Made by a program: the position numbers and the translations under genes
Part shown: one piece after another, positions 1 through 64,000 of the stretch
Layout: each line of letters opens with the position of its first letter
Position numbering within the stretch: position 1 is the stretch's first letter
Source: Fervidicoccus fontis Kam940
GTDB taxonomy: Archaea; Thermoproteota; Thermoprotei_A; Sulfolobales; Fervidicoccaceae
Direction: 5' to 3'
DNA: 64,000 bases
Assembly: GCF_000258425.1 (NCBI RefSeq)
Contig: NC_017461.1
Span: 682,001-746,000, forward strand
Notes under the pieces: generated by a model
The model's input: the letters and a program-made list of their open reading frames with translations, nothing else
Told to the model about the DNA's origin: nothing
Database searches by the model: none

Positions 1-925
1 ATAATTCTTCGTTAAATTCTATCTGATTTCTATAGTGGGCGCTGAGAACCCATAGCCTTATAACTTCAGGTTTGTATTTAGATAGTAGATCTTTCAGGAA
101 TACAATGTTACCTAAGCTTTTGCTCATTTTTTCTCCTCTTATAGTCAGCATGCCTGTATGTAACCAGTATCTTACCCACGGTTTAATCCCGAAGAGCGCT
201 TCAGACTGCGCCCTCTCGTTCTCGTGATGAGGAAAGATGAGGTCTCCTCCCCCTCCATGTATGTCTATAGGAACTCCTAAGTATTTAGAAGACATTACAC
301 TGCATTCTATATGCCATCCTGGTCTGCCATATCCCCAAGGGCTCTCCCAATATGGCTCTCCTTCCTTCATCTTCTTCCACAATGCAAAGTCGAAGGGATT
401 TTTCTTTTCCTTTATAACTTCCTCTTCCTGCCTCCAATTTTCTCCACCTGTCTTCTTTGAAAGCTCTCCGTAAGCATCATATTTGCTCACATCAAAATAC
501 ACACTTCCGTTTGACTCATATGCATATCCCTTTTCTATCAGCCTTTTCACAGCATCAATAATATCTTCAATATGATGCGTAACCCTTGGAAGAATGTCTG
601 GCTCAATTCTCAGTTTCTCTATGGCATTTATATAATCTTCTGTATAGAAATCTGCGATCTCCTTCCAGCTCTTTCCCTCCTGATTCGCCCTTTTTATTAT
701 CTTATCATCAATATCTGTTACGTTTTGGACATGAATCACCTTGTAGCCTCTTAGCTGGAAGTATTTTTTAATCGCATCAAAAGAAATATAAGTTCGGGCA
801 TGACCGATATGGGAGTAATCGTATACTGTTGGACCGCACACGTACATTTTCACAATTCCTTCTTCACTCGAAACGAACTCTTCGATCTGTCTGGTCAAGG
901 TATTATAAATCTTGATTTTCGGCAT
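1..925 (-). CDS. cysS: Cysteinyl-tRNA synthetase, C-terminus cut by window edge
   Basis: Charges tRNA-Cys with cysteine in the cytoplasm. The start is ATG at 923-925, and 308 codons read without a stop to the left edge. Class I synthetase signatures are visible: [10 protein letters not shown] near residues 27-36, with a cysteine that is usually a zinc ligand; the HIGH motif (SHIGHAR) at about 38-44; WHIECS further on; and EKMSKS at about 264-269. The gene therefore covers the catalytic core and only the C-terminal part lies outside the window. It is absent from a simple complete-ORF listing because it has no stop here. A GAGGACTG Shine-Dalgarno-like stretch precedes the start. It is divergent from alba across a 480-bp gap. 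Confidence 0.95.
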
Positions 926-1407
926 CAATTTTGAACAGTCCTCGTAAGAAATTTTTTTCCAAAGCTAAAATAATTAATCTTTATATTTTGTAGATAGAAA
1001 AGTTGTTTATAAAAAGTTTCTTCATTCATTTGATATGGAAACATTCCTAAATTTGTTTGGAAACCCGCTATTCTTTTGAATGATTCTCACTTCTTCCCTG
1101 TCCTTAAGGTTTAGGTCTTGCGCAATGATTTGTCATCTTGGGGCTATATACCTCGGAAAAGATTAATGCTATTTCTGGCTTTGCTAAATTTTCTCGATAA
1201 TACAATAACCAAGATCTTCAGAAGGTTAAATTGTTCAAAATTTAAAAGAATAAGTTTAAAAAGTAGTAAAGACTTATAAATGTCAGAATTAAATAAATTC
1301 AAACAAGAGTGATGACAGAGCTAACCTTAGGGGTTAGCTCGGAACCGTCAGTAAATTGTTGGAATACAAAAATTCCTAAAACGGAAAATATTAAAAAGGT
1401 GGAAAAC
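926..1407. other. Divergent intergenic region between cysS and alba
   Basis: About 480 bp without a convincing gene of its own. Near 1004-1014 (TTTATAAA) and 983-993 (TATATTTTG) there are AT-rich boxes that could drive cysS leftwards. TTATAAAT at about 1274-1281 is the best TATA box for alba rightwards. The stretch 1020-1250 shows no RNA fold, repeat or coding bias that I can support. The last 100 bp are the alba leader, described separately. Confidence 0.5.
1271..1407 (+). promoter_or_regulatory. alba promoter and leader with a perfect 9-bp hairpin
   Basis: A TATA-like TTATAAAT lies at about 1274-1281, so transcription should begin near 1303-1310. A perfect inverted repeat follows: GAGCTAACC at 1318-1326, loop TTAGG, GGTTAGCTC at 1332-1340. 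The alba ATG at 1408 has its own Shine-Dalgarno (AAGGTGG, about 1396-1402). The leader is open in frame with alba from GTG 1309/ATG 1312, so a leaderless 33-34-residue N-terminal extension is formally possible. The internal start gives the normal Alba length and is preferred. Confidence 0.45.
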
Positions 1408-1704
1408 ATGGCAACCCAAGGAACTACCCCAAGTAATGTAATATTAGTTGGTAAAAAACCAGTTATGAACTACGTAATGGCTGTATTAGCCCTCCTCAAC
1501 CAAGGCGTTGACGAGGTAATAGTAAAAGCAAGAGGGAGGGCTATTAGCAAAGCTGTAGACGCTGTAGAAATAATAAGAAATAAACTACTAGCAGAAAAAG
1601 TAGAAGTAAAAGACATAAAAATAGGAAGCCAAGTAGTTCAAGGACAGGATAGAACAAGCAGAGTCAGCACAATAGAAATTACATTAAAACTAGGAAGAAA
1701 ATAA
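1408..1704 (+). CDS. albA: Alba DNA/RNA-binding chromatin protein
   Basis: A 98-residue basic protein that coats DNA and RNA in archaeal chromatin as a dimer. The family signature is clear: [17 protein letters not shown] near the N-terminus, with the lysine pair (GKKP) that contacts nucleic acid and is acetylated in Sulfolobus Alba. This is followed by [21 protein letters not shown], the central helix, and a C-terminal IEITLKL strand. I chose ATG 1408 because AAGGTGG sits 6 bases upstream and the product then matches the usual 90-100 residue length. The open frame continues upstream to 1309. A poly-T terminator follows directly. It appears to be a single-gene transcript. Confidence 0.95.
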
Positions 1705-1732
1705 GCACGAAAAATAAAGACTAAAAATACAG

Positions 1733-1753
1733 TTTTTTGTTTTTTATATTTTT
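1733..1753 (+). terminator. Poly-T terminator after alba
   Basis: Two T tracts, TTTTTTGTTTTTT followed by ATATTTTT, begin about 30 bp after the alba stop. Archaeal RNA polymerase terminates at such U-rich runs without needing a hairpin. Confidence 0.6.
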
Positions 1754-1781
1754 AACAACCCAAAGTCTTAATAAATGAAAA

Positions 1782-2001
1782 CCTCGTCTTTAAGCGGGGA
1801 TGGGGTAAAGTTTTAAATATTTCTTCACAAAATGAATTTGGGATGTTCCCCGCTATGAAGGATGTTTAATATATCCCATACATTAATGAGATGCATGAGA
1901 TGGGGGAGCAGTGAGCCTCCCGAACCTTCAGAGAAGGGCGGAGGCGCAAAACCCTCAGCTAAGCGCTGGAAGCTCCGCCATTTAATGGCGGGGTAGCTCA
2001 C
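1782..2001 (+). mobile_element. Short non-autonomous IS200/IS605-like element (PATE-like)
   Basis: About 220 bp bounded by two imperfect-palindrome ends and lacking any transposase gene. The left hairpin is CCTCG(1782-1786)-TCTTTAAG-CGGGG(1795-1799), with one G-U pair. The right hairpin is CCGCCAT(1975-1981)-TTA-ATGGCGG(1985-1991), followed by GGTAGCTCAC. Subterminal hairpins instead of terminal inverted repeats are the hallmark of IS200/IS605 elements. The G/C-rich right part stands out sharply from the AT-rich surroundings. Neither tnpA nor tnpB is present, so it would need proteins supplied in trans. Exact boundaries are uncertain because no empty site is available. Confidence 0.5.
1895..1993 (+). 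ncRNA. omegaRNA-like structured RNA at element right end
   Basis: The G/C-rich 3' half of the element can fold: GGGAG(1904-1908) pairs with CTCCC(1917-1921), and GGCGGAG(1937-1943) can pair with CTCCGCC(1973-1979). The same CTCCGCCAT can alternatively form the right-end hairpin with ATGGCGG(1985-1991). Competing structures that end at the element's right end are typical of the omegaRNA (reRNA) guides of TnpB-encoding IS605 elements, where the guide is the flanking DNA just beyond the end. Here no tnpB accompanies it, so function would depend on a TnpB elsewhere. Transcription is not shown by the sequence. Confidence 0.35.
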
Positions 2002-2066
2002 AATGCTCTGTTACTCTTAGAAATATAACATAGTCAAGAGATAATAGATTCATCTGGCTTTTAATA

Positions 2067-3095
2067 CTAAAAAAGGACATCAATCACGTACCAAATATAT
2101 CCCGCTAGTCCTATTGGAGCAGTAACTCCAAAATAGCCAAAATAAATAGCTATAGCTTCTATTGGAGAAATAATCAGCGCGATTGCCAAAGCTGATACGG
2201 ATGAATAAGATAATTCATATATATTCAAAATAAGTGCTATAGCTGGATAAAAGGTTCCGAATAATGCTTTTTCGCCGATTATCACGCTAATCCCTTCGCT
2301 ATCCCTTCCTTTAATTACAAAAATAAGCCCTACTATAAATTCTGGGATAATCCCAGCTAACGGTGTAATGATCACTGAAAGCGCACTCTGATCTAATCCA
2401 TATTCCTGCCCCAAAGAAAAAATTCCATTTACTATGAGCTCACCACCCACATACAAAAGCACTATTGACACAAATACCTGCAGTATGGAATTCTTCAAAG
2501 AGAGATTCCTTCTCTCGACTTCCACTTCACTCGTCTTAAGAGATTTTTTAGCATAGACGAAATAAATTAAAAGAAGAGCTACACCGTAAATTCTCCCTAA
2601 CAATCCATATTTTTCAGGATGGAGAAAAATTATTGGAAGCAGAGGAAGTGTAAATATTAATAAAGGGATTGCGACGCTTCTGTCCACATGCAAGATTCTG
2701 CTACTTCTCTTTCCCAAATAGTATCCTAAAAAAGCAGCGATGACAATTACCGGATATACAATCGTGCTGGCCATAAATGGCTGGGAAACTATCGATCCCC
2801 AAAAAATTCTATACTTTCCCTCAAATAAAGCGATGAGGAGAATAGCAAGCTCAGGTGCAGAAGTAAATATGGGAGCCAATATCATTGATATTCCTATAGA
2901 TGACTTCTTAAACCTCCAGCTGATCCAGTCTACAAGTTGTTCTACAAGCATGCCTGCATATATAGAAACTAGGACTCCTATGCTCGTCTCTGCAATCGTC
3001 CAAACTGAGCTTCCGTTAATCAATTTTGATCTCTCTTTTTTATTTTTCTGAAAGAATAAAAAGTTAACGTTGAGAATGAAATTAATAATGAACAA
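2067..3095 (-). CDS. CaCA-type sodium/calcium exchanger family membrane protein
   Basis: Predicted inner-membrane cation antiporter of about 320-342 residues with roughly ten hydrophobic segments. Two inverted alpha-repeats characteristic of the Ca2+/cation antiporter family are visible. The first contains APIFTSAPELAILL followed by EGK and WGSIVSQPF. The second contains TPLAGIIPEFIVGL, with KGRDSEG and IIGEKALFGTFYPA. The acidic residue following a proline in each repeat (SAPE, IIPE) is the expected ion ligand. The longest frame starts at TTG 3095 and adds a hydrophobic stretch. TTG 3023, preceded by GAGAT, gives a more ordinary N-terminus, so the start is uncertain. It stands alone and is divergent from gdhA. 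The transported ion cannot be told from sequence. Confidence 0.75.
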   Translation of the reverse strand: MFIINFILNVNFLFFQKNKKERSKLINGSSVWTIAETSIGVLVSIYAGMLVEQLVDWISWRFKKSSIGISMILAPIFTSAPELAILLIALFEGKYRIFWGSIVSQPFMASTIVYPVIVIAAFLGYYLGKRSSRILHVDRSVAIPLLIFTLPLLPIIFLHPEKYGLLGRIYGVALLLIYFVYAKKSLKTSEVEVERRNLSLKNSILQVFVSIVLLYVGGELIVNGIFSLGQEYGLDQSALSVIITPLAGIIPEFIVGLIFVIKGRDSEGISVIIGEKALFGTFYPAIALILNIYELSYSSVSALAIALIISPIEAIAIYFGYFGVTAPIGLAGYIWYVIDVLF

Positions 3096-3299
3096 AAATA
3101 ACTTCTTTAAAAATTTTTAAAACAAAGCTATAAGATAAAAAAAAGAAACAACTACAAGAAAAAATAAAACAATCATATCTAAAAAAATATAAATTACTAT
3201 GATTTTAAATAAATGGTATTATAATGTTTTTTAGTAAACAAAAATTTTTTAACCCAAAATAAAAAAAATAATACATTGCGAAAAAATTTATCGTGTTTA

Positions 3300-4580
3300 A
3301 TGGTGATGAATTTGTCAAAATATTTTGAATGGGAATTAGGAGTTTTAAAAGAAGCAGTAAACCTTGCTGGATTACCTAGCGAGGTTTTTGACTACCTAAG
3401 CAAGCCAGATAGAATTATTCAAGTTAAGATTCCATTAAGACTTGACAATGGCAAACTAGTCGTATTTGAGGGTTATAGAGTCCAACACAACAATGCGCTT
3501 GGACCTTATAAAGGAGGAATAAGATATCATCCAGAAGTTACATTGGAGACCGACATGGCGCTAGCTCTTGGCATGACACTTAAGAACTCTCTTGCGGGAA
3601 TTCCTTATGGAGGAGGCAAAGGCGCAGTAAAGGTTGATCCTTCTAAGCTCAGCATGAGGGAGCTTGAAGCTTTAAGCAGAACGTATGTTAGAGGGATTTA
3701 CAAATTAATCGGTCCAGAAGAGGATATACCAGCACCTGACGTTAATACTAATCCACAGATAATGGCTTGGATGGTAGATGAATATAGCAAATTAACTGGA
3801 AAGAACGTGCCAGCTGTATTTACTGCAAAACCGCCAGAGCTTTGGGGCAACCCCGTGAGAATTTATTCTACTGGATATGGAGTTGCTGTTATGGCAAAAG
3901 AAGCGGCAGACCTATGGATGGGAGGATTAAAAGACAAGAAAGTTGCAGTGCATGGCTTCGGAAATGTTGGTAGCTATGCAGCCTACTGGATTTCAAAGTT
4001 CGGAGCAAAAGTTATAGCTATTAGTAATGCATATGGAAGCGTATATGACCCAGAGGGAATTGATGTGGAACTCGCTTTAAAATCTCCAGAGATCTTAAAA
4101 GATGTAAGAAACTATCCAAGAGGTCAAAAATCCAACGATCCTGATACAATACTATATACAGATGTTGACATATTGCTTCCATGTAGCTTAGAAAATGTTA
4201 TAACGGCCGAAAAAGCTAAGAACATAAAAGCTAAACTTATCGTCGAAGGTGCAAACGGTCCAACAACTCCTGATGCAGAAAAGATTCTCTATTCAAGAAA
4301 GGATTTCGTTGCAGTAATTCCAGACATTCTTGCAAATGCAGGAGGAGTAATAATGTCTTACCTCGAGTGGGTGGAGAACTTGCAGTGGTACTTCTGGGAT
4401 GAGGAAGAAACTAGGCAGAAACTTAGCTCAATAATGAGCAACAACTTCAATAGGACTAACATATACTGGAATAAACTAAGAGAGAGACATCCAGAGAGAT
4501 TAGTTACTATGAGAGATGCAGCATTCGCTCTTGCGGTAGAAAGAGTTTACACTGCAATGAAGCTCAGAGGATGGATCTAA
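3300..4580 (+). CDS. gdhA: Glutamate dehydrogenase
   Basis: Interconverts glutamate and 2-oxoglutarate plus ammonia; in peptide-fermenting archaea it channels amino-acid nitrogen. About 426 residues. Substrate-site motifs are present: [11 protein letters not shown] near residues 69-78 and [13 protein letters not shown] near 102-114, whose second lysine is catalytic. The Rossmann nucleotide site is [11 protein letters not shown] at about 215-225, and [15 protein letters not shown] near the C-terminus is typical. I prefer ATG 3300 or ATG 3306 over the longer TTG 3276 frame, because family members start just before the SKYFEWE-like segment. The AT-rich upstream region may hold a leaderless promoter. 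Coenzyme choice (NAD or NADP) is not decided. Confidence 0.95.
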
Positions 4581-4581
4581 T

Positions 4582-4624
4582 TTTTCAATCTTTTTTAAAT
4601 TTTTATTAACTTTTTTCTTTTTAA
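4582..4624 (+). terminator. Multiple T tracts after gdhA
   Basis: Four T runs of five or six (about 4582, 4592, 4601 and 4612) directly follow the gdhA stop. Clustered T tracts are the usual archaeal intrinsic terminator. They also separate gdhA from the next gene at 4658. Confidence 0.55.
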
Positions 4625-4657
4625 AAAGAATTGTCTTTCGGTTAAAAAAGAGTACAA

Positions 4658-5944
4658 ATGAGGTTATTGTTTTTGGAAAAAAAGGAATTATTAGTTGCCA
4701 TAGCATTGCTCTCCTTGATTTTTCTGACAGCTACAGCAAGCATAATGCATGCTGAACAGACTTCCTCTTATGTTAAATTTTTCGTTTATGGAGAAACGAG
4801 ATGTCCTTATTGCATGCATCAGATTTCTTTCTTTAATACTACTTTTTCTCAGAACTACTATTTCTGCGATATATCATCAAACACCACATGTCTGACAAAT
4901 TTTGCAAATTGGCTTAGATTCTCTAACATGTCTTTATCCGTTCCTCAAACTTTTGTGATATATAATAATACCAATTTGCTTGCAATCGTTATTGGAGATG
5001 TTGAAAATACCACATTTTGGAATTTGTTCCTTTCCTCACCCCCAAATCAAACAGGCTTTCCCGTTTATGTAGCAACTGATACAGGTGAAGTTTTAGCAGG
5101 GTATGTAAATGCAAATACACAACAACAAGAGTATATCATCTATAGATTCATCCTAGGACAAAACGTCACATTTACTACAACATCGACTCTAACGAATACG
5201 ACAACTGCGCCCGCTAACACTACAACTTCGATTACAAATACTACAATTCCTAATTCATACCAATATTCGGGTAATTCTTTCATTGCAACTCTAGTCTCTT
5301 TGGCTGCTAGTGATGCCGTTAACATTTGTATAATATCTGTATATAGCTTGCTAATAGTTACAATAGCAGTAAATAAATCGAGAAAGCGAGCAGCAATTTC
5401 AGGCCTTGGATTTGCATTAGGAATATTCACAGGCTATTTAGCTCTTGGGCTAGGACTTCTGAAGGTAATATCATCTTTAGGGACTTTACCCTCAACAATT
5501 GCTAGATACATTTTAGCATTTTACGGAATTATATTGATAATATATTCCGCATATTCTTATTTAACTCAGAAAAGGAACTGTATAATATGTAAAGAAAATG
5601 AGGGTAAAAATAATAAGTCCTTCTTAAACATAAAGAGCTGGATGAATAAAAGTCCTGCGTTGCACTACATTCTCGGTCTAATTTTATCAATTTCACTCAT
5701 ACCATGCTCTGCAGGACCATATATAGTTTTTATTTTGCTACTATCTACTGTAAGCGGAATGCTGACAAAAATATTATATCTACTTATATATGATATAATA
5801 TTTGTTGCCCCTCTCCTAATACTCCTTGAAATTATAGTGCTTACATTGAAAAAGGTTAATGAAAGAAAAGTTGCTATTGTGAGAGAGTTGGTCTTTATAA
5901 TAGCTGGACTCTTATTGATAGTTTTAGCAATAAGACCTATCTAG
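4658..5944 (+). CDS. Secreted thioredoxin-like domain fused to CcdA-like membrane domain
   Basis: A 428-residue protein predicted to carry reducing equivalents across the membrane. In order: a signal or anchor segment (about 9-28); an extracytoplasmic thioredoxin-like domain with the redox motif RCPYC (Cys49, Cys52) and a cis-Pro region (SVPQTF); a Thr/Asn-rich linker (about 171-200); then six or so membrane helices. The helices resemble CcdA/DsbD: SDAVNIC in the first (Cys224) and LIPCSAGP in a later one (Cys350) match the CcdA Cys pair. Many N-x-S/T sequons suggest N-glycosylation outside the cell. DsbD joins similar modules in the opposite order. It starts at ATG 4658, after the gdhA terminator. 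The physiological substrate is unknown. Confidence 0.75.
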   Translation: MRLLFLEKKELLVAIALLSLIFLTATASIMHAEQTSSYVKFFVYGETRCPYCMHQISFFNTTFSQNYYFCDISSNTTCLTNFANWLRFSNMSLSVPQTFVIYNNTNLLAIVIGDVENTTFWNLFLSSPPNQTGFPVYVATDTGEVLAGYVNANTQQQEYIIYRFILGQNVTFTTTSTLTNTTTAPANTTTSITNTTIPNSYQYSGNSFIATLVSLAASDAVNICIISVYSLLIVTIAVNKSRKRAAISGLGFALGIFTGYLALGLGLLKVISSLGTLPSTIARYILAFYGIILIIYSAYSYLTQKRNCIICKENEGKNNKSFLNIKSWMNKSPALHYILGLILSISLIPCSAGPYIVFILLLSTVSGMLTKILYLLIYDIIFVAPLLILLEIIVLTLKKVNERKVAIVRELVFIIAGLLLIVLAIRPI

Positions 5945-6000
5945 CTAATCAACGCTTTTTTAATTTAATAAAATTGCAGAAAAAGATTATGTGATGATCA

Positions 6001-6588
6001 TTGAAAAGGGTAAGACTTTTTCTATCTGATGTTAGAAGAAAGCTTCTCTATATTTACCTCTCTCTGATTTACAGAATATATCCTGCTAGCCCAAAATTTG
6101 AAGAATACAGAATAGCAAAAAATGAAGCAGAGCTGAACAATTGTCGTAAGATTCTCGATATCGGTTGCGGTAAAGGAAATTTTGGTAAAATACTAGACAA
6201 CTTTGAAATGTATATTGGAGTTGATGTTTTGAACATTTTTGATAAAGATGATAAAAGAGAATATATAAGATCCTCCATGGATAGCCTACCATTTCGCGAG
6301 GGATTCTTTTTTGACTGTTCTTTTTTCATAAACTCTATTTTCTACTCAAATTCTTGGAAAAACTCACTTACTGAAGCAAAAAAATACAGCAAAAAAATTG
6401 TGCTGATTGACATAGACAAGACATATCCACACATATTCTTTCTTGACCTGTTAGAGGGAAGAATAAGGAAAAGACCTAGCGATATAGTAAAAGAGCTTCC
6501 ACAAGGGGTTAAAGTCGTAATGCAAAAAAGTGGAGAAACATTTATGATCCTTATAGAAAACTTAAACACTGATTATCGTGACAATTAG
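6001..6588 (+). CDS. Class I SAM-dependent methyltransferase-like protein
   Basis: A 195-residue protein with a recognisable SAM-binding core. Motif I is ILDIGCGKGNFGKIL near residues 52-66, followed by an acidic strand end (YIGVDV, about 72-77) and a motif like MDSLPFREGFFD near 93-105. The usual NPPY motif of DNA or RNA base methylases is not seen, so the substrate is unknown. The start is TTG 6001 with GTGATGAT just upstream; an in-frame stop lies six bases before it, so no longer protein is possible. The C-terminus is short for the family. It lies downstream of the thioredoxin-CcdA gene and could be in the same transcript. Confidence 0.6.
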   Translation: MKRVRLFLSDVRRKLLYIYLSLIYRIYPASPKFEEYRIAKNEAELNNCRKILDIGCGKGNFGKILDNFEMYIGVDVLNIFDKDDKREYIRSSMDSLPFREGFFFDCSFFINSIFYSNSWKNSLTEAKKYSKKIVLIDIDKTYPHIFFLDLLEGRIRKRPSDIVKELPQGVKVVMQKSGETFMILIENLNTDYRDN

Positions 6589-6613
6589 AAATGAATGTAT
6601 AGATATTTCAAAA

Positions 6614-6812
6614 AAGCCTAGACAAAGTGTTTTGAGTTTCATAAAGGTTTATAGGGGCTGATATTGATTATCTGATTTGAGATAGAAAACATGCTCCTCA
6701 AATACTGTGCGCGTGAAAGCTCCAAAGCTACATGCAGAACCAAGAAGGGATGCAGGGGAATAGAAATGATAGGATGATATTGATCTATGAACTTATATGA
6801 GACCTGAACCCC
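6614..6812 (-). repeat. Relic repeat, copy A (most degraded)
   Basis: About 200 bp matching the repeats at 22701-23030 and 52624-52960. It shares the end GCCTAGACAAA...TGTTTTGAGTTTCATAAA (6616 onwards), the block ATGCAGAACCAAGAAGGGATGCA (about 6732-6754) and the other end GAACTTATATGAGA (about 6790-6803). The middle third is deleted or replaced. The transposase-like reading frame seen in the other copies is destroyed. Orientation is given by that relic frame. Confidence 0.7.
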
Positions 6813-6960
6813 TTGTTATTTTATCTCATAGACAATTCTTTGAAAACATTACATTAATTAAAAAGAAAACTTTTCTGGATAGAATCAAAGTTACATTCTT
6901 ATGCCCATTGATCCTTAAAAATATTATTTTTTAAAAAAATAATGATAGAGAGATGTAGAG

Positions 6961-7260
6961 ATGGAAGAAAAGAGAAAGCTTGTTGTTTACGGTTTAAAAG
7001 GCTGCAGTCCTTGTGAAAGAGCTTTTTTATTTCTCAAAAAAGCAGGAATAGAGTTTGAGTATGTAGAAATTAGCAATTGTGATGATGCTAATATTGAGGA
7101 GGTTCTCTTTTATGAGGACGGAGAGGCTCTTCTTCCATTAATATTAGATAAAAAAACCGAATCGATCTTGATCGGATGCCCTAAAAGCTATGAAAGATTT
7201 ATTGAAGAGCTTAGAAAGAGTATAAAAATATATGCTATTAATGATAAACAAAAAACATAG
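6961..7260 (+). CDS. Glutaredoxin/thioredoxin-fold small redox protein
   Basis: A 99-residue cytoplasmic protein opening with a beta strand (LVVYGL) and then KGCSPCERAF, a CxxC redox site at residues 15-18, followed by a helix FLFLKKAGIEFEYVEI. This is the classic glutaredoxin layout. The cis-Pro site appears to be ALLPLIL near 60-66. Nothing indicates glutathione binding, so it probably works as a protein disulfide reductase or a small carrier. It begins at ATG 6961 after a repeat-containing gap, and overlaps the longest version of the next frame but not the preferred start at 7271. It sits 1.0 kb from the thioredoxin-CcdA fusion, a possible partner. Confidence 0.75.
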   Translation: MEEKRKLVVYGLKGCSPCERAFLFLKKAGIEFEYVEISNCDDANIEEVLFYEDGEALLPLILDKKTESILIGCPKSYERFIEELRKSIKIYAINDKQKT

Positions 7261-7270
7261 GTATTGGAAA

Positions 7271-7453
7271 ATGGCAGAAAAGGGCAAAGAAAAAGAAGTT
7301 TGGATCGAGGAAAAAATAAAGATTCTAGATGAAAAGTACAAAAATGCAAGTGAAGAAATAGATGACCTCTTCCAAAGTACACTAAACGAGTTTGAACATC
7401 TGCTGAAAAGTAAAGGAAAAGAGTATAGTGAAAAGCTTAAAGAGAGGAAGTGA
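7271..7453 (+). CDS. Small charged helical protein of unknown function
   Basis: A 60-residue Lys/Glu-rich protein with heptad-like spacing (VWIEEKIKILDEKYKN, then IDDLFQSTLNEFEHLL), probably a coiled coil. The longer frame from 7232 would overlap the glutaredoxin gene. ATG 7271 leaves a 10-bp gap and a GGTATTGG stretch upstream. It lies between the glutaredoxin gene and nadE on the same strand and is probably co-transcribed. I do not recognise the family. Confidence 0.55.
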   Translation: MAEKGKEKEVWIEEKIKILDEKYKNASEEIDDLFQSTLNEFEHLLKSKGKEYSEKLKERK

Positions 7454-7497
7454 AAAATTACATATCATCTTAAAAAGACTTTTACAAGTGGTTCTAG

Positions 7498-8313
7498 ATG
7501 TCAGATGACTTTGCATTTTTGGAAAAAATGGATTACATAAAAGTGGATGGGGCAATCAGTTCTTGCATAAAAAATTATTTAGAAAGAAGCAATGCTTCTG
7601 GATATGTAATCGGATTGAGCGGCGGACTAGATTCAACTGTCACATTATATATGCTTGTAAGATCCGTAGGGAGAGAAAAGGTTTTTGGTCTAATAATGCC
7701 AGAAATTGAAAGCAATTTGGAAGATATCAATGATGCTATTTACATTGCTGAAAAATTAGGAATAAAATATAGCGTTTTAGATATAACCAATGTGGTAAGA
7801 TCTGCTCTTGATCTCTTTGGAGAAAGTTACGAAACGGCTGATAAGAAAGCTAAAGGTAATTTAAAGGCAAGAGCCAGAATGATGATCCTCTATTATTTTG
7901 CAAACAAAAACAATTACTTAGTTGCTGCAACTAGCGATAAAAGCGAATATCTTCTCGGGTATTTTACGAAGTGGGGTGACGGAGCTGGAGACATTTATCC
8001 CATCGCAAATCTTTATAAAACACAAGTTAGGCAACTTGCTCTTTACCTCGGGGTGCCGGAAAAAATCTCTTATAAGCCGAGTAGCCCTGGACTATGGCCT
8101 GGGCAGAAAGCTACTGATGAGTTAAAATATGACTATTCAATTCTGGACAAAATAATTTTTCTATTGGTAGAGAAGCAGGAGACTGTAGAAAACGTAAGCA
8201 AAATGCTGAACATTGAAAAATCTGATGTAGAAAATATTTGGAATACAATTTTAAAGAACTCTCATAAGAGAATACCACTTAATTCTTGCACCGTATCAGG
8301 TGTTAGAGAATGA
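7498..8313 (+). CDS. nadE: NH3-dependent NAD+ synthetase
   Basis: Makes NAD+ from deamido-NAD+, ATP and ammonia. The 271 residues match the stand-alone synthetase without a glutaminase domain. The N-type ATP pyrophosphatase loop SGGLDSTV is at residues 41-48. TSDKSEYLLGYFTKWGDGAGD, the deamido-NAD and ammonia region, is near 142-162, and PIANLYKTQVR and PSPGLWPGQ-like segments follow. It starts at ATG 7498. Its stop overlaps the next gene's ATG (ATGA at 8310-8313), so the two are translationally coupled. NMN adenylyltransferase, the previous step, is encoded at 37.3 kb in this window. Confidence 0.95.
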   Translation: MSDDFAFLEKMDYIKVDGAISSCIKNYLERSNASGYVIGLSGGLDSTVTLYMLVRSVGREKVFGLIMPEIESNLEDINDAIYIAEKLGIKYSVLDITNVVRSALDLFGESYETADKKAKGNLKARARMMILYYFANKNNYLVAATSDKSEYLLGYFTKWGDGAGDIYPIANLYKTQVRQLALYLGVPEKISYKPSSPGLWPGQKATDELKYDYSILDKIIFLLVEKQETVENVSKMLNIEKSDVENIWNTILKNSHKRIPLNSCTVSGVRE

Positions 8314-9182
8314 ATGAGGAAAAACTCATTTTTTCAGATTCTCATGCTCACAACAATCCTATAAAGGGAATAGGAGCGAAGAAGATCGCGGAAAAGTTCA
8401 GGGAAAATAACGGATGGTTTATAGCATTTTTAAATAATCCGGCTTGGGATTACTCTGATTCTTATATTTTTGATGTTGACGAGTATCTTAAGCTGGTCAA
8501 CCTTCATATGAGAGATTGCAAATCCGCAACTGAAACTGGTTTGAAGGTAAAATGTTTCGCCGGGATCCACCCAGCAGAAATTGACAAGCTTGCAGAGTAT
8601 GGGCTCCCTACATTAAAGGTGAGAGATTTCGCATTAAAAACAATCGAGAAAATTTTCGATATGTGCAAAGAAGGGTTATTGGATGGAATCGGGGAAATTG
8701 GAAGGCAACACTACAAGATCAGGATGGACGTTGCTGTTATAACTCAGGAAATTTTGGAGAGCTCCTTTACGTTCGCAAAAGACTATGGATGCAAGATTCA
8801 ACTGCATTTGGAAAACATAAAGGGATTTACCGTAGAAAATATCGCTTCTTTAGCATACAAAACCGGTTTAAAAAGTGACCAGTTCTTGATACATCATGCT
8901 ACCTCAAGCATTGTTGAAGAAGCAAAAAACAGGAGGGTATGGACGACTTATCCGGGAATCATAGAGGGCTTGAAATCCCTTTTTACTACAATAAGAAACC
9001 CTGAATATGTACTTATTGAAAGTGACTACGTAGACTCTAAGAAAGAGGGAGGGAGGATCACATATCCTTGGAATCTTCCAGACATCCAGCTATCTCTCCT
9101 GGAAAAAGGAGACGTAAGCAAATATTTCTTAGAAAAAATTAATATTGATAATGTTGAAAGTTTTTTTGATGTAAAATATTAG
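8310..9182 (+). CDS. TatD-related metal-dependent hydrolase
   Basis: A 290-residue amidohydrolase-superfamily protein of the TatD-like type. The metal motif FSDSHAHN is at residues 8-15. CFAGIHPAEID is near 87-97, DGIGEIGRQ near 129-137, with later histidines IQLHLEN and FLIHHATSS, and a terminal acidic ligand ESDYVDS. TatD proteins are usually described as DNases or deoxyribonucleases; this divergent archaeal group has no assigned substrate. It is coupled to nadE by a 4-bp ATGA overlap. Its 3' end overlaps the convergent acyl-CoA synthetase gene by 4 bp. Confidence 0.8.
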   Translation: MNEEKLIFSDSHAHNNPIKGIGAKKIAEKFRENNGWFIAFLNNPAWDYSDSYIFDVDEYLKLVNLHMRDCKSATETGLKVKCFAGIHPAEIDKLAEYGLPTLKVRDFALKTIEKIFDMCKEGLLDGIGEIGRQHYKIRMDVAVITQEILESSFTFAKDYGCKIQLHLENIKGFTVENIASLAYKTGLKSDQFLIHHATSSIVEEAKNRRVWTTYPGIIEGLKSLFTTIRNPEYVLIESDYVDSKKEGGRITYPWNLPDIQLSLLEKGDVSKYFLEKINIDNVESFFDVKY

Positions 9183-10594
9183 ATTTTCAGATTAGCCTTC
9201 CCTATAATTTTTGAATACTTATACAATGCTGCCATCGAGCTTATTGCCTTTTCTGGTATTGGATATACTGGAACGCCGTTTTCCTCAAGGATCTCTGTTC
9301 CCATCTTTGTCTTTTCTCCCCCTAGCATCACAACGTTTACAGGCTTCCTGCTCTTATTGTATTCCTTCAATGTCTTCGCTATGCCGTTTGCCAATTCAAC
9401 TGGATCGAGAAATGCAACTTCGCCGTACATGACTGTAATTCCTGAAACTAATTCGCTTTCTAGAGCGACCTTTATAGCCTCTATGTAGTTCTGGACATTT
9501 GACTGTCCAGTTAAATCTACCGGATTGTTAGGAGATCCGAACCATGGCATGGTCTTTCTAAATTCTTTCTTCAGCTCTTCAGGAACTTCCAAGAGCGGTA
9601 GACCATTAAACTCTGAAGCATCGGTAGCCATTACTCCCATCCCTCCTCCATTGGTAATAATGACAAAACCCTTTCCGTTAATTTCAAAGCTCTCCGAAAA
9701 TGCCATCATCTTTGCCCAATTGAAAAGCTGCTCTACATCGCTTGCTCTAAGCACACCCGCTTGCTTTAATGCTGAATCATAAACAGCATCGCTTCCTGCT
9801 AAACTTCCTGTATGGCTCGCAACTGCTCTCGTTCCCCTCTCCGATCTTCCTGCCTTCAGCGCAATAACAGGCTTTTTCTTTGTAATCTCGCTGAATACTT
9901 CTATAAACTCATGTCCCTTCCCAGTTCCCAATCCTTCAAGGTAAAGACCTATAACCTTTGTGTTCTCGTCTTTCTCAAAGAACTTCGCCAGATCAATTGC
10001 ATCTATATCTGTCATGTTCCCCATACTCACTATAGAAGATAGGCCGATCTTTTCCATTGAAGTCCAATGCATTAAAGCTATTCCTAAAGCTCCACTCTGC
10101 GTCAAAAACGCAATTTTTCCCTTATGAATATGCTCGGCGCCGAATGTTGCATTAAGGTTCATAGGAGTATAAACTACACCGAAAACGTTAGGACCTAAAA
10201 TTCTTATTCCGTACTTTTTCGCAATATTAACGACTTTTTCTTCTAAGTCAGCCCTTCCTACTTCCTTAAATCCAGATGCTATAATTGTTGCTACCTTTAC
10301 TCCTTTTTTCCCAGCTTCTTCTATAATCTCTGGCACTTTCTCTGCAGGTATGGCGACAACTATATGTTCTACCTCATCAGGTATATCCAAGAGAGATGGG
10401 TAAGATGGAACTCCCAATATTTCCTTAGCTGAAGGGTTGACAGCATATATTTTTCCATTGAATTTATTTTTCACTAAATTTGACAGAATAACTCCTCCTA
10501 TTTTCTCCAAATTCCTACTAGCTCCGACTACTGCTATAGATTTTGGCTTAAACAGTTTTTCGATTATCAAATTATCGTTATTATTATTTGACAT
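9179..10594 (-). CDS. acdA: ADP-forming acyl-CoA synthetase, alpha subunit
   Basis: Conserves energy in peptide-fermenting archaea by converting acyl-CoA, ADP and phosphate to acid, CoA and ATP. The 471 residues match the separate alpha subunit. The CoA-binding Rossmann domain opens with FKPKSIAVVGASRN (about 15-28) and contains AVNP. The ligase-CoA domain has FLTQSGALG (about 163-171). The phosphohistidine region ALKAGRSERGTRAVASHTGSLAG places the catalytic His near residue 261. A third subdomain ends the chain. No beta (ATP-grasp) subunit is adjacent; it must lie elsewhere. The start is ATG 10594 with GAGGAGAT four bases upstream. With gdhA it supports an amino-acid-fermenting lifestyle. 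Confidence 0.9.
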   Translation of the reverse strand: MSNNNNDNLIIEKLFKPKSIAVVGASRNLEKIGGVILSNLVKNKFNGKIYAVNPSAKEILGVPSYPSLLDIPDEVEHIVVAIPAEKVPEIIEEAGKKGVKVATIIASGFKEVGRADLEEKVVNIAKKYGIRILGPNVFGVVYTPMNLNATFGAEHIHKGKIAFLTQSGALGIALMHWTSMEKIGLSSIVSMGNMTDIDAIDLAKFFEKDENTKVIGLYLEGLGTGKGHEFIEVFSEITKKKPVIALKAGRSERGTRAVASHTGSLAGSDAVYDSALKQAGVLRASDVEQLFNWAKMMAFSESFEINGKGFVIITNGGGMGVMATDASEFNGLPLLEVPEELKKEFRKTMPWFGSPNNPVDLTGQSNVQNYIEAIKVALESELVSGITVMYGEVAFLDPVELANGIAKTLKEYNKSRKPVNVVMLGGEKTKMGTEILEENGVPVYPIPEKAISSMAALYKYSKIIGKANLKI

Positions 10595-10787
10595 TGATAT
10601 CTCCTCATTGGTATTTTACATTTTAAAATAAAAATTAAAAGGGATTAAATAACTAACTAGTATCAATAGTATTTTTAAATTATTAAATTTTCAGTTCAAG
10701 TAGTTTATCAAAGACAAGTCATCATTAAAAAAAGGTTATATTGAAAAAATATTAAAAATTGTTTGTTATCTTTTACTGCATCATGAG

Positions 10788-11918
10788 GTGAGAAAAATAA
10801 GCAGTTCTATTTATGAGAGAGACATATTTCTTAAAAAACTGAAAAAGATCGAAGAAATAGCCCAGGAGAAAGGGATTAGTAAGATAGTTTTAATGAACGA
10901 CACAAATATCCGTTACTTAACAGGCTTAGAATTAAGCGGAGCTGCAATTTTAGACTTCGTCAATAAGGAGCATACGATTATCATTCCATTTATGGAAAAT
11001 TGGAAGATCAAGAAACTTTTTGGAGGATATTTCAGGGTTATAGGGGTAACTAGATATGATTTCGGACTAGAAGAAGGGGTAGAAAAATTCATAGGAAGCA
11101 TAAATGAAGCGGTAGCCAAGTTTTTAATAGAAAGCGACAAAATAGGTATCGATTTAGATTTAAATAAGAGCAGTGATAGCAATATAAAATCTAAAGTTAA
11201 ATCTGTCGTTCAAATAAACGACGAAATGATCAGAGTTAGGAGGACTAAGCTTCCTGAAGAGATAGACCTAATTAAAAAAGCAGTCGAGATCACAGAGAAA
11301 GCTCTTTCACAAACGATTGAAAATCTAAGGAATGGAATGAGGGAAAAAGAAATTTATAGTGAGCATATATGCCAACTTTATAAATCTGGTGCTGAATATT
11401 TAGCTTTCGACCCAATTGTAGCTATAACAGAAAACGCTTCAAACCCCCATGCCATTAGCGGAAATAGAGAATTGAAGGCGGATGATATCCTTCTTATAGA
11501 CACCGGCGCTAAATTTGGAGGCTATGCTTCAGATATGACGAGAACTATTATACCTGAAAAGGGGGAATTCAAAAAATATATAGAATTGCTTGAAGAAGCA
11601 TACTTCTCTTCCCTCGATGCCTTAAAAACTGGTGCAGGTGCTAAAGAAATAGACGGTATTGCAAGAAATATTCTAAAAAAATATGGATTGGAAAAGTATT
11701 TTATTCATTCATTAGGACATGGAGTTGGTATTGATGTGCATGAGGCTCCCAACATAGGACCGACTAGTAACGAGGTATTTATGGAAAATGAAGTAGTGGC
11801 AATAGAGCCAGGAATTTATTTCCCCGAAAAAATTGGCTTTAGGTTAGAGAATACAGTTATTGTTGGAAAGAATGGGGCTATTCCATTGAACTCATTAGAA
11901 TTCGTTATACAGCGTTAA
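10788..11918 (+). CDS. pepQ: M24 family metallopeptidase (Xaa-Pro dipeptidase/aminopeptidase)
   Basis: Cleaves dipeptides or N-terminal residues before proline. 376 residues: an N-terminal creatinase-type domain (about 1-150) and a pita-bread catalytic domain. All five metal ligands are visible: Asp238 (LLIDTGA), Asp249 (ASDMTRT), His311 (SLGHGVGI), Glu340 (VAIEPGI) and Glu354 (FRLENT). The start is GTG 10788 within TGAGGTGAG; the ATG at 10783 is out of frame and soon stops. Its last eleven codons and stop lie inside the first copy of a 119-bp tandem duplication. Whether it acts on dipeptides or longer peptides cannot be told. Confidence 0.9.
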   Translation: MRKISSSIYERDIFLKKLKKIEEIAQEKGISKIVLMNDTNIRYLTGLELSGAAILDFVNKEHTIIIPFMENWKIKKLFGGYFRVIGVTRYDFGLEEGVEKFIGSINEAVAKFLIESDKIGIDLDLNKSSDSNIKSKVKSVVQINDEMIRVRRTKLPEEIDLIKKAVEITEKALSQTIENLRNGMREKEIYSEHICQLYKSGAEYLAFDPIVAITENASNPHAISGNRELKADDILLIDTGAKFGGYASDMTRTIIPEKGEFKKYIELLEEAYFSSLDALKTGAGAKEIDGIARNILKKYGLEKYFIHSLGHGVGIDVHEAPNIGPTSNEVFMENEVVAIEPGIYFPEKIGFRLENTVIVGKNGAIPLNSLEFVIQR

Positions 11919-12123
11919 AAATATATTTAGTTTTTCTCTCCATTGATACTTTTCTTTTTCATCGCATCATAAATGTAATTTCTAGCTCTCGTTGAAGAGA
12001 TCCTTTGAACTCATTAGAATTCGTTATACAGCGTTAAAAATATATTTAGTTTTTCTCTCCATTGATACTTTTCTTTTTCATCGCATCATAAATGTAATTT
12101 CTAGCTCTCGTTGAAGAGATCCT
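11886..12123. repeat. Perfect 119-bp tandem direct duplication
   Basis: Positions 11886-12004 and 12005-12123 are identical over all 119 bases that I compared. The unit contains the last codons and stop of the M24 peptidase gene and the 3' end of the convergent winged-helix gene. Copy 1 therefore holds a dead winged-helix tail and copy 2 a dead peptidase tail. Both genes remain intact. The two-base TT shared at the junctions suggests slippage or microhomology recombination. Absence of any mismatch means it is recent, or an assembly artefact. Confidence 0.95.
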
Positions 12124-12408
12124 TCTCTTGTTTTCCAGCTCCTCAATTATTTCTGGCGTCAGCGTCTCAGGATCTGCATAGGTTGTCCTATTCAATTGCA
12201 CAAGTCTTTCTTCGCTTACTAACTGCCTAAGTGCCCTTCTAAGTCTGTCCTCACCTATTATAGCACTAAAATGCTCTCTCAGTTGTTGCCATGTAAGTGG
12301 TCTCTGTTTCTTCTTGAAGAGATCCATTATGAGCTCTGGAATCTCGTCGTCGTGAGGGCCAACCTCAACTACGACTTCCTCATCTTCATATATTTCTTTT
12401 AGCTTCAT
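12046..12408 (-). CDS. Winged-helix DNA-binding-like protein
   Basis: A 120-residue protein with an acidic N-terminus (EIYEDEEVVVEV), then a predicted winged helix: PELIMDLFKKKQRPLTWQQLREHF, a second helix EDRLRRALRQLV, and a wing ending ERLVQLNRTTYADP. The tail is basic. I chose ATG 12408 because AGGGTGAG stands seven bases upstream, rejecting GTG 12417, which lies inside that motif. Family and target are not recognised. It could be a small regulator or a component of a larger complex. The C-terminal codons lie within the second copy of the 119-bp duplication. It is oriented the same way as eS25, 220 bp upstream. Confidence 0.6.
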   Translation of the reverse strand: MKLKEIYEDEEVVVEVGPHDDEIPELIMDLFKKKQRPLTWQQLREHFSAIIGEDRLRRALRQLVSEERLVQLNRTTYADPETLTPEIIEELENKRRISSTRARNYIYDAMKKKSINGEKN

Positions 12409-12628
12409 TTTTCTCACCCTCCTTTTAATTAAATTTATATATACTCTCTTATATATGTTTTTTTCATATTTTTTATATACTGTGTATATTTTTGCGCAAA
12501 ACTTTACTTCATATTTGACAGCAATTAATTATAATGAAATCTTTTTATTTATAAAGGTTATCATTTTTTTAAAAAGTTTTTAACAAGTTTTTAAATTATA
12601 AATAAATACAAATCTCTAAAACTTCTAT

Positions 12629-12907
12629 TTAAACCTTATCTGCAGGAACATATATGGGAGCTCTACGATTCTGGACTATTGTCTTAAGAGTGCCTTTTTC
12701 GGCGAGCATTTTCAGTATCTTCTTAGATGTGCTTATTGAAACGCTGAGTTTCTGAGATAGCATAAATGGAGTTATATATTCGACTTGCTTCAATTCCCTC
12801 TCCGCTCTCTTTAATAGCTCATCTGGAACGGAAACATTCATTTCAGCTTGCTCTGTCATAGTTCTTGCTTTAGGCTTTTCCTCTCCTCCCTCTCTCTTTT
12901 TTGGCAT
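12629..12907 (-). CDS. rps25e: Small ribosomal subunit protein eS25
   Basis: A 92-residue archaeal/eukaryotic-type ribosomal protein with a winged-helix fold. It has a basic, lysine-rich N-terminus (MPKKREGG), then the conserved core: VPDELLKRAERELKQVEYITP, LSQKLSVSISTSKKILKMLAEKG, and a terminal strand RRAPIYVPA. The start is ATG 12907 with GGTGAT upstream; the longer frame from GTG 12919 begins inside that Shine-Dalgarno. A TATA-like region lies in the gap towards 12960. It binds the small subunit head, where it is non-essential in some organisms. Confidence 0.9.
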   Translation of the reverse strand: MPKKREGGEEKPKARTMTEQAEMNVSVPDELLKRAERELKQVEYITPFMLSQKLSVSISTSKKILKMLAEKGTLKTIVQNRRAPIYVPADKV

Positions 12908-12999
12908 AGCATTGATCACCTTTTTATCTTATAATAAAACAATGTGGGTTTATTAGTTTTTAAGAAATAAAAAATTCAAATAAGAATTTAGCTTTATTA

Positions 13000-13623
13000 A
13001 TGAGTGTGAAATGGATGAAATTGCTTCAGATAGGCGACATACACTGTTCTTTAAAGAATTTAAAAAGACTTTTAGAATTGAGAGATGAATTAGAATATGA
13101 AATTGCAATTGTACATGGAGATTTAGAATGCGACGGAGAGATAGTTGATCTGTTAGAGAAGCTATCTGATAAAATACTTTTCGTTCCCGGAAACATGGAT
13201 GATGTCGGGTTAATAAAGATATTTACAGAGAAAAGCTATAACATTGACTCTAAGCTCGTAAAGCTGGGAGAATATTACTTTTTAGGCATTGGTGGGCAGA
13301 ACTTTTACTCTTCGTATACCTATGCTCTGAAAAAACTCGAAGAAATGAAAGAGAAGAGGAACCTTGTGATCGTTTCCCACCACCCTCCAATTACACAAAA
13401 TACGGATGTATCATTTGGAGGGATACATATAGGTTTGCCAGAGCTAACAGAAATAGACGAAAAATACTCCCCACTGGCTCACCTTCACGGACATGTTCAT
13501 GAGTCGCCTGGAATAGATTACATAGGAGATACTTTGGTGGTAAATGCAGGTTCTCTAATGCATGGAAATTTTGCTATTGTAGATATAAAAAACAGAAAGG
13601 CTGAAATCAAAAAAATCGTTTAG
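13000..13623 (+). CDS. Calcineurin-like metallophosphoesterase (YfcE/MJ0936-like)
   Basis: A 207-residue di-metal phosphoesterase. Motifs in order: QIGDIHCS (residues 11-18), VHGDLEC (about 39-45), VPGNMDD (about 64-70), VSHHPP (about 126-131), and HLHGHVHE (about 158-165). They give the full set of Asp, Asn and His ligands. Related small enzymes hydrolyse phosphodiesters such as bis-pNPP; the natural substrate is unknown. It starts at ATG 13000. The next gene begins 23 bp downstream on the same strand and is probably co-transcribed. Confidence 0.85.
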   Translation: MSVKWMKLLQIGDIHCSLKNLKRLLELRDELEYEIAIVHGDLECDGEIVDLLEKLSDKILFVPGNMDDVGLIKIFTEKSYNIDSKLVKLGEYYFLGIGGQNFYSSYTYALKKLEEMKEKRNLVIVSHHPPITQNTDVSFGGIHIGLPELTEIDEKYSPLAHLHGHVHESPGIDYIGDTLVVNAGSLMHGNFAIVDIKNRKAEIKKIV

Positions 13624-13646
13624 AAACACGAAGAGTGGTGGGCTAT

Positions 13647-14264
13647 TTGAATCCAACTAATATAAAAGATCATCTAAAGGGAAAAGTTTTGAGCGTAGTA
13701 TCATCGATATATATGCCAAATAGTTGTATAGATTTTGTGTTGAATCCTTCGGAACAAAATTCTGCAATTTGCTTCAATGACCTTTTTGAGTATTATGATA
13801 AGGAGAAAGTAGGTCTCTTATCCGAGCTCGTTCAAAATTATAAGGTAAATAGAATAGTAGAGCTTACTCCAGCAGGATGGATATGGCCTGAAAACATTGC
13901 TATTTACATTCATGGAAGGTTCTATGAGTTGAAATGTGAAAGCGATAAAGAGATGATAGAGATTACTAAGGATAATTTAAATAAAATTGAAAAATGCAGA
14001 GGTAAAAGGATAATACCTGTTTTTTCAAGAGGTGATGAGGAAAAAATCATTTATAGCTCTATAAGGTCAATAATGTCCTCTGAGCTATTATTAGTATTAG
14101 GAAAAGTGGATATAATTTCTCCTGGGTCTTATTTACCTTGGATCGCGAAAAATTTTGGAGGCATTTACATAGTTGAGATAAACCAGGAAAATAGCGAAGT
14201 TGATAAGTTCGCAGATTTAAAACTTAACTTGAGCCCAATCGACTTCTTAAAAAGTATCTTGTAA
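13647..14264 (+). CDS. Degenerate Sir2/DHS-like nucleotide-binding protein
   Basis: About 205 residues of uncertain function. The second half resembles the C-terminal Rossmann part of sirtuins: LLLVLGKVDIISPGSYLPW, then a Gly-rich turn GGIYIVEINQE, and FADLKLNLSPIDFLKSIL, which mirrors the sirtuin ending. The N-terminal GAGIS and catalytic HG motifs of active deacylases are not visible, so catalysis is doubtful. GTGGTGG at 13635-13641 serves as a Shine-Dalgarno for TTG 13647; the longer GTG 13635 start lies inside it. It follows the phosphoesterase gene closely. Confidence 0.4.
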   Translation: MNPTNIKDHLKGKVLSVVSSIYMPNSCIDFVLNPSEQNSAICFNDLFEYYDKEKVGLLSELVQNYKVNRIVELTPAGWIWPENIAIYIHGRFYELKCESDKEMIEITKDNLNKIEKCRGKRIIPVFSRGDEEKIIYSSIRSIMSSELLLVLGKVDIISPGSYLPWIAKNFGGIYIVEINQENSEVDKFADLKLNLSPIDFLKSIL

Positions 14265-14312
14265 TCCGAACCAACCGAAACTGATTTTTAGTAAAAACTA
14301 TTGAAGATATTT

Positions 14313-14630
14313 CTACTTTTTGCTTTTATTTATTTCCTTTTTAACTTCAAAAATACTAGTTATGACGCTCTGACCACTGTTTTCACATTCTCCTAAAATT
14401 TTCCCTACATAATCTCCTTTCTGGAAAGCCCTTTCGGTTGTTTGCCCTGTGCTAGTGCATGTTATTACGGTTTTTACTTCGACCTCTTCCTGAGTTTTTT
14501 TAGGTGACATCTGAATCATCGCATAGTAAAATAAAGCGAGAGTCGCCGCGAGGAGCACAAGTGTAAGTATACCTTGTACTTCTGGAGAAAAAATTGATGT
14601 CCCGCTAGAAAATTGCATCGCGAATACCAT
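14313..14630 (-). CDS. Small membrane-anchored protein of unknown function
   Basis: A 105-residue protein with one hydrophobic helix (about 18-40, GILTLVLLAATLALFYYAMI) and a basic start after it. A soluble C-terminal part contains two cysteines (ITCTSTG, GECENSG) flanking TTERAFQKGDYVGKI, which could form a small beta domain. It starts at ATG 14630, 15 bp downstream of the DUF1512 gene, and is almost certainly in the same operon. A membrane partner role is inferred from this position alone. I do not recognise the family. Confidence 0.55.
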   Translation of the reverse strand: MVFAMQFSSGTSIFSPEVQGILTLVLLAATLALFYYAMIQMSPKKTQEEVEVKTVITCTSTGQTTERAFQKGDYVGKILGECENSGQSVITSIFEVKKEINKSKK

Positions 14631-14645
14631 CTGTATTCAACCTCA

Positions 14646-15752
14646 TTATCTTATTCCACAGCTGTTTCCTATACCTGCAATTATTATTATGCTGTCTTCC
14701 GGTATATTTTTAACTAGCTCCTTAATTCTCTCTGTAACTTTATCTATAGCATCGACTATTTCCTTCTTCATAGTTAAAATTGCTTCTTCCATGCTCATTT
14801 TAACTATTATTGCATGGAGCGGAATGCCATAATTAGCAGCTGCCCTTTCTATCCTGATCTTTTCAGGACCTACGTCTCCTATAGCCGCTCCTGCTCCCTC
14901 CGTTACCTCTCCAGTAGGCTCTCCCTCAAGCTTTAGAGCTGCATCTACAGTTATTATCATACCGACTTTTTTGCCCTCCTCATTAACCAGCTTATTCAAT
15001 AAGGACTCAACAGCGAAGCCAGGATGCCCAACGTTGCTTTCGGGACCACTTGCCTTTATTAGATAAGCTTTCCTATTCTCAATGATTGTCTCAAAGTAAA
15101 CGGTATCTTTCACGATTTCAACAGGCTGTGCATTCGGTCCTGCTAGTTTAAATACCGTTAATGGACCTGCGCCATCTCCTACAGGCTTTCCTTCTAAAAA
15201 TACATCTAACGCCTTACTATATGCTTCAGCCTGCTTAATGAGCATTGGCAAGATCATTTCCAGTTGCATAATAAGTATCCAATTGTTTGTCTTCTGTCCA
15301 GTTATTAAATAATGTCTTACATATTTAAACACAAGCGTTAAGGCAGATGCGATTTCCAGAGCTGTAACTGCAATGCTCTTTTCAACTTTGCTTGCCTTTG
15401 GGACTACTTGTTCGAGCAATCCTTCTATTCTATCCTCTCTTGTCTTAAATAAAATATCCATTCTCTTAATTATGTCCGTAGGTTCTACGTTTACTGGATC
15501 GATTACAAAGTAGTTGATACCCCTCTCAACGACAGGCTCAGGCTTCTCCAACCCTAAACCTTTAAGGAAGTTTATAGTTTTATTCTGTGAATCAAGCGCC
15601 ATTTTTTCCAATATATTAAGTTTAAGCTTAATATTTCTCGAGGAAATATATATCTGGAACCTTTGGTTAAATCCCAAAAATAGAAGTAAGAATACTATTA
15701 AAAACGCAAGCTGGGATATTGCATTGATCCAGTCAGTAATTGTTGAGGACAA
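14646..15752 (-). CDS. DUF1512 family membrane protein
   Basis: A 368-residue archaeal protein with an N-terminal membrane helix (about 10-28, QLAFLIVFLLLFLGFNQRF) and a long mostly soluble remainder. Distinct segments include INYFVIDPVNVEPTDIIKRMD, GDGAGPLTVFKL, GPESNVGHPGFAVE, IITVDAALKLEGEPTGEVTEG, GDVGPEKIRIE, and the ending IIIIAGIGNSCGIR. This pattern fits the archaeal DUF1512 family, whose function is not established. The start is TTG 15752. The Asp/Gly-rich loops could be a nucleotide or metal site, but that is inference. A small membrane protein gene follows 15 bp downstream. Confidence 0.7.
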   Translation of the reverse strand: MSSTITDWINAISQLAFLIVFLLLFLGFNQRFQIYISSRNIKLKLNILEKMALDSQNKTINFLKGLGLEKPEPVVERGINYFVIDPVNVEPTDIIKRMDILFKTREDRIEGLLEQVVPKASKVEKSIAVTALEIASALTLVFKYVRHYLITGQKTNNWILIMQLEMILPMLIKQAEAYSKALDVFLEGKPVGDGAGPLTVFKLAGPNAQPVEIVKDTVYFETIIENRKAYLIKASGPESNVGHPGFAVESLLNKLVNEEGKKVGMIITVDAALKLEGEPTGEVTEGAGAAIGDVGPEKIRIERAAANYGIPLHAIIVKMSMEEAILTMKKEIVDAIDKVTERIKELVKNIPEDSIIIIAGIGNSCGIR

Positions 15753-15925
15753 ATCTATTACACTCTCTACTCTTTTTACTAAAAACTTTCTTCAATACGT
15801 TAATAAAACTAATCATTATGTTTTTCAAGTATAGCTATAACCAAATGAACTAAATTACAGTGCTTTCTGGAGGGCCTTAATAGGAAAAAATAAAATACTT
15901 TCTGCTAATATGAAATATTTAGAAG

Positions 15926-16008
15926 GCGGGGGTGCCCGAGCGGACCAAGGGGGCGGACTCAAGATCCGTTGGCGCAGGCCAGCGTGGGTTCAAATCCCAC
16001 CCCCCGCA
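15926..16008 (+). tRNA. tRNA-Leu (anticodon CAA)
   Basis: A class II cloverleaf of 83 nt. The acceptor GCGGGGG pairs with CCCCCGC, followed by discriminator A. The anticodon loop CTCAAGA gives CAA, there is a long variable arm (TTGGCGCAGGCCAGC), and the T arm is GTGGG-TTCAAAT-CCCAC. CCA is not encoded and no intron is present. It reads UUG leucine codons. Confidence 0.95.
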
Positions 16009-16184
16009 TCTTTCTTTTGCTATGGAGTTAACTACATGAGTTGCTTCTTAGAATTTTAAATTTAAATTAAATTTGTAATATAATTAAGAATAAAACTGAC
16101 GATTTTCCTGATCAAGTCTATTATATGAATAATGATTTATCGGATAATGGTTAAAATCTAAAATTTAAATCCGTATTACCGCTC

Positions 16185-16649
16185 TTAGTTCCCTGTTTGA
16201 GGGTTTTCGGTCTCTGTATATAGTTCTAGATTTTTTAATGCCTCCATAACAGAATCCATTATTTGGTCTAGTTCTCTTGGATCCCTACCTTTCTGCTTGT
16301 AGCTCCTTTTGATTATATTTTCCACTATTTTATAGCTTTTGTACTTTTCATTGAGCGTTTTCCATTGAATCCCCTTCAGTAGTTCAGCGACATCTTCTTT
16401 ATATGGCACAATACCCTTTAGCATCAAAAATGAAACTATCGGATAACCCATATATCCTTTATAGAAAGTTCCATTATCATTTGAATTTGCTATCTTCTTT
16501 TCCAAGTCGAGGTATACCTTATATTCTCTAGTGCCATCAGAAGATTTTACAATTGCATTCTTATCGTCTATTATAGTTATCCTTTTATCTCCAATAGTAG
16601 ATAGGGCTTCAAGAACTTTAATTCTTGGAGGAAGTAAAAGCCTCTTCAA
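16185..16649 (-). CDS. Conserved-looking hypothetical protein
   Basis: A 154-residue soluble protein. The N-terminal half looks beta-rich and contains LPPRIKVLEALSTIG, ITIIDDKNAIVKSSDGTREYKVYLD and GTFYKGYMGYPIVSFLML. The C-terminal half is helical and basic (KYKSYKIVENIIKRSYKQKGRD, then ELDQIMDSVMEALKNL). The start is TTG 16649 with GTGG just upstream. It could be a nucleic-acid-binding protein given its charge, but no known motif is visible. It lies between tRNA-Leu and the ABC transporter operon; a 73-bp gap separates it from the ATPase gene on the same strand. Confidence 0.55.
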   Translation of the reverse strand: MKRLLLPPRIKVLEALSTIGDKRITIIDDKNAIVKSSDGTREYKVYLDLEKKIANSNDNGTFYKGYMGYPIVSFLMLKGIVPYKEDVAELLKGIQWKTLNEKYKSYKIVENIIKRSYKQKGRDPRELDQIMDSVMEALKNLELYTETENPQTGN

Positions 16650-16722
16650 ACCACAGACATCTCCTTATAATATTAATTTATCTTCTCAAGTAAATAAAAA
16701 ACTTTTAATTGAAAAAGCACCT

Positions 16723-17799
16723 TCAATCCGCCTTGAAAGCAAGAGTTCTCTCGACTGGGATCTGAAGACCTACAGTATCTCCGACTTCTAATTTATAATC
16801 AGAAGGAATCAATGTATATAAGAATACATTTTCACCGATTTCTACTTTTAACTCCTGCATCGTTCCTGTAAACATCTTAAATACCACTTTTCCCTTAACA
16901 ATGTTGAATTCGGAAATTTTTTCCTTCCTCTCATATGGAATGATATGTTCAGGCCTTATTAGTATCCTTATCCTTTCTCCTTTAGCAAATGTCACGCCCT
17001 CCTCAGCTTTAGAGATCTTAATTTTTGTTCCTTTATCTAAAGATGCAATATCATCGCCTTCATATATTGCTTCAATGATATTAGGCTTTCCAAAGAAAGA
17101 GGCGACAAATATATTCTTTGGACTAAAGTATACTTCTTCTGGAGTCCCTACCTGCAGTACCTTTCCGGCATTCATTACAGCTAGCCTATCGGAAATGCTC
17201 ATTGCCTCTTCTTGATCGTGAGTGACATATATCGTCGTTATTTTTAGCTCTCTCTGTATTCTCTTTATTTCCTCTCTCATTTCAACCCTCAACTTAGCAT
17301 CCAAATTACTTAATGGCTCATCAAGAAGCAAAAGCCTAGGCTTAATTACTAAAGCTCTAGCGAGTGCAACTCTTTGTTGCTGACCTCCAGAAAGCTGATT
17401 CGGGTACCTCTTTTCCATTCCCTTAAGCTTCACCAGCTCCAAAACTTCTGTAACCCTCTTATTTATCTCTTCTTTAGAAACTTTTCTGACCTTCAGCCCA
17501 TAAGCCACATTTTCGAATACGGTCATATGGGGCCAAAGAGCGTAGTTTTGAAATACCATTGCAGTACCTCTTTCATAAGGCTTTTTATATGTTACATCTT
17601 CATCTCCAAAAAATATCTTTCCTTCGTCAGGAATTTCAAAGCCAGCAATCAGCCTCAAGGTCGTAGTCTTTCCGCAACCGCTAGGTCCAAGGAGAGTGAA
17701 GAATTCCCCCTCGTTAATAGTTAAGTTTAAGTTATCTACTGCTATGACCTTCGACTTTTCGTAAGTTTTCTTCAGCTCTTTCAGTTCTACTTTGACCAC
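16723..17799 (-). CDS. ABC transporter ATP-binding protein, FbpC/PotA type
   Basis: Powers import through the adjacent permease. 358 residues: an ATPase domain (1-240) with Walker A GPSGCGKTT (about 38-46), Q-loop MVFQNYALWPHM, signature LSGGQQQRVALARAL, Walker B LLLLDEPLSNLDAKL and the switch histidine YVTHDQEEA. A C-terminal TOBE-like regulatory domain follows (about 245-358; RIRILIRPEHI). It starts at GTG 17799; GGGGTG about seven bases upstream overlaps the permease stop, so the two are translationally coupled. The C-terminal domain and operon partners indicate the ferric-iron/spermidine/putrescine-type importer class. Confidence 0.9.
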   Translation of the reverse strand: MVKVELKELKKTYEKSKVIAVDNLNLTINEGEFFTLLGPSGCGKTTTLRLIAGFEIPDEGKIFFGDEDVTYKKPYERGTAMVFQNYALWPHMTVFENVAYGLKVRKVSKEEINKRVTEVLELVKLKGMEKRYPNQLSGGQQQRVALARALVIKPRLLLLDEPLSNLDAKLRVEMREEIKRIQRELKITTIYVTHDQEEAMSISDRLAVMNAGKVLQVGTPEEVYFSPKNIFVASFFGKPNIIEAIYEGDDIASLDKGTKIKISKAEEGVTFAKGERIRILIRPEHIIPYERKEKISEFNIVKGKVVFKMFTGTMQELKVEIGENVFLYTLIPSDYKLEVGDTVGLQIPVERTLAFKAD

Positions 17800-17803
17800 T
17801 CAC

Positions 17804-19618
17804 TTACACCCCAATGAAAGCATAGCTCTGCTTGAAAACTAGTGTAATAATTATGATAACAATTATTTGAAGAAGCATTAAAAGAACTCCTAATGCGGCG
17901 GCTAAATTAGTTCCATCTATCCTTCCGCTTACAATCAGATCAAGCATCACCATAGTTATAGGACCCTTATGATTGGGGCTCGAAACATCTCCCCCTAGGC
18001 CACCTATAGTAATGCTCACGCTTGTTTCACCCATACAATAAACGAAAGTTATCATAGCACCACTTGTAATATTTAAAATTATAAGTGGGATTACTATTGA
18101 AGCTAAAGTTCTAGCTCTGCTGGCCCCAAGGTTAATGCTTGCTTCTTCCAATGACAAATGCGTTTGTTGTAGTCCTGCATAAATGCTCCTAGAAGTAAAT
18201 GGTAATCTTCTTACTGAATAAGCAAGGATAAGCGGTATTGCAGGATTATATATGGGATCCAAGAGGGTGTTTGGGAACACGTCATGGAAAAAGAAGAAAT
18301 AACCAAACGCTACAACTAAGCCAGGTATTGCTAAAGCGATTGTTGAAAGGTAGTCTAACAGAGATATACCTGGGAGCTTAACTCGCGCAACCACATAGCT
18401 TATACTGAGCCCTAACAAAATTATAATTGCGACCGCGGCAGTGGAGTATACTAAGCTATTTATTATACCTCGATAAACTCCCGGTATAGAAAAAAGCTGG
18501 AAGAAGTAGTTTAGTGTGAAGCCTTGAGGAAGAGGTGACTGGGACCATTGCTTGCTAAAAGCGAGCATCGCAACACCTATTTGAGGTGAAATTGTAACCA
18601 AAACAAGGGGAAAAACAAACAAATATACTAAAATCTTTCCTTTCAATCTCAATTTTCTTTCCCTCGGTGCTGCCCTTCCTCCTTTACTAACCATTGCATA
18701 CTGTCTTAAACTTACCTGCCTTCTGATGCTTATAAAAAGGACTAAAGATATAAGCAACATGGTCAATGCCAATGCTCCAGCTACCGGATTTCCAATGCCG
18801 ACGCTCATGCCTTGAAAGTACGAATATATTTGATATGAAAGGACGTCTCTGAAGCCAAATATTAAGGGGGCACCGACATCTTCTATACTGAATATAAAAA
18901 CCAGAACCGCACCTGCAGCCAATCCAGGAAAGCTCAACGGAAATGTCACGCTCCTAAATAGCTTAAAACCCTTTGCTCCCAGATTTTCGGCCTGCTCTTC
19001 TAGCGAAGGATCTATGTTCATCATTGAAGAGTATACGTTGAGGTAAACTATTGGGTAAAAAGTTATCGCTTGTGCTATAATTATACCTGCGATATCGCTA
19101 AAAGAGAGCCTTACATCTTGATTTAAAATATGAGAAAGAATCCAGCTCAAAGTATTTACTCCAAAGCTGGGACCTATAAACTTCTTCATTACATACGTAT
19201 TAATGAAGGGAGTCATCAGAAGAGGGACAATTGCTAGTATTCTGAGCAAAGTTTTAAGAGGAAAAGAATATCTTGCAAGTACAAATGCCACAAGTAACCC
19301 TATAAATATGGAAATCACAGTCACAAAGATCGCAATAATTATAGAATTCAGTATAATTCCATATGAAACACCACTTATCTTTATGAAAGTTGTTGAACCG
19401 AATTTATTTACAGATATTGCAGTGCCTATAGGATGCAAATTTATATATTGAGGCTGGAGAAAGAGGCTAAAGTTGAAATTTCTCACAGAAGCAAAAATTG
19501 AAACTATTGGGAGAATCATGAACAAAATAAGATAAGAATATGAAAAAAATATTTGTGAAATCAGGAGCCTGTCTAGCTCAAACTTCAGGCTCCTGAAGCC
19601 TTTAAAGTCAATATTCAA
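17804..19618 (-). CDS. ABC transporter double permease, iron(III)/thiamine type
   Basis: A 604-residue fusion of two permease halves, each with about six membrane helices, forming the whole channel in one chain, as in FbpB/ThiP-type permeases. Each half carries an ATPase-contact EAA loop: EEQAENLGAKGFKLFRSVTFP in the first and EEASINLGASRARTLASIVIP in the second. The start is TTG 19618. Its Shine-Dalgarno AGGAGGAT forms the last codons of the binding-protein gene. A strong inverted repeat lies in codons 8-19 (see separate entry). The operon order is binding protein, permease, ATPase. Confidence 0.9.
   Translation of the reverse strand: MNIDFKGFRSLKFELDRLLISQIFFSYSYLILFMILPIVSIFASVRNFNFSLFLQPQYINLHPIGTAISVNKFGSTTFIKISGVSYGIILNSIIIAIFVTVISIFIGLLVAFVLARYSFPLKTLLRILAIVPLLMTPFINTYVMKKFIGPSFGVNTLSWILSHILNQDVRLSFSDIAGIIIAQAITFYPIVYLNVYSSMMNIDPSLEEQAENLGAKGFKLFRSVTFPLSFPGLAAGAVLVFIFSIEDVGAPLIFGFRDVLSYQIYSYFQGMSVGIGNPVAGALALTMLLISLVLFISIRRQVSLRQYAMVSKGGRAAPRERKLRLKGKILVYLFVFPLVLVTISPQIGVAMLAFSKQWSQSPLPQGFTLNYFFQLFSIPGVYRGIINSLVYSTAAVAIIILLGLSISYVVARVKLPGISLLDYLSTIALAIPGLVVAFGYFFFFHDVFPNTLLDPIYNPAIPLILAYSVRRLPFTSRSIYAGLQQTHLSLEEASINLGASRARTLASIVIPLIILNITSGAMITFVYCMGETSVSITIGGLGGDVSSPNHKGPITMVMLDLIVSGRIDGTNLAAALGVLLMLLQIIVIIIITLVFKQSYAFIGV
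19561..19596 (-). promoter_or_regulatory. 11-bp inverted repeat at permease start
   Basis: TCAGGAGCCTG (19561-19571) and CAGGCTCCTGA (19586-19596) are perfectly complementary across a 14-nt loop. The second arm is itself part of the palindrome CTTCAGG-CT-CCTGAAG. It lies 22-57 nt after the TTG start codon, within coding sequence for GFRSLKFELDRLLI. In the mRNA it would make a stable hairpin just downstream of initiation. It could limit permease translation relative to the more abundant binding protein; that role is inferred. Confidence 0.5.
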
Positions 19619-19620
19619 CT

Positions 19621-21096
19621 TTATCCTCCTAGTTGTCTCACTTCTTGCAAGACATTTGTATACTTCTGCGTCGCTAAATTCGTCCAGGTGTTCATCAAAG
19701 AGTTAATGTCAACTTTGCCTGACTGGACCGCACTGTTAAGCTGTATTGCTTCATTCATTGTAAATGTGGTTTGATTGCCGGTAATGGGATCTGTGAATAC
19801 TATTGGCGATGTAAGCTGATTCTCTAGGTTCATAAATGTTGTTATATTAATTCTTCCATTGATATATGCGTTGACAAGTGCAAGCCATGCCTGCTGCAAT
19901 GCTTGATTGGGGTTGACTAAAACGGCCTTAAAGTAGCTCAATGTCACATTTTCATAGCTTAAAACAAGAGAGTCATTGAAATTAATTGATTGTGTATGGA
20001 GTATTGACTGGTAAACCTTATATAGATCCTGTCTTGCTTGCCCAGCTGATGTGTTAAAGACTGCTGGATTTGCAGGCAATCTATTAACATTTGGATTCAA
20101 CCATATCTGCTGTCCATCGGTGAGCACCCAGGCAATAAAGGCCTGTGCCTCTGTTGGATGCTTTGAAGTGGCGAATAGAGCTATCGGATCTCCGTTGATA
20201 ATAGTCTCATTAGCAGGAGCGATGTAGACACAGGAAGGATTCTGATACTGAGCAATATATCCGTAAAAGTCGATCGTTATTCCGACAACCCTTTCTCCTC
20301 TAATTACTGAATCTCTTACATCGGAGCTCGCAGATCCGGAGGATGAGATATATGCATTTGCAGCCATTAAGGTAAGGAGCTTCCATCCTTGATCCCAGCC
20401 GTATTTTGTCAAAATTATCTCATAAATTCTCGCGTTGCTTGTGCTTACGGTTGGATCTGCCATTGCAAGAGGAGCATTTCCTGTTTCGGCATAAACTCTA
20501 GCGAAGTTTAATGAAGCTAGATCCTGCCAGCTTTGAGGTATAGGTAGACCATACTGCTTTGCGAGTTGAGTATTAACAGTAAATCCAAAAGATGAAATAG
20601 CAGCGGCTACCCAGTATATGTTTCCATTGCTGTCTACCCTCTTCATCGGCACTCCTGCAATAGAATTTGGAATTTGGCTTGCCGCATTAAGGGCAATAGT
20701 TGTGTTTAAAGGCGCCAACAGATTGTATGAATACATCGAATCAAAAAGCGTAGGTCCCCCTCCCCACCCAACATCAACGTTCTTAGCAGTAGCCGTAGAT
20801 GCCCATAAGTTTTCTGGGACTGATAAAAATTGGAGGTCTACGATGTTGTATTGCTTAGCTATAGAAGAGTTCAAGAAGGTGCTTCTCGCTAAATCGGTGA
20901 TAACACTCGGATGCCTTGTAAGAATAGTAAGAGTCACTCCGCTTGCAGAAGTATTAGTCTGAGTAATTGCGGTTGTAGTTGTTGTAGTGCTCGTACCTTT
21001 ACTTGACTCATATGCGTAATATGCTGCAACTCCTATAACAATTAGTATTATTATTATGCCCACAACTGCTAGAGTAGAAATTGCTTTCTTGTTCAT
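19621..21096 (-). CDS. Extracellular solute-binding protein, iron(III)-type
   Basis: A 491-residue anchored receptor that delivers substrate to the permease downstream. The N-terminus has a short basic start and a 20-residue hydrophobic segment (about 8-28), then a Ser/Thr-rich stalk (about 32-50), the usual crenarchaeal arrangement for membrane-tethered binding proteins. The two-lobed domain contains WGGGPTLFDSMYSYNLLAPL, FGFTVNTQL, LPIPQSWQDLA, ADPTVSTSNA and FATSKHPTEAQAFIAWVL, typical of the family that binds iron or small anions. The ligand is not resolved. It starts at ATG 21096. It is probably the first transporter gene, 59 bp after ubiX on the same strand. Confidence 0.85.
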   Translation of the reverse strand: MNKKAISTLAVVGIIIILIVIGVAAYYAYESSKGTSTTTTTTAITQTNTSASGVTLTILTRHPSVITDLARSTFLNSSIAKQYNIVDLQFLSVPENLWASTATAKNVDVGWGGGPTLFDSMYSYNLLAPLNTTIALNAASQIPNSIAGVPMKRVDSNGNIYWVAAAISSFGFTVNTQLAKQYGLPIPQSWQDLASLNFARVYAETGNAPLAMADPTVSTSNARIYEIILTKYGWDQGWKLLTLMAANAYISSSGSASSDVRDSVIRGERVVGITIDFYGYIAQYQNPSCVYIAPANETIINGDPIALFATSKHPTEAQAFIAWVLTDGQQIWLNPNVNRLPANPAVFNTSAGQARQDLYKVYQSILHTQSINFNDSLVLSYENVTLSYFKAVLVNPNQALQQAWLALVNAYINGRINITTFMNLENQLTSPIVFTDPITGNQTTFTMNEAIQLNSAVQSGKVDINSLMNTWTNLATQKYTNVLQEVRQLGG

Positions 21097-21155
21097 ATTT
21101 AACCACTAAATTAAAAATAAGCAAAAATTTCCTTTTAAATCTTTTTAACTCAAAG

Positions 21156-21746
21156 CTAAAAGCTGTTTTCTTTCCCCCACCTTTCATAGAGGTCGTTCTC
21201 GATTCCCAACGCATCTAGGATCTTTCCTACTATAAAATTCACGATATCGTCTATGCCCTTAGGCTTATGATAGAAAGCAGGCATTGCAGGAAGTATAATA
21301 GCACCAGCCTTTGCCAGCTCGACCATCGCATTAAGTTCTATCAAGCCCAAAGGAGTTTCTCTCGGCACAACAACCAATTTCTTTTTCATCCTGAGAAAAG
21401 CTAATGCTGCTCTAACTACAAGATTATCAGAAATCCCATATGAAATTTGGGATAGAGTTTTCACGCTACATGGAACTATAACCATAGCGTCTCCTATATT
21501 GCTAGAACTAGCTAAAGGGCTCATGAAGTCTTTTTCCTTATAGATTTTTATTTTATCACTATGTTTTTTTGAAATACCTACAAGAAATTCCTCTAGAGAA
21601 ACCCCCTCTTCCAGCTTAGAAACGAGATTTGCATGTTCTGTATAAATAATTTCCATATTGTAACTTTTTTCAACTAATACTTCTATCAGTTTTTTTCCAT
21701 ATATAATTCCGCTTGCTCCGGTAAGCGCAACTACTATTCTCTTCAT
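21156..21746 (-). CDS. ubiX: UbiX-type flavin prenyltransferase
   Basis: Makes the prenylated FMN cofactor that UbiD-type decarboxylases need. The 196 residues match the family length. Motifs: RIVVALTGASGIIYGKKLIEVL at the N-terminus (FMN-binding GASG), MASPLASSSNIGDAMVIVPCSVKTLSQI-like residues near 80-105, LVVVPRETPLG near 125-135 (the conserved RETPL), and ILPAMPAFYHKP near 155-166. It starts at ATG 21746 with GAGGAAG upstream. No ubiD gene lies in the window. It precedes the ABC transporter genes by 59 bp and may share their transcript, though a functional link is not obvious. Confidence 0.92.
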   Translation of the reverse strand: MKRIVVALTGASGIIYGKKLIEVLVEKSYNMEIIYTEHANLVSKLEEGVSLEEFLVGISKKHSDKIKIYKEKDFMSPLASSSNIGDAMVIVPCSVKTLSQISYGISDNLVVRAALAFLRMKKKLVVVPRETPLGLIELNAMVELAKAGAIILPAMPAFYHKPKGIDDIVNFIVGKILDALGIENDLYERWGKENSF

Positions 21747-21957
21747 ATTTCTTCCTCACAAATTAACATTAATTAAGCAAGTAATTAAATTCAATTGTTT
21801 TCCAAAATTAAAAACTCTATTCATTTATTGTCTCGGCCTAAAAGCGTAATACTGAAAAGAAACTATTTTTGGAAAAAACTGCTTGGAAAATAACAAGTAT
21901 AAAAGAAACATTTATAATGTTAAAAAATAAAAATAATACATAAATAGGTATAAAACT

Positions 21958-22380
21958 ATGACATGCCAGACACATGTAAAATTTTTGCTTTTGCCCCTGA
22001 TACTAGCCTCATTAATTTTAGCTTCAATTATATATGCATCTCAAGCAACCGGCAATCTATCAACAATTGTCCAAAATACAACCTTCAATTCAGAAAATTT
22101 GTTTGTATTATGCTATAGCGTGAACAGCGATTCTATAGCTATTCAAATAAAAAATGAAGATAATAAAGAATCTGTAGAAACGTTCGATGTAATTTTCATA
22201 AACACTCGCAATGAAACCATCGCTACATTAAACGGAATAAATTTAACTCTCTCACCTGGAGAAACAAAGGTTATACAAATCTCAAATGTGCCATTTAGCT
22301 TAAATCAAAATGTCGTTTTTCCAAAAGTTGTTGAAATTAGCAGTAATGAATACGAAATTCAAGTACCAGTAAACAGTTGA
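21958..22380 (+). CDS. Secreted or membrane-anchored protein of unknown function
   Basis: A 140-residue protein with an N-terminal hydrophobic signal (about 8-28, VKFLLLPLILASLILASII) and a beta-rich, Asn/Thr-rich exterior. Several N-x-S/T sequons (NLS, NTT, NET, NLT) suggest glycosylation. The segments IAIQIKNEDNKESVETFDVIF and LSPGETKVIQISNVPF resemble a small Ig-like or CARDB-like fold of the kind seen in archaeal surface proteins. It starts at ATG 21958 and stands alone, divergent from ubiX. The family is not recognised. Confidence 0.5.
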   Translation: MTCQTHVKFLLLPLILASLILASIIYASQATGNLSTIVQNTTFNSENLFVLCYSVNSDSIAIQIKNEDNKESVETFDVIFINTRNETIATLNGINLTLSPGETKVIQISNVPFSLNQNVVFPKVVEISSNEYEIQVPVNS

Positions 22381-22700
22381 ATCGAATTTGTTGAATATCT
22401 TCTAGTTTTTAATGGTACAACTTTGATTTTGTCCATTAAAGCGAAAATCCTTGATATTTGTAACAGGTATCATAATGCTTATCTTTTTAAATTTAATATC
22501 TTGTTGGTAATCAATTTAGACATATACTATAAACGATTAAATACATAATAATTACCTATGATAAAAGTTAATTTTTATACCCAGCAAATGAATGATTTAA
22601 GATTTAATAGATGCTGGAACAATATCCTAAATTTAGATGTGTCTCTTTAGAATATGACATAAGTATGATGAGAAATGCACGTACAGAGCTAAGCAATGAA
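22381..22700. other. Gene-free stretch before repeat copy B
   Basis: About 320 bp of AT-rich sequence between the secreted-protein stop and the repeat. I see no coding frame, RNA fold or repeat that I can support. A short open frame begins at 22611, but half of it lies in the repeat and it shows no protein features. Confidence 0.4.
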
Positions 22701-23030
22701 GAGCCTCGACAAACTGTTTTGAGTTTCATAAAAGTTTATATTTTGATGTTAATGTTTTTTTTGCTATTTATAAATCTCTCCGCATTTGAATTCTAGAGTT
22801 GAGCTGCTCTGTGAAGGGAAAAGAGCCCTTCCAGAGAACAGCGATAAGAAGATTGTAGAATTTCTTTAGATGCTTCGCGATAAAATCTATAGAACCCTCA
22901 GATGCTTTAGAATATTGTTGCATGCATAAACATGTTCTCCAAATACCTTGCTCTTGAAAGCCTTTAAGCCATATGCAGAACCAAGAAGGGATGCATCAAC
23001 TAATATGAACTTATATGAGATCTGAATCCT
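22701..23030 (-). repeat. Relic repeat, copy B, with transposase-like fragment
   Basis: About 330 bp, nearly identical to the inverse of 52624-52960. Read on the minus strand, one frame gives LLGSAYGLKAFKSKVFGEH then VYACNNILKH. After a shift of frame it gives GSIDFIAKHLKKFYNLLIA then VLWKG. This looks like the C-terminal part of an IS transposase. Copies B and C share the same frameshifting junction (KHLR / GSID), so the broken form was duplicated. The gap from here to 23157 holds nothing else evident. Confidence 0.8.
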
Positions 23031-23157
23031 TCACTTATCTGAATGAATCTCTTCAAGTATTAACTTTAAAAGGTTGAAATGCTCTAAATGAATTATGAAT
23101 AATATTAATTTCTCAAAAATTCCGATGAAGAAGATCCTAAATGCGGATGATCTATAG

Positions 23158-23580
23158 ATGAAGACAAACCCACGCAATGAGGAATTATATAGGCTCATTA
23201 GAAAAAAACTAGAGGGTTCTCCTTGGCTTGACGACTTACTCGCTCAGCTTACTGACTGCGAGGGTTCAGCATTTGATTCTATTATTATTTATGACTCAAG
23301 CGGAAAGTTGCACAAAGGGGTAAAAATGAGAGTAAAGCCTGTTCTAGAGTCAGATGGCTATTCTGTTGATTATGCAGAAAACATAACTTTACTAGAAAGT
23401 GAAAGTGACTGGGAAGAGTTGCCAAAATCGACAGAAAATTGCATAGACACAAGGATATTAAAGCAGGGGGAGCTAGTTGTAATAGAATGTATTGAACCAA
23501 AGCTTTCTTTAGAAGAAGTCTTCAGAATTATAAAAGAAATGGAAAGTCCTTCGGTGCTTTGCTATTATGAGTGGGAATGA
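23158..23580 (+). CDS. Uncharacterised protein coupled to XPB helicase
   Basis: A 140-residue acidic protein of no recognised family. Visible parts are a helical start (NEELYRLIRKKLEGSPWLDDLLAQL), a beta-rich middle (FDSIIIYDSSGKLHKGVKMRVKPVL, then YSVDYAENITLLESESDW), and a tail LEEVFRIIKEMESPSVLCYYEWE. It contains three or four cysteines without metal-site spacing. It starts at ATG 23158 after GGATGATC. Its last 14 bases overlap the start of the XPB gene, so the two are co-translated. In many archaea XPB is paired with the nuclease Bax1; this protein is far too short to be Bax1 and occupies the other side of XPB. Confidence 0.65.
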   Translation: MKTNPRNEELYRLIRKKLEGSPWLDDLLAQLTDCEGSAFDSIIIYDSSGKLHKGVKMRVKPVLESDGYSVDYAENITLLESESDWEELPKSTENCIDTRILKQGELVVIECIEPKLSLEEVFRIIKEMESPSVLCYYEWE

Positions 23581-25246
23581 TATTGCAGGCGGTAATCAAT
23601 TAAAATTTAGAGTTAAAGGCTGGATAGATAGAGAAATTTTTGCAAACTTAATGAGATTCAGTGATTATAAGGGAAGGGAGAATGGAGAAAGTCTTTTTGA
23701 AATAAATTACAAAAAGATCAGAGAGAATGGGATAACGTTAGAAGAAGTGCTTAATACACTAAAAAGCTTAGGGGACAAAGTTCCTCCCTTATCCATTCAA
23801 GCGCTAGAAAACATCATTAAAGGTGGAAACAAGATAACTCTCTATCTTGAAAATGACGAGATCGTCTTAAAGCCCAACAGCTATATAAAAGACTTATTTG
23901 TAAATCTTAAAGAATATTTGGTTTATGAAAGGGAGAAAAAAATATTTAAGGTATATCCAGGGAAATACTTCGATCTTTTAAAAAAAGCCAAAGACATAGG
24001 TCTAGAAATAGAGAACAAAACTGGACTTCCAGACAGCTTAAAAATGAGCAAAAAAATTAACTTCAAAGGAGAGCTAAGGAACTATCAAAAAGAAGCGTTA
24101 GAAAGTTGGAAAAATAATTCCTCTAGAGGAATTATCGCTTTACCTACAGGCTCTGGAAAGACTGTAATTGGAGCAGCTGCTATTGCAGAGCTAGGCGAGA
24201 TGACCTTGATAATAACTTACACGAAGGAGCAATTGCTACAGTGGATGGAGATGCTTAAGAACTTTACCGACATACCTCAATCAATGATCGCGGCCTTCTA
24301 CAGCGAAGAGAAGAGAATAGCTCCTATAACTATATCAACGTACCAAACTGCATTCAGACATATAAAAACTCTCGCTTATCGATTCAGCTTATTAGTAGTA
24401 GATGAGGTCCATCACCTCCCTGCTGATAAGTTCAAAACGATAGCTTTAGGAATGTACTCGCCACATAGGCTTGGGCTAAGTGCTACAGTCATTAGAGAAG
24501 ATGGAAAACACGTTGAGCTCTTTCCTTTAATGGGAGGAGTGATATACTATAAAACTCCTCAAGAACTTGTAGAAAAGGGATTCCTTTCTCCTTATGCAAG
24601 TTATATTGTTAAAGTCGGCCTGAGCAAAGAAGAAGAGGAAAAGTATGAAAAATTAAAAAACATCTATAAAGCCCTAACCCTAGGCATTCCTTTTGCGGAA
24701 GTTCTGAAAAGGGCTAAAAGTGGAGATTCTAGAATGGCAAAAGCGCTTAAAATACACAACGAAATGGTGCAGATCTATCAAAAAGCTAAGGCAAAAGAAG
24801 AGGCTGTTAAGAAAATCGTTGAGCAGGAGCTGAAAAACGGCTCCAAAATACTAGTTTTTACTCAATATGTAGAACAGGCCGAAAAACTGGGAAATATGCT
24901 TGGTGCGCCTGTGCTTACAGGCTCCACTGAAACAAAGCTGAGAAAGAAAATACTTGAAGATTTTAAAAAGGCGCAGAGCGGGGTGCTTGTACTTACTACG
25001 GTAGGAGATGAAGGTCTCGATATCCCTGATGTCAACGTTGGAATAATAGTCGCAGGAACAGGGAGCAGAAGGCAGTTTGTTCAGAGGCTGGGAAGATTGC
25101 TGAGACCTAAGCCAGAGAAGACTGCAAAGCTTTATGAAATCGTCACCAAGGGCACAGCTGAAGAGTCTTTAGCAAGAAAAAGGAAGAAGCTGGAAATAGA
25201 TTCGGATGAAAAGGAAAAGAAAAGCAAACAAACGAAGCTTTTTTGA
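23567..25246 (+). CDS. xpb: XPB-type DNA helicase/translocase (superfamily 2)
   Basis: An ATP-dependent DNA-opening enzyme of archaeal repair, related to the TFIIH subunit. 559 residues. The N-terminal damage-recognition-like region spans about 1-165. RecA domain 1 has Walker A LPTGSGKT (about 192-199), DEVHH (279-283), LSATVIREDGK with the RED motif (about 306-316), and a thumb-like helical insertion follows. RecA domain 2 has LTTVGDEGLDIPDV and QRLGRLLRPK. The tail is highly charged. The start is ATG 23567, inside the previous gene's last codons. No Bax1 gene follows; the next gene is an Mrp-like ATPase 100 bp downstream. Confidence 0.93.
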   Translation: MSGNDIAGGNQLKFRVKGWIDREIFANLMRFSDYKGRENGESLFEINYKKIRENGITLEEVLNTLKSLGDKVPPLSIQALENIIKGGNKITLYLENDEIVLKPNSYIKDLFVNLKEYLVYEREKKIFKVYPGKYFDLLKKAKDIGLEIENKTGLPDSLKMSKKINFKGELRNYQKEALESWKNNSSRGIIALPTGSGKTVIGAAAIAELGEMTLIITYTKEQLLQWMEMLKNFTDIPQSMIAAFYSEEKRIAPITISTYQTAFRHIKTLAYRFSLLVVDEVHHLPADKFKTIALGMYSPHRLGLSATVIREDGKHVELFPLMGGVIYYKTPQELVEKGFLSPYASYIVKVGLSKEEEEKYEKLKNIYKALTLGIPFAEVLKRAKSGDSRMAKALKIHNEMVQIYQKAKAKEEAVKKIVEQELKNGSKILVFTQYVEQAEKLGNMLGAPVLTGSTETKLRKKILEDFKKAQSGVLVLTTVGDEGLDIPDVNVGIIVAGTGSRRQFVQRLGRLLRPKPEKTAKLYEIVTKGTAEESLARKRKKLEIDSDEKEKKSKQTKLF

Positions 25247-25349
25247 TGCGCATTTTCCTTATTCATGATACTTTTAGTTAATCAATACAAAGTATTTATT
25301 TATTTAAACGTTTTATTATAAACTAGAGAAATTTGTGAGGTTAATACTT

Positions 25350-26189
25350 ATGAGCATTAACGCGGAATTTCTTAAAAAAGAAGCGGAAATGAAGGCGCTT
25401 TCAATTAGGAAAACTTCTATGATAAGATATAAGTTTATAGTGCTGAGCGGGAAAGGTGGTGTTGGGAAAAGCATTGTAACAGCAAATCTAGGTTTAGCTT
25501 TTTCAAAGCTTGGTTTTAAAGGTAAAATTGGCATTTTAGATGCAGATATTCATGGACCAAGCATACCAAGATATTTGGGCTACGAGAATGCTGAAGTATT
25601 AACCGATGGTGAAAAGCTATATCCTGTAGAGACTAAGTATGGGATCAAATTAATGAGTGCAAGCTTTTTCTTAAAAGATAAGGAACTGCCGATAATTTGG
25701 AGGGGGCCGCTTAAGATTAAACTAATTAGAGATATGATCACTTCAACTGAATGGGGTAATTTGGACCTTTTATTGATCGATACTCCTCCTGGAACTGGAG
25801 ATGAAATACAGGGAATTGTGGAGTATATATCAAAGATAACTGGTGCAGTTGTAGTTACCATACCTTCAGACGTATCTCTACATGTTGTTAAGAGGGCAGT
25901 GAGCTTTTTGAAAACCGTCAATGTACCGCTTAAAGGAATAATAGAAAACATGAGTTTTGTAAGATGTAATGATGGATCTGTAAAGAGACCATTTGGAGAA
26001 GGAGGAGCAAAAGTTGAAAAAGAACTTGGAGAAAAAATAATTGCAAGAATCCCTATGAATCCCCTTCTAAGTAACCCAATTGATGACACTAACAATCCAT
26101 ATGAATATGATAATCTTAATAATAATGAGGTTGCAATATCTTTTATGGAGGCGGCAAAGAAGCTAATCGAGTCACAATCTGGGGTGTAA
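25350..26189 (+). CDS. Mrp/NBP35-like P-loop ATPase lacking the CxxC
   Basis: About 279 residues. Relatives (Mrp, ApbC, NBP35) carry and transfer Fe-S clusters. The deviant Walker A LSGKGGVGKS is near residues 32-41, DADIHGPSIPRYLG near 68-81, and LLIDTPPGTGDE near 147-158. At the place where relatives have a CxxC for the bridging cluster, this protein reads MSFVRCNDGSVKRPFGEGG, with only one cysteine. GTGAGG at 25335-25340 is the Shine-Dalgarno for ATG 25350; the longer GTG 25335 start lies inside it. A tiny zinc-ribbon gene follows three bases after the stop. It may use a different ligand, or have lost cluster binding. Confidence 0.85.
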   Translation: MSINAEFLKKEAEMKALSIRKTSMIRYKFIVLSGKGGVGKSIVTANLGLAFSKLGFKGKIGILDADIHGPSIPRYLGYENAEVLTDGEKLYPVETKYGIKLMSASFFLKDKELPIIWRGPLKIKLIRDMITSTEWGNLDLLLIDTPPGTGDEIQGIVEYISKITGAVVVTIPSDVSLHVVKRAVSFLKTVNVPLKGIIENMSFVRCNDGSVKRPFGEGGAKVEKELGEKIIARIPMNPLLSNPIDDTNNPYEYDNLNNNEVAISFMEAAKKLIESQSGV

Positions 26190-26192
26190 ATA

Positions 26193-26342
26193 TTGACAAA
26201 ATGGCATTTGAGATGCACACAGTGTGGGACTGAATGGTATTTGGAAGTCAGCTTCAATTTAGCAGAAATGAAGAAAATCTATCATTATTGCAAAACTTGC
26301 AAAAAGAATACATTTCATGAGGTTTTAGAAAGGCTAGATTGA
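26193..26342 (+). CDS. 49-residue zinc-ribbon microprotein
   Basis: A short gene below the usual length cut-off. It starts at TTG 26193 with GGGGTG about seven bases upstream, overlapping the end of the Mrp gene. It encodes a basic protein with two CxxC knuckles: LRCTQCGTEW (Cys8, Cys11) and HYCKTCKKNTFHE (Cys33, Cys36). The spacing suits a zinc ribbon. The stop is TGA 26340-26342. The strong ribosome-binding site, three-base spacing and paired CxxC make it very likely real. It may be an adaptor for the Mrp-like ATPase, or a general nucleic-acid-binding ribbon. Confidence 0.7.
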   Translation: MTKWHLRCTQCGTEWYLEVSFNLAEMKKIYHYCKTCKKNTFHEVLERLD

Positions 26343-26410
26343 TTTTTATCTATTGAAAATAAACTTGAAAAGAATGAAATAAATTTTTAATTGTATGCAG
26401 AAAACTGAGC

Positions 26411-27772
26411 TCAGTCTAGCCAATCATTTGTTTCTATTTTCCTTGGAAGGTACTCTTGAGCCAAGAACTTCAATCCCTTACTGGCCATGGCTTCAATTTC
26501 CAGCTTGCTATGCGTCAGGAAGAAGATCCCTATTTCCTTAATCCATTTAGGATCTTGGAACCATGGGTATCCTGGCGACTTCTTTATAGTCTTCTTCCCG
26601 CCTCTGCTGGACTTCAGCTGCTCATTAGTAAACTCCTTATATACTTTATCGCCTACTAGTTCAACTGCTCTTTCTAGATCTTGCTCCTTTGCCCTTATGA
26701 TAAAATTCTTCCTTTCTTCTTCAGTCATAAATGGCTTTTTAGTTAGCTTTTCCTTGTAACCAAATGTCTTTAACGCCTTAAGAAACCTCTCTTTTTTCTC
26801 CTCTCTTAATTTTTTGGTATCTCCGCTTTTAATTTCCTCGGGCGATAAATAAACTTCATTTAAAGGAACGTCGTCGCCAAAGACGTCGCTCATGGTAACT
26901 CCTAAAAATCTTGCTTTGGGCGTAGCAAGCCTCTCACTTTCATAGCTGAGTGTAATAGAGCCTATTTTGAATACGCTATAGATATAAAATCCATACGGAT
27001 CACTATCAGCTAAAATATACACAGGGAGTTTGAGCTCTTCGTTCAATCTCCTAACAAATCTTCTTGTTGCCCTGTCAGGCTGTCCCGCACTCGTAACTAA
27101 TATCGCTTTATTAGCTTTCCAATATCCAAATCTGTGCAACTGCTGAAAAACTGCATCCTTCTCAACAACTAAAACATATTCAGCGTTCACATCCAAGAAT
27201 TCTATTAGATCTGGCGTAGATTCTATAGCATAAGCTCCATGACCCATCTTGCTCAGATCTATAACATCGTTCCCGCTCCTAAGTCTCATATCTCCGACAA
27301 CTTTCCCCTTTTCTTTACTTAATATGAGCATCTCTTCCCTAAGTTTCCCAGTCAGCACCTCAACATCTCTGAGAACTGCATCGCTCTCCTGTTGCTCTTC
27401 CCATGTATTTTTAAACTTATCTTTTGGAGAAACATGGGGGAGTGTGTGCTTCCCTCTGTAGTAAATATCTCTTATTGTAGGGTACTCGTTGTTTACTAAT
27501 GCCTCATAAATGATCCTTGCCATCAAGACTGTCTGCATAAACCTTCTTGCTTCATTTTCATCAAAGAACTTTCTAGTCAGCTTCTGCTCGCCAAGCAGTA
27601 GAAGCTTTCTCTGCCTGTCATAAATTGTGTTTGCCAATGTCCTCTTCTTGATTATAAGTTTTGGTTCTTCTCCTTTTCTCACTTGTTCAATTAGCTTTTC
27701 AAATGCCTTCTTTACCGCCTTTATTGACAACTCTCTAGCTTTTTGGTCTATTTTGTCTTGCAATCCTTCCAT
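26411..27772 (-). CDS. top6A: DNA topoisomerase VI subunit A
   Basis: The DNA-cleaving, Spo11-related subunit of the type IIB topoisomerase that relaxes and decatenates DNA. 453 residues, longer than many archaeal homologues owing to a charged C-terminal region. The winged-helix (CAP) domain has TIRDIYYRGKHTL; one of Tyr104/105 is the cleaving residue. The Toprim domain shows VVEKDAVFQQL (Glu) and ILADSDPYGFYIYSVFK (the DxD magnesium site). It starts at ATG 27772, four bases after top6B ends, so the subunits are made from one transcript. It converges on the Mrp/zinc-ribbon genes. Confidence 0.95.
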   Translation of the reverse strand: MEGLQDKIDQKARELSIKAVKKAFEKLIEQVRKGEEPKLIIKKRTLANTIYDRQRKLLLLGEQKLTRKFFDENEARRFMQTVLMARIIYEALVNNEYPTIRDIYYRGKHTLPHVSPKDKFKNTWEEQQESDAVLRDVEVLTGKLREEMLILSKEKGKVVGDMRLRSGNDVIDLSKMGHGAYAIESTPDLIEFLDVNAEYVLVVEKDAVFQQLHRFGYWKANKAILVTSAGQPDRATRRFVRRLNEELKLPVYILADSDPYGFYIYSVFKIGSITLSYESERLATPKARFLGVTMSDVFGDDVPLNEVYLSPEEIKSGDTKKLREEKKERFLKALKTFGYKEKLTKKPFMTEEERKNFIIRAKEQDLERAVELVGDKVYKEFTNEQLKSSRGGKKTIKKSPGYPWFQDPKWIKEIGIFFLTHSKLEIEAMASKGLKFLAQEYLPRKIETNDWLD

Positions 27773-27776
27773 AATC

Positions 27777-29432
27777 CTACTCCTCCTTTACCTCTTCTAT
27801 TATTTTAACTTTCTTTTCAGCGATTGCTTTAAGCGTGCTTTCAAGCTCTTGCGCAATCTTTTTTCTTTCTTCAGGAGAAACCCCATCGTAGAATACTGCA
27901 AGGTTTTGTGCTACTTCAGGTATATATTTGAGGAATATCCTGAATTTCTCCTCAGCTTCCTCTCTTTTTCTCTTTTTAACTATATACTTTCTCAATCTCC
28001 TTGCTAATTCTTGAACAGCAGCTTCTACTTCTTTTCTAATTTCTTCTACCTGTGCAATACTTTCCTTTCCAACACCTTTATATGGAACTTTTGTTGACGC
28101 TATATGAACGAGAACGACTACTATATCGGAAGGATCAAGCTTATAAGTGTTCTTCCAGTTAAAATCATCGGGATTGACAACGCTCCAAATTAAATCAGCC
28201 TTTTCATCATAAAGCAGAGGGATCTTATTCGCATATCTCAAAAGTGCAATAAACGGTCCGCTTTGCCCTTTTATAGAATCTCTTGCAATTTCATCTAAGT
28301 TTTCGCTTAGTTTTCCTCCGTATGCTATTCCTGCTTCAACTATAAACGGATGTCCTCCGTATGATTTCGGCTTCCTGGTTATCGCATCTACAAACTCAGG
28401 ATTGAGCACCTGTTTAAGTCCTATTTTTATTAATTCTTCTCCTATAGGAGATAAAGGATCAGGAGAAGGAGAAATGAAATCTACACTTTTTATAGATTTA
28501 TATAAAGCTTCTATTTCCTTATCATTCAAGTTCTTTGGATTTCTATCAAAATCAATTCCTGCAATTTTCAATATTTCTTCCGCCTTTTTTTCTCCAATCC
28601 TCTGAAAGTTCTTCATTAAGAAGTCCTTTATTGTCTTGTTCTTAGATTCGGAAATGCTCATCTTAAGCATTTCCAAGTCTATGCCTAAAGGGTGAGGTTT
28701 GGTTTCCTTTGGAGGTACAGGCAACTTATCTGTGACTCTCTTATAACAGACGATCTCGCTTTCTTCTTCTCCATTTCCTTCCTGCTCCCCGTTAAACTTC
28801 GGCATTATAAGAGTTATATCAGCATATGGTGCAATGATGGCAGTTCTTTTTACATATACAGAAATGTAGTCTCTCGTCCTCTTATTCCAGTCTCCCTCTA
28901 TTGTAACCTTTGCAATTGTGCCATGCCAACTTGTTTTTTTCTCCCAAGCTCCTTCCTCAAATACTATTGGCTCATTTTTTCTTATATCAACGCTTAGCTT
29001 ATAGTAGAAAATCTTATTTGAACGAGAAGTGCTACTGTATATTTCAAAGGGCTTCCCAGTTGTTATTTGGCCATATAGAATTGCCATCTTTGCACCCAAT
29101 CCATACATACCTCTTGTCTGTCTAAACTTATACTTAGAAGAATAGAGTATTCTTCCAAAAGCATCAGGAATTATATTACTTGGTATACCTATTCCGTTAT
29201 CCTCAACTGAAACCGTGAAATAGTTTGGATTTGAAGAGTCTTCTCTGCTAATACTTATAACTACGTTCGGCAGGATGCCATGAACTTCTGTTGCATCAAG
29301 ACTGTTTTCAACAAATTCTCTAACAGTCTGATAAAGCGCTCTCGAAGGACTGCTAAATCCAGCGATTTCCTTATTTCTATAGAAAAACTCAGATGGACTG
29401 AGCTGCCTAAAAGACTCAACATTTTCTGTCAT
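27777..29432 (-). CDS. top6B: DNA topoisomerase VI subunit B
   Basis: The ATP-binding GHKL subunit that gates DNA passage. 551 residues. The Bergerat fold has REFVENSLDATE (about 37-48), VEDNGIGIP (about 74-82) and GRGMYGLGAKMA-like residues near 101-112 (QTRGMYGLGAKMAILYGQ). A helix-two-turn-helix region (IGEKKAEEILKIAG) and a transducer domain follow. A highly charged C-terminus ends the chain. I chose ATG 29432 because GGTGG sits six bases upstream; the GTG 29462 frame adds ten residues without a ribosome site. It is the first gene of the top6B-top6A pair. Confidence 0.95.
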   Translation of the reverse strand: MTENVESFRQLSPSEFFYRNKEIAGFSSPSRALYQTVREFVENSLDATEVHGILPNVVISISREDSSNPNYFTVSVEDNGIGIPSNIIPDAFGRILYSSKYKFRQTRGMYGLGAKMAILYGQITTGKPFEIYSSTSRSNKIFYYKLSVDIRKNEPIVFEEGAWEKKTSWHGTIAKVTIEGDWNKRTRDYISVYVKRTAIIAPYADITLIMPKFNGEQEGNGEEESEIVCYKRVTDKLPVPPKETKPHPLGIDLEMLKMSISESKNKTIKDFLMKNFQRIGEKKAEEILKIAGIDFDRNPKNLNDKEIEALYKSIKSVDFISPSPDPLSPIGEELIKIGLKQVLNPEFVDAITRKPKSYGGHPFIVEAGIAYGGKLSENLDEIARDSIKGQSGPFIALLRYANKIPLLYDEKADLIWSVVNPDDFNWKNTYKLDPSDIVVVLVHIASTKVPYKGVGKESIAQVEEIRKEVEAAVQELARRLRKYIVKKRKREEAEEKFRIFLKYIPEVAQNLAVFYDGVSPEERKKIAQELESTLKAIAEKKVKIIEEVKEE

Positions 29433-29644
29433 CGTATCCACCGCACTTATGTCCCTAACCACTTAAAAACCTTTTTTCAAAAATAATTATTATACTTATG
29501 AGGTATTTAACTAACTGAGCATCTTTTCATTTAGCATTAACGTTTATTTCTTCATAAAGTTTGAGCTACTGGTTAGAAAAAATATTATTAATATTAAATT
29601 ATTTCCTCTGCTAACATTTACCTCAAGTTCAATTTAATCCTATA

Positions 29645-30589
29645 TCAATATAGCGCTGAAGCAAGGATTGGGAGAGTTATTGTCGCATCGCCGTAGACTA
29701 CTATATGTTTTGATTTAGATTTCAATTTACCCCATGAGATTGCCTCTCTCGTCTGCGCTCCACTTAGACTTCCATCATATTCTACGGCAGTTGTTAAATA
29801 TATAGCGTAGTCCAGCCCATTTTTGAACTGGTTCCACCATATAACATGATGCTTGCTTATACCTCCACCAATAATTAATGCCAAGCTTTTTTTGTCCTGC
29901 GACTCGAACGTCATATCTTCTAGAAGCTTTTCATCTAATGATAAGTCCAGTTTTACGTTGTATATTCTTCCATAGATTAGTGCATTAGTTCCAAAACTGC
30001 CATCATACATTCCAGGCACTATTATTGGAACTTTTCTTTCATATGCAGCCCTTAATATAGAGTTTTTATCTTCTATTTTTTCCCCAATGCTCCATAAAGC
30101 TTCATATACGGCAAGAGTTTTTCCTTTCTTCTCTTCCATAAATTCTTTAACCGCTTTTTCAACTACTTCACCATAGCTTTCAAATGGAACAAATACGTTT
30201 CCGAGCCTATGAATGTTGTATTCGTAAAGCATTGAATCATCGTATTCAAAACCTCCCTTAAAGTATCCTGGACCTAAGGCCTTGGCAATATCATGATCTA
30301 ATGTTCCAGCAGTTGTAACAACTACGTTGAAGTGCCCGTCTCTTATTAGCTTTGCAAACAGACCTCTCAATCCAGTCGATACTAAATTTCCTGTAAATGA
30401 AAGGAACCTCAACTCGCTTTCTTTCCTACCTTCACTCAATATCTCTGCCGCTTTCGACAAATGACCTGCCATGAATCCGTGTATCTGCGAATAATAACTT
30501 ATGAGCGTTTTAAATGATTTGATTTGCTCATCTGTTGGAGGTTCATCCATTATTTTTTCCTTCAATAGCTCTTCTCTGCCATCTTTCAT
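29645..30589 (-). CDS. dys: Deoxyhypusine synthase
   Basis: Transfers the aminobutyl group of spermidine to a lysine of aIF5A, the first step of hypusine formation. About 314 residues. Motifs: SFTGNLVSTGLRGL and TTAGTLDHDIAKALG for NAD binding, VPGMYDGSFGTN, and the catalytic lysine in LIIGGGISKHH (about residue 246). The C-terminal YGDATITLPILASALY fits the family. ATG 30589 is preceded by GAGGTGG, which excludes the slightly longer frame. It lies 10 bp after rtcB on the same strand, so translation-factor modification and tRNA ligation appear to be co-transcribed. Confidence 0.95.
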   Translation of the reverse strand: MKDGREELLKEKIMDEPPTDEQIKSFKTLISYYSQIHGFMAGHLSKAAEILSEGRKESELRFLSFTGNLVSTGLRGLFAKLIRDGHFNVVVTTAGTLDHDIAKALGPGYFKGGFEYDDSMLYEYNIHRLGNVFVPFESYGEVVEKAVKEFMEEKKGKTLAVYEALWSIGEKIEDKNSILRAAYERKVPIIVPGMYDGSFGTNALIYGRIYNVKLDLSLDEKLLEDMTFESQDKKSLALIIGGGISKHHVIWWNQFKNGLDYAIYLTTAVEYDGSLSGAQTREAISWGKLKSKSKHIVVYGDATITLPILASALY

Positions 30590-30599
30590 AAAAACCACC

Positions 30600-33449
30600 T
30601 CATCCTTTAGTTACACCAATTGGCCTTAATTTAAGTACCAGTTTTCCAATACCGACTTTATCAGCTACAAGAGCTACTCTGTCTACATCTTTATAAGCAC
30701 TTGGAGCCTCTTCTATAAGGACGCCTTTTGACGATGCCTTGACATATATGCCCTTTTTACTCAACTCGCTGATCAGCTGATCTGCCGTATAATTTTTGAG
30801 AGCTCTCGATCTGCTCATCCACCTTCCTGCTCCATGTGGAGCTGTAAACCACGTCCTTTTTCCTTCATTTGTACCAACAAGAACATAACTTGCAGTCCCC
30901 ATAGATCCCGGAATAAGAACTACTTGTCCTATGTTTTTATGATCCTTAGGAATGTCCGGATGTCCTGGGGGAAAAGCCCTCGTTGCTCCTTTTCTATGCA
31001 CTACCAACCTCTTCCTTTTTCCATTTACTTCGTGCTCTTCAATTTTCGCAATGTTGTGAGCAACATCATAGATTATTTCTAAACCTAATTTATCATCATC
31101 TGTTTTAAATACTTCCTTAAAGCTTTCCCTAACCCAATGAGTTATCAGTTGCCTGTTAGTCCAGGCATAATTTGCTGCCGCAGCCATAGCTTTAACATAA
31201 TCTTGCGCTTCTGGAGAATTAAAAGGTATGCTAGCAAGCTCTCTATCAGGAGGGACCGTACCGTACTTCCTCATTACTTTCTCCATTATTTGAAGATAAT
31301 CACTCGCAACCTGATGACCGAGTCCTCTGCTCCCCGTGTGAATCATAACAGTAACCTGTCCTTCATGTGTTATTCCTAAGAACTCAGCTATTTTTCTGTC
31401 AAAAATTTTTTCCACAACCTGAACCTCAAGAAAATGATTTCCACTTCCTAAGCTACCAAGCTCCGGTGCCCCTCTGCTTTTTGCTCTCGATGAAACTTTA
31501 GATGAGTCCGCTATAGACCAGCTACCTCTTTCTTCTATATGTTCAGGATCCTCGCTTCTTCCAAATCCATGTTCAACAGCCCATTCAACTCCTCTATTGA
31601 GTACTTCATCGAGTATTGTTGGAGTAACCTTTATTTTTCCCTCACTTCCTAACCCGCTTGGGACATTTCTTGCAATAGTATCAACTAGTTCCTTTATTTT
31701 CGACCTCACATCTTTTTCATCAAGCTCAGTTCTAAGCAGTCTAACGCCGCAGTTTGATACTATTATCCCATTCGCAACGAAATTGTGCGCATCATCATTG
31801 ACAGTAATATCATAAACATAGCCATCATAGGTCTTTATTTTAATGTCTTCTATCATATCATATACTATATCTCCTTGCAAATTATCTTTAATCCAGTCCT
31901 CAAATCTTGGAAAGTTATAAGAGACTCTCGGGACAGTAATTCCATCATATATTGCTCTTTCAACATATTTTTTGTTTATCCATTTAGACTCTTGAGAAAG
32001 CATAATAAAAAGAGCTCCTGCTGATTGGCCCTTAACATGCATTGATGCAGCTTTTTCTGCAACTGATGCTTTTTCTTTGAGTACATTAATCTTCAATCTT
32101 AGCCAAGATGCCGCTGCAATAGCCAATCTTTGTCTTCTAGGATTGTAAATATAGCCTACTCTTGTCCAAAGCCTAATCAAAAATTTAGGCTTTGTTGATA
32201 CCAGTAATTTGATCCTCACTTTATCCCCAAGATCCTCCCTACTCATTCCAAGTGTTTTTATTCCAAACTCTTCAAGCATTGATGCAATATCTTTAAGAAA
32301 TTCCTCCGCATTCTTCTCTAATTCTTTAAGCTTGTTTACTGAAACAAAAGGATGCTCAAATTTATATCCATTAATGGTTTGTGGCTTATTCATTTCTGCG
32401 CCAAAATAAGCTGCAAGGTACAATCTCTTCATCCATAGAGGTAGTTCTTTTATCCAACTAGGAACGGTAAAAGGAACATGGGTCTTCTTTCCAATAGGCG
32501 CTCCCAATTTCTCAAGCAATTTCCTGAAGCTCTTTGCAGAAACATATACAGAGTTTTCCTTCCCTTTGATTGTCCTGCCATTGTATTCTGAAGCTCTTCT
32601 TCTTGTTTTTATATTTGAAGGTTTATATCCGAGAAGTTCGATATCTTTTCTAATCTCTTCCAGACCTTCTTCACTTCCGTAGAACCATGTCTTCTTTCCA
32701 TCAAATGTTCCATCTCCAGTGAAGTATCCAAGCAGTTTTATAATCAAAGGCAACTTCGGATTGTCTGTATATAGAGGTAAAAGCCCTCTTTTTTCTAACT
32801 CTTTTGCAATGTTTTCTTCTAAGTCTTTTCTATCTAATAGTAACTTCTTTGCTGGAGCCTCATACCTAACTCCACTAAACGGATATGTAGCTATTCTCAT
32901 CCCTTTCTGAAGATCTTTTGCGAGAATCATTCCCCTATCTGTCAATATTGGATGATCATGACTAGCCTTTATGATTCTTCCCGTTTTTGTTTTAATTATA
33001 TAGATTTTCTCTTCTTTCCTATAGAACCAAAAAACAACTTCCGCATCTCTAGAACGACCATTATTGACCAAAACCTTATCTCCAATTTTTAATTCTTTGA
33101 TATATCTCCATGCACCATAACTATCAAGAACTTTCATGTCAGGAGTTAGGCAGTTTATGTCATAACCGACGCCGCCGGGACTAATAACACCATTTTCCTC
33201 TATATCCATTCCTGCAACTCCGCCTATAGGAAAACCATAACCCTGGTGTCCGTCAGGCATCACATAGCTTGCATCAACTATGCCATTAAGGCAGGCTACA
33301 TTGGCTGCCTGTTCTAAAGTTAAATCTTCCTGCATTTTCGAAAGAAGAAACTCATCGGCGAAAATAACAGCAGGAACTTTCATACAAGTTTTTTCTCCTT
33401 TATCTATTACCCATTTATATTCATTGATTTTCCTTACTTTGACTGGCAA
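30600..33449 (-). CDS. rtcB: RtcB RNA-splicing ligase with inserted intein
   Basis: Joins 2',3'-cyclic-phosphate and 5'-OH RNA ends after tRNA intron removal, using GTP and Mn2+. The 949-residue precursor consists of an N-extein (about 99 residues, ending VGYDIN), a 467-residue intein, and a C-extein starting CGVRLLRT. After splicing the protein is about 482 residues, the normal size. Ligase motifs: PDGHQGYGFPIGG, VISPGGVGYDIN/CGVRL (whose Cys binds metal), GSGNHFLEVQ, HTGSRGLGHQV, APHGAGR (the guanylated-His region) and a C-terminal AYKDV. TTG 33449 is preferred since GGTGAT stands four bases upstream and LPVKVRKI aligns with family N-termini. dys follows. Confidence 0.95.
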   Translation of the reverse strand: MPVKVRKINEYKWVIDKGEKTCMKVPAVIFADEFLLSKMQEDLTLEQAANVACLNGIVDASYVMPDGHQGYGFPIGGVAGMDIEENGVISPGGVGYDINCLTPDMKVLDSYGAWRYIKELKIGDKVLVNNGRSRDAEVVFWFYRKEEKIYIIKTKTGRIIKASHDHPILTDRGMILAKDLQKGMRIATYPFSGVRYEAPAKKLLLDRKDLEENIAKELEKRGLLPLYTDNPKLPLIIKLLGYFTGDGTFDGKKTWFYGSEEGLEEIRKDIELLGYKPSNIKTRRRASEYNGRTIKGKENSVYVSAKSFRKLLEKLGAPIGKKTHVPFTVPSWIKELPLWMKRLYLAAYFGAEMNKPQTINGYKFEHPFVSVNKLKELEKNAEEFLKDIASMLEEFGIKTLGMSREDLGDKVRIKLLVSTKPKFLIRLWTRVGYIYNPRRQRLAIAAASWLRLKINVLKEKASVAEKAASMHVKGQSAGALFIMLSQESKWINKKYVERAIYDGITVPRVSYNFPRFEDWIKDNLQGDIVYDMIEDIKIKTYDGYVYDITVNDDAHNFVANGIIVSNCGVRLLRTELDEKDVRSKIKELVDTIARNVPSGLGSEGKIKVTPTILDEVLNRGVEWAVEHGFGRSEDPEHIEERGSWSIADSSKVSSRAKSRGAPELGSLGSGNHFLEVQVVEKIFDRKIAEFLGITHEGQVTVMIHTGSRGLGHQVASDYLQIMEKVMRKYGTVPPDRELASIPFNSPEAQDYVKAMAAAANYAWTNRQLITHWVRESFKEVFKTDDDKLGLEIIYDVAHNIAKIEEHEVNGKRKRLVVHRKGATRAFPPGHPDIPKDHKNIGQVVLIPGSMGTASYVLVGTNEGKRTWFTAPHGAGRWMSRSRALKNYTADQLISELSKKGIYVKASSKGVLIEEAPSAYKDVDRVALVADKVGIGKLVLKLRPIGVTKG
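31752..33152 (-). other. Intein in RtcB with LAGLIDADG-type endonuclease domain
   Basis: 467 residues, from Cys (33150-33152; CLTPDMKVLD) to Asn (31752-31754; VANGIIVSN), with Cys as the first C-extein residue. Splicing blocks are intact: the N-terminal Cys, block B HDHPILTDRG (TxxH-like), and a C-terminal YDITVNDDAHNFVANGI. Two endonuclease helices are visible, KLLGYFTGDGTF (with an acidic residue) and RLYLAAYFGAEM. The insertion falls exactly before the metal-binding cysteine of RtcB, a site also used in Pyrococcus RtcB inteins. Removal restores a continuous ligase. Confidence 0.92.
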
Positions 33450-33695
33450 ACGAATCACCTTATTTTAAAATAAATATAACAATCCATGAAAATTATACTT
33501 CTTGTAAAACTTAAAATTATAATACATATCATTTTATAGATTTAATTTATCAAAGGTTATTAACTTTTAACAAAGCGTGAAATTTTCAGCCTAGAAATTT
33601 TTTACATGTCACAACTTGTTTTTGCAAAAGATATTGATATCGCTGAATTTTTTCTATTCCATACTCATGAGCTAGTTTTTGATTGAGAAAAGTTA

Positions 33696-35243
33696 TTATT
33701 CTTCAGCATCTCTGATTCCATATTCTGTAATTGAGAACACTACTTCTCCCTCTGGAAGATGAGGAGCATCAACGACTTTAGCGATCCTCTTATTACCTCT
33801 GCTCTTTCTAAGCTGAACTCTTACGCCAGGAGCATGATAGAGTACGTGCCCCCCTACTGCTTGAGTAGGGTCTCCGTAAAAGACATCAGGTCTTGCCATT
33901 ACCTGATTAGTGATAACAACAGCTATATTATAAATCTCAGCAATTCTCATAAGTTGGTGAAGATGTCTATTTAGCTTCTGCTGCCTCGACGCTAAGTTTT
34001 CTCTTCCAGGATATTCTGCCCTGAAGTGACCTGTTATAGAATCCACTACTACCAATTTTATACCTTTTTCCTGGATCATTTTTGTAACTTCTTCAACTAC
34101 TGCCATTTGATGGTCACTATTTACCGCTCTTATATAAAATATGTTTTCCATAACTTCATCTGGATTTAGCCCTAACGCTCTTGCCATCGCTTCTATTCTC
34201 TCCCACCTAAACGTTCCCTCGCTATCTATATATACCGCCCTGCCTGAAAGCCCTCCCTTATCAGGTGGAAGCTGGACGTTCACTGATAATTGGTGGCTAA
34301 TTTGCGTGTTATGAAGAATAAGCCCAGATGCTGAAAGGAAGTTGTGAGTGCCAGGAACAACTAAGTCATATACAAATCCTTTTCTATTCACTAATTTCTT
34401 TTCAACAATTTTTTCTATATTAAATCTCTCATTAGATTTTTGAGATAATACTCCTGAAGTTTCAAATACTGGCACTTCATCTCCTTCCTTTAGCGTATAG
34501 CTTTTCTTCCAAACAAGTTTTCCTTTGCTACTTACCAAGAAGGGGTGACTTAAAGTAACCTCTATTTTTTCGCCGTTGGAAAGTTTTATCTCTACAAGCT
34601 TTTCGACTTTTTGTTTATATATGTACTCTGCTTCGCTTAACTCCATTCTGTTGCCCGAAAAAGTAATGACTTTATTTTTGTTTAAAAGTGGAACCATGAA
34701 TCCACCGTCATACATTAGCTCTTTTCCTTCGGACGCCTTCATTTCATAAAAGCTTTCTATATCTATTTTTTTCACACTTCCAAAGTCTTCTATTATTACC
34801 TCAGTTTCAGGAGAAAAGCACTTTCCAGTTCCAAATTCGCCGAAAAATTCGGTCATGGTTCTTGTTTCTACTCCTCCTCCAAGAAGGTCATCAAGAGATT
34901 TACTTCCGGTCGTTATCTTCCCTACACTTTGCCTTTCCTTTTTAAGCTCTAACGCTGTCTTAAATCTTATTTCTAGTGCATCCCTTGCAGCTTTTATAGC
35001 CCTCTGTGCTGTGTTAATTGGTATTCCTACCGCAGCGCTTATTTCCTGTGGTGTTGCAACTGCTATTGCTTCAAGAGTTCCATATCCTGCTTCGATCAGC
35101 TTGGTAGCAGTTGCAGGGCCTATACCAGGCAGATCGGTTAAAGTTTTTATAGCATTTATTTCTGATTCGTCCTTTTCTTCATCTTTTTTCTTTTCTTCCT
35201 CCAAATCTTCACTTTCAGAAGTTTTTTGAGATTTGGGTACCAA
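33696..35243 (-). CDS. radA: RadA recombinase with inserted mini-intein
   Basis: The archaeal Rad51/RecA-type strand-exchange protein. The 515-residue precursor is 344 residues after splicing. It has an acidic N-terminus, then a helix-hairpin-helix DNA-binding domain ([18 protein letters not shown], about 37-54), and a polymerisation motif region (about 80-105). The ATPase core has Walker A GEFGTGK (135-141), interrupted directly by the intein, then TQISHQLSV. Walker B is [13 protein letters not shown], and the L2 loop region reads [20 protein letters not shown]. The start is TTG 35243 with GGGAGA upstream. It stands alone, 237 bp beyond rtcB, with its own promoter probable. Confidence 0.95.
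34308..34820 (-). other. 171-residue mini-intein in RadA Walker A
   Basis: Runs from Cys (34818-34820; [10 protein letters not shown]) to Asn (34308-34310; GLILHN), with Thr as the first C-extein residue. Block B ([13 protein letters not shown]) and block F ([20 protein letters not shown]) are present and no endonuclease domain remains. It is therefore a splicing-only mini-intein that cannot home by itself. Insertion after GEFGTGK, inside the ATP-binding loop, means unspliced RadA cannot bind ATP. The site and size match the known Pyrococcus horikoshii RadA mini-intein. Confidence 0.92.
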
Positions 35244-35329
35244 AATACTCTCCCTTTTATTAACTTATAATTGATCGAATACTCTTTTTCCTAGTATAAA
35301 TAAATAGTAGTCCGAAAATATTTTTTTCG

Positions 35330-36001
35330 CTAAAATTCAAACGGAAAATCATTCCTCTTATAGACAGCATCGAAAAACATATATTCGTATATAGTGCTGA
35401 GCCTAAATGTCCTCTTAACTTTCTTCAAAGCTTTTTCATCAAGTTCTGAAAAAGTTTCCTCAGCTATTTTGAGTATTCTGTTAACTATATTTTCATATTT
35501 TATGTTAATTGAATAAGTTTCTATCCACTTTTTATAAAGCGGATTTGGAGAAGATTCCTCTGCGAGTTTTTTCCCGACCTCTAAATAAATCCAATAACAA
35601 GGCAGAACTGATGATATACCTATAGGATAATCTTCTAAAACGATAGTCGATATTAGATGATTCGAATATGCCAACGTAACTTGATTCGGTCTCACTTCCT
35701 CTAGTTTCTTTCTATCGATATTCCAAAATGAGAAAAAGCTCTCCTGCATAGCCTTTTCCACTTCATATACTCCAATAGCATCTTCAATAAATGTCTTCTG
35801 CCACTCTTCCTTTGGCATTTTCGATGAAAGTAGAGATAGAGCTTTCGAGTAATTAGTTAGATAAATGTAATCTTGAATTATGTATTCCCTGAAAACTTCT
35901 TCATTTAACGATCCTTCGGAAAGCTCTTTCAAAAATGGATGATTAAGTATTGCTTTAAAAATGTCTTCTATACTATCAAAAAGCATATTGAGAACGGTCA
36001 T
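35330..36001 (-). CDS. tenA: TenA-family thiaminase II-like protein
   Basis: A 223-residue all-helical protein of the TenA/PQQC superfamily. In thiamin salvage TenA hydrolyses degraded thiamin pyrimidines. Conserved parts: FLKELSEGSLNEEVFREYIIQDYIYL near 22-47 (pyrimidine-stacking Tyr/Asp region), VLPCYWIYLEVGKKL near 132-146 with the catalytic cysteine of the TenA_C subtype, and a C-terminal STIYEYMFFDAVY with the paired Glu. It starts at ATG 36001 with GAGGTCGAAAA upstream. It lies next to radA in the same direction, separated by about 85 bp. The substrate is inferred from the family. Confidence 0.85.
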   Translation of the reverse strand: MTVLNMLFDSIEDIFKAILNHPFLKELSEGSLNEEVFREYIIQDYIYLTNYSKALSLLSSKMPKEEWQKTFIEDAIGVYEVEKAMQESFFSFWNIDRKKLEEVRPNQVTLAYSNHLISTIVLEDYPIGISSVLPCYWIYLEVGKKLAEESSPNPLYKKWIETYSINIKYENIVNRILKIAEETFSELDEKALKKVKRTFRLSTIYEYMFFDAVYKRNDFPFEF

Positions 36002-36466
36002 TTTTCGACCTCATAGATAATATTTATCAAGAATTTTATCTTAACTTAAAATATTAAATTAACTGTATTCCAACTAATTTACACTGAAGGCCCTAGCCTT
36101 TCACTGCGAGGAAGAGTCAAATTTTTCAACAAACAAAAACCCTTATTTCTTTGAGATAGGAATAAAAAGTTCACAGCTTCACATAATATATTTTTGCTTT
36201 GATGATAAGGATGATAAATATTGAAATAGCAAATGCTTTGTTAATGATCGAACCTATGGAAAAGATGAAAGACTGACGGCTTAGAGAAAAGATCTGGAGA
36301 GGTTCTTTGACCATTCTTATGTATTTCAATTGAAAGAATGCATTCATGGATATGTACTGGAATCCTATGATCCTGCAGGAAGGAATTAATTATCCTAAAG
36401 AAGAAATTAGGATAATATTAATTGAGATTTTTGGTTCAACATGCTAACTCCAATGAGGTCTTGTAA
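36002..36466. other. Gene-free stretch between tenA and the DMT transporter
   Basis: 465 bp between divergent genes. I inspected it for C/D box RNAs. There is TGATGA near 36200 and CTGA near 36272, but spacing and internal boxes do not fit. No coding frame above noise, no repeat from elsewhere in the window, and no clear fold is seen. It presumably carries both promoters. Confidence 0.4.
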
Positions 36467-37342
36467 ATGAAGGAAGAAGGAAAAGCTTTGGTTTTCTTTT
36501 TAATATATGTGATCGGGAGCGTCCCACTGAATTTTTTCGTAAAAGATCTTCTGGAATATTTTAGCATTGGTTTTTCCCTTTTTATCAGATTCATCATCAT
36601 GCTCTTATTTACAATACTGTTTTCGAAGAAGATCATTTTAAACAAAAATATAGCAGTTCTTTCTTTTTTCGTCTTTTTGAGTACAACGTTGTGGCTATAT
36701 AGCCTCATATATCTTTCTCCAGCAGATTCACTAGTTTTAAGCTATTCTATGCCATTAATTGCATCATTAATTGGAAGAAGGATTTTGAACGAAAAAAGCG
36801 GAGAAATATATGGAGTACTTGTGGCTTTTTTGGGCTATATAGCTTACAGTTATAACTTAATGAAAGGTTTCACATTATACGGAACTGTTCTTTCTTTTAT
36901 AAATGCATTTGCATGGGCTTATTATAGCGTTCTTTATAGAAAACTGAGAACCTTTGATGTATTTGTTCTTAATTCATCAGTTTTCCTTATTTGTTCGTTG
37001 TTCTCCCTCGCTGTACTCCCTTTATATCAGCCTATCATTAAAGCAGGGGCTGATGACAATGTGTTCGCTGATGTTATTTGGTTCGCAACAATTGGAGGAG
37101 CGATTCAATTTCTTTCTTGGAACAGAGTCCTTTCTATATGGTCGGCAAGCAAAGCTACAGTTTTAAGCTATATTGTTCCAATTTTGACTTTTATCATCCA
37201 ATGCTTCTCAAATAAGGAGAGTCCATCGCTTCTTCAAGTAATTGGAATAGCTTTAATAACAATAGGCGTCATTTTAACATTCAGAAACGAATTAAAAAAT
37301 CATTCTAATTCGTCACTAAGCGATGAATCGATAAGCCTTTGA
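36467..37342 (+). CDS. DMT superfamily (EamA-type) transporter
   Basis: A 291-residue membrane protein with about ten hydrophobic helices in two repeats of five, the drug/metabolite transporter layout. EamA-like features: LSPADSLVLSYSMPLIASLIGRRILNEK at the end of the first repeat and SASKATVLSYIVPILTFI, then LQVIGIALITIGVILTF, at the end of the second. The substrate is unknown; relatives export amino acids or metabolites. It starts at ATG 36467. Its last 43 bp overlap the convergent NMN adenylyltransferase gene, so both C-termini share the same DNA on opposite strands. Confidence 0.85.
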   Translation: MKEEGKALVFFLIYVIGSVPLNFFVKDLLEYFSIGFSLFIRFIIMLLFTILFSKKIILNKNIAVLSFFVFLSTTLWLYSLIYLSPADSLVLSYSMPLIASLIGRRILNEKSGEIYGVLVAFLGYIAYSYNLMKGFTLYGTVLSFINAFAWAYYSVLYRKLRTFDVFVLNSSVFLICSLFSLAVLPLYQPIIKAGADDNVFADVIWFATIGGAIQFLSWNRVLSIWSASKATVLSYIVPILTFIIQCFSNKESPSLLQVIGIALITIGVILTFRNELKNHSNSSLSDESISL

Positions 37343-37848
37343 ATGCCGCTGATTTGCTTTATGATTCTCGCTACTGAAGGAGGAACATAGCTTTCCCATT
37401 TCTCTCCACTGAGCATTTTTTTCCTAATTTTCTTGCCACTATATTCTGACCTAAGAAAGAATGGAGGAACTAGAACATCATATCTTTCTTCTTTAGCAAG
37501 TCTTATGACAAGGGGATTTCTAGAGCATACAGCATCAAAAGGAGGTAAGAGGGATTCTAGGTAAGAAATCCATATGCTGTTATACTCTATATCGGGCACA
37601 GGCACTATATAGAATTTGCTCAGATCGAAGCCTTCTTCCTTTAATGCCTCTCTTATCATAACCATCCTCTCTCCTGCAGTAAACGGATTATCGACCATAT
37701 GGCTTTTTTGCGCGCTACCAATTGCAATTATTATTTCATCGCCAAAATTTAGCATCCATTTTATAACTTCTATATGTCCATAGTGAAGTGGTTGAAACCT
37801 TCCTGGAAATAATATTCTATTGTAGCGCTCCTTTATTTCTTCAAACAA
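37300..37848 (-). CDS. nadM: Nicotinamide-nucleotide adenylyltransferase
   Basis: Joins NMN (or its acid form) with ATP to make NAD+ precursor dinucleotide. The 182 residues match archaeal NadM. The nucleotidyltransferase motif is ILFPGRFQPLHYGHIEVIKW (about 12-31). FTAGERMVMIREAL lies near 56-69, and the second motif region is CSRNPLVIRLAK near 107-118, in place of the ISSTxxR-type loop. YSGKKIRKKML near 134-144 completes the site. The start is TTG 37848 after GGTGAAAAGG and overlaps the end of the SAM hydrolase gene by 16 bp. nadE at 7.5 kb would act next. Confidence 0.92.
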   Translation of the reverse strand: MFEEIKERYNRILFPGRFQPLHYGHIEVIKWMLNFGDEIIIAIGSAQKSHMVDNPFTAGERMVMIREALKEEGFDLSKFYIVPVPDIEYNSIWISYLESLLPPFDAVCSRNPLVIRLAKEERYDVLVPPFFLRSEYSGKKIRKKMLSGEKWESYVPPSVARIIKQISGIQRLIDSSLSDELE

Positions 37849-38645
37849 ACCTTTTCACCAATTTTAAATCCATAATCTGCGAATAAATTACCCTTGTTCT
37901 TTGCAAGCTCCAGGAATCCAAAGCTGTTTTCATAAATTGCAAGTTCATTTTCTTCTAATAAGCTAAAAGTAGGAACATTCTTAAAAATATATTTCTTGTT
38001 ATCGCTTTTCTTCAGCACTTCTACGTCTTTTCCCATAATGCTGAGGATCTTTCCCTTAGAAGAGAGAACTACATTTCCAAAAACGTCCTTGTGAATAATC
38101 TCAAAACAGATATAAGCACCGTCCTTTTGCATCTTAATAAGGCTAAGCTTAGAAAGGGATTCCAAATTGAGCGGATCACCGAAAAATCCAGGATCCCCGT
38201 TTTTAGCAAGCCTAGCCGCTATTGGCGCAAACACATCTCTGCCGTGAAATGTAGAAGATATGTTACGCAGGTCGCTCTTTTCAATAGAGATTGAATAGGC
38301 TTCTGCTTGAGAGAAATTCTCCTCTATAATAGGCCAAAATATCCCATTATCCGGACCAACAAAAAACCAGTCTCCTGCTTTTACTATTAAAGCCTTCCTA
38401 TCACTTCCTACCCCTGGATCGATTACTGCTAAGAAGACCGTTCCACTGGGGAAATATTTATAGGAAGTGTAAAGAAGATATGAACCACTAATAATAGAAA
38501 ACGGGAGGACATTATTAGAAATATCTAATGTTTTTACCCTTCTATTTTCCTTCATTATTACCGCTTTCATTACTGCGACATAATTGTCGATATCCCCAAA
38601 GTCTGTTAATATTGCAATTAAGCCTTCTTCATAACTTCTCTCCAT
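37833..38645 (-). CDS. SAM hydrolase (SAM hydroxide adenosyltransferase, DUF62)
   Basis: A 270-residue member of the fluorinase/chlorinase-like family whose archaeal members split S-adenosylmethionine to adenosine and methionine with water. Signature pieces: LTDFGDIDNYVAVMKAVI (about 13-30), FLAVIDPGVGSDRKALIV (about 71-88), FFVGPDNGIFWPI (about 94-106) and STFHGRDVFAPIAARLA (about 130-146). These match the hydroxide-activating Asp/Arg/His set. It starts at ATG 38645 and overlaps nadM by 16 bp. The pairing puts SAM breakdown and NAD synthesis, both adenosine-nucleotide steps, in one transcript. Confidence 0.9.
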   Translation of the reverse strand: MERSYEEGLIAILTDFGDIDNYVAVMKAVIMKENRRVKTLDISNNVLPFSIISGSYLLYTSYKYFPSGTVFLAVIDPGVGSDRKALIVKAGDWFFVGPDNGIFWPIIEENFSQAEAYSISIEKSDLRNISSTFHGRDVFAPIAARLAKNGDPGFFGDPLNLESLSKLSLIKMQKDGAYICFEIIHKDVFGNVVLSSKGKILSIMGKDVEVLKKSDNKKYIFKNVPTFSLLEENELAIYENSFGFLELAKNKGNLFADYGFKIGEKVCLKK

Positions 38646-39182
38646 GCTTCCTACCTATTGTATGGTTTTCAATATAATGGATTTTTTTTATTATTAGCTT
38701 AAAGATATTTTTACCGTTTATATTTAAAATTGTCTTTTAAAAAGTATATCGGAGAAATATTATTGATATATAAAAAACATCCAAATCTATATAATTGATT
38801 AAGCAAGCAGATATTTTTATGATTTAAACTGTAATATAATCACTATATGTTCATTCTCCTATCCATATTACCTTATTCAAATTTTGGATTCATTTTAGAG
38901 AAATGGGCATAAATTTTTCTCATCTATTTGGGCTTGCATCTTTCACTTGCAGATAAGTGGGGAAGATCGAAATCCCACATTAGTTTTTTATGAGATTTAC
39001 TTTTTTGGGCTATGGACTAAACTTCGTGTTTAGCTAAAATAGTTAATGTTAGGGATCCCTCACTGCATATAACGTCTTAAAGATATTTAAATATCAAATC
39101 CACTATAAAATAGTGAAATCTTCAATTGTAAAAAGGATATATTATTTTAGTTAATTCATATAAATCATAATGGTGAACTTAA
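38646..39182. other. Gene-free stretch with a small hairpin
   Basis: 537 bp between divergent genes. A perfect small hairpin, CTAAAC-TTCGT-GTTTAG, lies at about 39018-39034 in a locally less AT-rich patch (38900-39060). The patch 38930-38990 (GCTTGCATCTTTCACTTGCAGATAAG and GGGGAAGATCGAAATCCCAC) may fold too, but I cannot assign it to an RNA family. TATA-like sequence near 39090-39110 (CTATAAAATAG) fits a promoter for the gene at 39183. Confidence 0.4.
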
Positions 39183-39590
39183 GTGCCGATGGTTCAAATT
39201 AGCACGGAAAGAATTAGCGCAGAAAAAGTATCTGAAATCCCACCGCCTATGATGAGATATAATACACAGCTCAACGTAACAAAAATAAGCGAGGATCCTC
39301 ATACTGGCATTGGAGCTTATGAATTTAGGATCTCCCTCCTCTCGGATCCTATGGTAGTAAATATAGTTATTACCGGAAAAGTTAGAATACAAGCACAAAA
39401 CCAAGATGAAATAAAAGAAATATTTACAAAAAAGAGCAATGAAGAAAGAGCTAACTTTGTTGCCGGATTAGTACTTCCTCATCTTATGGGAACTTTAATT
39501 TTGATCTCAAGGGAGTTGCAAGTCCCTCCACCTCTTCCAATGGCACCTCCACCTCCTCAAAAAACTAAAGAAGATTTTCATTCAATTTGA
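39183..39590 (+). CDS. Uncharacterised protein, possibly SecB-like, with Pro-rich tail
   Basis: A 135-residue protein. A beta-rich core contains IGAYEFRISLLSDPMVVNIVITGKVRIQ, then a helix NEERANFVAGLVLPHLMGTLILISREL, and a tail VPPPLPMAPPPPQKTK. The order of strands followed by a helix and proline-rich end recalls SecB-type export chaperones, but similarity is only impressionistic. GTG 39183 has GGTGA seven bases upstream. The ThrRS editing protein begins 13 bp downstream with its own ribosome site, so they form an operon. It may help fold or bind that partner; this is unproven. Confidence 0.5.
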   Translation: MPMVQISTERISAEKVSEIPPPMMRYNTQLNVTKISEDPHTGIGAYEFRISLLSDPMVVNIVITGKVRIQAQNQDEIKEIFTKKSNEERANFVAGLVLPHLMGTLILISRELQVPPPLPMAPPPPQKTKEDFHSI

Positions 39591-39603
39591 AGTGGGAGAA
39601 AAT

Positions 39604-40803
39604 ATGAGGATTTTGCAGATTCATGCGAAAAAGTTTTCTTTTAGAACAGTTTCGGAAGCGCTACAGAAGAAAGATGAGACACCCATACACGAACTTAGCA
39701 AAGAAAATGTCCTTGTTGCTTTTATAAGTGTAGAAAGAGGAGACGACGAAAAGGTAATAGAAAATGCGACAGAATCTATAGCCGAACATGCAAAAAAAGT
39801 CAATGCTAATAGCATTATCATTTATCCATATGCTCACTTATCTAGCAATTTAGAAAAGCCTGACCAGTCTATAAAAATTTTAGATGAGCTTAGCGAAAGG
39901 TTAAAAGATAAAAAACTGGAAGTGGCTAGAGCTCCTTTCGGCTGGTATAAGGAATTTGAGCTTTCGTCCTTTGGACATCCTCTTGCAGAACTGTCAAGAG
40001 AGTTCTCTTCTGCGGTATCGCTTCAAATTAAGCTATCAAAAAACTCATATGATAAGCTTGTCAACGACTATCTCAAGAGGTTTGGCTTTGAGGTTTATTC
40101 CAATGGATTTAACATAAAAGAACCTTGGGACAGCTTAGTTAAAGAGTTCTGTATGCTCAAAGCTGAAAACGAATTTTATGAAACCCTGAATGGAGTCACT
40201 TTAAAAGAAGGAAGCAGAAGTTTTTTCAAAGCGAAAATATTGCCAGGAAACAACGAGATCTTTGACTGCACAATGGATATAGACTTTTCTATTATTAGGA
40301 ATAACATTAAGAATTTGAAACTTGAAAATGAGGAGGGCATTGCTTTTTACAGAAGTGAAAATGTGGACTCAATACCAGTAGCAACAATCATTAATAATAG
40401 ATATTTCCCTTTCTTCAACGGAAGCCTCTTTTCCCTTATACTAGATAGATTAATAGAACTCGAGGAAAAGAAAGCACTAAGTCCATATTTACCTATGCTA
40501 TTTTCACCATATCAAAGCGTAATTCTTAAGGTTGGAAACGTAAATGAAGAAAAGATAATAGAAGTAAAAAGACTGCTAGAATCGATAGGCCTTAAAAGGG
40601 TGTATCTAGATCTCAGCAATGAAAAGATTGGTAGCAAATTACGAAAATGGGGGATGAAGTGGGTTCCACTGGTTTTTATCTATGGAGAAAGAGAGGAGGA
40701 AACTAATACTATAATTTTAAGGGAAAGAAAAACCAATGTACAATATACTATCTCTTTAAGTGAGTTAGAAGGTGCAGTAAAGAAATTTTTAGAAACCCAA
40801 TAA
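39604..40803 (+). CDS. Free-standing ThrRS editing protein (ThrRS-ed)
   Basis: A 399-residue threonyl-tRNA synthetase paralogue without a catalytic core. Residues 1-140 form the archaeal N-terminal editing domain, related to D-aminoacyl-tRNA deacylase: MRILQIHAKKFSFRT, IIIYPYAHLSSNLEKP and RAPFGWYKEFELSSFGHPLAELSR are its landmarks. The last 110 residues resemble the class II anticodon-binding domain. The middle lacks class II motifs 1-3. Some crenarchaea split ThrRS into a catalytic and an editing protein, the latter clearing Ser-tRNA(Thr). GTGGGAG at 39592-39598 is the ribosome site for ATG 39604. A separate catalytic ThrRS must exist elsewhere in the genome. Confidence 0.85.
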   Translation: MRILQIHAKKFSFRTVSEALQKKDETPIHELSKENVLVAFISVERGDDEKVIENATESIAEHAKKVNANSIIIYPYAHLSSNLEKPDQSIKILDELSERLKDKKLEVARAPFGWYKEFELSSFGHPLAELSREFSSAVSLQIKLSKNSYDKLVNDYLKRFGFEVYSNGFNIKEPWDSLVKEFCMLKAENEFYETLNGVTLKEGSRSFFKAKILPGNNEIFDCTMDIDFSIIRNNIKNLKLENEEGIAFYRSENVDSIPVATIINNRYFPFFNGSLFSLILDRLIELEEKKALSPYLPMLFSPYQSVILKVGNVNEEKIIEVKRLLESIGLKRVYLDLSNEKIGSKLRKWGMKWVPLVFIYGEREEETNTIILRERKTNVQYTISLSELEGAVKKFLETQ

Positions 40804-40815
40804 AATATGAATATA

Positions 40816-40878
40816 AAAAATGATGTGAAAATAGCAGCGGAGGATTTTCCGATGAAGATGTGAACCTCCACTGATTTT
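40816..40878 (+). ncRNA. Candidate C/D box sRNA
   Basis: Boxes in order: C ATGATGT (40820-40826), 11-nt guide, D' CGGA (40838-40841), 8-nt spacer, C' CGATGAA (40850-40856), 14-nt guide GATGTGAACCTCCA, and D CTGA (40871-40874). A-rich sequence before C and T-rich sequence after D can pair as a terminal stem. Length and spacing suit archaeal methylation-guide RNAs. C, C' and D' deviate by one base each from consensus. Targets would be complementary to the guides, probably rRNA or tRNA. Confidence 0.45.
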
Positions 40879-41097
40879 TAAATTATAGTAATTCATAAAT
40901 GCATATATGCTTTTTACGTGTTCATGTCAAACAAAAATATAGAATATAAAGCTATAGTCTTCCATCCGTTCCCCAAAAGGAGATATTTTGATTATATATT
41001 GAATACTTTGTTTTGTTCTAACTTTTTGTTGAAAAATTTCTTTTTGTCCAAAAAATTATAAAATTCCTAGATATTTTTACTAGAAGGAGGATGAACC

Positions 41098-41997
41098 TTG
41101 ACTAAAGCTAGAGAGTTATTTACTTATGCAAGGCCTTGGTCCTTTCCTATGACGATTATTGCTATATCTTTCGGAGTATTCTATGCGCTTTTAAAAGGTT
41201 TTTCGCCCGATATTTTATTAAAATCGTTGATCGTTATCCTGGGAGGTATACTCTTTCATGCTTCTGCTAATCTTTGGAATGATTATTATGATTATAAAAG
41301 AGGAGTAGACATAAAAGAAGCACCAACCAACATTTATAGAAAGCATCCAATCCTTTCTAATAGTATTAGTTCACAAGGAATTTTTATATATGCTTCATTA
41401 TCCGCTATTGTAGGTGTTTTGCTCGGAATTCTTATATATATATTTTGGGGCAATATTTGGGGTATAATTTTTGGAATAATTGGTCCTTTTCTAAGCTTCA
41501 TGTACACAGGTTCAAAGTTTGCGTTAAAATATCTCTCATTAGGTGAGCTTGAAGCATTCATTGCATATGGCTTTCTTTTTTCTATCGGAAGCTATGCGAT
41601 AATTACAGGTGACTTAACCTTTAGACCAGCAATTTTTTCGATACCGTATGGGTTTCTCGTTGCCGCTGTATTAACTGCAAATAATACTAGAGATATAGAC
41701 TTCGATCTATCAAGGGGAGCGAAAACTTTATCGGTAAGGATTGGGAAAAAGCTCTCATTAATTCTTCTTGAATGTGAATTAACTCTTCCTTACATTTTAA
41801 CATTGATCCTTGTTTTTATGAAAATTTTTCCGGTATGGGTCATAATTTCACTTGCAAGCTTATACAGAGCGCTAAAAACTATAAAGAATTTTAAAGAGAA
41901 AGTACCTAGCAATGCGGATCCCTTGTTAGCAAAAATAACATTAGAATTTGGTTTATTGTTTTTAATAGGACTTGCAATTAGCTTACTAATCTTGTAA
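41098..41997 (+). CDS. UbiA-family prenyltransferase, MenA-like
   Basis: A 299-residue membrane enzyme with eight or nine helices that attaches a prenyl chain to an aromatic acceptor. The first Asp-rich motif is ANLWNDYYDYKRGVD (about 57-71) and the second is NNTRDIDFDLSRGAKTL (about 194-210); together they bind the Mg-diphosphate. The pattern resembles MenA and archaeal quinone or lipid prenyltransferases more than geranylgeranylglyceryl-phosphate enzymes. The start is TTG 41098 with a strong GGAGGAT site; the overlapping ATG 41090 is out of frame. It stands alone. Together with ubiX at 21.2 kb it hints at quinone metabolism. Confidence 0.8.
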   Translation: MTKARELFTYARPWSFPMTIIAISFGVFYALLKGFSPDILLKSLIVILGGILFHASANLWNDYYDYKRGVDIKEAPTNIYRKHPILSNSISSQGIFIYASLSAIVGVLLGILIYIFWGNIWGIIFGIIGPFLSFMYTGSKFALKYLSLGELEAFIAYGFLFSIGSYAIITGDLTFRPAIFSIPYGFLVAAVLTANNTRDIDFDLSRGAKTLSVRIGKKLSLILLECELTLPYILTLILVFMKIFPVWVIISLASLYRALKTIKNFKEKVPSNADPLLAKITLEFGLLFLIGLAISLLIL

Positions 41998-42041
41998 CGT
42001 TTAAGGAGTAAAAGCTAGCAATAAAGAAAAACTCAAGTAAG

Positions 42042-43178
42042 TTACAAACGAATGTTTTTTAAGAAGTTATTTGACCATTCTATAGCTTCGTTTGAATTTT
42101 CAAACAGATCCTCCACCATATCAATGAGCATTGATTGCGTTAGAAGAAAAACTGCCTCCTCTCTTTTTAGCCCTCTGCTTGACAAATAGAACAGGATGTC
42201 CTCTGGAATGTCGGATATGTCAGTACTGTGCTCTGCAGTCTTTATTAAATTAGTGGTTATTTCCAGTATTGGAACAGAGTGGTTTATTGAATTTTTCGAT
42301 GTTTTTATTAGATAGCTTCTTAGCTTATTTTCGCTTTCGATAGAATTAGTTTCTGCCTTTAATGTGCCTCTGTGAACTATCTCTCCGCCCGCATTAATTC
42401 CTCTTACAAGTATTTCCGCTATGCCTTGAGAAGAGTCATTTAGAATATTAGTTGTAAGATCTGCTCTGTTGTTGTTTGTGACTAATGATAGAGCCTTTAT
42501 ATTAGCTTTAGACATGCTTCCTAAGATAACTATGTCGGCTCTGTTGTGGATGATGCCTCCACTTGTAGCAGTCCTTACGCTTATATCATCTTTACCTCTT
42601 CCAAGAATTCTTGTCTCATAAAAGAACGGACTATTGTTTGGGGCTTTAACCAAATTTAGTATTTTTATCTTGTTTTCTCCCTCTCCATCAATTTCCAAAG
42701 TAAAGCTTGAAAGAGATGACTCAGAAATCGGAGCATATATAACCTCAAGATTTAACGATGCACTTCTTTCTAATTTTATTGAAAGATGATGAGATGATGA
42801 TCCTTTTTTAGGCGGAATAATTGCTAATTTTACATTGCGCTTTTCGCCCTCTTTTATGAGCAGTGAAATATACTTATCTATTCTTAAGAAGTGCTTGGCA
42901 TACACTTTGCCTTCACTTAAGTCGTACAGCTTCAATGCATTTCTTGAAAATTTCTCAACTCCTATATCGTTTATTCCGCTATACTCAAAGCCGTCCGGCT
43001 TTAGCAATATTGTAGGGGATTTTTTCAACGTACCTATGTCAATCCATCCTACTGTTCCCTCTGGCATGTACCCTAACAATTCATCAAAAGTAGCCCAATC
43101 AGTATAGTATTTGATAGTAGGACTGTCCTTGAACTTCTGATAGGGCATCTTTTCTAATTCTAATTCAGAAGACGCCAT
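42042..43178 (-). CDS. sufD: SufD-like Fe-S cluster scaffold subunit
   Basis: A 378-residue subunit of the SufBCD scaffold that assembles Fe-S clusters. The beta-helix core (about 140-300) shows the repeated turns typical of SufB/SufD: NIKALSLVTNNNRADLTTNIL, GIAEILVRGINAGGEIVHRGTL and SENKLRSYLI. The C-terminal helix region GLKREEAVFLLTQSMLIDMVED mirrors SufB's. It starts at ATG 43178 immediately after the SufB stop codon (TAG-ATG). Assignment as D rather than a second B rests on its shorter, more divergent sequence and operon position. No cysteine desulfurase gene is adjacent. Confidence 0.85.
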   Translation of the reverse strand: MASSELELEKMPYQKFKDSPTIKYYTDWATFDELLGYMPEGTVGWIDIGTLKKSPTILLKPDGFEYSGINDIGVEKFSRNALKLYDLSEGKVYAKHFLRIDKYISLLIKEGEKRNVKLAIIPPKKGSSSHHLSIKLERSASLNLEVIYAPISESSLSSFTLEIDGEGENKIKILNLVKAPNNSPFFYETRILGRGKDDISVRTATSGGIIHNRADIVILGSMSKANIKALSLVTNNNRADLTTNILNDSSQGIAEILVRGINAGGEIVHRGTLKAETNSIESENKLRSYLIKTSKNSINHSVPILEITTNLIKTAEHSTDISDIPEDILFYLSSRGLKREEAVFLLTQSMLIDMVEDLFENSNEAIEWSNNFLKNIRL

Positions 43179-44609
43179 CTATCCTTTCCCTCCAATGCTG
43201 GAAAATTCAAGCTGTATTACAGAGTTAAGAACTGAAGCCATTTCGAAAGGCAAATTAACTAGTACGTTTTCTAGATATCCTAATACTATAATGCTTTTAG
43301 CCTCATTTTCCCTTAGGCCTCTGCTTTCTAAGTAAAACAACTGATCCTCATTTATCTTTCCAGTTTTAGCCTCATGATTTACAAATGCAGTATCTTCTAG
43401 AACCTGATTGTGAGGATATGTATAAGCTTTACTTTTTTCATCAAGAATTAAACTTTCACAGCTGCTTGTAGCCCTTGAATTTATTGCCCCTTTATTTATC
43501 CTAATCAGCCCTCTGTAGATGTTTATACCACCATCGGCACTTATACTTTTATTGACTATTTTGGCCGCTGTATTCTTTCCATTCATAATTACCTTTGCGC
43601 CAGCATCTTTAATCTTATTTCCCTTTGAAAGAGTTATGGTATAAATAGTAGTTTTAGAATTGTCACCTTTTAGTATGGTACTAGGATAAACATAAGTAAC
43701 TTTGCTTCCAACGCTTCCCTCTAACCAGTCGACTTCTGCACCTTCCTCAGCAATCGCTCTTTTGTTATTGAAATTGATAACATTTTCACTCCAATTTTGA
43801 AGGGTTGTGAATTTTATATGGCTGTTTTTATGCGCATAGATTTCGACAGCGCCATCATGAAAACTGTACGTTTTGTACATTGGTGCTGAACAGCCCTCAA
43901 TAAACTCGATATAGCTGTTTTCATCTAAAACTATGAGGGTATGCTCATACTGTCCTTCAAGAGCCTGAGATATTACGAAAAAAGCCTCAATAGGTTGCCT
44001 TATCTTCACATTTTTTGGCACGTACACAAACACTCCGCTGCTCCAAAGTGCATAGTGAAGAGCAATAAACTTATGCTCAGTAAACGGAAAAACTTTGGAA
44101 AAATAACTTTTAACTATATCTGGATATTTTTTAACAGCTTCTTCCATAGGGATCATTATAACTCCTTTTTCTTCTAATGCCTTCTTAGTTTTAAGATAAA
44201 TTGTATCGCTTTCTAAATGCAAGCTCAACCCAGAAAGAGCCCTAGCCTCTACCTCAGGGATATTAAGGACTTCATACATTTTCCTAATATTTTCCGGTAA
44301 CTCCTCCCAGCTTTTAGCTAGGTTAACATCAGGCTTTAAATAATGCGTGAGCTCGTCTATTGTAAGTTCCTCTACTCCAAGGAGCCAATTTGGTGTTGGA
44401 AGCTTTTTATACCATTCAAAAGCTTTTTTCCTCAGCCTCAGCATCCACTCAGGCTCATTTTTTAATTGACTAATTTCTTCGATAATGCTCTCTTCCAACT
44501 CTCCTTTAATTTGGAACGAATACTTTACTGAATTATTTTCCAATCCTCTCTGTTCTGTCAGCATAGAAATTTTTCTTCTAATTTCTTCTCTGCTTAAATC
44601 CTCACTCAT
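43179..44609 (-). CDS. sufB: SufB Fe-S cluster scaffold protein
   Basis: 476 residues, the usual length for SufB. It has an N-terminal helical domain (EWMLRLRKKAFEWYKKLPTPNW), then the long beta-helix: FVYVPKNVKIRQPIEAFFVI, IEFIEGCSAPMYKTYSFHDGAVEIYAHKNSHIKFTT-type turns, and GINIYRGLIRINKGAINSRATSSCESLILDEKSKAYTYPHNQ. It contains EGCSAP and SSCESL cysteines and NHEAKTGKINEDQLFYLESRG, the SufC-binding end. Its ATG lies eight bases inside the end of sufC (overlap 44602-44609), with AGGTGAT upstream. It works with SufC and SufD in cytoplasmic cluster assembly. Confidence 0.95.
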   Translation of the reverse strand: MSEDLSREEIRRKISMLTEQRGLENNSVKYSFQIKGELEESIIEEISQLKNEPEWMLRLRKKAFEWYKKLPTPNWLLGVEELTIDELTHYLKPDVNLAKSWEELPENIRKMYEVLNIPEVEARALSGLSLHLESDTIYLKTKKALEEKGVIMIPMEEAVKKYPDIVKSYFSKVFPFTEHKFIALHYALWSSGVFVYVPKNVKIRQPIEAFFVISQALEGQYEHTLIVLDENSYIEFIEGCSAPMYKTYSFHDGAVEIYAHKNSHIKFTTLQNWSENVINFNNKRAIAEEGAEVDWLEGSVGSKVTYVYPSTILKGDNSKTTIYTITLSKGNKIKDAGAKVIMNGKNTAAKIVNKSISADGGINIYRGLIRINKGAINSRATSSCESLILDEKSKAYTYPHNQVLEDTAFVNHEAKTGKINEDQLFYLESRGLRENEAKSIIVLGYLENVLVNLPFEMASVLNSVIQLEFSSIGGKG

Positions 44610-45381
44610 TTAAATCACCTGCAGTAATGCCAAGCTTTTCCGCAAATTTTTTATATCCCAACTCGTCAACTTGTTTTGCAAGTTCGCTTCCACCTTCAGC
44701 TATTTTCTCTCCATTGAAAAGCAACATAACCTTTTCAGGCTCTACATATTTGAAAAGTCTCGTATAATGGGTTATGAGGATCACGGCTCTATCCTCTTCT
44801 TTCATTCTTTTTATGATATTAGATACTATCTTAAGTCCGTCTACATCCAATCCACTATCAGGCTCGTCCATTATGATGTTTATAGGTTTAAGCACTAGTG
44901 CTTGAAGAAGCTCAGCCCTCTTTCTCTCTCCTCCGCTGAATCCTACATTCAACTCCCTGTATAGAAAATCTGTGGAAAGCCCTACTTCACTTGTAGCCTC
45001 ATTCATCTCTTTTATTACTTCAGGTCTATGCACTTTAAGAAGCTCGACTTCTTTTCCAATTTTTTTGTTGTATGAGCTAAGTATTATATTGCTAAGCCTT
45101 ACTCCCGGTATTTCTGGAGGAGATTGAAACAGTAACATAAGCCCCCTCAAGCTTCTCTCATGCGCACTCAAATTTGTAACATCTTCCCCATTTATGTAAA
45201 TTTTACCGCTGATTACTTCATACCTCGGATGACCCATTATCACGTTTGCTAAAGAGGTCTTTCCGCTTCCATTTGGACCCATTATAGCAAGGACTTCGCC
45301 ATTGTTGCACTTTAAGCTCACATTTTTAATAATGATTTTGTCTCTAACTGACGCTGTTAGGGAGATTGTTTCTACCGTCAA
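44602..45381 (-). CDS. sufC: SufC ATPase of the SUF system
   Basis: About 259 residues, an ABC-type ATPase that drives SufBD. Motifs: Walker A MGPNGSGKTSL, Q-loop LLFQSPPEIPGV, the signature NVGFSGGERKRAELLQAL, Walker B INIIMDEPDSGLDVDGL, and the switch histidine ILITHYTRLF. These are specific for SufC rather than transport ATPases. TTG 45381 is preferred: GAGGTGG lies four bases upstream, whereas the longer GTG 45390 start is inside that site. It is the first gene of sufC-sufB-sufD. The 45391-45537 gap upstream presumably holds the operon promoter. Confidence 0.95.
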   Translation of the reverse strand: MTVETISLTASVRDKIIIKNVSLKCNNGEVLAIMGPNGSGKTSLANVIMGHPRYEVISGKIYINGEDVTNLSAHERSLRGLMLLFQSPPEIPGVRLSNIILSSYNKKIGKEVELLKVHRPEVIKEMNEATSEVGLSTDFLYRELNVGFSGGERKRAELLQALVLKPINIIMDEPDSGLDVDGLKIVSNIIKRMKEEDRAVILITHYTRLFKYVEPEKVMLLFNGEKIAEGGSELAKQVDELGYKKFAEKLGITAGDLNE

Positions 45382-45537
45382 TTGCTCCACCTCAACTTAT
45401 CTCGCAAACCATTAATAATTCTTGTACTAAAGGAAAATAAAAAAGAAGTATATACAGTTATAATAATTATAATAATGATTTATTCTAAATTAATTATTAT
45501 TCTTCTTTGAGAGATTATTTCCTTTAGTAACATTTTT

Positions 45538-45954
45538 TCATTTTTCACAAAATTCTTGAAAAAATTTCTTCATTTTTAAATTTTCGCTTATAGCCTTATC
45601 TTCAATAATTCTGCGTACACCATCTAATCCTAATTTTTCATAGCAATCCCTGCATACAACCCTGCTCTTATCTATCCTAACCATACAGTCCGGACAAACA
45701 AGCTTTCCGCAAATTTGGCATCTTTCAACAGCATTCCTCCTTTTGCAAATTTCACATAGTGTTTCCGAGCAAACTATGCACATTCCTTTTTCCTTATTAT
45801 AGCAATCATTACAGACCTCTCTTCCGCAAATTCTGCATTTATTTTTTCTCTCCTTTTTTCCGCATATTTCACATTTTTTCTCAATGTTATTAGCTAAGAT
45901 ATCGTCTATAATAAACGAAAGCTTTTTTACGTAATTTTCTTTATTTTCATTCAT
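45538..45954 (-). CDS. Cysteine-rich multi-zinc-finger protein
   Basis: A 138-residue protein with a helical lead (about 1-25) and a central array of CxxC pairs: KKCEICGKKERKNKCRICGREVC, NDCYNKEKGMCIVC, CEICKRRNAVERCQICGKLVC and PDCMVRIDKSRVVCRDCYEK. The pattern suggests tandem B-box- or RanBP2-like treble-clef zinc sites, at least four metals. A helical tail follows. ATG 45954 is preferred; the longer frame reads back into deoC. It overlaps the end of deoC by 8 bp. Function is unknown; protein or nucleic-acid binding is plausible. Confidence 0.7.
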   Translation of the reverse strand: MNENKENYVKKLSFIIDDILANNIEKKCEICGKKERKNKCRICGREVCNDCYNKEKGMCIVCSETLCEICKRRNAVERCQICGKLVCPDCMVRIDKSRVVCRDCYEKLGLDGVRRIIEDKAISENLKMKKFFQEFCEK

Positions 45955-46666
45955 TATATACACTTTCAAACATGCGTAAAGCCTGAGGATATTCATTTAC
46001 AATTTTAACGCTTTGACTTGCTCCTAAAATATTTGCACCAAAAGCGAGCAGAAGCAGAGCTTGAATGCCGCTTCTGATTCCTCCTGAAGCTTTGATTTTC
46101 TGCTCTCTGCTTACAGCAGATCTGATTACAAGTATGTCATCTATATTTACACCTCTAGGTCCAAAACCTGTTGATGTCTTTATGTAGTCACCATTACTTT
46201 TTTCTATCATTTTAGAAAGCTCAGCTATCCCAGCATTGTCCAAATATCCGGTTTCAATTATAAACTTAACTTTTCCCCCAAGCTCATGAGTAAGATCAGA
46301 AAGCTTTTTTATTTCATTCTCAACGTAACTTTTGTCACCTGATATATAGGACATTACATTGATCACAACGTCAACCTCTTTAGCTCCATTGGAGAAGGCA
46401 AGTTCAATTTGTTTCTGTTTAATTTCCAAAGGATCTTGACCGAATGGAAAGCTTATTACTGCAGATATTGGAACTTTAGAAAGAGATGAGAACTCCTTAA
46501 CATAGCATAGAGGGATGACCAAGCTTCTAAAAGAGTATTTTTCTGCTTCTTCCAACCCTCTAATAATTCCGTTCTTTTTTTCATCTATTTTCAAAACTGT
46601 ATGGTCTATTCTTCTAGCCAACTCTTCTTGATTTTTTGGGATAGATTTTAGATCTATTTTTATCAT
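45947..46666 (-). CDS. deoC: Deoxyribose-phosphate aldolase
   Basis: Cleaves 2-deoxyribose-5-phosphate to glyceraldehyde-3-phosphate and acetaldehyde in nucleoside breakdown. The 239 residues fit the family. RIDHTVLK (about 19-26) opens the barrel, AVISFPFGQ lies near 69-77, VVINVMSY near 100-107 (the first conserved lysine region), FIIETGYL near 135-142, and YIKTSTGF near 161-168 with the Schiff-base Lys163. KASGGIRS carries the second lysine. It starts at ATG 46666 with GAGGAGAAAGG upstream. It is flanked on both sides by small zinc-finger genes in the same direction. Confidence 0.95.
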   Translation of the reverse strand: MIKIDLKSIPKNQEELARRIDHTVLKIDEKKNGIIRGLEEAEKYSFRSLVIPLCYVKEFSSLSKVPISAVISFPFGQDPLEIKQKQIELAFSNGAKEVDVVINVMSYISGDKSYVENEIKKLSDLTHELGGKVKFIIETGYLDNAGIAELSKMIEKSNGDYIKTSTGFGPRGVNIDDILVIRSAVSREQKIKASGGIRSGIQALLLLAFGANILGASQSVKIVNEYPQALRMFESVYNE

Positions 46667-46676
46667 TCCTTTCTCC

Positions 46677-46877
46677 TCACTCCTTTTTCTTTTTTGCTAA
46701 AGCCTTTTTTATTTGATCGTGGTTGCAGATATGTCTTATAAGGTCACTTTCCGTAAAGAAGATTGGGGCGTTTTCACCAGCTCCGCAAATTGGACAGTAG
46801 AATCTACCATCCTCTCTTTTCAAAGTTTTAAAAATAGAGCCTTTATAATCAATAATGACTTCATTTATTTTCTCCAA
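46677..46877 (-). CDS. Small C2H2-like zinc-finger protein
   Basis: A 66-residue protein. After a beta segment (NEVIIDYKGSIFKTLKRE) comes YCPICGAGENAPIFFTESDLIRHICNHD, giving CxxC and HxxxH with a helix between, close to a C2H2 finger. A Lys-rich tail follows. TTG 46877 follows GGTGAACCTAG closely. It lies 10 bp before deoC and is probably the first gene of the zinc-finger/deoC/zinc-finger operon. A DNA-binding regulator is possible but unproven. Confidence 0.65.
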   Translation of the reverse strand: MEKINEVIIDYKGSIFKTLKREDGRFYCPICGAGENAPIFFTESDLIRHICNHDQIKKALAKKKKE

Positions 46878-46969
46878 CTAGGTTCACCATAAAATTGAAA
46901 ATGAAGGATCAAAAATATTTATGAAAAGTTGCTATTATATTTTAGCAGGCGCTTGCAGGGAATGCCAAA

Positions 46970-47341
46970 TTGAGTTATAGAGTTTTGCTTCAAACAATTG
47001 AATCCATGTTAAGGTCTGAAGGTTGCAAAACTAAGGCTGAAAGCAATAATGTTTTGTTATTTAAGTGCATTCATGAAGATGTGGAATATTCGTTCGCTTT
47101 GGAGATAGATAGTATCTCTGGATACGTGCGCATATCTCTTTTGACCGACTACGCTTATGAAGGAGACTACAAAAATATATCAGCAAAGAACTTTGAGCTC
47201 TATGGTATTAAGGTTGCCATAGATCCTGAAGGATACCTTGCTTTTATAGCTGAAATTCCACTTATATGCTTAACTAAGGGAGGCATTGATATTATCTTAA
47301 ATTTAATCAATCTATTAGAAAAAATAATTAAACTAATATAG
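46970..47341 (+). CDS. Hypothetical protein, possible YbjN/secretion-chaperone-like fold
   Basis: A 123-residue protein with helix-strand-strand order: YRVLLQTIESMLRSEG, then NNVLLFKCIHEDVEYSFALEID, GYVRISLLTDY, a strand IKVAIDPEGYLAFIAEIPLIC and a long C-terminal hydrophobic helix (IDIILNLINLLEKIIKLI). This alternation resembles the small alpha/beta YbjN or type III secretion chaperone fold, but motif support is weak. It starts at TTG 46970. It is divergent from the zinc-finger/deoC operon and ends 145 bp before GlyRS. Confidence 0.5.
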   Translation: MSYRVLLQTIESMLRSEGCKTKAESNNVLLFKCIHEDVEYSFALEIDSISGYVRISLLTDYAYEGDYKNISAKNFELYGIKVAIDPEGYLAFIAEIPLICLTKGGIDIILNLINLLEKIIKLI

Positions 47342-47485
47342 TAGGATAATTTTGCTAGAATTTAATTAAAAGCATATCTTTAAAAATTTGGAAAAATAGC
47401 TAAATTCTATACTGATTTTAATATTTGGTTAAAACATCGCTTTCAGTTGAAAACCTGCATTAAAAGAGATGATGGGGTGTGATAG

Positions 47486-49213
47486 TTGAGCTTGCCTGAC
47501 AAAATATTTGAGATTGGCAAAAGAAGAGGGTTTTTCTGGCAGTCTTATGAGATTTATGGCGGAGTTGCCGGCTTCTATGACTTGGGTCCTTATGGAATAC
47601 TCCTGAAAAATAATATTATTTGCGAATGGAAAAGGCATTTTATCTTGCCGCATCAAGAAATGATCGTCGAAATAGAAGCTCCCATCATAGGTCCTGAAGC
47701 TGTTTATAAGGCAAGCGGGCATATTGAAAGCTTCACAGATCCTATAGTCTCATGCACATCCTGTCATAGAATTTACAGGGCAGATCACCTCATTGAAGAA
47801 AAACTTGGAGTAAAGGCTGAAGGAAAAAGTCCGAAAGAGCTCACGGAAATTATAAGAAACAATGATTTGCGATGCCCATATTGCGGAGGAGTCCTCGGAG
47901 AGGTTTCCCTCTTCAATTTACTCTTTAAAACACAAATAGGGCCATATACAGGAGATGTGGGGTACTTTAGACCTGAGCTAGCACAAGGAATGTTCTTATC
48001 CTTTAAAAGAGTCTTCACTACTATGAGAGAAAGACTTCCTCTCGGAATAGCCCAAATAGGAAGAGTTGGAAGAAACGAAATAAGTCCTAGGCAAGGCATG
48101 CTAAGGCTTAGAGAGTTCACTATAATGGAGATAGAGTTCTTCTTCGATCCGGAAGATCCTGGTGCAGAAGATGCGCTCAAAAAAGTTTACGATAAGAAGC
48201 TTAGGATACTTACAGAAGATGCAAAAAGAATGGGAGAAAGAGAGCCAAAGATTTTTACAATAAAAGAAGCTTTAGAAACTGGGCTGATAAAAACGCCATG
48301 GCTAGCATATTGGATGTACGTTTCACAAGAATTCCTCTATTCTTTGGGAATACCGTATGAAAATCAATATTTCGAAGAAAAATTACCAGAAGAAAGGGCT
48401 CACTATTCAAAGCAGACATTTGATCAGCTAGTTAAAACTGAAAGGTGGGGATGGATTGAGGTATCGGGTCACGCATACAGAGGAGACTATGACCTTTCTA
48501 GGCACTCTATATATAGCAAAGAGGACCTTTCGATATTTAAACAATACCAAACACCACATATAGAAAAAAGTCTAAAGATAATGATTAACAAAGCCGCAGT
48601 CGGAAAGGCATTCAAAAGCGAGAGCGAAGATGTGATCTCTGCGTTGAATTCTTTAGATCCGAAAGAGTTGAAAGAAACTCTTGAGAAAAATGGATTCATC
48701 ACAATCAAAGGAAAGAAGATAACAAAAGAAATGGTTAATATGGTTGAAGAGGAGGAAAAGATAACTGGAAAGAGATTCATACCGCATGTCGTGGAGCCTT
48801 CATTTGGCGTCGAGAGGCTCTTATACGTAGTGATGGAATACTCTCTCAAGCAAAAGGAGGACAGGTACATACTTTCTCTGAAGCCTAGTCTCTCACCCGT
48901 AAAGGTTGCAGTCTTTCCGCTAGTTAATGACGAAAAGATAGAAGCTCTGGCGAAAAGCATATATGAAAGCTTAAAAATGAGTGGCTTCATGGCATTATAT
49001 GATGATTCTGGAAGCATAGGAAGAAGATATGCGAGAGCAGATGAAATAGGAGTTCCATTTGCAGTTACGGTAGACTATCAGAGCTTAGAAGATAGTACAA
49101 TAACTATAAGGTTCAGAGATACATGGGAGCAGAAGAGGTTGAAAATTGACGAATTGACTGAAGCTTTAAAAAACCTATTAGAAGCTAAAAATATTTATTC
49201 TGAAATAAAATAA
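47486..49213 (+). CDS. glyS: Glycyl-tRNA synthetase, archaeal/eukaryotic type
   Basis: 575 residues, the dimeric class II form. Motif 1 region: GGVAGFYDLGPYGILLKNNI. An inserted zinc-ribbon-like segment follows, with CTSCH and CPYCGG. Motif 2 is IAQIGRVGRNEISPRQGMLRLREFTIMEIEFF, and motif 3 is PSFGVERLLY. The C-terminal anticodon-binding domain reads PVKVAVFPLVNDEKIEALAKSI to the end. The start is TTG 47486 with GGGGTGTGAT upstream. It is probably followed by the small genes to 50.1 kb, although a 65-bp gap intervenes. Confidence 0.95.
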   Translation: MSLPDKIFEIGKRRGFFWQSYEIYGGVAGFYDLGPYGILLKNNIICEWKRHFILPHQEMIVEIEAPIIGPEAVYKASGHIESFTDPIVSCTSCHRIYRADHLIEEKLGVKAEGKSPKELTEIIRNNDLRCPYCGGVLGEVSLFNLLFKTQIGPYTGDVGYFRPELAQGMFLSFKRVFTTMRERLPLGIAQIGRVGRNEISPRQGMLRLREFTIMEIEFFFDPEDPGAEDALKKVYDKKLRILTEDAKRMGEREPKIFTIKEALETGLIKTPWLAYWMYVSQEFLYSLGIPYENQYFEEKLPEERAHYSKQTFDQLVKTERWGWIEVSGHAYRGDYDLSRHSIYSKEDLSIFKQYQTPHIEKSLKIMINKAAVGKAFKSESEDVISALNSLDPKELKETLEKNGFITIKGKKITKEMVNMVEEEEKITGKRFIPHVVEPSFGVERLLYVVMEYSLKQKEDRYILSLKPSLSPVKVAVFPLVNDEKIEALAKSIYESLKMSGFMALYDDSGSIGRRYARADEIGVPFAVTVDYQSLEDSTITIRFRDTWEQKRLKIDELTEALKNLLEAKNIYSEIK

Positions 49214-49293
49214 ATTAATAATTGCCTTTGTAGGTATTTCTTTTAAGCTTTCAAATTTCACATCAATATAAAGCAATATTGAAAGGTGAGCAT

Positions 49294-49656
49294 ATGTCCG
49301 AAGAGGAAAACAAGGAAGCAAGTGAGCAGAAAGTAGAAAAGAAGGACATAAAGTCATTAGTAGCTATTATTCCTCCAGCTGGCGCATTAAAGCCTACTCA
49401 AAAGAAAATTTCCGAAAAAAGGATAAGAGTAAGATATAGCTCAACAAAACCTGAACATATAACTATCAATCCGAAACTGGCATCTGAGCTTGGAATAAAG
49501 GATAAAGCGTATATTGTTATTGCAGGAAAGAAGAGATTCCTATTTAATGTGATCCTTGACGAAAACGTTCCTGAAAATGAGGTCTATGCAAATAATGAGT
49601 TCATGAAAGAAAATGGTGTCTCTGATAACAGCATAGCAACTATCAGGTCGCTATAA
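49294..49656 (+). CDS. Conserved archaeal protein, possible beta-barrel
   Basis: A 120-residue protein: an acidic, Lys/Glu-rich N-terminal arm (about 1-25), a linker, and a compact beta domain from about 50 on. The domain contains IRVRYSSTKPEHITINPKLASELGIKDKAYIVIAGKKRFLFNVIL, which looks like an AbrB or double-psi barrel type of fold. The end is VSDNSIATIRSL. ATG 49294 follows AGGTGAGC. The family is not recognised with confidence; a nucleic-acid or translation role is only a guess based on GlyRS upstream. Confidence 0.5.
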   Translation: MSEEENKEASEQKVEKKDIKSLVAIIPPAGALKPTQKKISEKRIRVRYSSTKPEHITINPKLASELGIKDKAYIVIAGKKRFLFNVILDENVPENEVYANNEFMKENGVSDNSIATIRSL

Positions 49657-49666
49657 GCATATTAAA

Positions 49667-50062
49667 TTGAGGGATAACGTTTTGGTTATAATAAAGAAGA
49701 GCTTTCAAGAAATTATGGAAGAAAGAGGAAAGATACTGTCTACTATAGAAGAAAAACTGAAAGAAGAACAAAGCGTTGAGAATGAGGAAGAGATCTTAAA
49801 GCTTCTTGAAATGAATAAAAATTCAAGGGCGGATCTGAAAAATTTTTTGAAAACATATCATGAAAATATTAACAGTGAGGAGGAAATGGAATACTATAGA
49901 ACTATAATAGACTTTGTGAGATTAGTTTATATGCAAATAGAAGAAGATTTGTTCGAAAGAATTCTAGAAAGAGCTGAAAGGAGTATTGGGCCTCTAAAAG
50001 CGAATAAAGATTGGATACTGAAAGAAGCTGCAGACATTGATTTCATTTATGATAACAAATAA
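49667..50062 (+). CDS. Small helical protein of unknown function
   Basis: Up to 131 residues, nearly all helical and charged: FQEIMEERGKILSTIEEKLKEE, then RADLKNFLKTYHENI, EEEMEYYRTIIDFVRLVYMQIEEDLFERILERAE. The start is TTG 49667 or, with GAGGGAT seven bases upstream, TTG 49682. It follows the previous gene by about 10-25 bp. A GINS-like or translation-linked role came to mind because of the helical pattern, but I see no diagnostic motif. Confidence 0.5.
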   Translation: MRDNVLVIIKKSFQEIMEERGKILSTIEEKLKEEQSVENEEEILKLLEMNKNSRADLKNFLKTYHENINSEEEMEYYRTIIDFVRLVYMQIEEDLFERILERAERSIGPLKANKDWILKEAADIDFIYDNK

Positions 50063-50162
50063 GCATGAATAAATGGAAATACAATGAATAGATATTTAAT
50101 CTTGTATTTTAAAATTAAAGATAATAAATAAAGAATAACAAAAGCGTTCGGTGTATAACTAA

Positions 50163-50846
50163 ATGCCTCAGGAAATTATAAGGGATGATGAAATTCTTAA
50201 TATGAACTTAGCGGAAATGAACTTAGCAGAACAGATTACAAACATTCTTTTAACAATAAACCAAGAAGGAAAGATGGCGCAAGAGCTTATTTCAGGCTTT
50301 ATTCAAGGCAAGATGGAACTCGTTAAAAAAGGATATGAGCCAATAAAAAAAATTAAGGACGATGCTCAAAGAATGAAGGAATCAACTATGGAATATGTCG
50401 TAAGGGTGTCACCTACTCTAATGACGAAAGAGCTGTATATGTTCTCGCTTTCTCATTTGGACAGAATCTCTCAAATAATTGACTCAATAATTTACAGGTT
50501 ATCTATCCTTGCCCATTCCGGCTTTACATTAGATCAAAGTATTGCAGAATTATTTTCTCAGTTTTCTTCAACATCATTTAATATGGTTGAACTTCTATAT
50601 ACGGAGTCCAAATACCTTTCCTCTAATTCGAAAAAGGTTGGAGAAATACACGACGAAATAAATAGGAAAGAAGATCTGGTAGATCAGCTATATAGAAGGC
50701 TTGAACTAGAAATAATACGAAAATATTCTAATGATTTATTCCATCTGTTATTATTAAAAGAAGTAGTAGATTTGATAGAAGAGCTTTCAGACAAGATTAG
50801 GGATGCAAGTCATGACTTCAGATACATATCCCTCTATAAAGCATGA
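50163..50846 (+). CDS. PhoU-like protein of the DUF47 family
   Basis: A 227-residue all-helical protein. The pattern of two three-helix bundles, with KVGEIHDEINRKEDLVDQLYRRLELEIIRKY and the ending LLLLKEVVDLIEELSDKIRDASHDFRYISL, matches the DUF47/PhoU-related family. Members bind metal clusters and are often linked to phosphate transport. No phosphate transporter is nearby. It starts at ATG 50163. Its 3' end overlaps the tRNA endonuclease gene by 35 bp, so the two are translationally coupled. Confidence 0.75.
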   Translation: MPQEIIRDDEILNMNLAEMNLAEQITNILLTINQEGKMAQELISGFIQGKMELVKKGYEPIKKIKDDAQRMKESTMEYVVRVSPTLMTKELYMFSLSHLDRISQIIDSIIYRLSILAHSGFTLDQSIAELFSQFSSTSFNMVELLYTESKYLSSNSKKVGEIHDEINRKEDLVDQLYRRLELEIIRKYSNDLFHLLLLKEVVDLIEELSDKIRDASHDFRYISLYKA

Positions 50847-51390
50847 CGAGAAATTCATTGGACATTTAGTGGGGCTTAAAGTACTTATCAAAGACACTAA
50901 AATTGCCTCCAAGATCTACATGGATGGATTCTATGGAAAACCTTTTGGAATAAAAAAACCTGAGAGAAGAGAATATAATGAAGTTTTAGAATTGTCATTG
51001 GTAGAAGCCCTTTATTTGGTAGAAAAGGGAAAGTTATCTGTTTTAAATTCAGAAGGTAAAGAAATGAGCTTCGATGAACTTTTAAATGAAGCATATAATA
51101 GGATTAAGTCTTTTAAAAGCTTGTATATAATATACAGAGATCTAAGAGAAAAAGGTTATGTTGTAAGAAGCGGATTGAAGTTTGGAAGCGACTACAGTCT
51201 GTATAGACATGGACCTGGAATTGAACACGCTCCATATTTAATACATGTTTATGAAGGTGATGAAATTATAGACCCTATCGAACTAGTAAGGATGGGTAGG
51301 TTAAGCCATAGCGTAAAGAAAAAGTTCATGCTAGGCATAGTCAGGAATGGTATACCAAATTATATTCTCTTTAAATGGTATAAACCCTAG
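50812..51390 (+). CDS. endA: tRNA-splicing endonuclease
   Basis: Cuts introns from pre-tRNA at bulge-helix-bulge motifs. About 192 residues with the two-domain catalytic subunit layout. The catalytic domain has SLYIIYRDLREKGYVVRSGLKFGSDYSLY with the conserved Tyr, GIEHAPYLIHV with the catalytic His (about 139), and LSHSVKKKFML with the catalytic Lys (about 169-171). ATG 50812 follows GGGATG by eight bases; ATG 50803 is an alternative three codons longer. Crenarchaea often pair this with a second, catalytically inactive subunit; none is seen nearby. RtcB at 30.6-33.4 kb performs the joining step. Confidence 0.92.
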   Translation: MTSDTYPSIKHDEKFIGHLVGLKVLIKDTKIASKIYMDGFYGKPFGIKKPERREYNEVLELSLVEALYLVEKGKLSVLNSEGKEMSFDELLNEAYNRIKSFKSLYIIYRDLREKGYVVRSGLKFGSDYSLYRHGPGIEHAPYLIHVYEGDEIIDPIELVRMGRLSHSVKKKFMLGIVRNGIPNYILFKWYKP

Positions 51391-51412
51391 CGAAATAGGT
51401 AGGTGAAAGAGA

Positions 51413-51901
51413 TTGAGTATAAAGAAAGATCAAAAGCATTACGACTATGGAAAAGATAAGTATTGGGGCGACAAAAAGGGAAAAACAGGGGGATATGAAA
51501 AAAAGGAAAGGTTTGAAAGTGGAATAAAACAAGAAAGGGAAGGTTATGAGCACCATCAGAACCCTAATCCTTTGGGTGAAAAATGCAACAACCTATGCCC
51601 ATTATTTTGGTGCACTAAAAGAGCATACCAGATAAGGAGAGACCCAAAGACTGGAAGAAAATATGTATTCTGCACCTGGACAAATGATGAATGCATAGGA
51701 GCAGCTTGTCAGTATGCTAGTTGCAAGGCGAACTATCTTCTTCCGAATGGTGAATGCGGCTACGCTAAAAACAAGGTCGCAATGGCTCAACCTGAAAAAG
51801 AAGATATCGTTGAAGATATTGAAAAGGAAGACCTAGATATTAAGACCAAGGGACTAATCTCTAAAAAACTTGGAAAGAAAAAGCTAGATGATATAATTTA
51901 G
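51413..51901 (+). CDS. Cysteine-rich conserved protein
   Basis: A 162-residue protein with a basic, disordered N-terminal third (Lys/Tyr/Gly-rich), a Cys-rich middle and a charged helical tail. The middle has KCNNLCPLFWC, VFCTWTNDECIGAACQYASCKANY and GECGYAKNK: nine cysteines, enough for two metal sites. TTG 51413 is preceded by GGTGA. It is unknown whether the metal is zinc or Fe-S. It lies between tRNA endonuclease and the E1-like enzyme on one strand, suggesting a common operon from 50.2 to 52.6 kb, possibly in RNA modification or sulfur transfer. Confidence 0.6.
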   Translation: MSIKKDQKHYDYGKDKYWGDKKGKTGGYEKKERFESGIKQEREGYEHHQNPNPLGEKCNNLCPLFWCTKRAYQIRRDPKTGRKYVFCTWTNDECIGAACQYASCKANYLLPNGECGYAKNKVAMAQPEKEDIVEDIEKEDLDIKTKGLISKKLGKKKLDDII

Positions 51902-51914
51902 TAAGGTGCATTTG

Positions 51915-52622
51915 TTGGAAAGATATACTAGACAATTAAAGATCTTGAGCGATGAAGGGCAGAGAAAGCTGAAAAATTCTACGGTTCTAATTGTTGGAGT
52001 TGGTGGACTTGGATCAGCTAGCTCTGTTTATTTAGCTTACTCCGGCATAGGCAAATTGTTAGTTGTAGATAAAGATAAAATAGAAAAATCGAACCTCAAT
52101 AGACAAATTCTTTATAAAGAAGAAGATGTAGGAAAATATAAAGCAATTATTGCAGCAGAAAGGTTAAGAGAAATCAACAAAGAAATACATGTGGAACCAT
52201 TTGTTATTGATGTAAATGACGAAAATTTTGAGGAGATTATTAAGAGGGCTGATGTTGTAGTTGATGGGCTAGATAATTGGAAGGCTAGGCTAAGGGTTAA
52301 TAAGTTGGCAGTTAGATATCTAAAGCCTTTTGTTCATGCAGCGGTTGAAGAGTGGTATGGTCAACTTTTCACGGTTATTCCTAAAAAGGGTCCATGCTTA
52401 AATTGTATATTCGGAGAAACAGAAGAAACGAAAAAAGAAATACAAGTCGTTCCTCCTCTGCCTGGTATATTAGGTACCATGCAAGCAATTGAAGTTATAA
52501 AGATTATTACGGGTATAGGAAAAGTAGCTTCCGATAGGATCATTTATATAGATTCAAAAAACTTAAGCATACATGAAATCCAAGTCACAAAGGATCCAAA
52601 CTGTAAAATTTGTTCACATTGA
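51915..52622 (+). CDS. ThiF/MoeB/E1-like adenylating enzyme
   Basis: Activates a small beta-grasp protein (SAMP/Urm1/MoaD type) by C-terminal adenylation, for sulfur transfer or protein tagging. 235 residues. It opens with ERYTRQLKI, the nucleotide loop is VLIVGVGGLGS (about 24-34), KSNLNRQILY contains the conserved Asn/Arg, and DGLDNWKARLRVN lies near 117-129. A zinc site is formed by PCLNC and CKIC. TTG 51915 has AGGTG six bases upstream and gives the family-like start; GTG 51906 is inside that site. Relic repeat copy C begins two bases beyond its stop. Confidence 0.9.
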   Translation: MERYTRQLKILSDEGQRKLKNSTVLIVGVGGLGSASSVYLAYSGIGKLLVVDKDKIEKSNLNRQILYKEEDVGKYKAIIAAERLREINKEIHVEPFVIDVNDENFEEIIKRADVVVDGLDNWKARLRVNKLAVRYLKPFVHAAVEEWYGQLFTVIPKKGPCLNCIFGETEETKKEIQVVPPLPGILGTMQAIEVIKIITGIGKVASDRIIYIDSKNLSIHEIQVTKDPNCKICSH

Positions 52623-52623
52623 G

Positions 52624-52960
52624 GGTTTTCAAATCCTATATAAGTTCATATTAGTTGATGCATCCCTTCTTGGTTCTGCATATGGCTTAAAGGCTTTCGA
52701 GAGCAAGGTATTTGGAGAACATGTTTATGCATGCAACAATATTCTAAAGCATCTCAGGGCTCTATAGATTTTATCGCGAAGCATCCAAAGAAATTCTACA
52801 ATCTTCTTATCGCTGCTCTCTGGAAGAGCTCTCTAACCCTCATTGAGGTATGTCCTTAAAAGAACATTTTAAAAGAATGCGGAGAGATTTATAAATAGCA
52901 AAAAAACATTAACATTAAAATATAAACTTTTATGAAACTCAAAACAGTTTATCTAGGCTC
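52624..52960 (+). repeat. Relic repeat, copy C, with transposase-like fragment
   Basis: About 337 bp, matching copy B almost throughout. The forward reading gives LVDASLLGSAYGLKAFESK, VFGEHVYACNNILKHLR, then after a frame change GSIDFIAKHPKKFYNLLIA and ALWKSS. It ends with the shared GAAACTCAAAACAG...TCTAGGC. The pattern suggests the tail of an IS transposase that has lost about ten codons and its frame. It starts immediately after the E1-like gene's stop without damaging it. Confidence 0.85.
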
Positions 52961-53222
52961 CACTTATCTATTTGTGAATACATCTTCTTTCATTCTAAGG
53001 ACAGTTGAGTAGTCAGAGATCTCTGCCCGAAGCCTTTTGAGAGATCTATTGCTTTAGGCTCAGAATTAACACTAATTCCAATTGTCATGATTAGGAAGCA
53101 TTTACAGCCCTTCAAAGCTGATCACTAGGCTTTAATAAAAATTAAAAGCTTAAAAATGTTCAAATTTCATCCTAACATTAAAAGGCAAGATTTTCAGCTG
53201 TAATATTTTTAATAAAAAATTC
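52961..53222. other. Non-coding stretch after repeat copy C
   Basis: About 260 bp of AT-rich sequence before the thioesterase stop codon. It has no coding frame or RNA fold that I can support. The local AGCCTTTTGAGAGATCTATTGCTTTAGGCT segment is slightly GC-richer than its surroundings and could be more decayed element sequence. Confidence 0.35.
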
Positions 53223-53597
53223 TCAAGCTCTTTTAGTAAAACCTTCTCTATCTACAACTCTTCTCTCATGTATTCCATATCCAATTACTCTATCTCCGCA
53301 AATGGCCTCTACCCAGAAAATAAGCCTTTTCCCGTCACTTTCAAGCAATTTAGCAACAACTTTTAGCGTTTCTCCAACCTTTGCAGGTGCTATGTGATAA
53401 ACGTCGACTCTAACACCTACAGTAGTTTCATTATCTTTTAGATGCGGTTGAACACACTGTAATGCAGTCTCTTCCATAAAGTTGATCATACTTGGAGTCG
53501 CTAGAACTGATACTTCTCCAGAGCCTACATGAGACGCAGAGTGTTCTTCTTTTATTTCAAAAAACCTTGTCAATTCTATTCCTTTTTCTATGGGCAT
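53223..53597 (-). CDS. Hot-dog thioesterase, FlK-like
   Basis: A 124-residue acyl-CoA thioesterase-type protein. Typical pieces: SVLATPSMINFMEETALQCVQPHL, with the Thr/Glu active-site helix; ETTVGVRVDVYHIAPAKVGETLKVVAKL, with the catalytic-His region in VYHIAP; and a final strand VIGYGIHERRVVD. This resembles the fluoroacetyl-CoA thioesterase FlK group, but archaeal members surely act on ordinary or dead-end acyl-CoAs. It starts at ATG 53597. It is divergent from the M28 peptidase gene; the 70-bp gap carries both promoters. Confidence 0.85.
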   Translation of the reverse strand: MPIEKGIELTRFFEIKEEHSASHVGSGEVSVLATPSMINFMEETALQCVQPHLKDNETTVGVRVDVYHIAPAKVGETLKVVAKLLESDGKRLIFWVEAICGDRVIGYGIHERRVVDREGFTKRA

Positions 53598-53668
53598 TTT
53601 AGTGCACCAGGAAATATTTATCAGTTAACTATAATTATTTTTTCATCCTTAAATTGTTTTACTGGTGA

Positions 53669-55474
53669 TTGAAAACGATCGAAGAAATTTTAGACAAAAT
53701 CCCCATCAATAAGCTTTTATCTTATACTGTAGAGCTTTCTCAATACAATAGAGTCCAAGGCGGAAGAGGAATTATAGATGCATCAAAGAGGGTTAAGGAA
53801 ATACTTGAAGATTTTGGTCTAAATCCAAATTTGCATCTTTTTCAACATGATGATAGTCTCATGCCATTTGATGCAAATCTTGTGGGTTGGGAGCTAGAAG
53901 AAGGAGGATTATGGATCAAAAAACCGATTAGAGCTTTATTATCGCATACAAATAAAGCAATAACTTCTGTAATAGTGCACTCTCCACCAGGTGAAATTGC
54001 CGGAGAACTGGTATATCTTCCCTCGGGAAAATGCGATAAAAACTGTGAAAATAAGATAGTTCTAACAGATGATTGGAGCGCTACGAATTATTTTTCTTTT
54101 GTAGACAATGGAGCAATAGGAGTAATAGCGTTTAGAAGAGAAGGATCGGAAACAGCATATCCTTATTTCTCAATTTTCCCCTCATTTGAAGAAATTTCTA
54201 AAGCAAAGGCACCCGCCTTTACCGTTACAAGAGAAGATGCTATGCATTTGATATATATGATAAATAAGGGGGAAAAAGTTGAAGTTGAAGGTTATGTGAA
54301 GTCTAGATATAACAACGTCGCAAGCATTCCAGTTATTGAACACTCTTGGGGAAATGGGGAAAACGAATATCATATAATTTCTCATTTGTGCCATCCGGGC
54401 TATACAGTAAATGATAACATTAGTGGAAGCATTGGAAATATTGCAGCGTCTATAGCTATGAAATATTTAGACAGGTCAGATTTAAAGGATAATATAAGGA
54501 TAAATTTTGTTTGGGTTCCTGAATACAGCGGAAGTGTAAGTTATTTAAGAAAGGCTCTTAGTGAAGGAAGAAAAATCATCGGCACTGTTAATCTTGATAT
54601 GATAGGAGAAGTGCAGGATATAACAGGGTCATCTCTCAATTTTGTCAGGTCTCCAATATCTCTTATCTCTCCTTTAGAAGCTAGTACATTTAAATACATG
54701 TTAGATGCATTACCAAAAAGCTACGGGTTTAGCTCTATAACGACATTTCCAACAAAAAAAGTGTGGCTCATAAATTATGAAGTGGGAAGCGATCATGATG
54801 TATATGTTTCCTATGGCATACCGTCTGTTATGCTCAACATGTGGCCAGATAAATACTATCATTCAAGTGAGGACACTATAGACAAGTTCGATATAAAGCA
54901 AGTTGCATCTCTTGGTATAGCTTCACTTCTTTCCATTCTAAACGTTTTTAATGCGCCTTTGAAGGAATATATGAATATGGTTTATGGTTACGATCTAATG
55001 GCAATTGGCGACAAGGAACTAAAGAAATACAGAGAAACGCTTTACTGCGAAGCCGCTCAAAGACTGAGTGTTTCTCCTTTTTACTGCGAAGGTGTCAAGC
55101 ATCAGGCAAATGATAAAAGCTTTTCAATTGAATTAAAAGTCAATGGTTTTCCTTCAATTAGATTGTTACGGAAGGTTCTAAGCAAAGAAGAACTTGATGA
55201 AATAATGAAGATGTTTGAAACTAAACGGTACATGAGGACAGCAAACTCTCTAGTTTCGGTAATATTATCTCAAAGAAAAAAGACAAGTTTTAGTGAGTTA
55301 AAATACATCTTGTCTGGTGAGCTGGGAATAAAAATTGAGGACATAGATCTAAATACCTTGCTAAAAGCGCATGAAAAAGTAGGAACCATTTATATTAAAA
55401 ATAAAATTATTTATTTTTCAATAATACTTCTCAAGCCATATGAAGCAAATACTAGCAATTCTAATATTTTGTAA
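53669..55474 (+). CDS. M28-like aminopeptidase with PA-type insert (DUF4910-like)
   Basis: A 601-residue di-zinc peptidase. The N-terminal domain (about 1-90) is followed by a PA-like region (about 105-215; KIVLTDDWSATNYFSFVDNGAIGVIAF). The catalytic part has metal ligands in ISHLCHPGYTVNDN (His242, Asp249), WVPEYSGS (Glu285), NLDMIGE (Asp310) and YYHSSEDT. A C-terminal helical region extends to residue 601, longer than most M28 enzymes. The start is TTG 53669 directly after GGTGAT, unusually close, so it may be leaderless. The last 64 bp overlap the convergent M55 gene. Confidence 0.8.
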   Translation: MKTIEEILDKIPINKLLSYTVELSQYNRVQGGRGIIDASKRVKEILEDFGLNPNLHLFQHDDSLMPFDANLVGWELEEGGLWIKKPIRALLSHTNKAITSVIVHSPPGEIAGELVYLPSGKCDKNCENKIVLTDDWSATNYFSFVDNGAIGVIAFRREGSETAYPYFSIFPSFEEISKAKAPAFTVTREDAMHLIYMINKGEKVEVEGYVKSRYNNVASIPVIEHSWGNGENEYHIISHLCHPGYTVNDNISGSIGNIAASIAMKYLDRSDLKDNIRINFVWVPEYSGSVSYLRKALSEGRKIIGTVNLDMIGEVQDITGSSLNFVRSPISLISPLEASTFKYMLDALPKSYGFSSITTFPTKKVWLINYEVGSDHDVYVSYGIPSVMLNMWPDKYYHSSEDTIDKFDIKQVASLGIASLLSILNVFNAPLKEYMNMVYGYDLMAIGDKELKKYRETLYCEAAQRLSVSPFYCEGVKHQANDKSFSIELKVNGFPSIRLLRKVLSKEELDEIMKMFETKRYMRTANSLVSVILSQRKKTSFSELKYILSGELGIKIEDIDLNTLLKAHEKVGTIYIKNKIIYFSIILLKPYEANTSNSNIL

Positions 55475-56253
55475 GCATCATTAATGCTCTCAGCTGAATA
55501 TTCAATTGCAGTTCCACTTATTCGTTTTACGATAGGTAAATATTCTGCTAAATCTGCATAACCAGTATTTAGAAAATCTATTTTAACTTTCACAGGTTTA
55601 TCCACAGCTATCATTCTAACTTCATTAGCATTCATCCTCCTCACAGCTTCCTTAACTCCTTGAGCTAGATCCTCATTGAGCTTTTCAATAGATGGGCTTA
55701 TAGATGAGTACCTGCCATAGGACTTCTTTAAAGGAACGAACACGGCCCACGGAGCGAACTTCTCCACATCCTCCCTCAAAGCCTCATCTCCTGCTACAAA
55801 TATTACAGGAATCTTCATCTCATTCAGTGCAATCATATTAAATAAGAATTCACTCATTTTTACTCCATTTACTTCTAGACCTCTTATGGCTGATCCGCTG
55901 AATGAATGATCGTATGTTGCATCTTTCGTCCCTACACCTGCGTGATATCCTAAGAAGAATGCCGCGCTGCAACCTTCAGCTCCAGTTATCATTGACCTAG
56001 GTCTCGGATAGCCTCTAACTAAATATGCATATTTAGGAAGCCTCTCATAGTATATGTTTATCATATCAGCATGAGAATCTGCTACAATCACCTCATCGAA
56101 TCCCTCATCATGGATCGCTTTCACAGCGGCGTATGTTAACTCGCTCGCTATCCTCCTCCCCTCCTCCCAGAGGGGGTTTCCGGTTGAAAGCTGTCCCCTG
56201 TTCACTATAAAGGGCAAACCCTCAAGATCTACAGAGAGAAAAGCTTTTTTCAT
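55411..56253 (-). CDS. dppA: M55 family D-aminopeptidase (DppA-like)
   Basis: A 280-residue zinc peptidase. Metal ligands: Asp9 and Glu11 (LSVDLEG), His61 (ADSHADM), His104 (LGYHAGVG) and a later Glu (about 131-140). The DHSFSG region, with a conserved His near 116, completes the active site. Bacterial DppA hydrolyses D-Ala peptides; in archaea without peptidoglycan the role is likely oligopeptide degradation. It starts at ATG 56253 after GAGGTAAC. It converges on the M28 gene with a 64-bp overlap of coding sequence. Confidence 0.9.
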   Translation of the reverse strand: MKKAFLSVDLEGLPFIVNRGQLSTGNPLWEEGRRIASELTYAAVKAIHDEGFDEVIVADSHADMINIYYERLPKYAYLVRGYPRPRSMITGAEGCSAAFFLGYHAGVGTKDATYDHSFSGSAIRGLEVNGVKMSEFLFNMIALNEMKIPVIFVAGDEALREDVEKFAPWAVFVPLKKSYGRYSSISPSIEKLNEDLAQGVKEAVRRMNANEVRMIAVDKPVKVKIDFLNTGYADLAEYLPIVKRISGTAIEYSAESINDAYKILELLVFASYGLRSIIEK

Positions 56254-56466
56254 AAGATGTTACCTCTTTTGTTTTTATATCGAAATTTTTAATAATTTAT
56301 AATTATATATTTAAGTATCAAATATTAATTAAAACAAAAGGTCCAATTTAAAAGCCAAATCTATAAGTTTTGGATATTGAAGGTGAATGATCTAAATGAG
56401 CTTTTTAGTAAAAATAAATTTGAATTGAAATGAAAGAAAAAAATTTTGTTATGGAGGGATAAGGTT

Positions 56467-57699
56467 TTGGGAAAATTAGTCGATAATGTATGGGAAAACA
56501 TCTTAGAAGCAGAAAAAGTTCTCTCTGGTGTTATTCACAAAACTCCGGTTGACTATAGTGCAACATTCTCAAAAATGACAGGAAATAAGCTCTATTTTAA
56601 GCTTGAAAATATGCAAAAGACGGGTTCTTTTAAGGTAAGAGGCGCTTATTACAAAATTTTTAAGCATAAAGATGAAATAAAGGGAAAAGGCGTTATAGCA
56701 GCGTCTAGCGGCAATCATGCCCAAGGGGTAGCATTTGCTTCTAATAGCCTTGGCATAAAGTCAACAATAGTTATGCCAGAAATAACGCCTGCTTTCAAAG
56801 TGAATGCTACAAGAAATTACGGTGCAGAAGTGGTTCTATACGGCAAAGTATATGATGAGGCGTACAAGAAATCAATAGAAATATCTCAGCAAACAGGGTC
56901 AGTGTTTATTCATCCATTTAATGATATTGAAATTATGGGAGGACAAGGAACTATAGGTTTAGAAATCGCCAGTCAACTTAGCGATATAGACATGGTTTTG
57001 GTTCCTGTTGGGGGAGGAGGCTTAATATCAGGCATAGGAACGGCAATTAAAAAATTGAAACCTAGCACAAAGGTTATAGCAGTTGAACCGAAGAACGCTC
57101 CTAAGTATTATGTTTCTAGAAAGAATGGAAAAATAGAAACTATTGAGCCATTGCCAAGCTTGGCTGATGGAGTAGTAACCAAAGGTGTTGGTGATTTGAC
57201 TTTTGAGGTCATGAGCGAGGTGGTTGATGATGTTGTCGTTGTTGACGAGAACTCAATAGCTACTGCTATATATTTAATGCTTGAAAGATCAAAAATAATG
57301 GTAGAAGGTGCGGGAGCTCTTCCACTTGCAGCAATGCTTGAAGGTTACTATAACAATATGAATAAAAAGATTGCGCTCGTTGTGAGCGGTGGTAATATTG
57401 ACTTGACAATGCTATACAGAATAATAATGAAAGGGCTGTCTAGTATCGGAAGAATAGTTGTTCTTAAAGTATTAACAAAAGATCAGCCAGGAGAGCTAGC
57501 AAAGATATTAAATGTATTGTACAAGTACAAGTGCAATATCGTAGAAGTTAAGCATGATAGGTTTAGCTTAAGATCCCCCGTAGGCTTTGCTTCAGTAGAA
57601 GTAATCTTTGAGGTTCCGGATATCGCAGTTGTAGAAAGGCTGAAGAAAGATTTAATTGAAATGGGAATAGAAGTCGAAAATTCTGAGCATAGCAAATAA
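56467..57699 (+). CDS. ilvA: Threonine dehydratase (ammonia-lyase) with ACT domain
   Basis: Converts threonine to 2-oxobutyrate and ammonia; it can feed isoleucine synthesis or fermentation. 410 residues: a PLP-binding fold II domain with the Schiff-base lysine in TGSFKVRGAY (Lys56), ASSGNHAQGVA (about 79-89) and the phosphate loop VPVGGGGLISGIG. A C-terminal ACT domain (about 325-410; VLKVLTKDQPGELAKILNVL) suggests amino-acid feedback. GGAGGGAT upstream selects TTG 56467 over the longer frame beginning at TTG 56446. The SAH hydrolase gene follows 42 bp later on the same strand. Confidence 0.92.
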   Translation: MGKLVDNVWENILEAEKVLSGVIHKTPVDYSATFSKMTGNKLYFKLENMQKTGSFKVRGAYYKIFKHKDEIKGKGVIAASSGNHAQGVAFASNSLGIKSTIVMPEITPAFKVNATRNYGAEVVLYGKVYDEAYKKSIEISQQTGSVFIHPFNDIEIMGGQGTIGLEIASQLSDIDMVLVPVGGGGLISGIGTAIKKLKPSTKVIAVEPKNAPKYYVSRKNGKIETIEPLPSLADGVVTKGVGDLTFEVMSEVVDDVVVVDENSIATAIYLMLERSKIMVEGAGALPLAAMLEGYYNNMNKKIALVVSGGNIDLTMLYRIIMKGLSSIGRIVVLKVLTKDQPGELAKILNVLYKYKCNIVEVKHDRFSLRSPVGFASVEVIFEVPDIAVVERLKKDLIEMGIEVENSEHSK

Positions 57700-57741
57700 A
57701 TTAATTATTTATATTCTACAAATTCTGAAGAGGTGGAGTAA

Positions 57742-58992
57742 ATGCCTGAGTATTGGGTATCAGATATAAATAAAGCAGAAGAAGGCGTAGCACAGCTGGA
57801 ATGGGCCGAGAGAAATATGCCAGTTTTAATGTCATTAAGAAAAAAATACAGCGATGAAAAACCCTTGAGAGGTGCAAAAATTGCTGCATGTCTTCATGTG
57901 ACAAAAGAGACTGGCGTTCTTGTGAGAACGCTTAAAGCCTGGGGTGCAGAAGTTTACTTAGCTGCAAGCAATCCGCTATCTACACAAGATGATATAGCGG
58001 CGGCTTTAGCAACAGAAGGTGTATGCGTTTTTGCTAAGAAGGGAGAGAGCGAGAAAGAATATTTCTGGGCAATAGAAAAGGTTGCGAGCATTCATCCAGA
58101 TATAGTGATTGATGACGGTGCCGATCTGCATTCTTTATTACATGAGAAACATCCGGAGATGCTGAATAAGATAAAGGGAGGAGCCGAAGAAACTACCACT
58201 GGTGTCGTAAGATTAAGAGCGTTAGAGAAAGAAAAGAAGCTAGGTTACCCTGTTTTTGCGGTAAATGATGCTATGACAAAGCAGATGTTTGATAACAGAT
58301 ATGGAACAGGTCAAAGCACAATTGATGGATTGCTTAGAGCTACGAACATTCTTATATCTGGAAAAACGATAGTCGTTGCAGGGTACGGATGGGTTGGAAG
58401 GGGAATAGCTGCTAGGGCAAGGGGCATGGGGGCTGAAGTAATTATTACCGAAGTAGATCCTGTGAAAGCTTTAGAAGCTGTAATGGATGGGTATAGAGTT
58501 ATGAAAATGGAGGAAGCTGCAAAAATCGGCGACGTGTTCATAACGGCAACAGGAGACAAAGATGTAATCACTTGGAAACATATGGAAAAAATGAAAGATG
58601 GTGCTATCTTGGCAAATAGCGGGCACTTCAATGTGGAAGTTAGCGTAAAAGATCTAGAAGAAAATAGCATATCATCCAGAGAGCTTAGAAGATATATGAA
58701 AGAATATAAGATGAAAAACGGGAAAGTTCTGTATCTGTTGGCTGAAGGAAGGCTTTTAAATTTAGTAGCAGCTGAGGGGCATCCTAGCGAAGTAATGGAT
58801 ATGAGCTTTGCAAATCAAGCATTAATTGCAAAGAAGGTATGGACTGAGCCTAGGCTTGAACCGAAAGTTTACAAGGTTCCGCTAGATATAGATCAAAACA
58901 TTGCTATGCTAAAGCTTAAATCTATGGGCATAGAAATAGATGAACTCACTCCCGAGCAGAAAGAATATTTAGATTCATGGAAATTAGATTAA
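57742..58992 (+). CDS. ahcY: S-adenosylhomocysteine hydrolase
   Basis: Removes the by-product of SAM-dependent methylation, making adenosine and homocysteine. The 416 residues fit the shorter archaeal type. Motifs: [23 protein letters not shown] near 46-70 (substrate domain), [47 protein letters not shown] (NAD/substrate contacts), and the NAD-binding [21 protein letters not shown]. It starts at ATG 57742 with GAGGTGG upstream. Its stop overlaps the end of the convergent ornithine-cyclodeaminase-like gene by 4 bp. Confidence 0.97.
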
Positions 58993-59963
58993 AAAATTAT
59001 TTCTTTTCCTAAACCTTTACTTTTTGCAATATTGTATGCAAGCAGTGCTACTGCAACATCTTCTACTGCTAAACCAACAGATTTGAATAGAGTTATCTCA
59101 TTTCCTTCTCTTCCCTTTTTCTTTCCGGCAGCTATTTCACCTATTTCAGTAATGTCTTCAAAATCTAAAATGCCTTTTTTGACTGGTTCGGCAATATCTC
59201 CAGCTTCATTTAAGGTGGCGTTTCTTGAATCAACGACAATTTTTCCAATCTTTTTTATAGCTTCATCATCTAAAGCCCTTTCCTCTAATGAATGAGCACC
59301 AATGCTTATTATATGTTTATCATCGTCTAACCATTCACCCAGGATAATAGGAGTTTTTGTTGTTGTGGCTTCAATGACAACTTTAGAGGATTTTACAAGC
59401 TCTTCTATGCTATTTGCTGAACTAACTACATATCCTAAGCTTTCGGCCCAGGTTTTGAATTCATTTTCTCTGTTTTTATTTATATCAAAAATCATTAATT
59501 CTCTAGTTTTGTAAAAAAGAGATGAAAACTTAAGCTGATATTTCGCCTGATATCCGGTTCCTATTATCCCTATTGGTCCAGTGTTTTTTGGGGCTAAGTA
59601 TTTTATTGATATAGCGCTTGCCGCACCCGTTCTTAAAGCTGTTAAGATATTTCCGTCAAAAATTCCAATTAGTTCTCCATTGCTTTCATTAAATAAAAGT
59701 GTAACTGCTTGTATAGTTGGCAATCCTCTTGAGAAGTTTTCAGGTATTTGGCTTACAACCTTTACCCCAATGCCTTCCGAAGGTATGTAAGACTGCATCA
59801 CAGCCCACCAGTTACCCTTTATCCTCATCACAGTTCTTTCAGGTGTGAGAGTCTCTCTTTTTGAAAACTTAATGAGGGCATCTTCTATTGCTTTTGAAAC
59901 AAGATTCAAGTCCATAAGATTTTCAATTTCATTACCACTAACTAAAAGAACACTAGGAGACAT
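58989..59963 (-). CDS. Ornithine cyclodeaminase/mu-crystallin family oxidoreductase
   Basis: A 324-residue NAD(P)-dependent enzyme. A Rossmann site lies mid-sequence: [17 protein letters not shown] (about 129-145). Other family marks: [35 protein letters not shown] (substrate lysine region), [35 protein letters not shown], and [15 protein letters not shown]. Archaeal members include alanine dehydrogenases as well as ornithine or lysine cyclodeaminases, so the substrate is open. ATG 59963 is preferred over the TTG 59975 start, which lies four codons upstream. It converges on ahcY with a 4-bp overlap. Confidence 0.88.
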
Positions 59964-60176
59964 TTTTATACCCAAATAGAAGAAATCAGAATGTGGTTAA
60001 TTAAAAAATCTTTCAAAAATTTGTGATAAATTTGAAAGAGAATAGCTTCTTATAAGAAGAAATATTGTAATAAATCATATTTTATAATTAAAAAGTAGAA
60101 AGTTTTTTATAGAGATAAGCACATCTATAATATTTTCTTTTTTTGCATATGTATATATCAAGTGCTCAGCTCGCAA

Positions 60177-60221
60177 GCTTTATAAGCTACTACCTATTCA
60201 AAAGGGAATAGGTAATGAATA
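60177..60221 (+). promoter_or_regulatory. Translin gene promoter with perfect dyad
   Basis: A TATA-like TTTATAAG (about 60179-60186) is followed by an 8-bp perfect inverted repeat: ACCTATTC (60192-60199), loop AAAAGG, GAATAGGT (60206-60213). With transcription expected about 25 bp after the TATA box, the dyad would sit across the start site. It could be an operator, or an mRNA hairpin that includes the ribosome-binding GGTAATGA. Confidence 0.4.
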
Positions 60222-60848
60222 TTGAAAGAAAAGCTTAAAGAAATAATTAGTGAAATAAGAGGCTATTTGGATGAAAGAGACATGGAAAGGGAGAAGCTAA
60301 TAGTCATTTCAAGAGATGTCATAAGATTATCAGGCAATGCTATAGTATTAATCGAAAAAGGAGACTTTAAAGGTGCTGAAGAAAACATAAACAAAATGAA
60401 GGAGCTAGTAGAAGTTTTTCTTTCGGAACTCAAGAATTTTCCCGAGCTGTATTACTCTGGTATAGCCTACAACATGTTAACGGAATATGCCGAAGCCATC
60501 CTGCTTTTTCATATTATGAACGAAAATAACATTATTAGTTATAAAGAAATGAATATATCCCCTGTCCCTTACCTCCTCGGGCTTGGAGATGTAATTGGTG
60601 AGATTAGAAGGGTCATTATTGATATGATTAGAAAAGAGGACTTCGAAAACGCATGGAAGCTGTTTGAAATTATGGAAGAAGTATTTTTCCAGCTGAGTAA
60701 TATGGATTATCCTGATGCACTAGTGCCTGGATTAAGGCATAAGGTTGATACTGCGAGAAGGCTTATTGACGATACAAAGTATTTTCTTATAGACATGGAA
60801 AGTAGACATTTTTTGAAGAAAAGCTTGAGCATTCATATCGAAGAGTAA
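60222..60848 (+). CDS. Translin-family nucleic-acid-binding protein
   Basis: A 208-residue all-helical archaeal translin. Distinctive parts: ELYYSGIAYNMLTEYAEAILLFHIMNENNI (about 81-110), SPVPYLLGLGDVIGEIRRVIIDMI (about 118-141), and NMDYPDALVPGLRHKVDTARRLIDDTKY near the C-terminus. The last segments carry the DYPDA and PGLR motifs of the family. Eukaryotic translin binds single-stranded RNA/DNA and with TRAX degrades RNA; an Archaeoglobus homologue has RNase activity. It starts at TTG 60222 with GGTAATGA upstream. It is followed by a convergent tRNA gene. Confidence 0.88.
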   Translation: MKEKLKEIISEIRGYLDERDMEREKLIVISRDVIRLSGNAIVLIEKGDFKGAEENINKMKELVEVFLSELKNFPELYYSGIAYNMLTEYAEAILLFHIMNENNIISYKEMNISPVPYLLGLGDVIGEIRRVIIDMIRKEDFENAWKLFEIMEEVFFQLSNMDYPDALVPGLRHKVDTARRLIDDTKYFLIDMESRHFLKKSLSIHIEE

Positions 60849-60856
60849 AAGGTAAA

Positions 60857-60931
60857 TGGGCCCGGAGGGATTTGAACCCTCGACCACCCGGTTATGAGCC
60901 GGGCGCTCTGACCGGGCTGAGCTACGGGCCC
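60857..60931 (-). tRNA. tRNA with CAU anticodon (elongator Met or Ile2)
   Basis: A 75-nt cloverleaf on the minus strand: acceptor GGGCCCG/CGGGCCC with discriminator A, D arm GCTC-AGCCCGGTCA-GAGC, anticodon arm CCCGG-CTCATAA-CCGGG, T arm GAGGG-TTCAAAT-CCCTC. CCA is not encoded and there is no intron. It is not an initiator by its stem (it lacks the full three-GC initiator pattern context). It could be elongator tRNA-Met or the tRNA-Ile2 whose C34 is modified to agmatidine to read AUA. Confidence 0.9.
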
Positions 60932-61105
60932 TCTATTTTATATTAAATTTTTCTTAGGATTAATAAAAGTTTTTAGTTTTTAGCATTTTATAAGACAGTG
61001 TTTGAAATTTTGGAAAAAACTATATAAAAATTTTTGTATGATCTAAATTATTAATAAAATTTAATAATAAGATTTTTTAAAGCAATAAATTGCTAGTGAT
61101 AATAG

Positions 61106-61552
61106 ATGGAAGAAAAAGTCAAGATTGGAATTATAATATGTGATAGATATAAAAACTGTGCAGGAGGAAAGTGCTTTAGGGCTCTTAGAGAAAGAGTAGG
61201 AGGATTTAGTATTTACAAGGACAAAGAAGTCGAAGTTGTGGGGTACACAACCTGTGGAGGCTGTCCAGGTGGGAACATTGAATATGCTCCGGAGGAAATG
61301 AAAAAGAATGGAGCAACAGTAATTCATTTTGCTACTGGGATGGTTGTAGGTTATCCTCCATGTCCATATATTCAATATTTTAAAAAGTATATCGAAGAAA
61401 AGTATAACATGAAAGTAGTAATAGGAACACATCCTATTCCAGAAAAATATTATACCGTTCATCAGAAGCTAGGTTCATGGAATTCTCCTGAATGGCAAGA
61501 AATGATAAAGCTCGTAGTAACCGATGAAAAGACAAGACGTGCATATGATTGA
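61106..61552 (+). CDS. CGGC-domain metal-binding protein
   Basis: A 148-residue protein of the CGGC family. IIICDRYKNCAGGKCFRAL (Cys12, Cys18, Cys23) opens the domain, followed by EVVGYTTCGGCPGGNIEYAPEEM with the name-giving CGGC, and FATGMVVGYPPCPY. Conserved histidines follow (GTHPIPEKYY). The many Cys suggest a metal or sulfur role, but the function is unknown. It starts at ATG 61106. Anaerobic archaea and bacteria commonly carry it near redox genes; here it stands alone between two convergent tRNA genes. Confidence 0.8.
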   Translation: MEEKVKIGIIICDRYKNCAGGKCFRALRERVGGFSIYKDKEVEVVGYTTCGGCPGGNIEYAPEEMKKNGATVIHFATGMVVGYPPCPYIQYFKKYIEEKYNMKVVIGTHPIPEKYYTVHQKLGSWNSPEWQEMIKLVVTDEKTRRAYD

Positions 61553-61964
61553 AATATTTAAATTTTAAATCTTTTAAAAATATTTTGAAGCTATTTGAGC
61601 TTAGTGAAGGTATAGAGGAACGCACAGCCTACAATGAGATCAATAGAGCATTTAAAGAAATGAAGTTGATAGGCAATTAGAAGAAGATGATGACAGGAGA
61701 ATTTTGATCGGATGAAGGGGTTGTTATTACCCAATGCTTGAGAGCAAAGCTAAAAACAAACAGTATAGTAGCATTATATCATATATTTATATACTTAAGA
61801 TCCCGCATAAATCCATGCGAGGGTTATAACTCAATAGGTAATAGCTCGTTTTATCTCGCACAAAAAGTTAAGGGCAAATACTATCTGCATATTAAGGAAT
61901 TTATCTTGGCAATGAGAGGAAGAAGCCCCTCTATATAGCTTCCCACGATAATATAGAGGAGAAG
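61553..61964. other. Gap with decayed coding fragments and a hairpin
   Basis: About 410 bp. Two short readable segments, LKLFELSEGIEERTAYNEI (about 61587-61643) and FYLAQKVKGKYYLHIKEF (about 61850-61903), look like decayed protein but match nothing I recognise. CCTCTATAT (61928-61936) pairs perfectly with ATATAGAGG (61951-61959). The resulting hairpin lies just beyond the 3' end of tRNA-Val and could mark its processing or termination. Confidence 0.35.
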
Positions 61965-62038
61965 TGGGCCCGCTGGGAGTCGAACCCAGGACCTCCGCCT
62001 TGTAAGGGCGGCGTCCTAACCAGCTAGACGACGGGCCC
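61965..62038 (-). tRNA. tRNA-Val (anticodon UAC)
   Basis: A 74-nt cloverleaf on the minus strand: acceptor GGGCCCG/CGGGCCC with discriminator A, D arm GTCT...GGAC, anticodon arm CCGCC-CTTACAA-GGCGG giving TAC, T arm CTGGG-TTCGACT-CCCAG. No intron and no encoded CCA. It reads GUA and, by wobble, GUG valine codons. Confidence 0.95.
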
Positions 62039-62242
62039 GCTTAAGAGCAAAAAATTATTTTTATTAATAGGAATTAAAACTTTTTTCATTTTTAAATATA
62101 TACTTTTTATAATAATGCTGGTATTTTTCAAGTAATTACATATAATTACATAGCAAAATATTTTCTCTTCAGATAGAAGGATTACTAACAAAAAAAATAC
62201 TTTTGTATAATGTTTAAATGTTTTTAATTAAACAAAACGATA

Positions 62243-63280
62243 TTATTCAAAAATATACCCTATAATATTGTCTTTGTAGCTTTTAACAGTATTCTCATAT
62301 ATATCTTTAAGTTTCGAAACTTCTTCTTTATTTGCAATATTTTTCAGAGAAAAGCATTCATATGTCTCCCATTTAACGTGTGTGTATTTTAAGTTATGCT
62401 TTTCTGCTAAATATCTCAAAGTTAAACCTATATCACCTTTTCCACTAGAAATCATTTTTATAATTTCATCATCGGTTTGATATTCGCTTTCATAACCTAC
62501 AACTTTCTCAACTTCCTTGTTTAGATGCTTCGCCTCTTCCTTTAGTAATAAATCAAGAAGATCTCTCGTTCCTGAACCTCTATTTCTGTTAATTAATTTT
62601 AATTCTCCATTTAGTAACTTATGTATTATGTCTTTGAGTTCCATATGAGGAAGGTCACGTCTATATGCAAAAACCAGCTCTCTCTTAAATGAAATTATTT
62701 TTTCTACTCTATCTTTTAACCAGAATCTTTCAATGAAAGACTTGTTGTAATCATCGGTAATGGGATCATAGAGATGCATGCATGCGATATCAGCTTTTTC
62801 TAATGCAAGCATTGCAAGGGAGAGACCAGATCCTATTATCAGATCATCTATTTTACAACCTTTTTTAATGGCATTATTAACTACAATGTCCATTATATAG
62901 TCGCTACTTCTTGCCATAGTTAGCTGAGAATTTATAGATATTGAAATATATTGGGATAAAGGTCCTATATTTTTGTTGATATATGCAAGAGCACTCTCGT
63001 ACATAGAAACAAGCTTCTTTCCGAAATCTGTTAGCTTTGTTTTCCCTCCTCTTTTCCCTCCTTTTTGGGTTATTACTACTTTTTTACCAGTTACTCTCTC
63101 TATTCTAACTATAAGCTCCCAGACTCTAGAGTATGGGATACCGAGTTTTTTTGATACAGAGATCATAGATTCTTCTCTTTCGATAGCTTTGAGTATATCT
63201 GCTCCGTTACTATCAAGAATGCTTTCTCCTCTGAATATGAGAATCGGTTCGAATTTTATTTTTATTTCATTTTCTTCCAT
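62243..63280 (-). CDS. ModE-type winged-helix regulator fused to binding-protein domain
   Basis: A 345-residue one-component regulator. The N-terminal 100 residues match the ModE DNA-binding domain: FRGESILDSNGADILKAIEREESMISVSKKLGIPYSRVWELI, then a wing GGKRGGKTKLTDFGKKLV. Residues from about 115 on form a type II periplasmic-binding-like domain with IIGSGLSLAMLALEKADIACMHLYDP, LINRNRGSGTRDLLDLLL and MISSGKGDIGLTLR, as in the PBP domains found with molybdate or tungstate regulators and MoeA. It would sense oxyanion or cofactor precursor. No molybdate transporter is in the window. It starts at ATG 63280. Confidence 0.85.
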   Translation of the reverse strand: MEENEIKIKFEPILIFRGESILDSNGADILKAIEREESMISVSKKLGIPYSRVWELIVRIERVTGKKVVITQKGGKRGGKTKLTDFGKKLVSMYESALAYINKNIGPLSQYISISINSQLTMARSSDYIMDIVVNNAIKKGCKIDDLIIGSGLSLAMLALEKADIACMHLYDPITDDYNKSFIERFWLKDRVEKIISFKRELVFAYRRDLPHMELKDIIHKLLNGELKLINRNRGSGTRDLLDLLLKEEAKHLNKEVEKVVGYESEYQTDDEIIKMISSGKGDIGLTLRYLAEKHNLKYTHVKWETYECFSLKNIANKEEVSKLKDIYENTVKSYKDNIIGYIFE

Positions 63281-63456
63281 AGTTTTAGCCTTATAGCTTT
63301 AAATTCTCTGCTTTATATATACCATTTTATAAAGTAAGCTATAAATGTTTGACGAAAAATATAACCGCTTTTTATTAGAAAGCTATTGATTTCTTTATTT
63401 GTACATTATCAATATTATTTAGCACTGATTTATTTGATGAAAAATTTTTATTATGA

Positions 63457-64000
63457 TTATGAAGGAAACAACGAATATTTCCTGACTTTTTTATTTTTTC
63501 TCATTTCAAAAAACGAAATAACAATTCCTTCAGCTTCTAAACTTTCTAAAGCTTTATAGATCCCACGAAGAGTGTATTTTTCCTTAAGCTCCCTCCAGAT
63601 CTCATAAGCGGTCATCCCTTTTTTACCTTCCAAAGCTTTTGCTATATCTTTTTTAATATCATTCCAAAAGCTTTGGGAACCTCTCAGGTTTACTCCTTTA
63701 GACTCTCCTGTTACTATTACTATACCTTCTCCAAGCTTCATAGCTAAAGCTACGCCTAGTGCAGATACTAACTTTACTTTTACTCCTTTTCTGGTGAGTT
63801 CAATAAAATTGTCTATAAGCTCATTTAGTTTGATCTTTTCAATTTGAATTCCTTCAATATTTTTTAGATAGGAAGGATAGTTATCTTCAAGGACTGCTGC
63901 AATGATCTTAAAATTCGTTTCAAAGTTTGCTTTCTCTAAATCCTTTATCCCTTTCCATATAGATAAAGCGAGGACTCCCGATTCACTTGGCACGAGAATT
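63457..64000 (-). CDS. Partial gene with winged-helix C-terminus
   Basis: At least 180 residues, still open at the right edge (ILVPSESGVL at the edge), so the true start may lie outside; GTG 63993 is only a nominal one. The first 110 residues look like a Rossmann-type alpha/beta domain (FKIIAAVLEDNY, VKVKLVSALGVALAMKLGEGIVIVTG). The C-terminal 65 residues form a winged helix: MTAYEIWRELKEKYTLRGIYKALESLEAEGIVISF. The order, Rossmann-like domain then wHTH, resembles CARF-type or other ligand-sensing regulators, but no diagnostic motif is in view. Confidence 0.5.
   Translation of the reverse strand, partial: ILVPSESGVLALSIWKGIKDLEKANFETNFKIIAAVLEDNYPSYLKNIEGIQIEKIKLNELIDNFIELTRKGVKVKLVSALGVALAMKLGEGIVIVTGESKGVNLRGSQSFWNDIKKDIAKALEGKKGMTAYEIWRELKEKYTLRGIYKALESLEAEGIVISFFEMRKNKKVRKYSLFPS

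Follow-up and report, generated by a model that had tools for sequence, protein, structure and literature searches.

Which protein, if any, works together with the XPB-type helicase encoded in this stretch of the Fervidicoccus genome, and could it be the product of the small gene whose last codons run into the helicase gene? The source genome is a single contig of 1,319,206 bases, and the window, i.e., the whole 64-kb stretch analyzed here, corresponds to its positions 682001-746000. An earlier note, made from the letters of this DNA, had drawn attention to the small ORF, and had suggested that its product represents a different XPB partner or regulator, possibly acting in damage recognition or as an inhibitor, at a locus that lacks the Bax1 nuclease gene. 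The features on which this question turns are the following:

23158..23580, plus strand: companion ORF, a small acidic protein of 140 aa, with an ATG start and directly upstream of xpb1
23567..23580, plus strand: companion/xpb1 overlap of 14 nt, the presumed site of translational coupling
23567..25246, plus strand: gene of an XPB1-type helicase of 559 aa, with Pfam ERCC3_RAD25_C and ResIII matches; profile search sides with the stand-alone XPB1
23567..23920, plus strand: N-terminal extension of XPB1, residues ~1-118, outside the match to solved XPB2/RAD25 chains

The companion ORF is a protein-coding gene

The companion is an acidic protein with a computed pI of 4.6 and a net charge of -12. 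Its coordinates and its 14-nt overlap with the XPB gene were correctly given in the earlier note, and so was the statement that it has no recognized domain, as neither Pfam nor NCBIfam yields a single match at E<=1. Profile and sequence searches against solved structures returned no significant relative either. For the Shine-Dalgarno sequence that had been ascribed to the gene, support is weak: no exact match to the anti-Shine-Dalgarno complement exceeds 5 nt (TGATC), and this stretch is itself part of a conserved small-RNA element.

Conservation was assessed in a set of 98 relatives, own genome included, eight of which form the window's own family (f1, the Fervidicoccus relatives). A search of these 98 genomes with the companion protein found it in six, all of them from f1. 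XPB1 occurs in the same six of the eight f1 genomes, in each case with the small ORF immediately upstream on the same strand, so that the conservation of the pair in relatives, which the earlier note had wished to see checked, holds in every XPB-bearing genome of the family. The two remaining f1 genomes, which belong to one genus and are 61-71% complete, have neither companion nor XPB1. In each of the six XPB-bearing genomes the two frames overlap by 14-17 nt, if xpb is assumed to start where the profile match does; the mechanically called XPB ORF starts further upstream in two of them (G003 and G006).

The f1 companions are 22-41% identical to the window protein, and their alignment contains 15 invariant columns, including four cysteines (C34, C95, C111 and C135) that are shared by all six members; tryptophans are invariant as well. 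Once the sRNA overlap is removed, purifying selection is seen as a third-position excess in all six pairs of four genomes. The dN/dS ratio, computable in three of these six pairs, amounts to ~0.16-0.31, which is a rough figure given that dS values of 2-3 are near saturation. The companion ORF is therefore a genuine protein-coding gene under purifying selection. A second 140-aa ORF lies on the same strand upstream of the companion-xpb1 pair (window positions 21958-22380); its N-terminus includes a hydrophobic stretch, Pfam gives no confident match, and its product looks exported.

The helicase is of XPB1 type, for which no Bax1 binding is reported

A profile built from the six f1 XPBs matched XPB1 in 86 of the 98 genomes (E<=1e-60), with fragments only in G085, G093 and G097, and the full-length matches outside f1, within the order, range from E 1e-162 to 1e-218. 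In addition, 25 genomes contain a second, weaker XPB copy (E ~1e-80 to 1e-126), mostly adjacent to Bax1, as exemplified by G056 (Bax1 291173-292270, XPB 292260-293585) and G077. Nineteen of these 25 second copies begin at profile position 92 or later and therefore lack most of the N-terminal extension, the six from f3 beginning at positions 9-79. The four best matches to solved archaeal XPB2/RAD25 chains start at profile position 118-120, and the N-terminal extension of the window protein has zero Pfam matches. Because its profile scores and its N-terminal extension differ from those of the Bax1-linked second copies, the window XPB is, as judged from sequence, of the stand-alone XPB1/XPBI type and not the Bax1-linked XPB2. 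According to a published list, deletion of xpb1 in S. islandicus has no observed effect (PMC4471258).

The family PF05626 (Bax1/DUF790) was not found in the own genome or in any of the eight f1 genomes; by comparison, 27 of the 98 relatives have a match, as do 4 of 14 control genomes, including S. acidocaldarius. XPB2 was not found in the own genome. The earlier observation that no Bax1 gene is adjacent thus extends to the entire genome, in which no bax1-xpb pair was found. The contrast that had been drawn with Bax1 as the usual XPB partner took no account, on the other hand, of the type of XPB. In the account of PMC7293015, the interaction with Bax1 is reported for the XPBII product only, not for XPBI, and since the window helicase is of XPB1 type there would be no Bax1 vacancy beside it and the companion would be no replacement for Bax1. 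That the companion is a remnant or a minimal version of the Bax1 nuclease is hardly credible: its position next to an xpb gene fits such an origin, but the companion has zero PF05626 matches at E<=1, the XPB1-companion pair coexists with the XPB2-Bax1 pair in one and the same genome (e.g., G036 and G077), and the Bax1 N-terminal domain, for which PMC7293015 describes a beta-hairpin and then tri-helix bundles, is unlike either of the two companion models presented below.

A small gene upstream of xpb1 throughout the order

To look beyond the family, 83 XPB1 loci of the order were examined on their upstream side, a neighbor being defined as a same-strand ORF of 80-215 aa that ends between -60 and +90 nt from the xpb1 match start; different limits were applied for f2, for f3 and for one truncated locus of f11, which we take to be the Sulfolobaceae. 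Such an ORF is present at all loci of f1 (6/6), f6 (12/12), f9 (12/12), f10 (2/2) and f11 (12/12), at eight of the nine f8 loci (the ninth, in G014, has one slightly past the cut-off), at two of three in f4 (the third lies at a contig end), at two of four in f5 and at two of 11 in f3. Eight of the 12 f2 loci also have an upstream ORF, but of other kinds; these ORFs (110-aa and membrane types) were considered as companions and rejected, as they reach <=1% against the merged profiles described in the next section. Five f2 loci (L036, L040, L050, L051 and L053) share a different conserved ORF of ~110 aa, located 23-97 nt upstream of xpb1.

Outside the order, XPB1 occurs in three of five genomes of the class (G099, G100 and G102), each time with an ORF of 148-151 aa that ends 9-14 nt before the xpb1 match start. 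As a control, 3 of 32 mechanical window ORFs of at least 250 aa (XPB among them) have a neighbor of this kind. Most families of the order, and three further families of the class, thus have an ORF in the companion position. These ORFs are mostly 110-170 aa long, mostly acidic, and mostly either overlap xpb1 or lie no more than a few tens of nt from it.

When nine loci were read by eye over 7-17 kb, the companion and xpb1 were the sole neighbors common to all of them, the f9 small ORF, which falls under the size limit of this listing, having been identified in a separate upstream reading. Other genes recur near xpb1 in some families, under names that were assigned by eye and are presumptive: one f1 genome and the families f4, f8, f9 and f10 share AbrB-like and DUF72-like genes; f1, f8 and f10 have a gene of NUBPL type; f6 and f10 have genes resembling those of succinyl-CoA synthetase; and an oxidoreductase-like gene is common to f10 and two of the class outgroups. 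An HTH gene, likewise recognized by eye, also recurs in some of f1, f4, f8, f9 and f10. A conserved neighborhood is therefore not unique to the pair, and the companion-xpb1 pair stands out against a partly conserved background.

Do the companions form one family?

Pairwise comparison of the family profiles of companions gave weak matches. An N-terminal NPR/EPT motif common to several families was at one point taken to demonstrate homology. Because the D guide of a predicted sRNA (AACCCACGC) encodes this motif, it no longer counts as evidence at the protein level, and the profile comparisons were repeated without that part. With the RNA-encoded N-termini removed, and with profiles merged stepwise in an order of our choosing, the merged profile of the class outgroups, f3, f4 and f5 reaches a probability of 87% against f11 and of 65% against f10; after the addition of f11 and f10 it reaches 64% against f9, and after that of f9, 69% against f6. 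The window family joins this chain at only 8% (E 0.004), against the merged profile that includes f6, and f8 at 1% (3% at best), the maximum among 66 pairwise reversed controls being 4.8%. The membership of f1 therefore rests on position, fold layout and charge, and it is on these grounds that we infer homology between the window ORF and the companions of other families.

Predicted folds were obtained for the f1 companion (AF2 model, pLDDT 82.6, pTM 0.77) and for one f11 companion (pLDDT 90.4, pTM 0.82). Both display the element order H-H-E-E-E-(h)-E-E-H-E, a coarse likeness in which the short helix between the strand groups belongs to the f1 model only and an extra last helix to the f11 model only. 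Candidates for a known fold were sought with these models and set aside: for the window model the best Foldseek match has E 0.055 and the best VIA-align match Z 3.4, for the f11 model these values are E 0.11 and Z 5.0, and the leaning of the f11 list toward Sm/Lsm-like and MazF-like small barrels is too weak to use. The p52 subunit (clutch and C-terminal domain), p8 and Bax1 are absent among the Foldseek and VIA-align matches listed, an absence that is no disproof. Searching the PDB with the family profile produced a designed TIM barrel (E 0.012) and bL36 proteins (E 0.019 or worse), neither of which counts as a significant relative. The bL36 matches span companion residues 91-115, around C95 and C111, and may give a faint hint of metal binding. 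Four conserved cysteine columns are found in each of the f1, f6 and f9 companions and none in those of f11; where present, they could possibly form a metal site or disulfides. No relative of the companion was found in viral contigs.

Regarding charge, the median pI of the companions is 4.6 in f1 and 4.35-5.7 in eight other families, the class outgroups being outside this computation, and three single companions have a pI of 6.3-7.5. That nearly all members are acidic, that the companion is encoded first in the pair and that it diverges fast would all suit an inhibitor of XPB1, which might occupy the DNA path or keep the two lobes of the helicase separate as long as neither damage nor transcription stress arises. 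We regard such a role as quite unlikely, acidity being usual in chaperones and structural subunits as well.

A candidate C/D box sRNA at the start of the companion gene

The first codons of the companion gene coincide with a predicted RNA element, whose parts, together with one of its predicted partners, are as follows:

23118-23186, plus strand: predicted C/D box sRNA, overlapping the companion ORF start, placed by a leave-family-out model
23118-23123 (AATTCC) with 23181-23186 (GGAATT), plus strand: possible terminal stem of the sRNA, read by eye
23124..23130, plus strand: box C-like GATGAAG, from alignment and model
23157..23163, plus strand: box C'-like GATGAAG, holding the companion ATG (23158-23160)
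23167..23176, plus strand: putative D guide AACCCACGCA, predicted to pair with leucine tRNAs and also encoding the protein start NPRN
23177..23180, plus strand: degenerate box D, ATGA, from alignment and model
15926..16008, plus strand: tRNA-Leu(CAA), one of five predicted partners of the D guide

Alignment of the companion starts revealed a pattern at the DNA level, consisting of GATGA, the guide-like GGTTTTAAG, CTGA, a spacer, GTGATGA, AACCCACGC and a degenerate D box. Boxes C, D', C' and D thus follow one another in order and with guide-sized spacing, boxes D' (CGGA) and D (ATGA) of the window copy being degenerate. For a model built without any f1 copy, the window copy is the only hit in the 64 kb (E 1.1e-7), and a family model also places the sRNA at the companion start. 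The f1-free model recovers 14 of 18 loci outside its training, missing G002 and the three class outgroups. Thermodynamic folding was uninformative (z -0.61) and did not predict the terminal stem, and no Rfam 15 family matches the sRNA, whether in the window (gathering score) or in 15 loci searched at E<=1.

The sRNA is located at xpb1 in f1, f4, f6, f8, f9 and f10, at 41 of the 83 loci by the pattern and additionally in G004 by the model. The position of the companion start codon varies: in the window copy and others it falls within box C', in further copies within box C, and in several f9 copies and in f10 copies it follows the sRNA on its 3' side. A model made from 29 copies detects the sRNA at E<=1e-5 in 86 of the 98 genomes; in 40 of these 86, one of them from f3, it lies within 1.1 kb of xpb1, and where it is found in f2, f5, f7, f11 and the remaining f3 genomes it lies elsewhere. 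Its occurrence away from xpb1 in these families implies that it would be an RNA gene in its own right. Further copies were noted in G011, G091, G036 and G077, among others (L176, L183, L190 and L200). In two f8 genomes, the xpb1 flanks also hold an sR7-like C/D box sRNA on the minus strand (RF01310, just below the gathering score; L079 334-389 and L081 336-393).

Since the sRNA shares the 5' end of the companion gene, the first codons and the start site would be constrained by the RNA. This dual use of the 5' end, as companion gene and as gene of a C/D box sRNA with a D guide predicted to fit tRNA-Leu, is a separate proposal and better supported than the partner reading. The same overlap raises the question of whether the ORF might be a translated leader, which would mainly serve to bring ribosomes past a 5' end blocked by the sRNA as far as xpb1, and whose peptide would hardly matter. 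The overlap of the ORF with xpb1, the sRNA at its 5' end and the low sequence conservation between families speak for such a leader; the purifying selection within the ORF, the invariant cysteines and tryptophans of f1, the confident predicted folds of the f1 and f11 companions, and the fact that the ORF is also present in f5, in f11 and in the outgroups from the class, none of which yielded the sRNA at xpb1, speak against it and render it very improbable.

Predicted targets of the sRNA

With its D guide (AACCCACGCA), the window copy can form 10 Watson-Crick pairs with the T arm of four of the five leucine tRNAs and nine with that of tRNA-Leu(CAA). This genome has 43 distinct tRNA sequences, and the next best of them offers six pairs. 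In relatives, the D guide forms 9-12 Watson-Crick pairs with the retrieved leucine tRNAs in seven of seven tested. No recurring target of the D guide was found in the 23S rRNA plus flanks of nine genomes.

For the D' guide of the window copy, no target was found among the tRNAs of the genome, with six pairs at maximum, and f1 copies reach 5-6 at most. Four f1 copies (L025-L028) carry the D' guide GATCCTAAAT instead of GGTTTTAAG, next to a degenerate box D', and their presumed D' function therefore looks lost. In other families, the D' guide can pair with the anticodon loop of tRNA-Leu(UAA), forming nine Watson-Crick pairs plus one or two wobbles in G024 and G076, 8+1 pairs in G043 and 7+1 in G049; counting five from box D' by hand, the G076 guide would target U34. 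Guides for the wobble position of tRNA-Leu(UAA) and tRNA-Leu(CAA) are among those described in Pyrococcus (PMC7994747), and s2Um34 is one of the modifications reported, in this case in tRNA-Leu(UAG) of S. acidocaldarius (PMC7668247). A 23S stretch of GGTTAAGGCCCC type also recurs as a match of the D' guide, with 10-11 pairs including two wobbles, in six of nine genomes (L108, L109, L111, L113, L114 and L115), and might be a second target of the sRNA. In the case of the f8 D' guide, the T arms of several tRNAs of the window genome fit equally well as its own tRNA-Leu(UAA). The D' target is thus uncertain, because the 23S stretch and other tRNA T arms fit too.

Where companion and XPB1 part

The separability of the two genes was addressed with a profile of 24 companions (A6), from which f1, f6 and f8 were excluded and which was searched in 39 genomes. 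Clear matches were obtained in 11 of 13 f3 genomes, two of which are inside the profile, and in seven of these 11 the companion lies away from xpb1. In Ignisphaera-type genomes, it is found ~16-17 kb from xpb1 (G054 and G029) or on another contig (G062 and G068). In f2, none of 13 genomes has a match below E 0.01, though XPB1 is present in 12 of them. The N-terminal extension of XPB1 is kept in both f2 and f3, and therefore does not track an adjacent companion gene. In f7, none of five genomes has an XPB1 match, and two give a clear match to the companion (E 1.2e-9 and 6.2e-8; L248 4851-5483 and L249 4807-5277), with an AP_endonuc_2 gene, a weak PD-(D/E)XK match, topoisomerase VI B and a GlyA-like gene, read by eye, as neighbors. 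These f7 companions either have a role without XPB1 or are remnants. Absences in this search are soft, because A6 misses four known members (G000, G003, G049 and G126), and the window family was itself missed in the direct profile search.

The f2, f3 and f7 results count against the companion existing solely for XPB1. They bring to the fore a small protein that would share no more than its expression with XPB1, would not bind it, and would have a role of its own, for instance in nucleic-acid metabolism. The two f7 genomes that keep the companion without XPB1, the Ignisphaera-type genomes in which the two genes lie apart, and the recurrence of other genes near xpb1 in some families are all in line with such a protein; the adjacency to xpb1 across many families, with overlapping frames in several, argues in the opposite direction, and we consider an independent role of this kind somewhat unlikely.

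A proposed dedicated partner of XPB1

A small gene that is kept beside xpb1 across so many families is, for that reason, probably an overlooked partner of XPB1; the idea of a partner is a plausible one, and its basis now extends well beyond a single genome. In its full form, the most favored model states that the ORF product is a dedicated partner, made together with XPB1 and binding it, which would stabilize XPB1 or set its DNA-dependent ATPase, much as p52/p8 do for XPB in TFIIH and Bax1 does for XPB2; we assign to it slightly less than even odds (a probability of about 0.47). Of the earlier proposal of a different XPB partner or regulator, what stands is the partnership itself, which the pairing across order and class makes the best reading, and what falls is the notion of a substitute for Bax1.

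According to the partner model, the ribosome would start at the ATG inside box C' (inside box C or past the sRNA in other genomes) and produce the companion, and would re-initiate at, or be coupled into, xpb1 at the overlap. The companion would then bind XPB1, perhaps by docking on the ~110-residue N-terminal extension, the feature that separates XPB1 from most Bax1-linked XPB2 proteins. In principle, the start of companion translation would compete with the folding of a C/D particle on the same RNA.

A more far-reaching version can be envisaged, in which XPB1 and its companion form a two-subunit counterpart of XPB-p52/p8, the companion gating the ATPase via the N-terminal extension, and in which the transcript of six families becomes either a tRNA-Leu guide RNA, with L7Ae-bound k-turns, or the mRNA of companion and XPB1, so that the capacity for tRNA modification would be tied to the dose of XPB1. 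As a whole, this version is improbable.

If the partner model is true, the linked companion would be the missing subunit for in vitro studies of XPB1, and the companion-XPB1 pair would offer a system for the control of XPB outside both TFIIH and Bax1.

Comparison with known systems

In the open-licence literature we found neither a described partner for the crenarchaeal stand-alone XPB1 nor an overlap between an sRNA and xpb1, and an earlier description is possible. A close known system is the XPB2(XPBII)-Bax1 pair, in which the gene of a protein partner likewise adjoins that of an archaeal XPB; among the properties reported for Bax1 is that it alters the ATPase activity of XPB (PMC7293015, PMC13024598). 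The two systems differ in that Bax1 belongs with the other XPB paralogue, shows no sequence match to the companion, and is encoded by frames mostly of ~400-500 aa, compared with mostly 110-170 aa for the companion. The TFIIH subunits p52 and p8, which are described as docking on the N-terminal part of XPB and setting its ATPase (PMC6422496, PMC13024598), offer, on eukaryotic XPB, a functional analogy only; the searches made with the companion yielded no match in sequence or fold, and the N-terminal extension of the window XPB1 is without a Pfam match.

With respect to the RNA, archaeal C/D box sRNAs that overlap the 5' end of an ORF and contain its start codon account for 7% of the sRNA genes studied, as summarized in a review (PMC7994747), and in the tests it covers such a 5' overlap significantly lowered transcription of the downstream gene. 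The predicted window sRNA likewise holds the start codon of an ORF. It differs from the described overlaps in that the gene is the xpb1 companion, with a linkage that recurs in six families, and in that the same RNA has a D guide predicted to pair with the T arm of tRNA-Leu. Control of translation by L7Ae through a k-turn is a documented case for the l7ae mRNA (PMC5539422), and the two situations have in common a k-turn element near an archaeal translation start, whereas the element at the companion start is known from its sequence alone. The sRNA at the start of the operon would provide a natural case, spread over six families, of a guide RNA and a helicase operon that share their start region.
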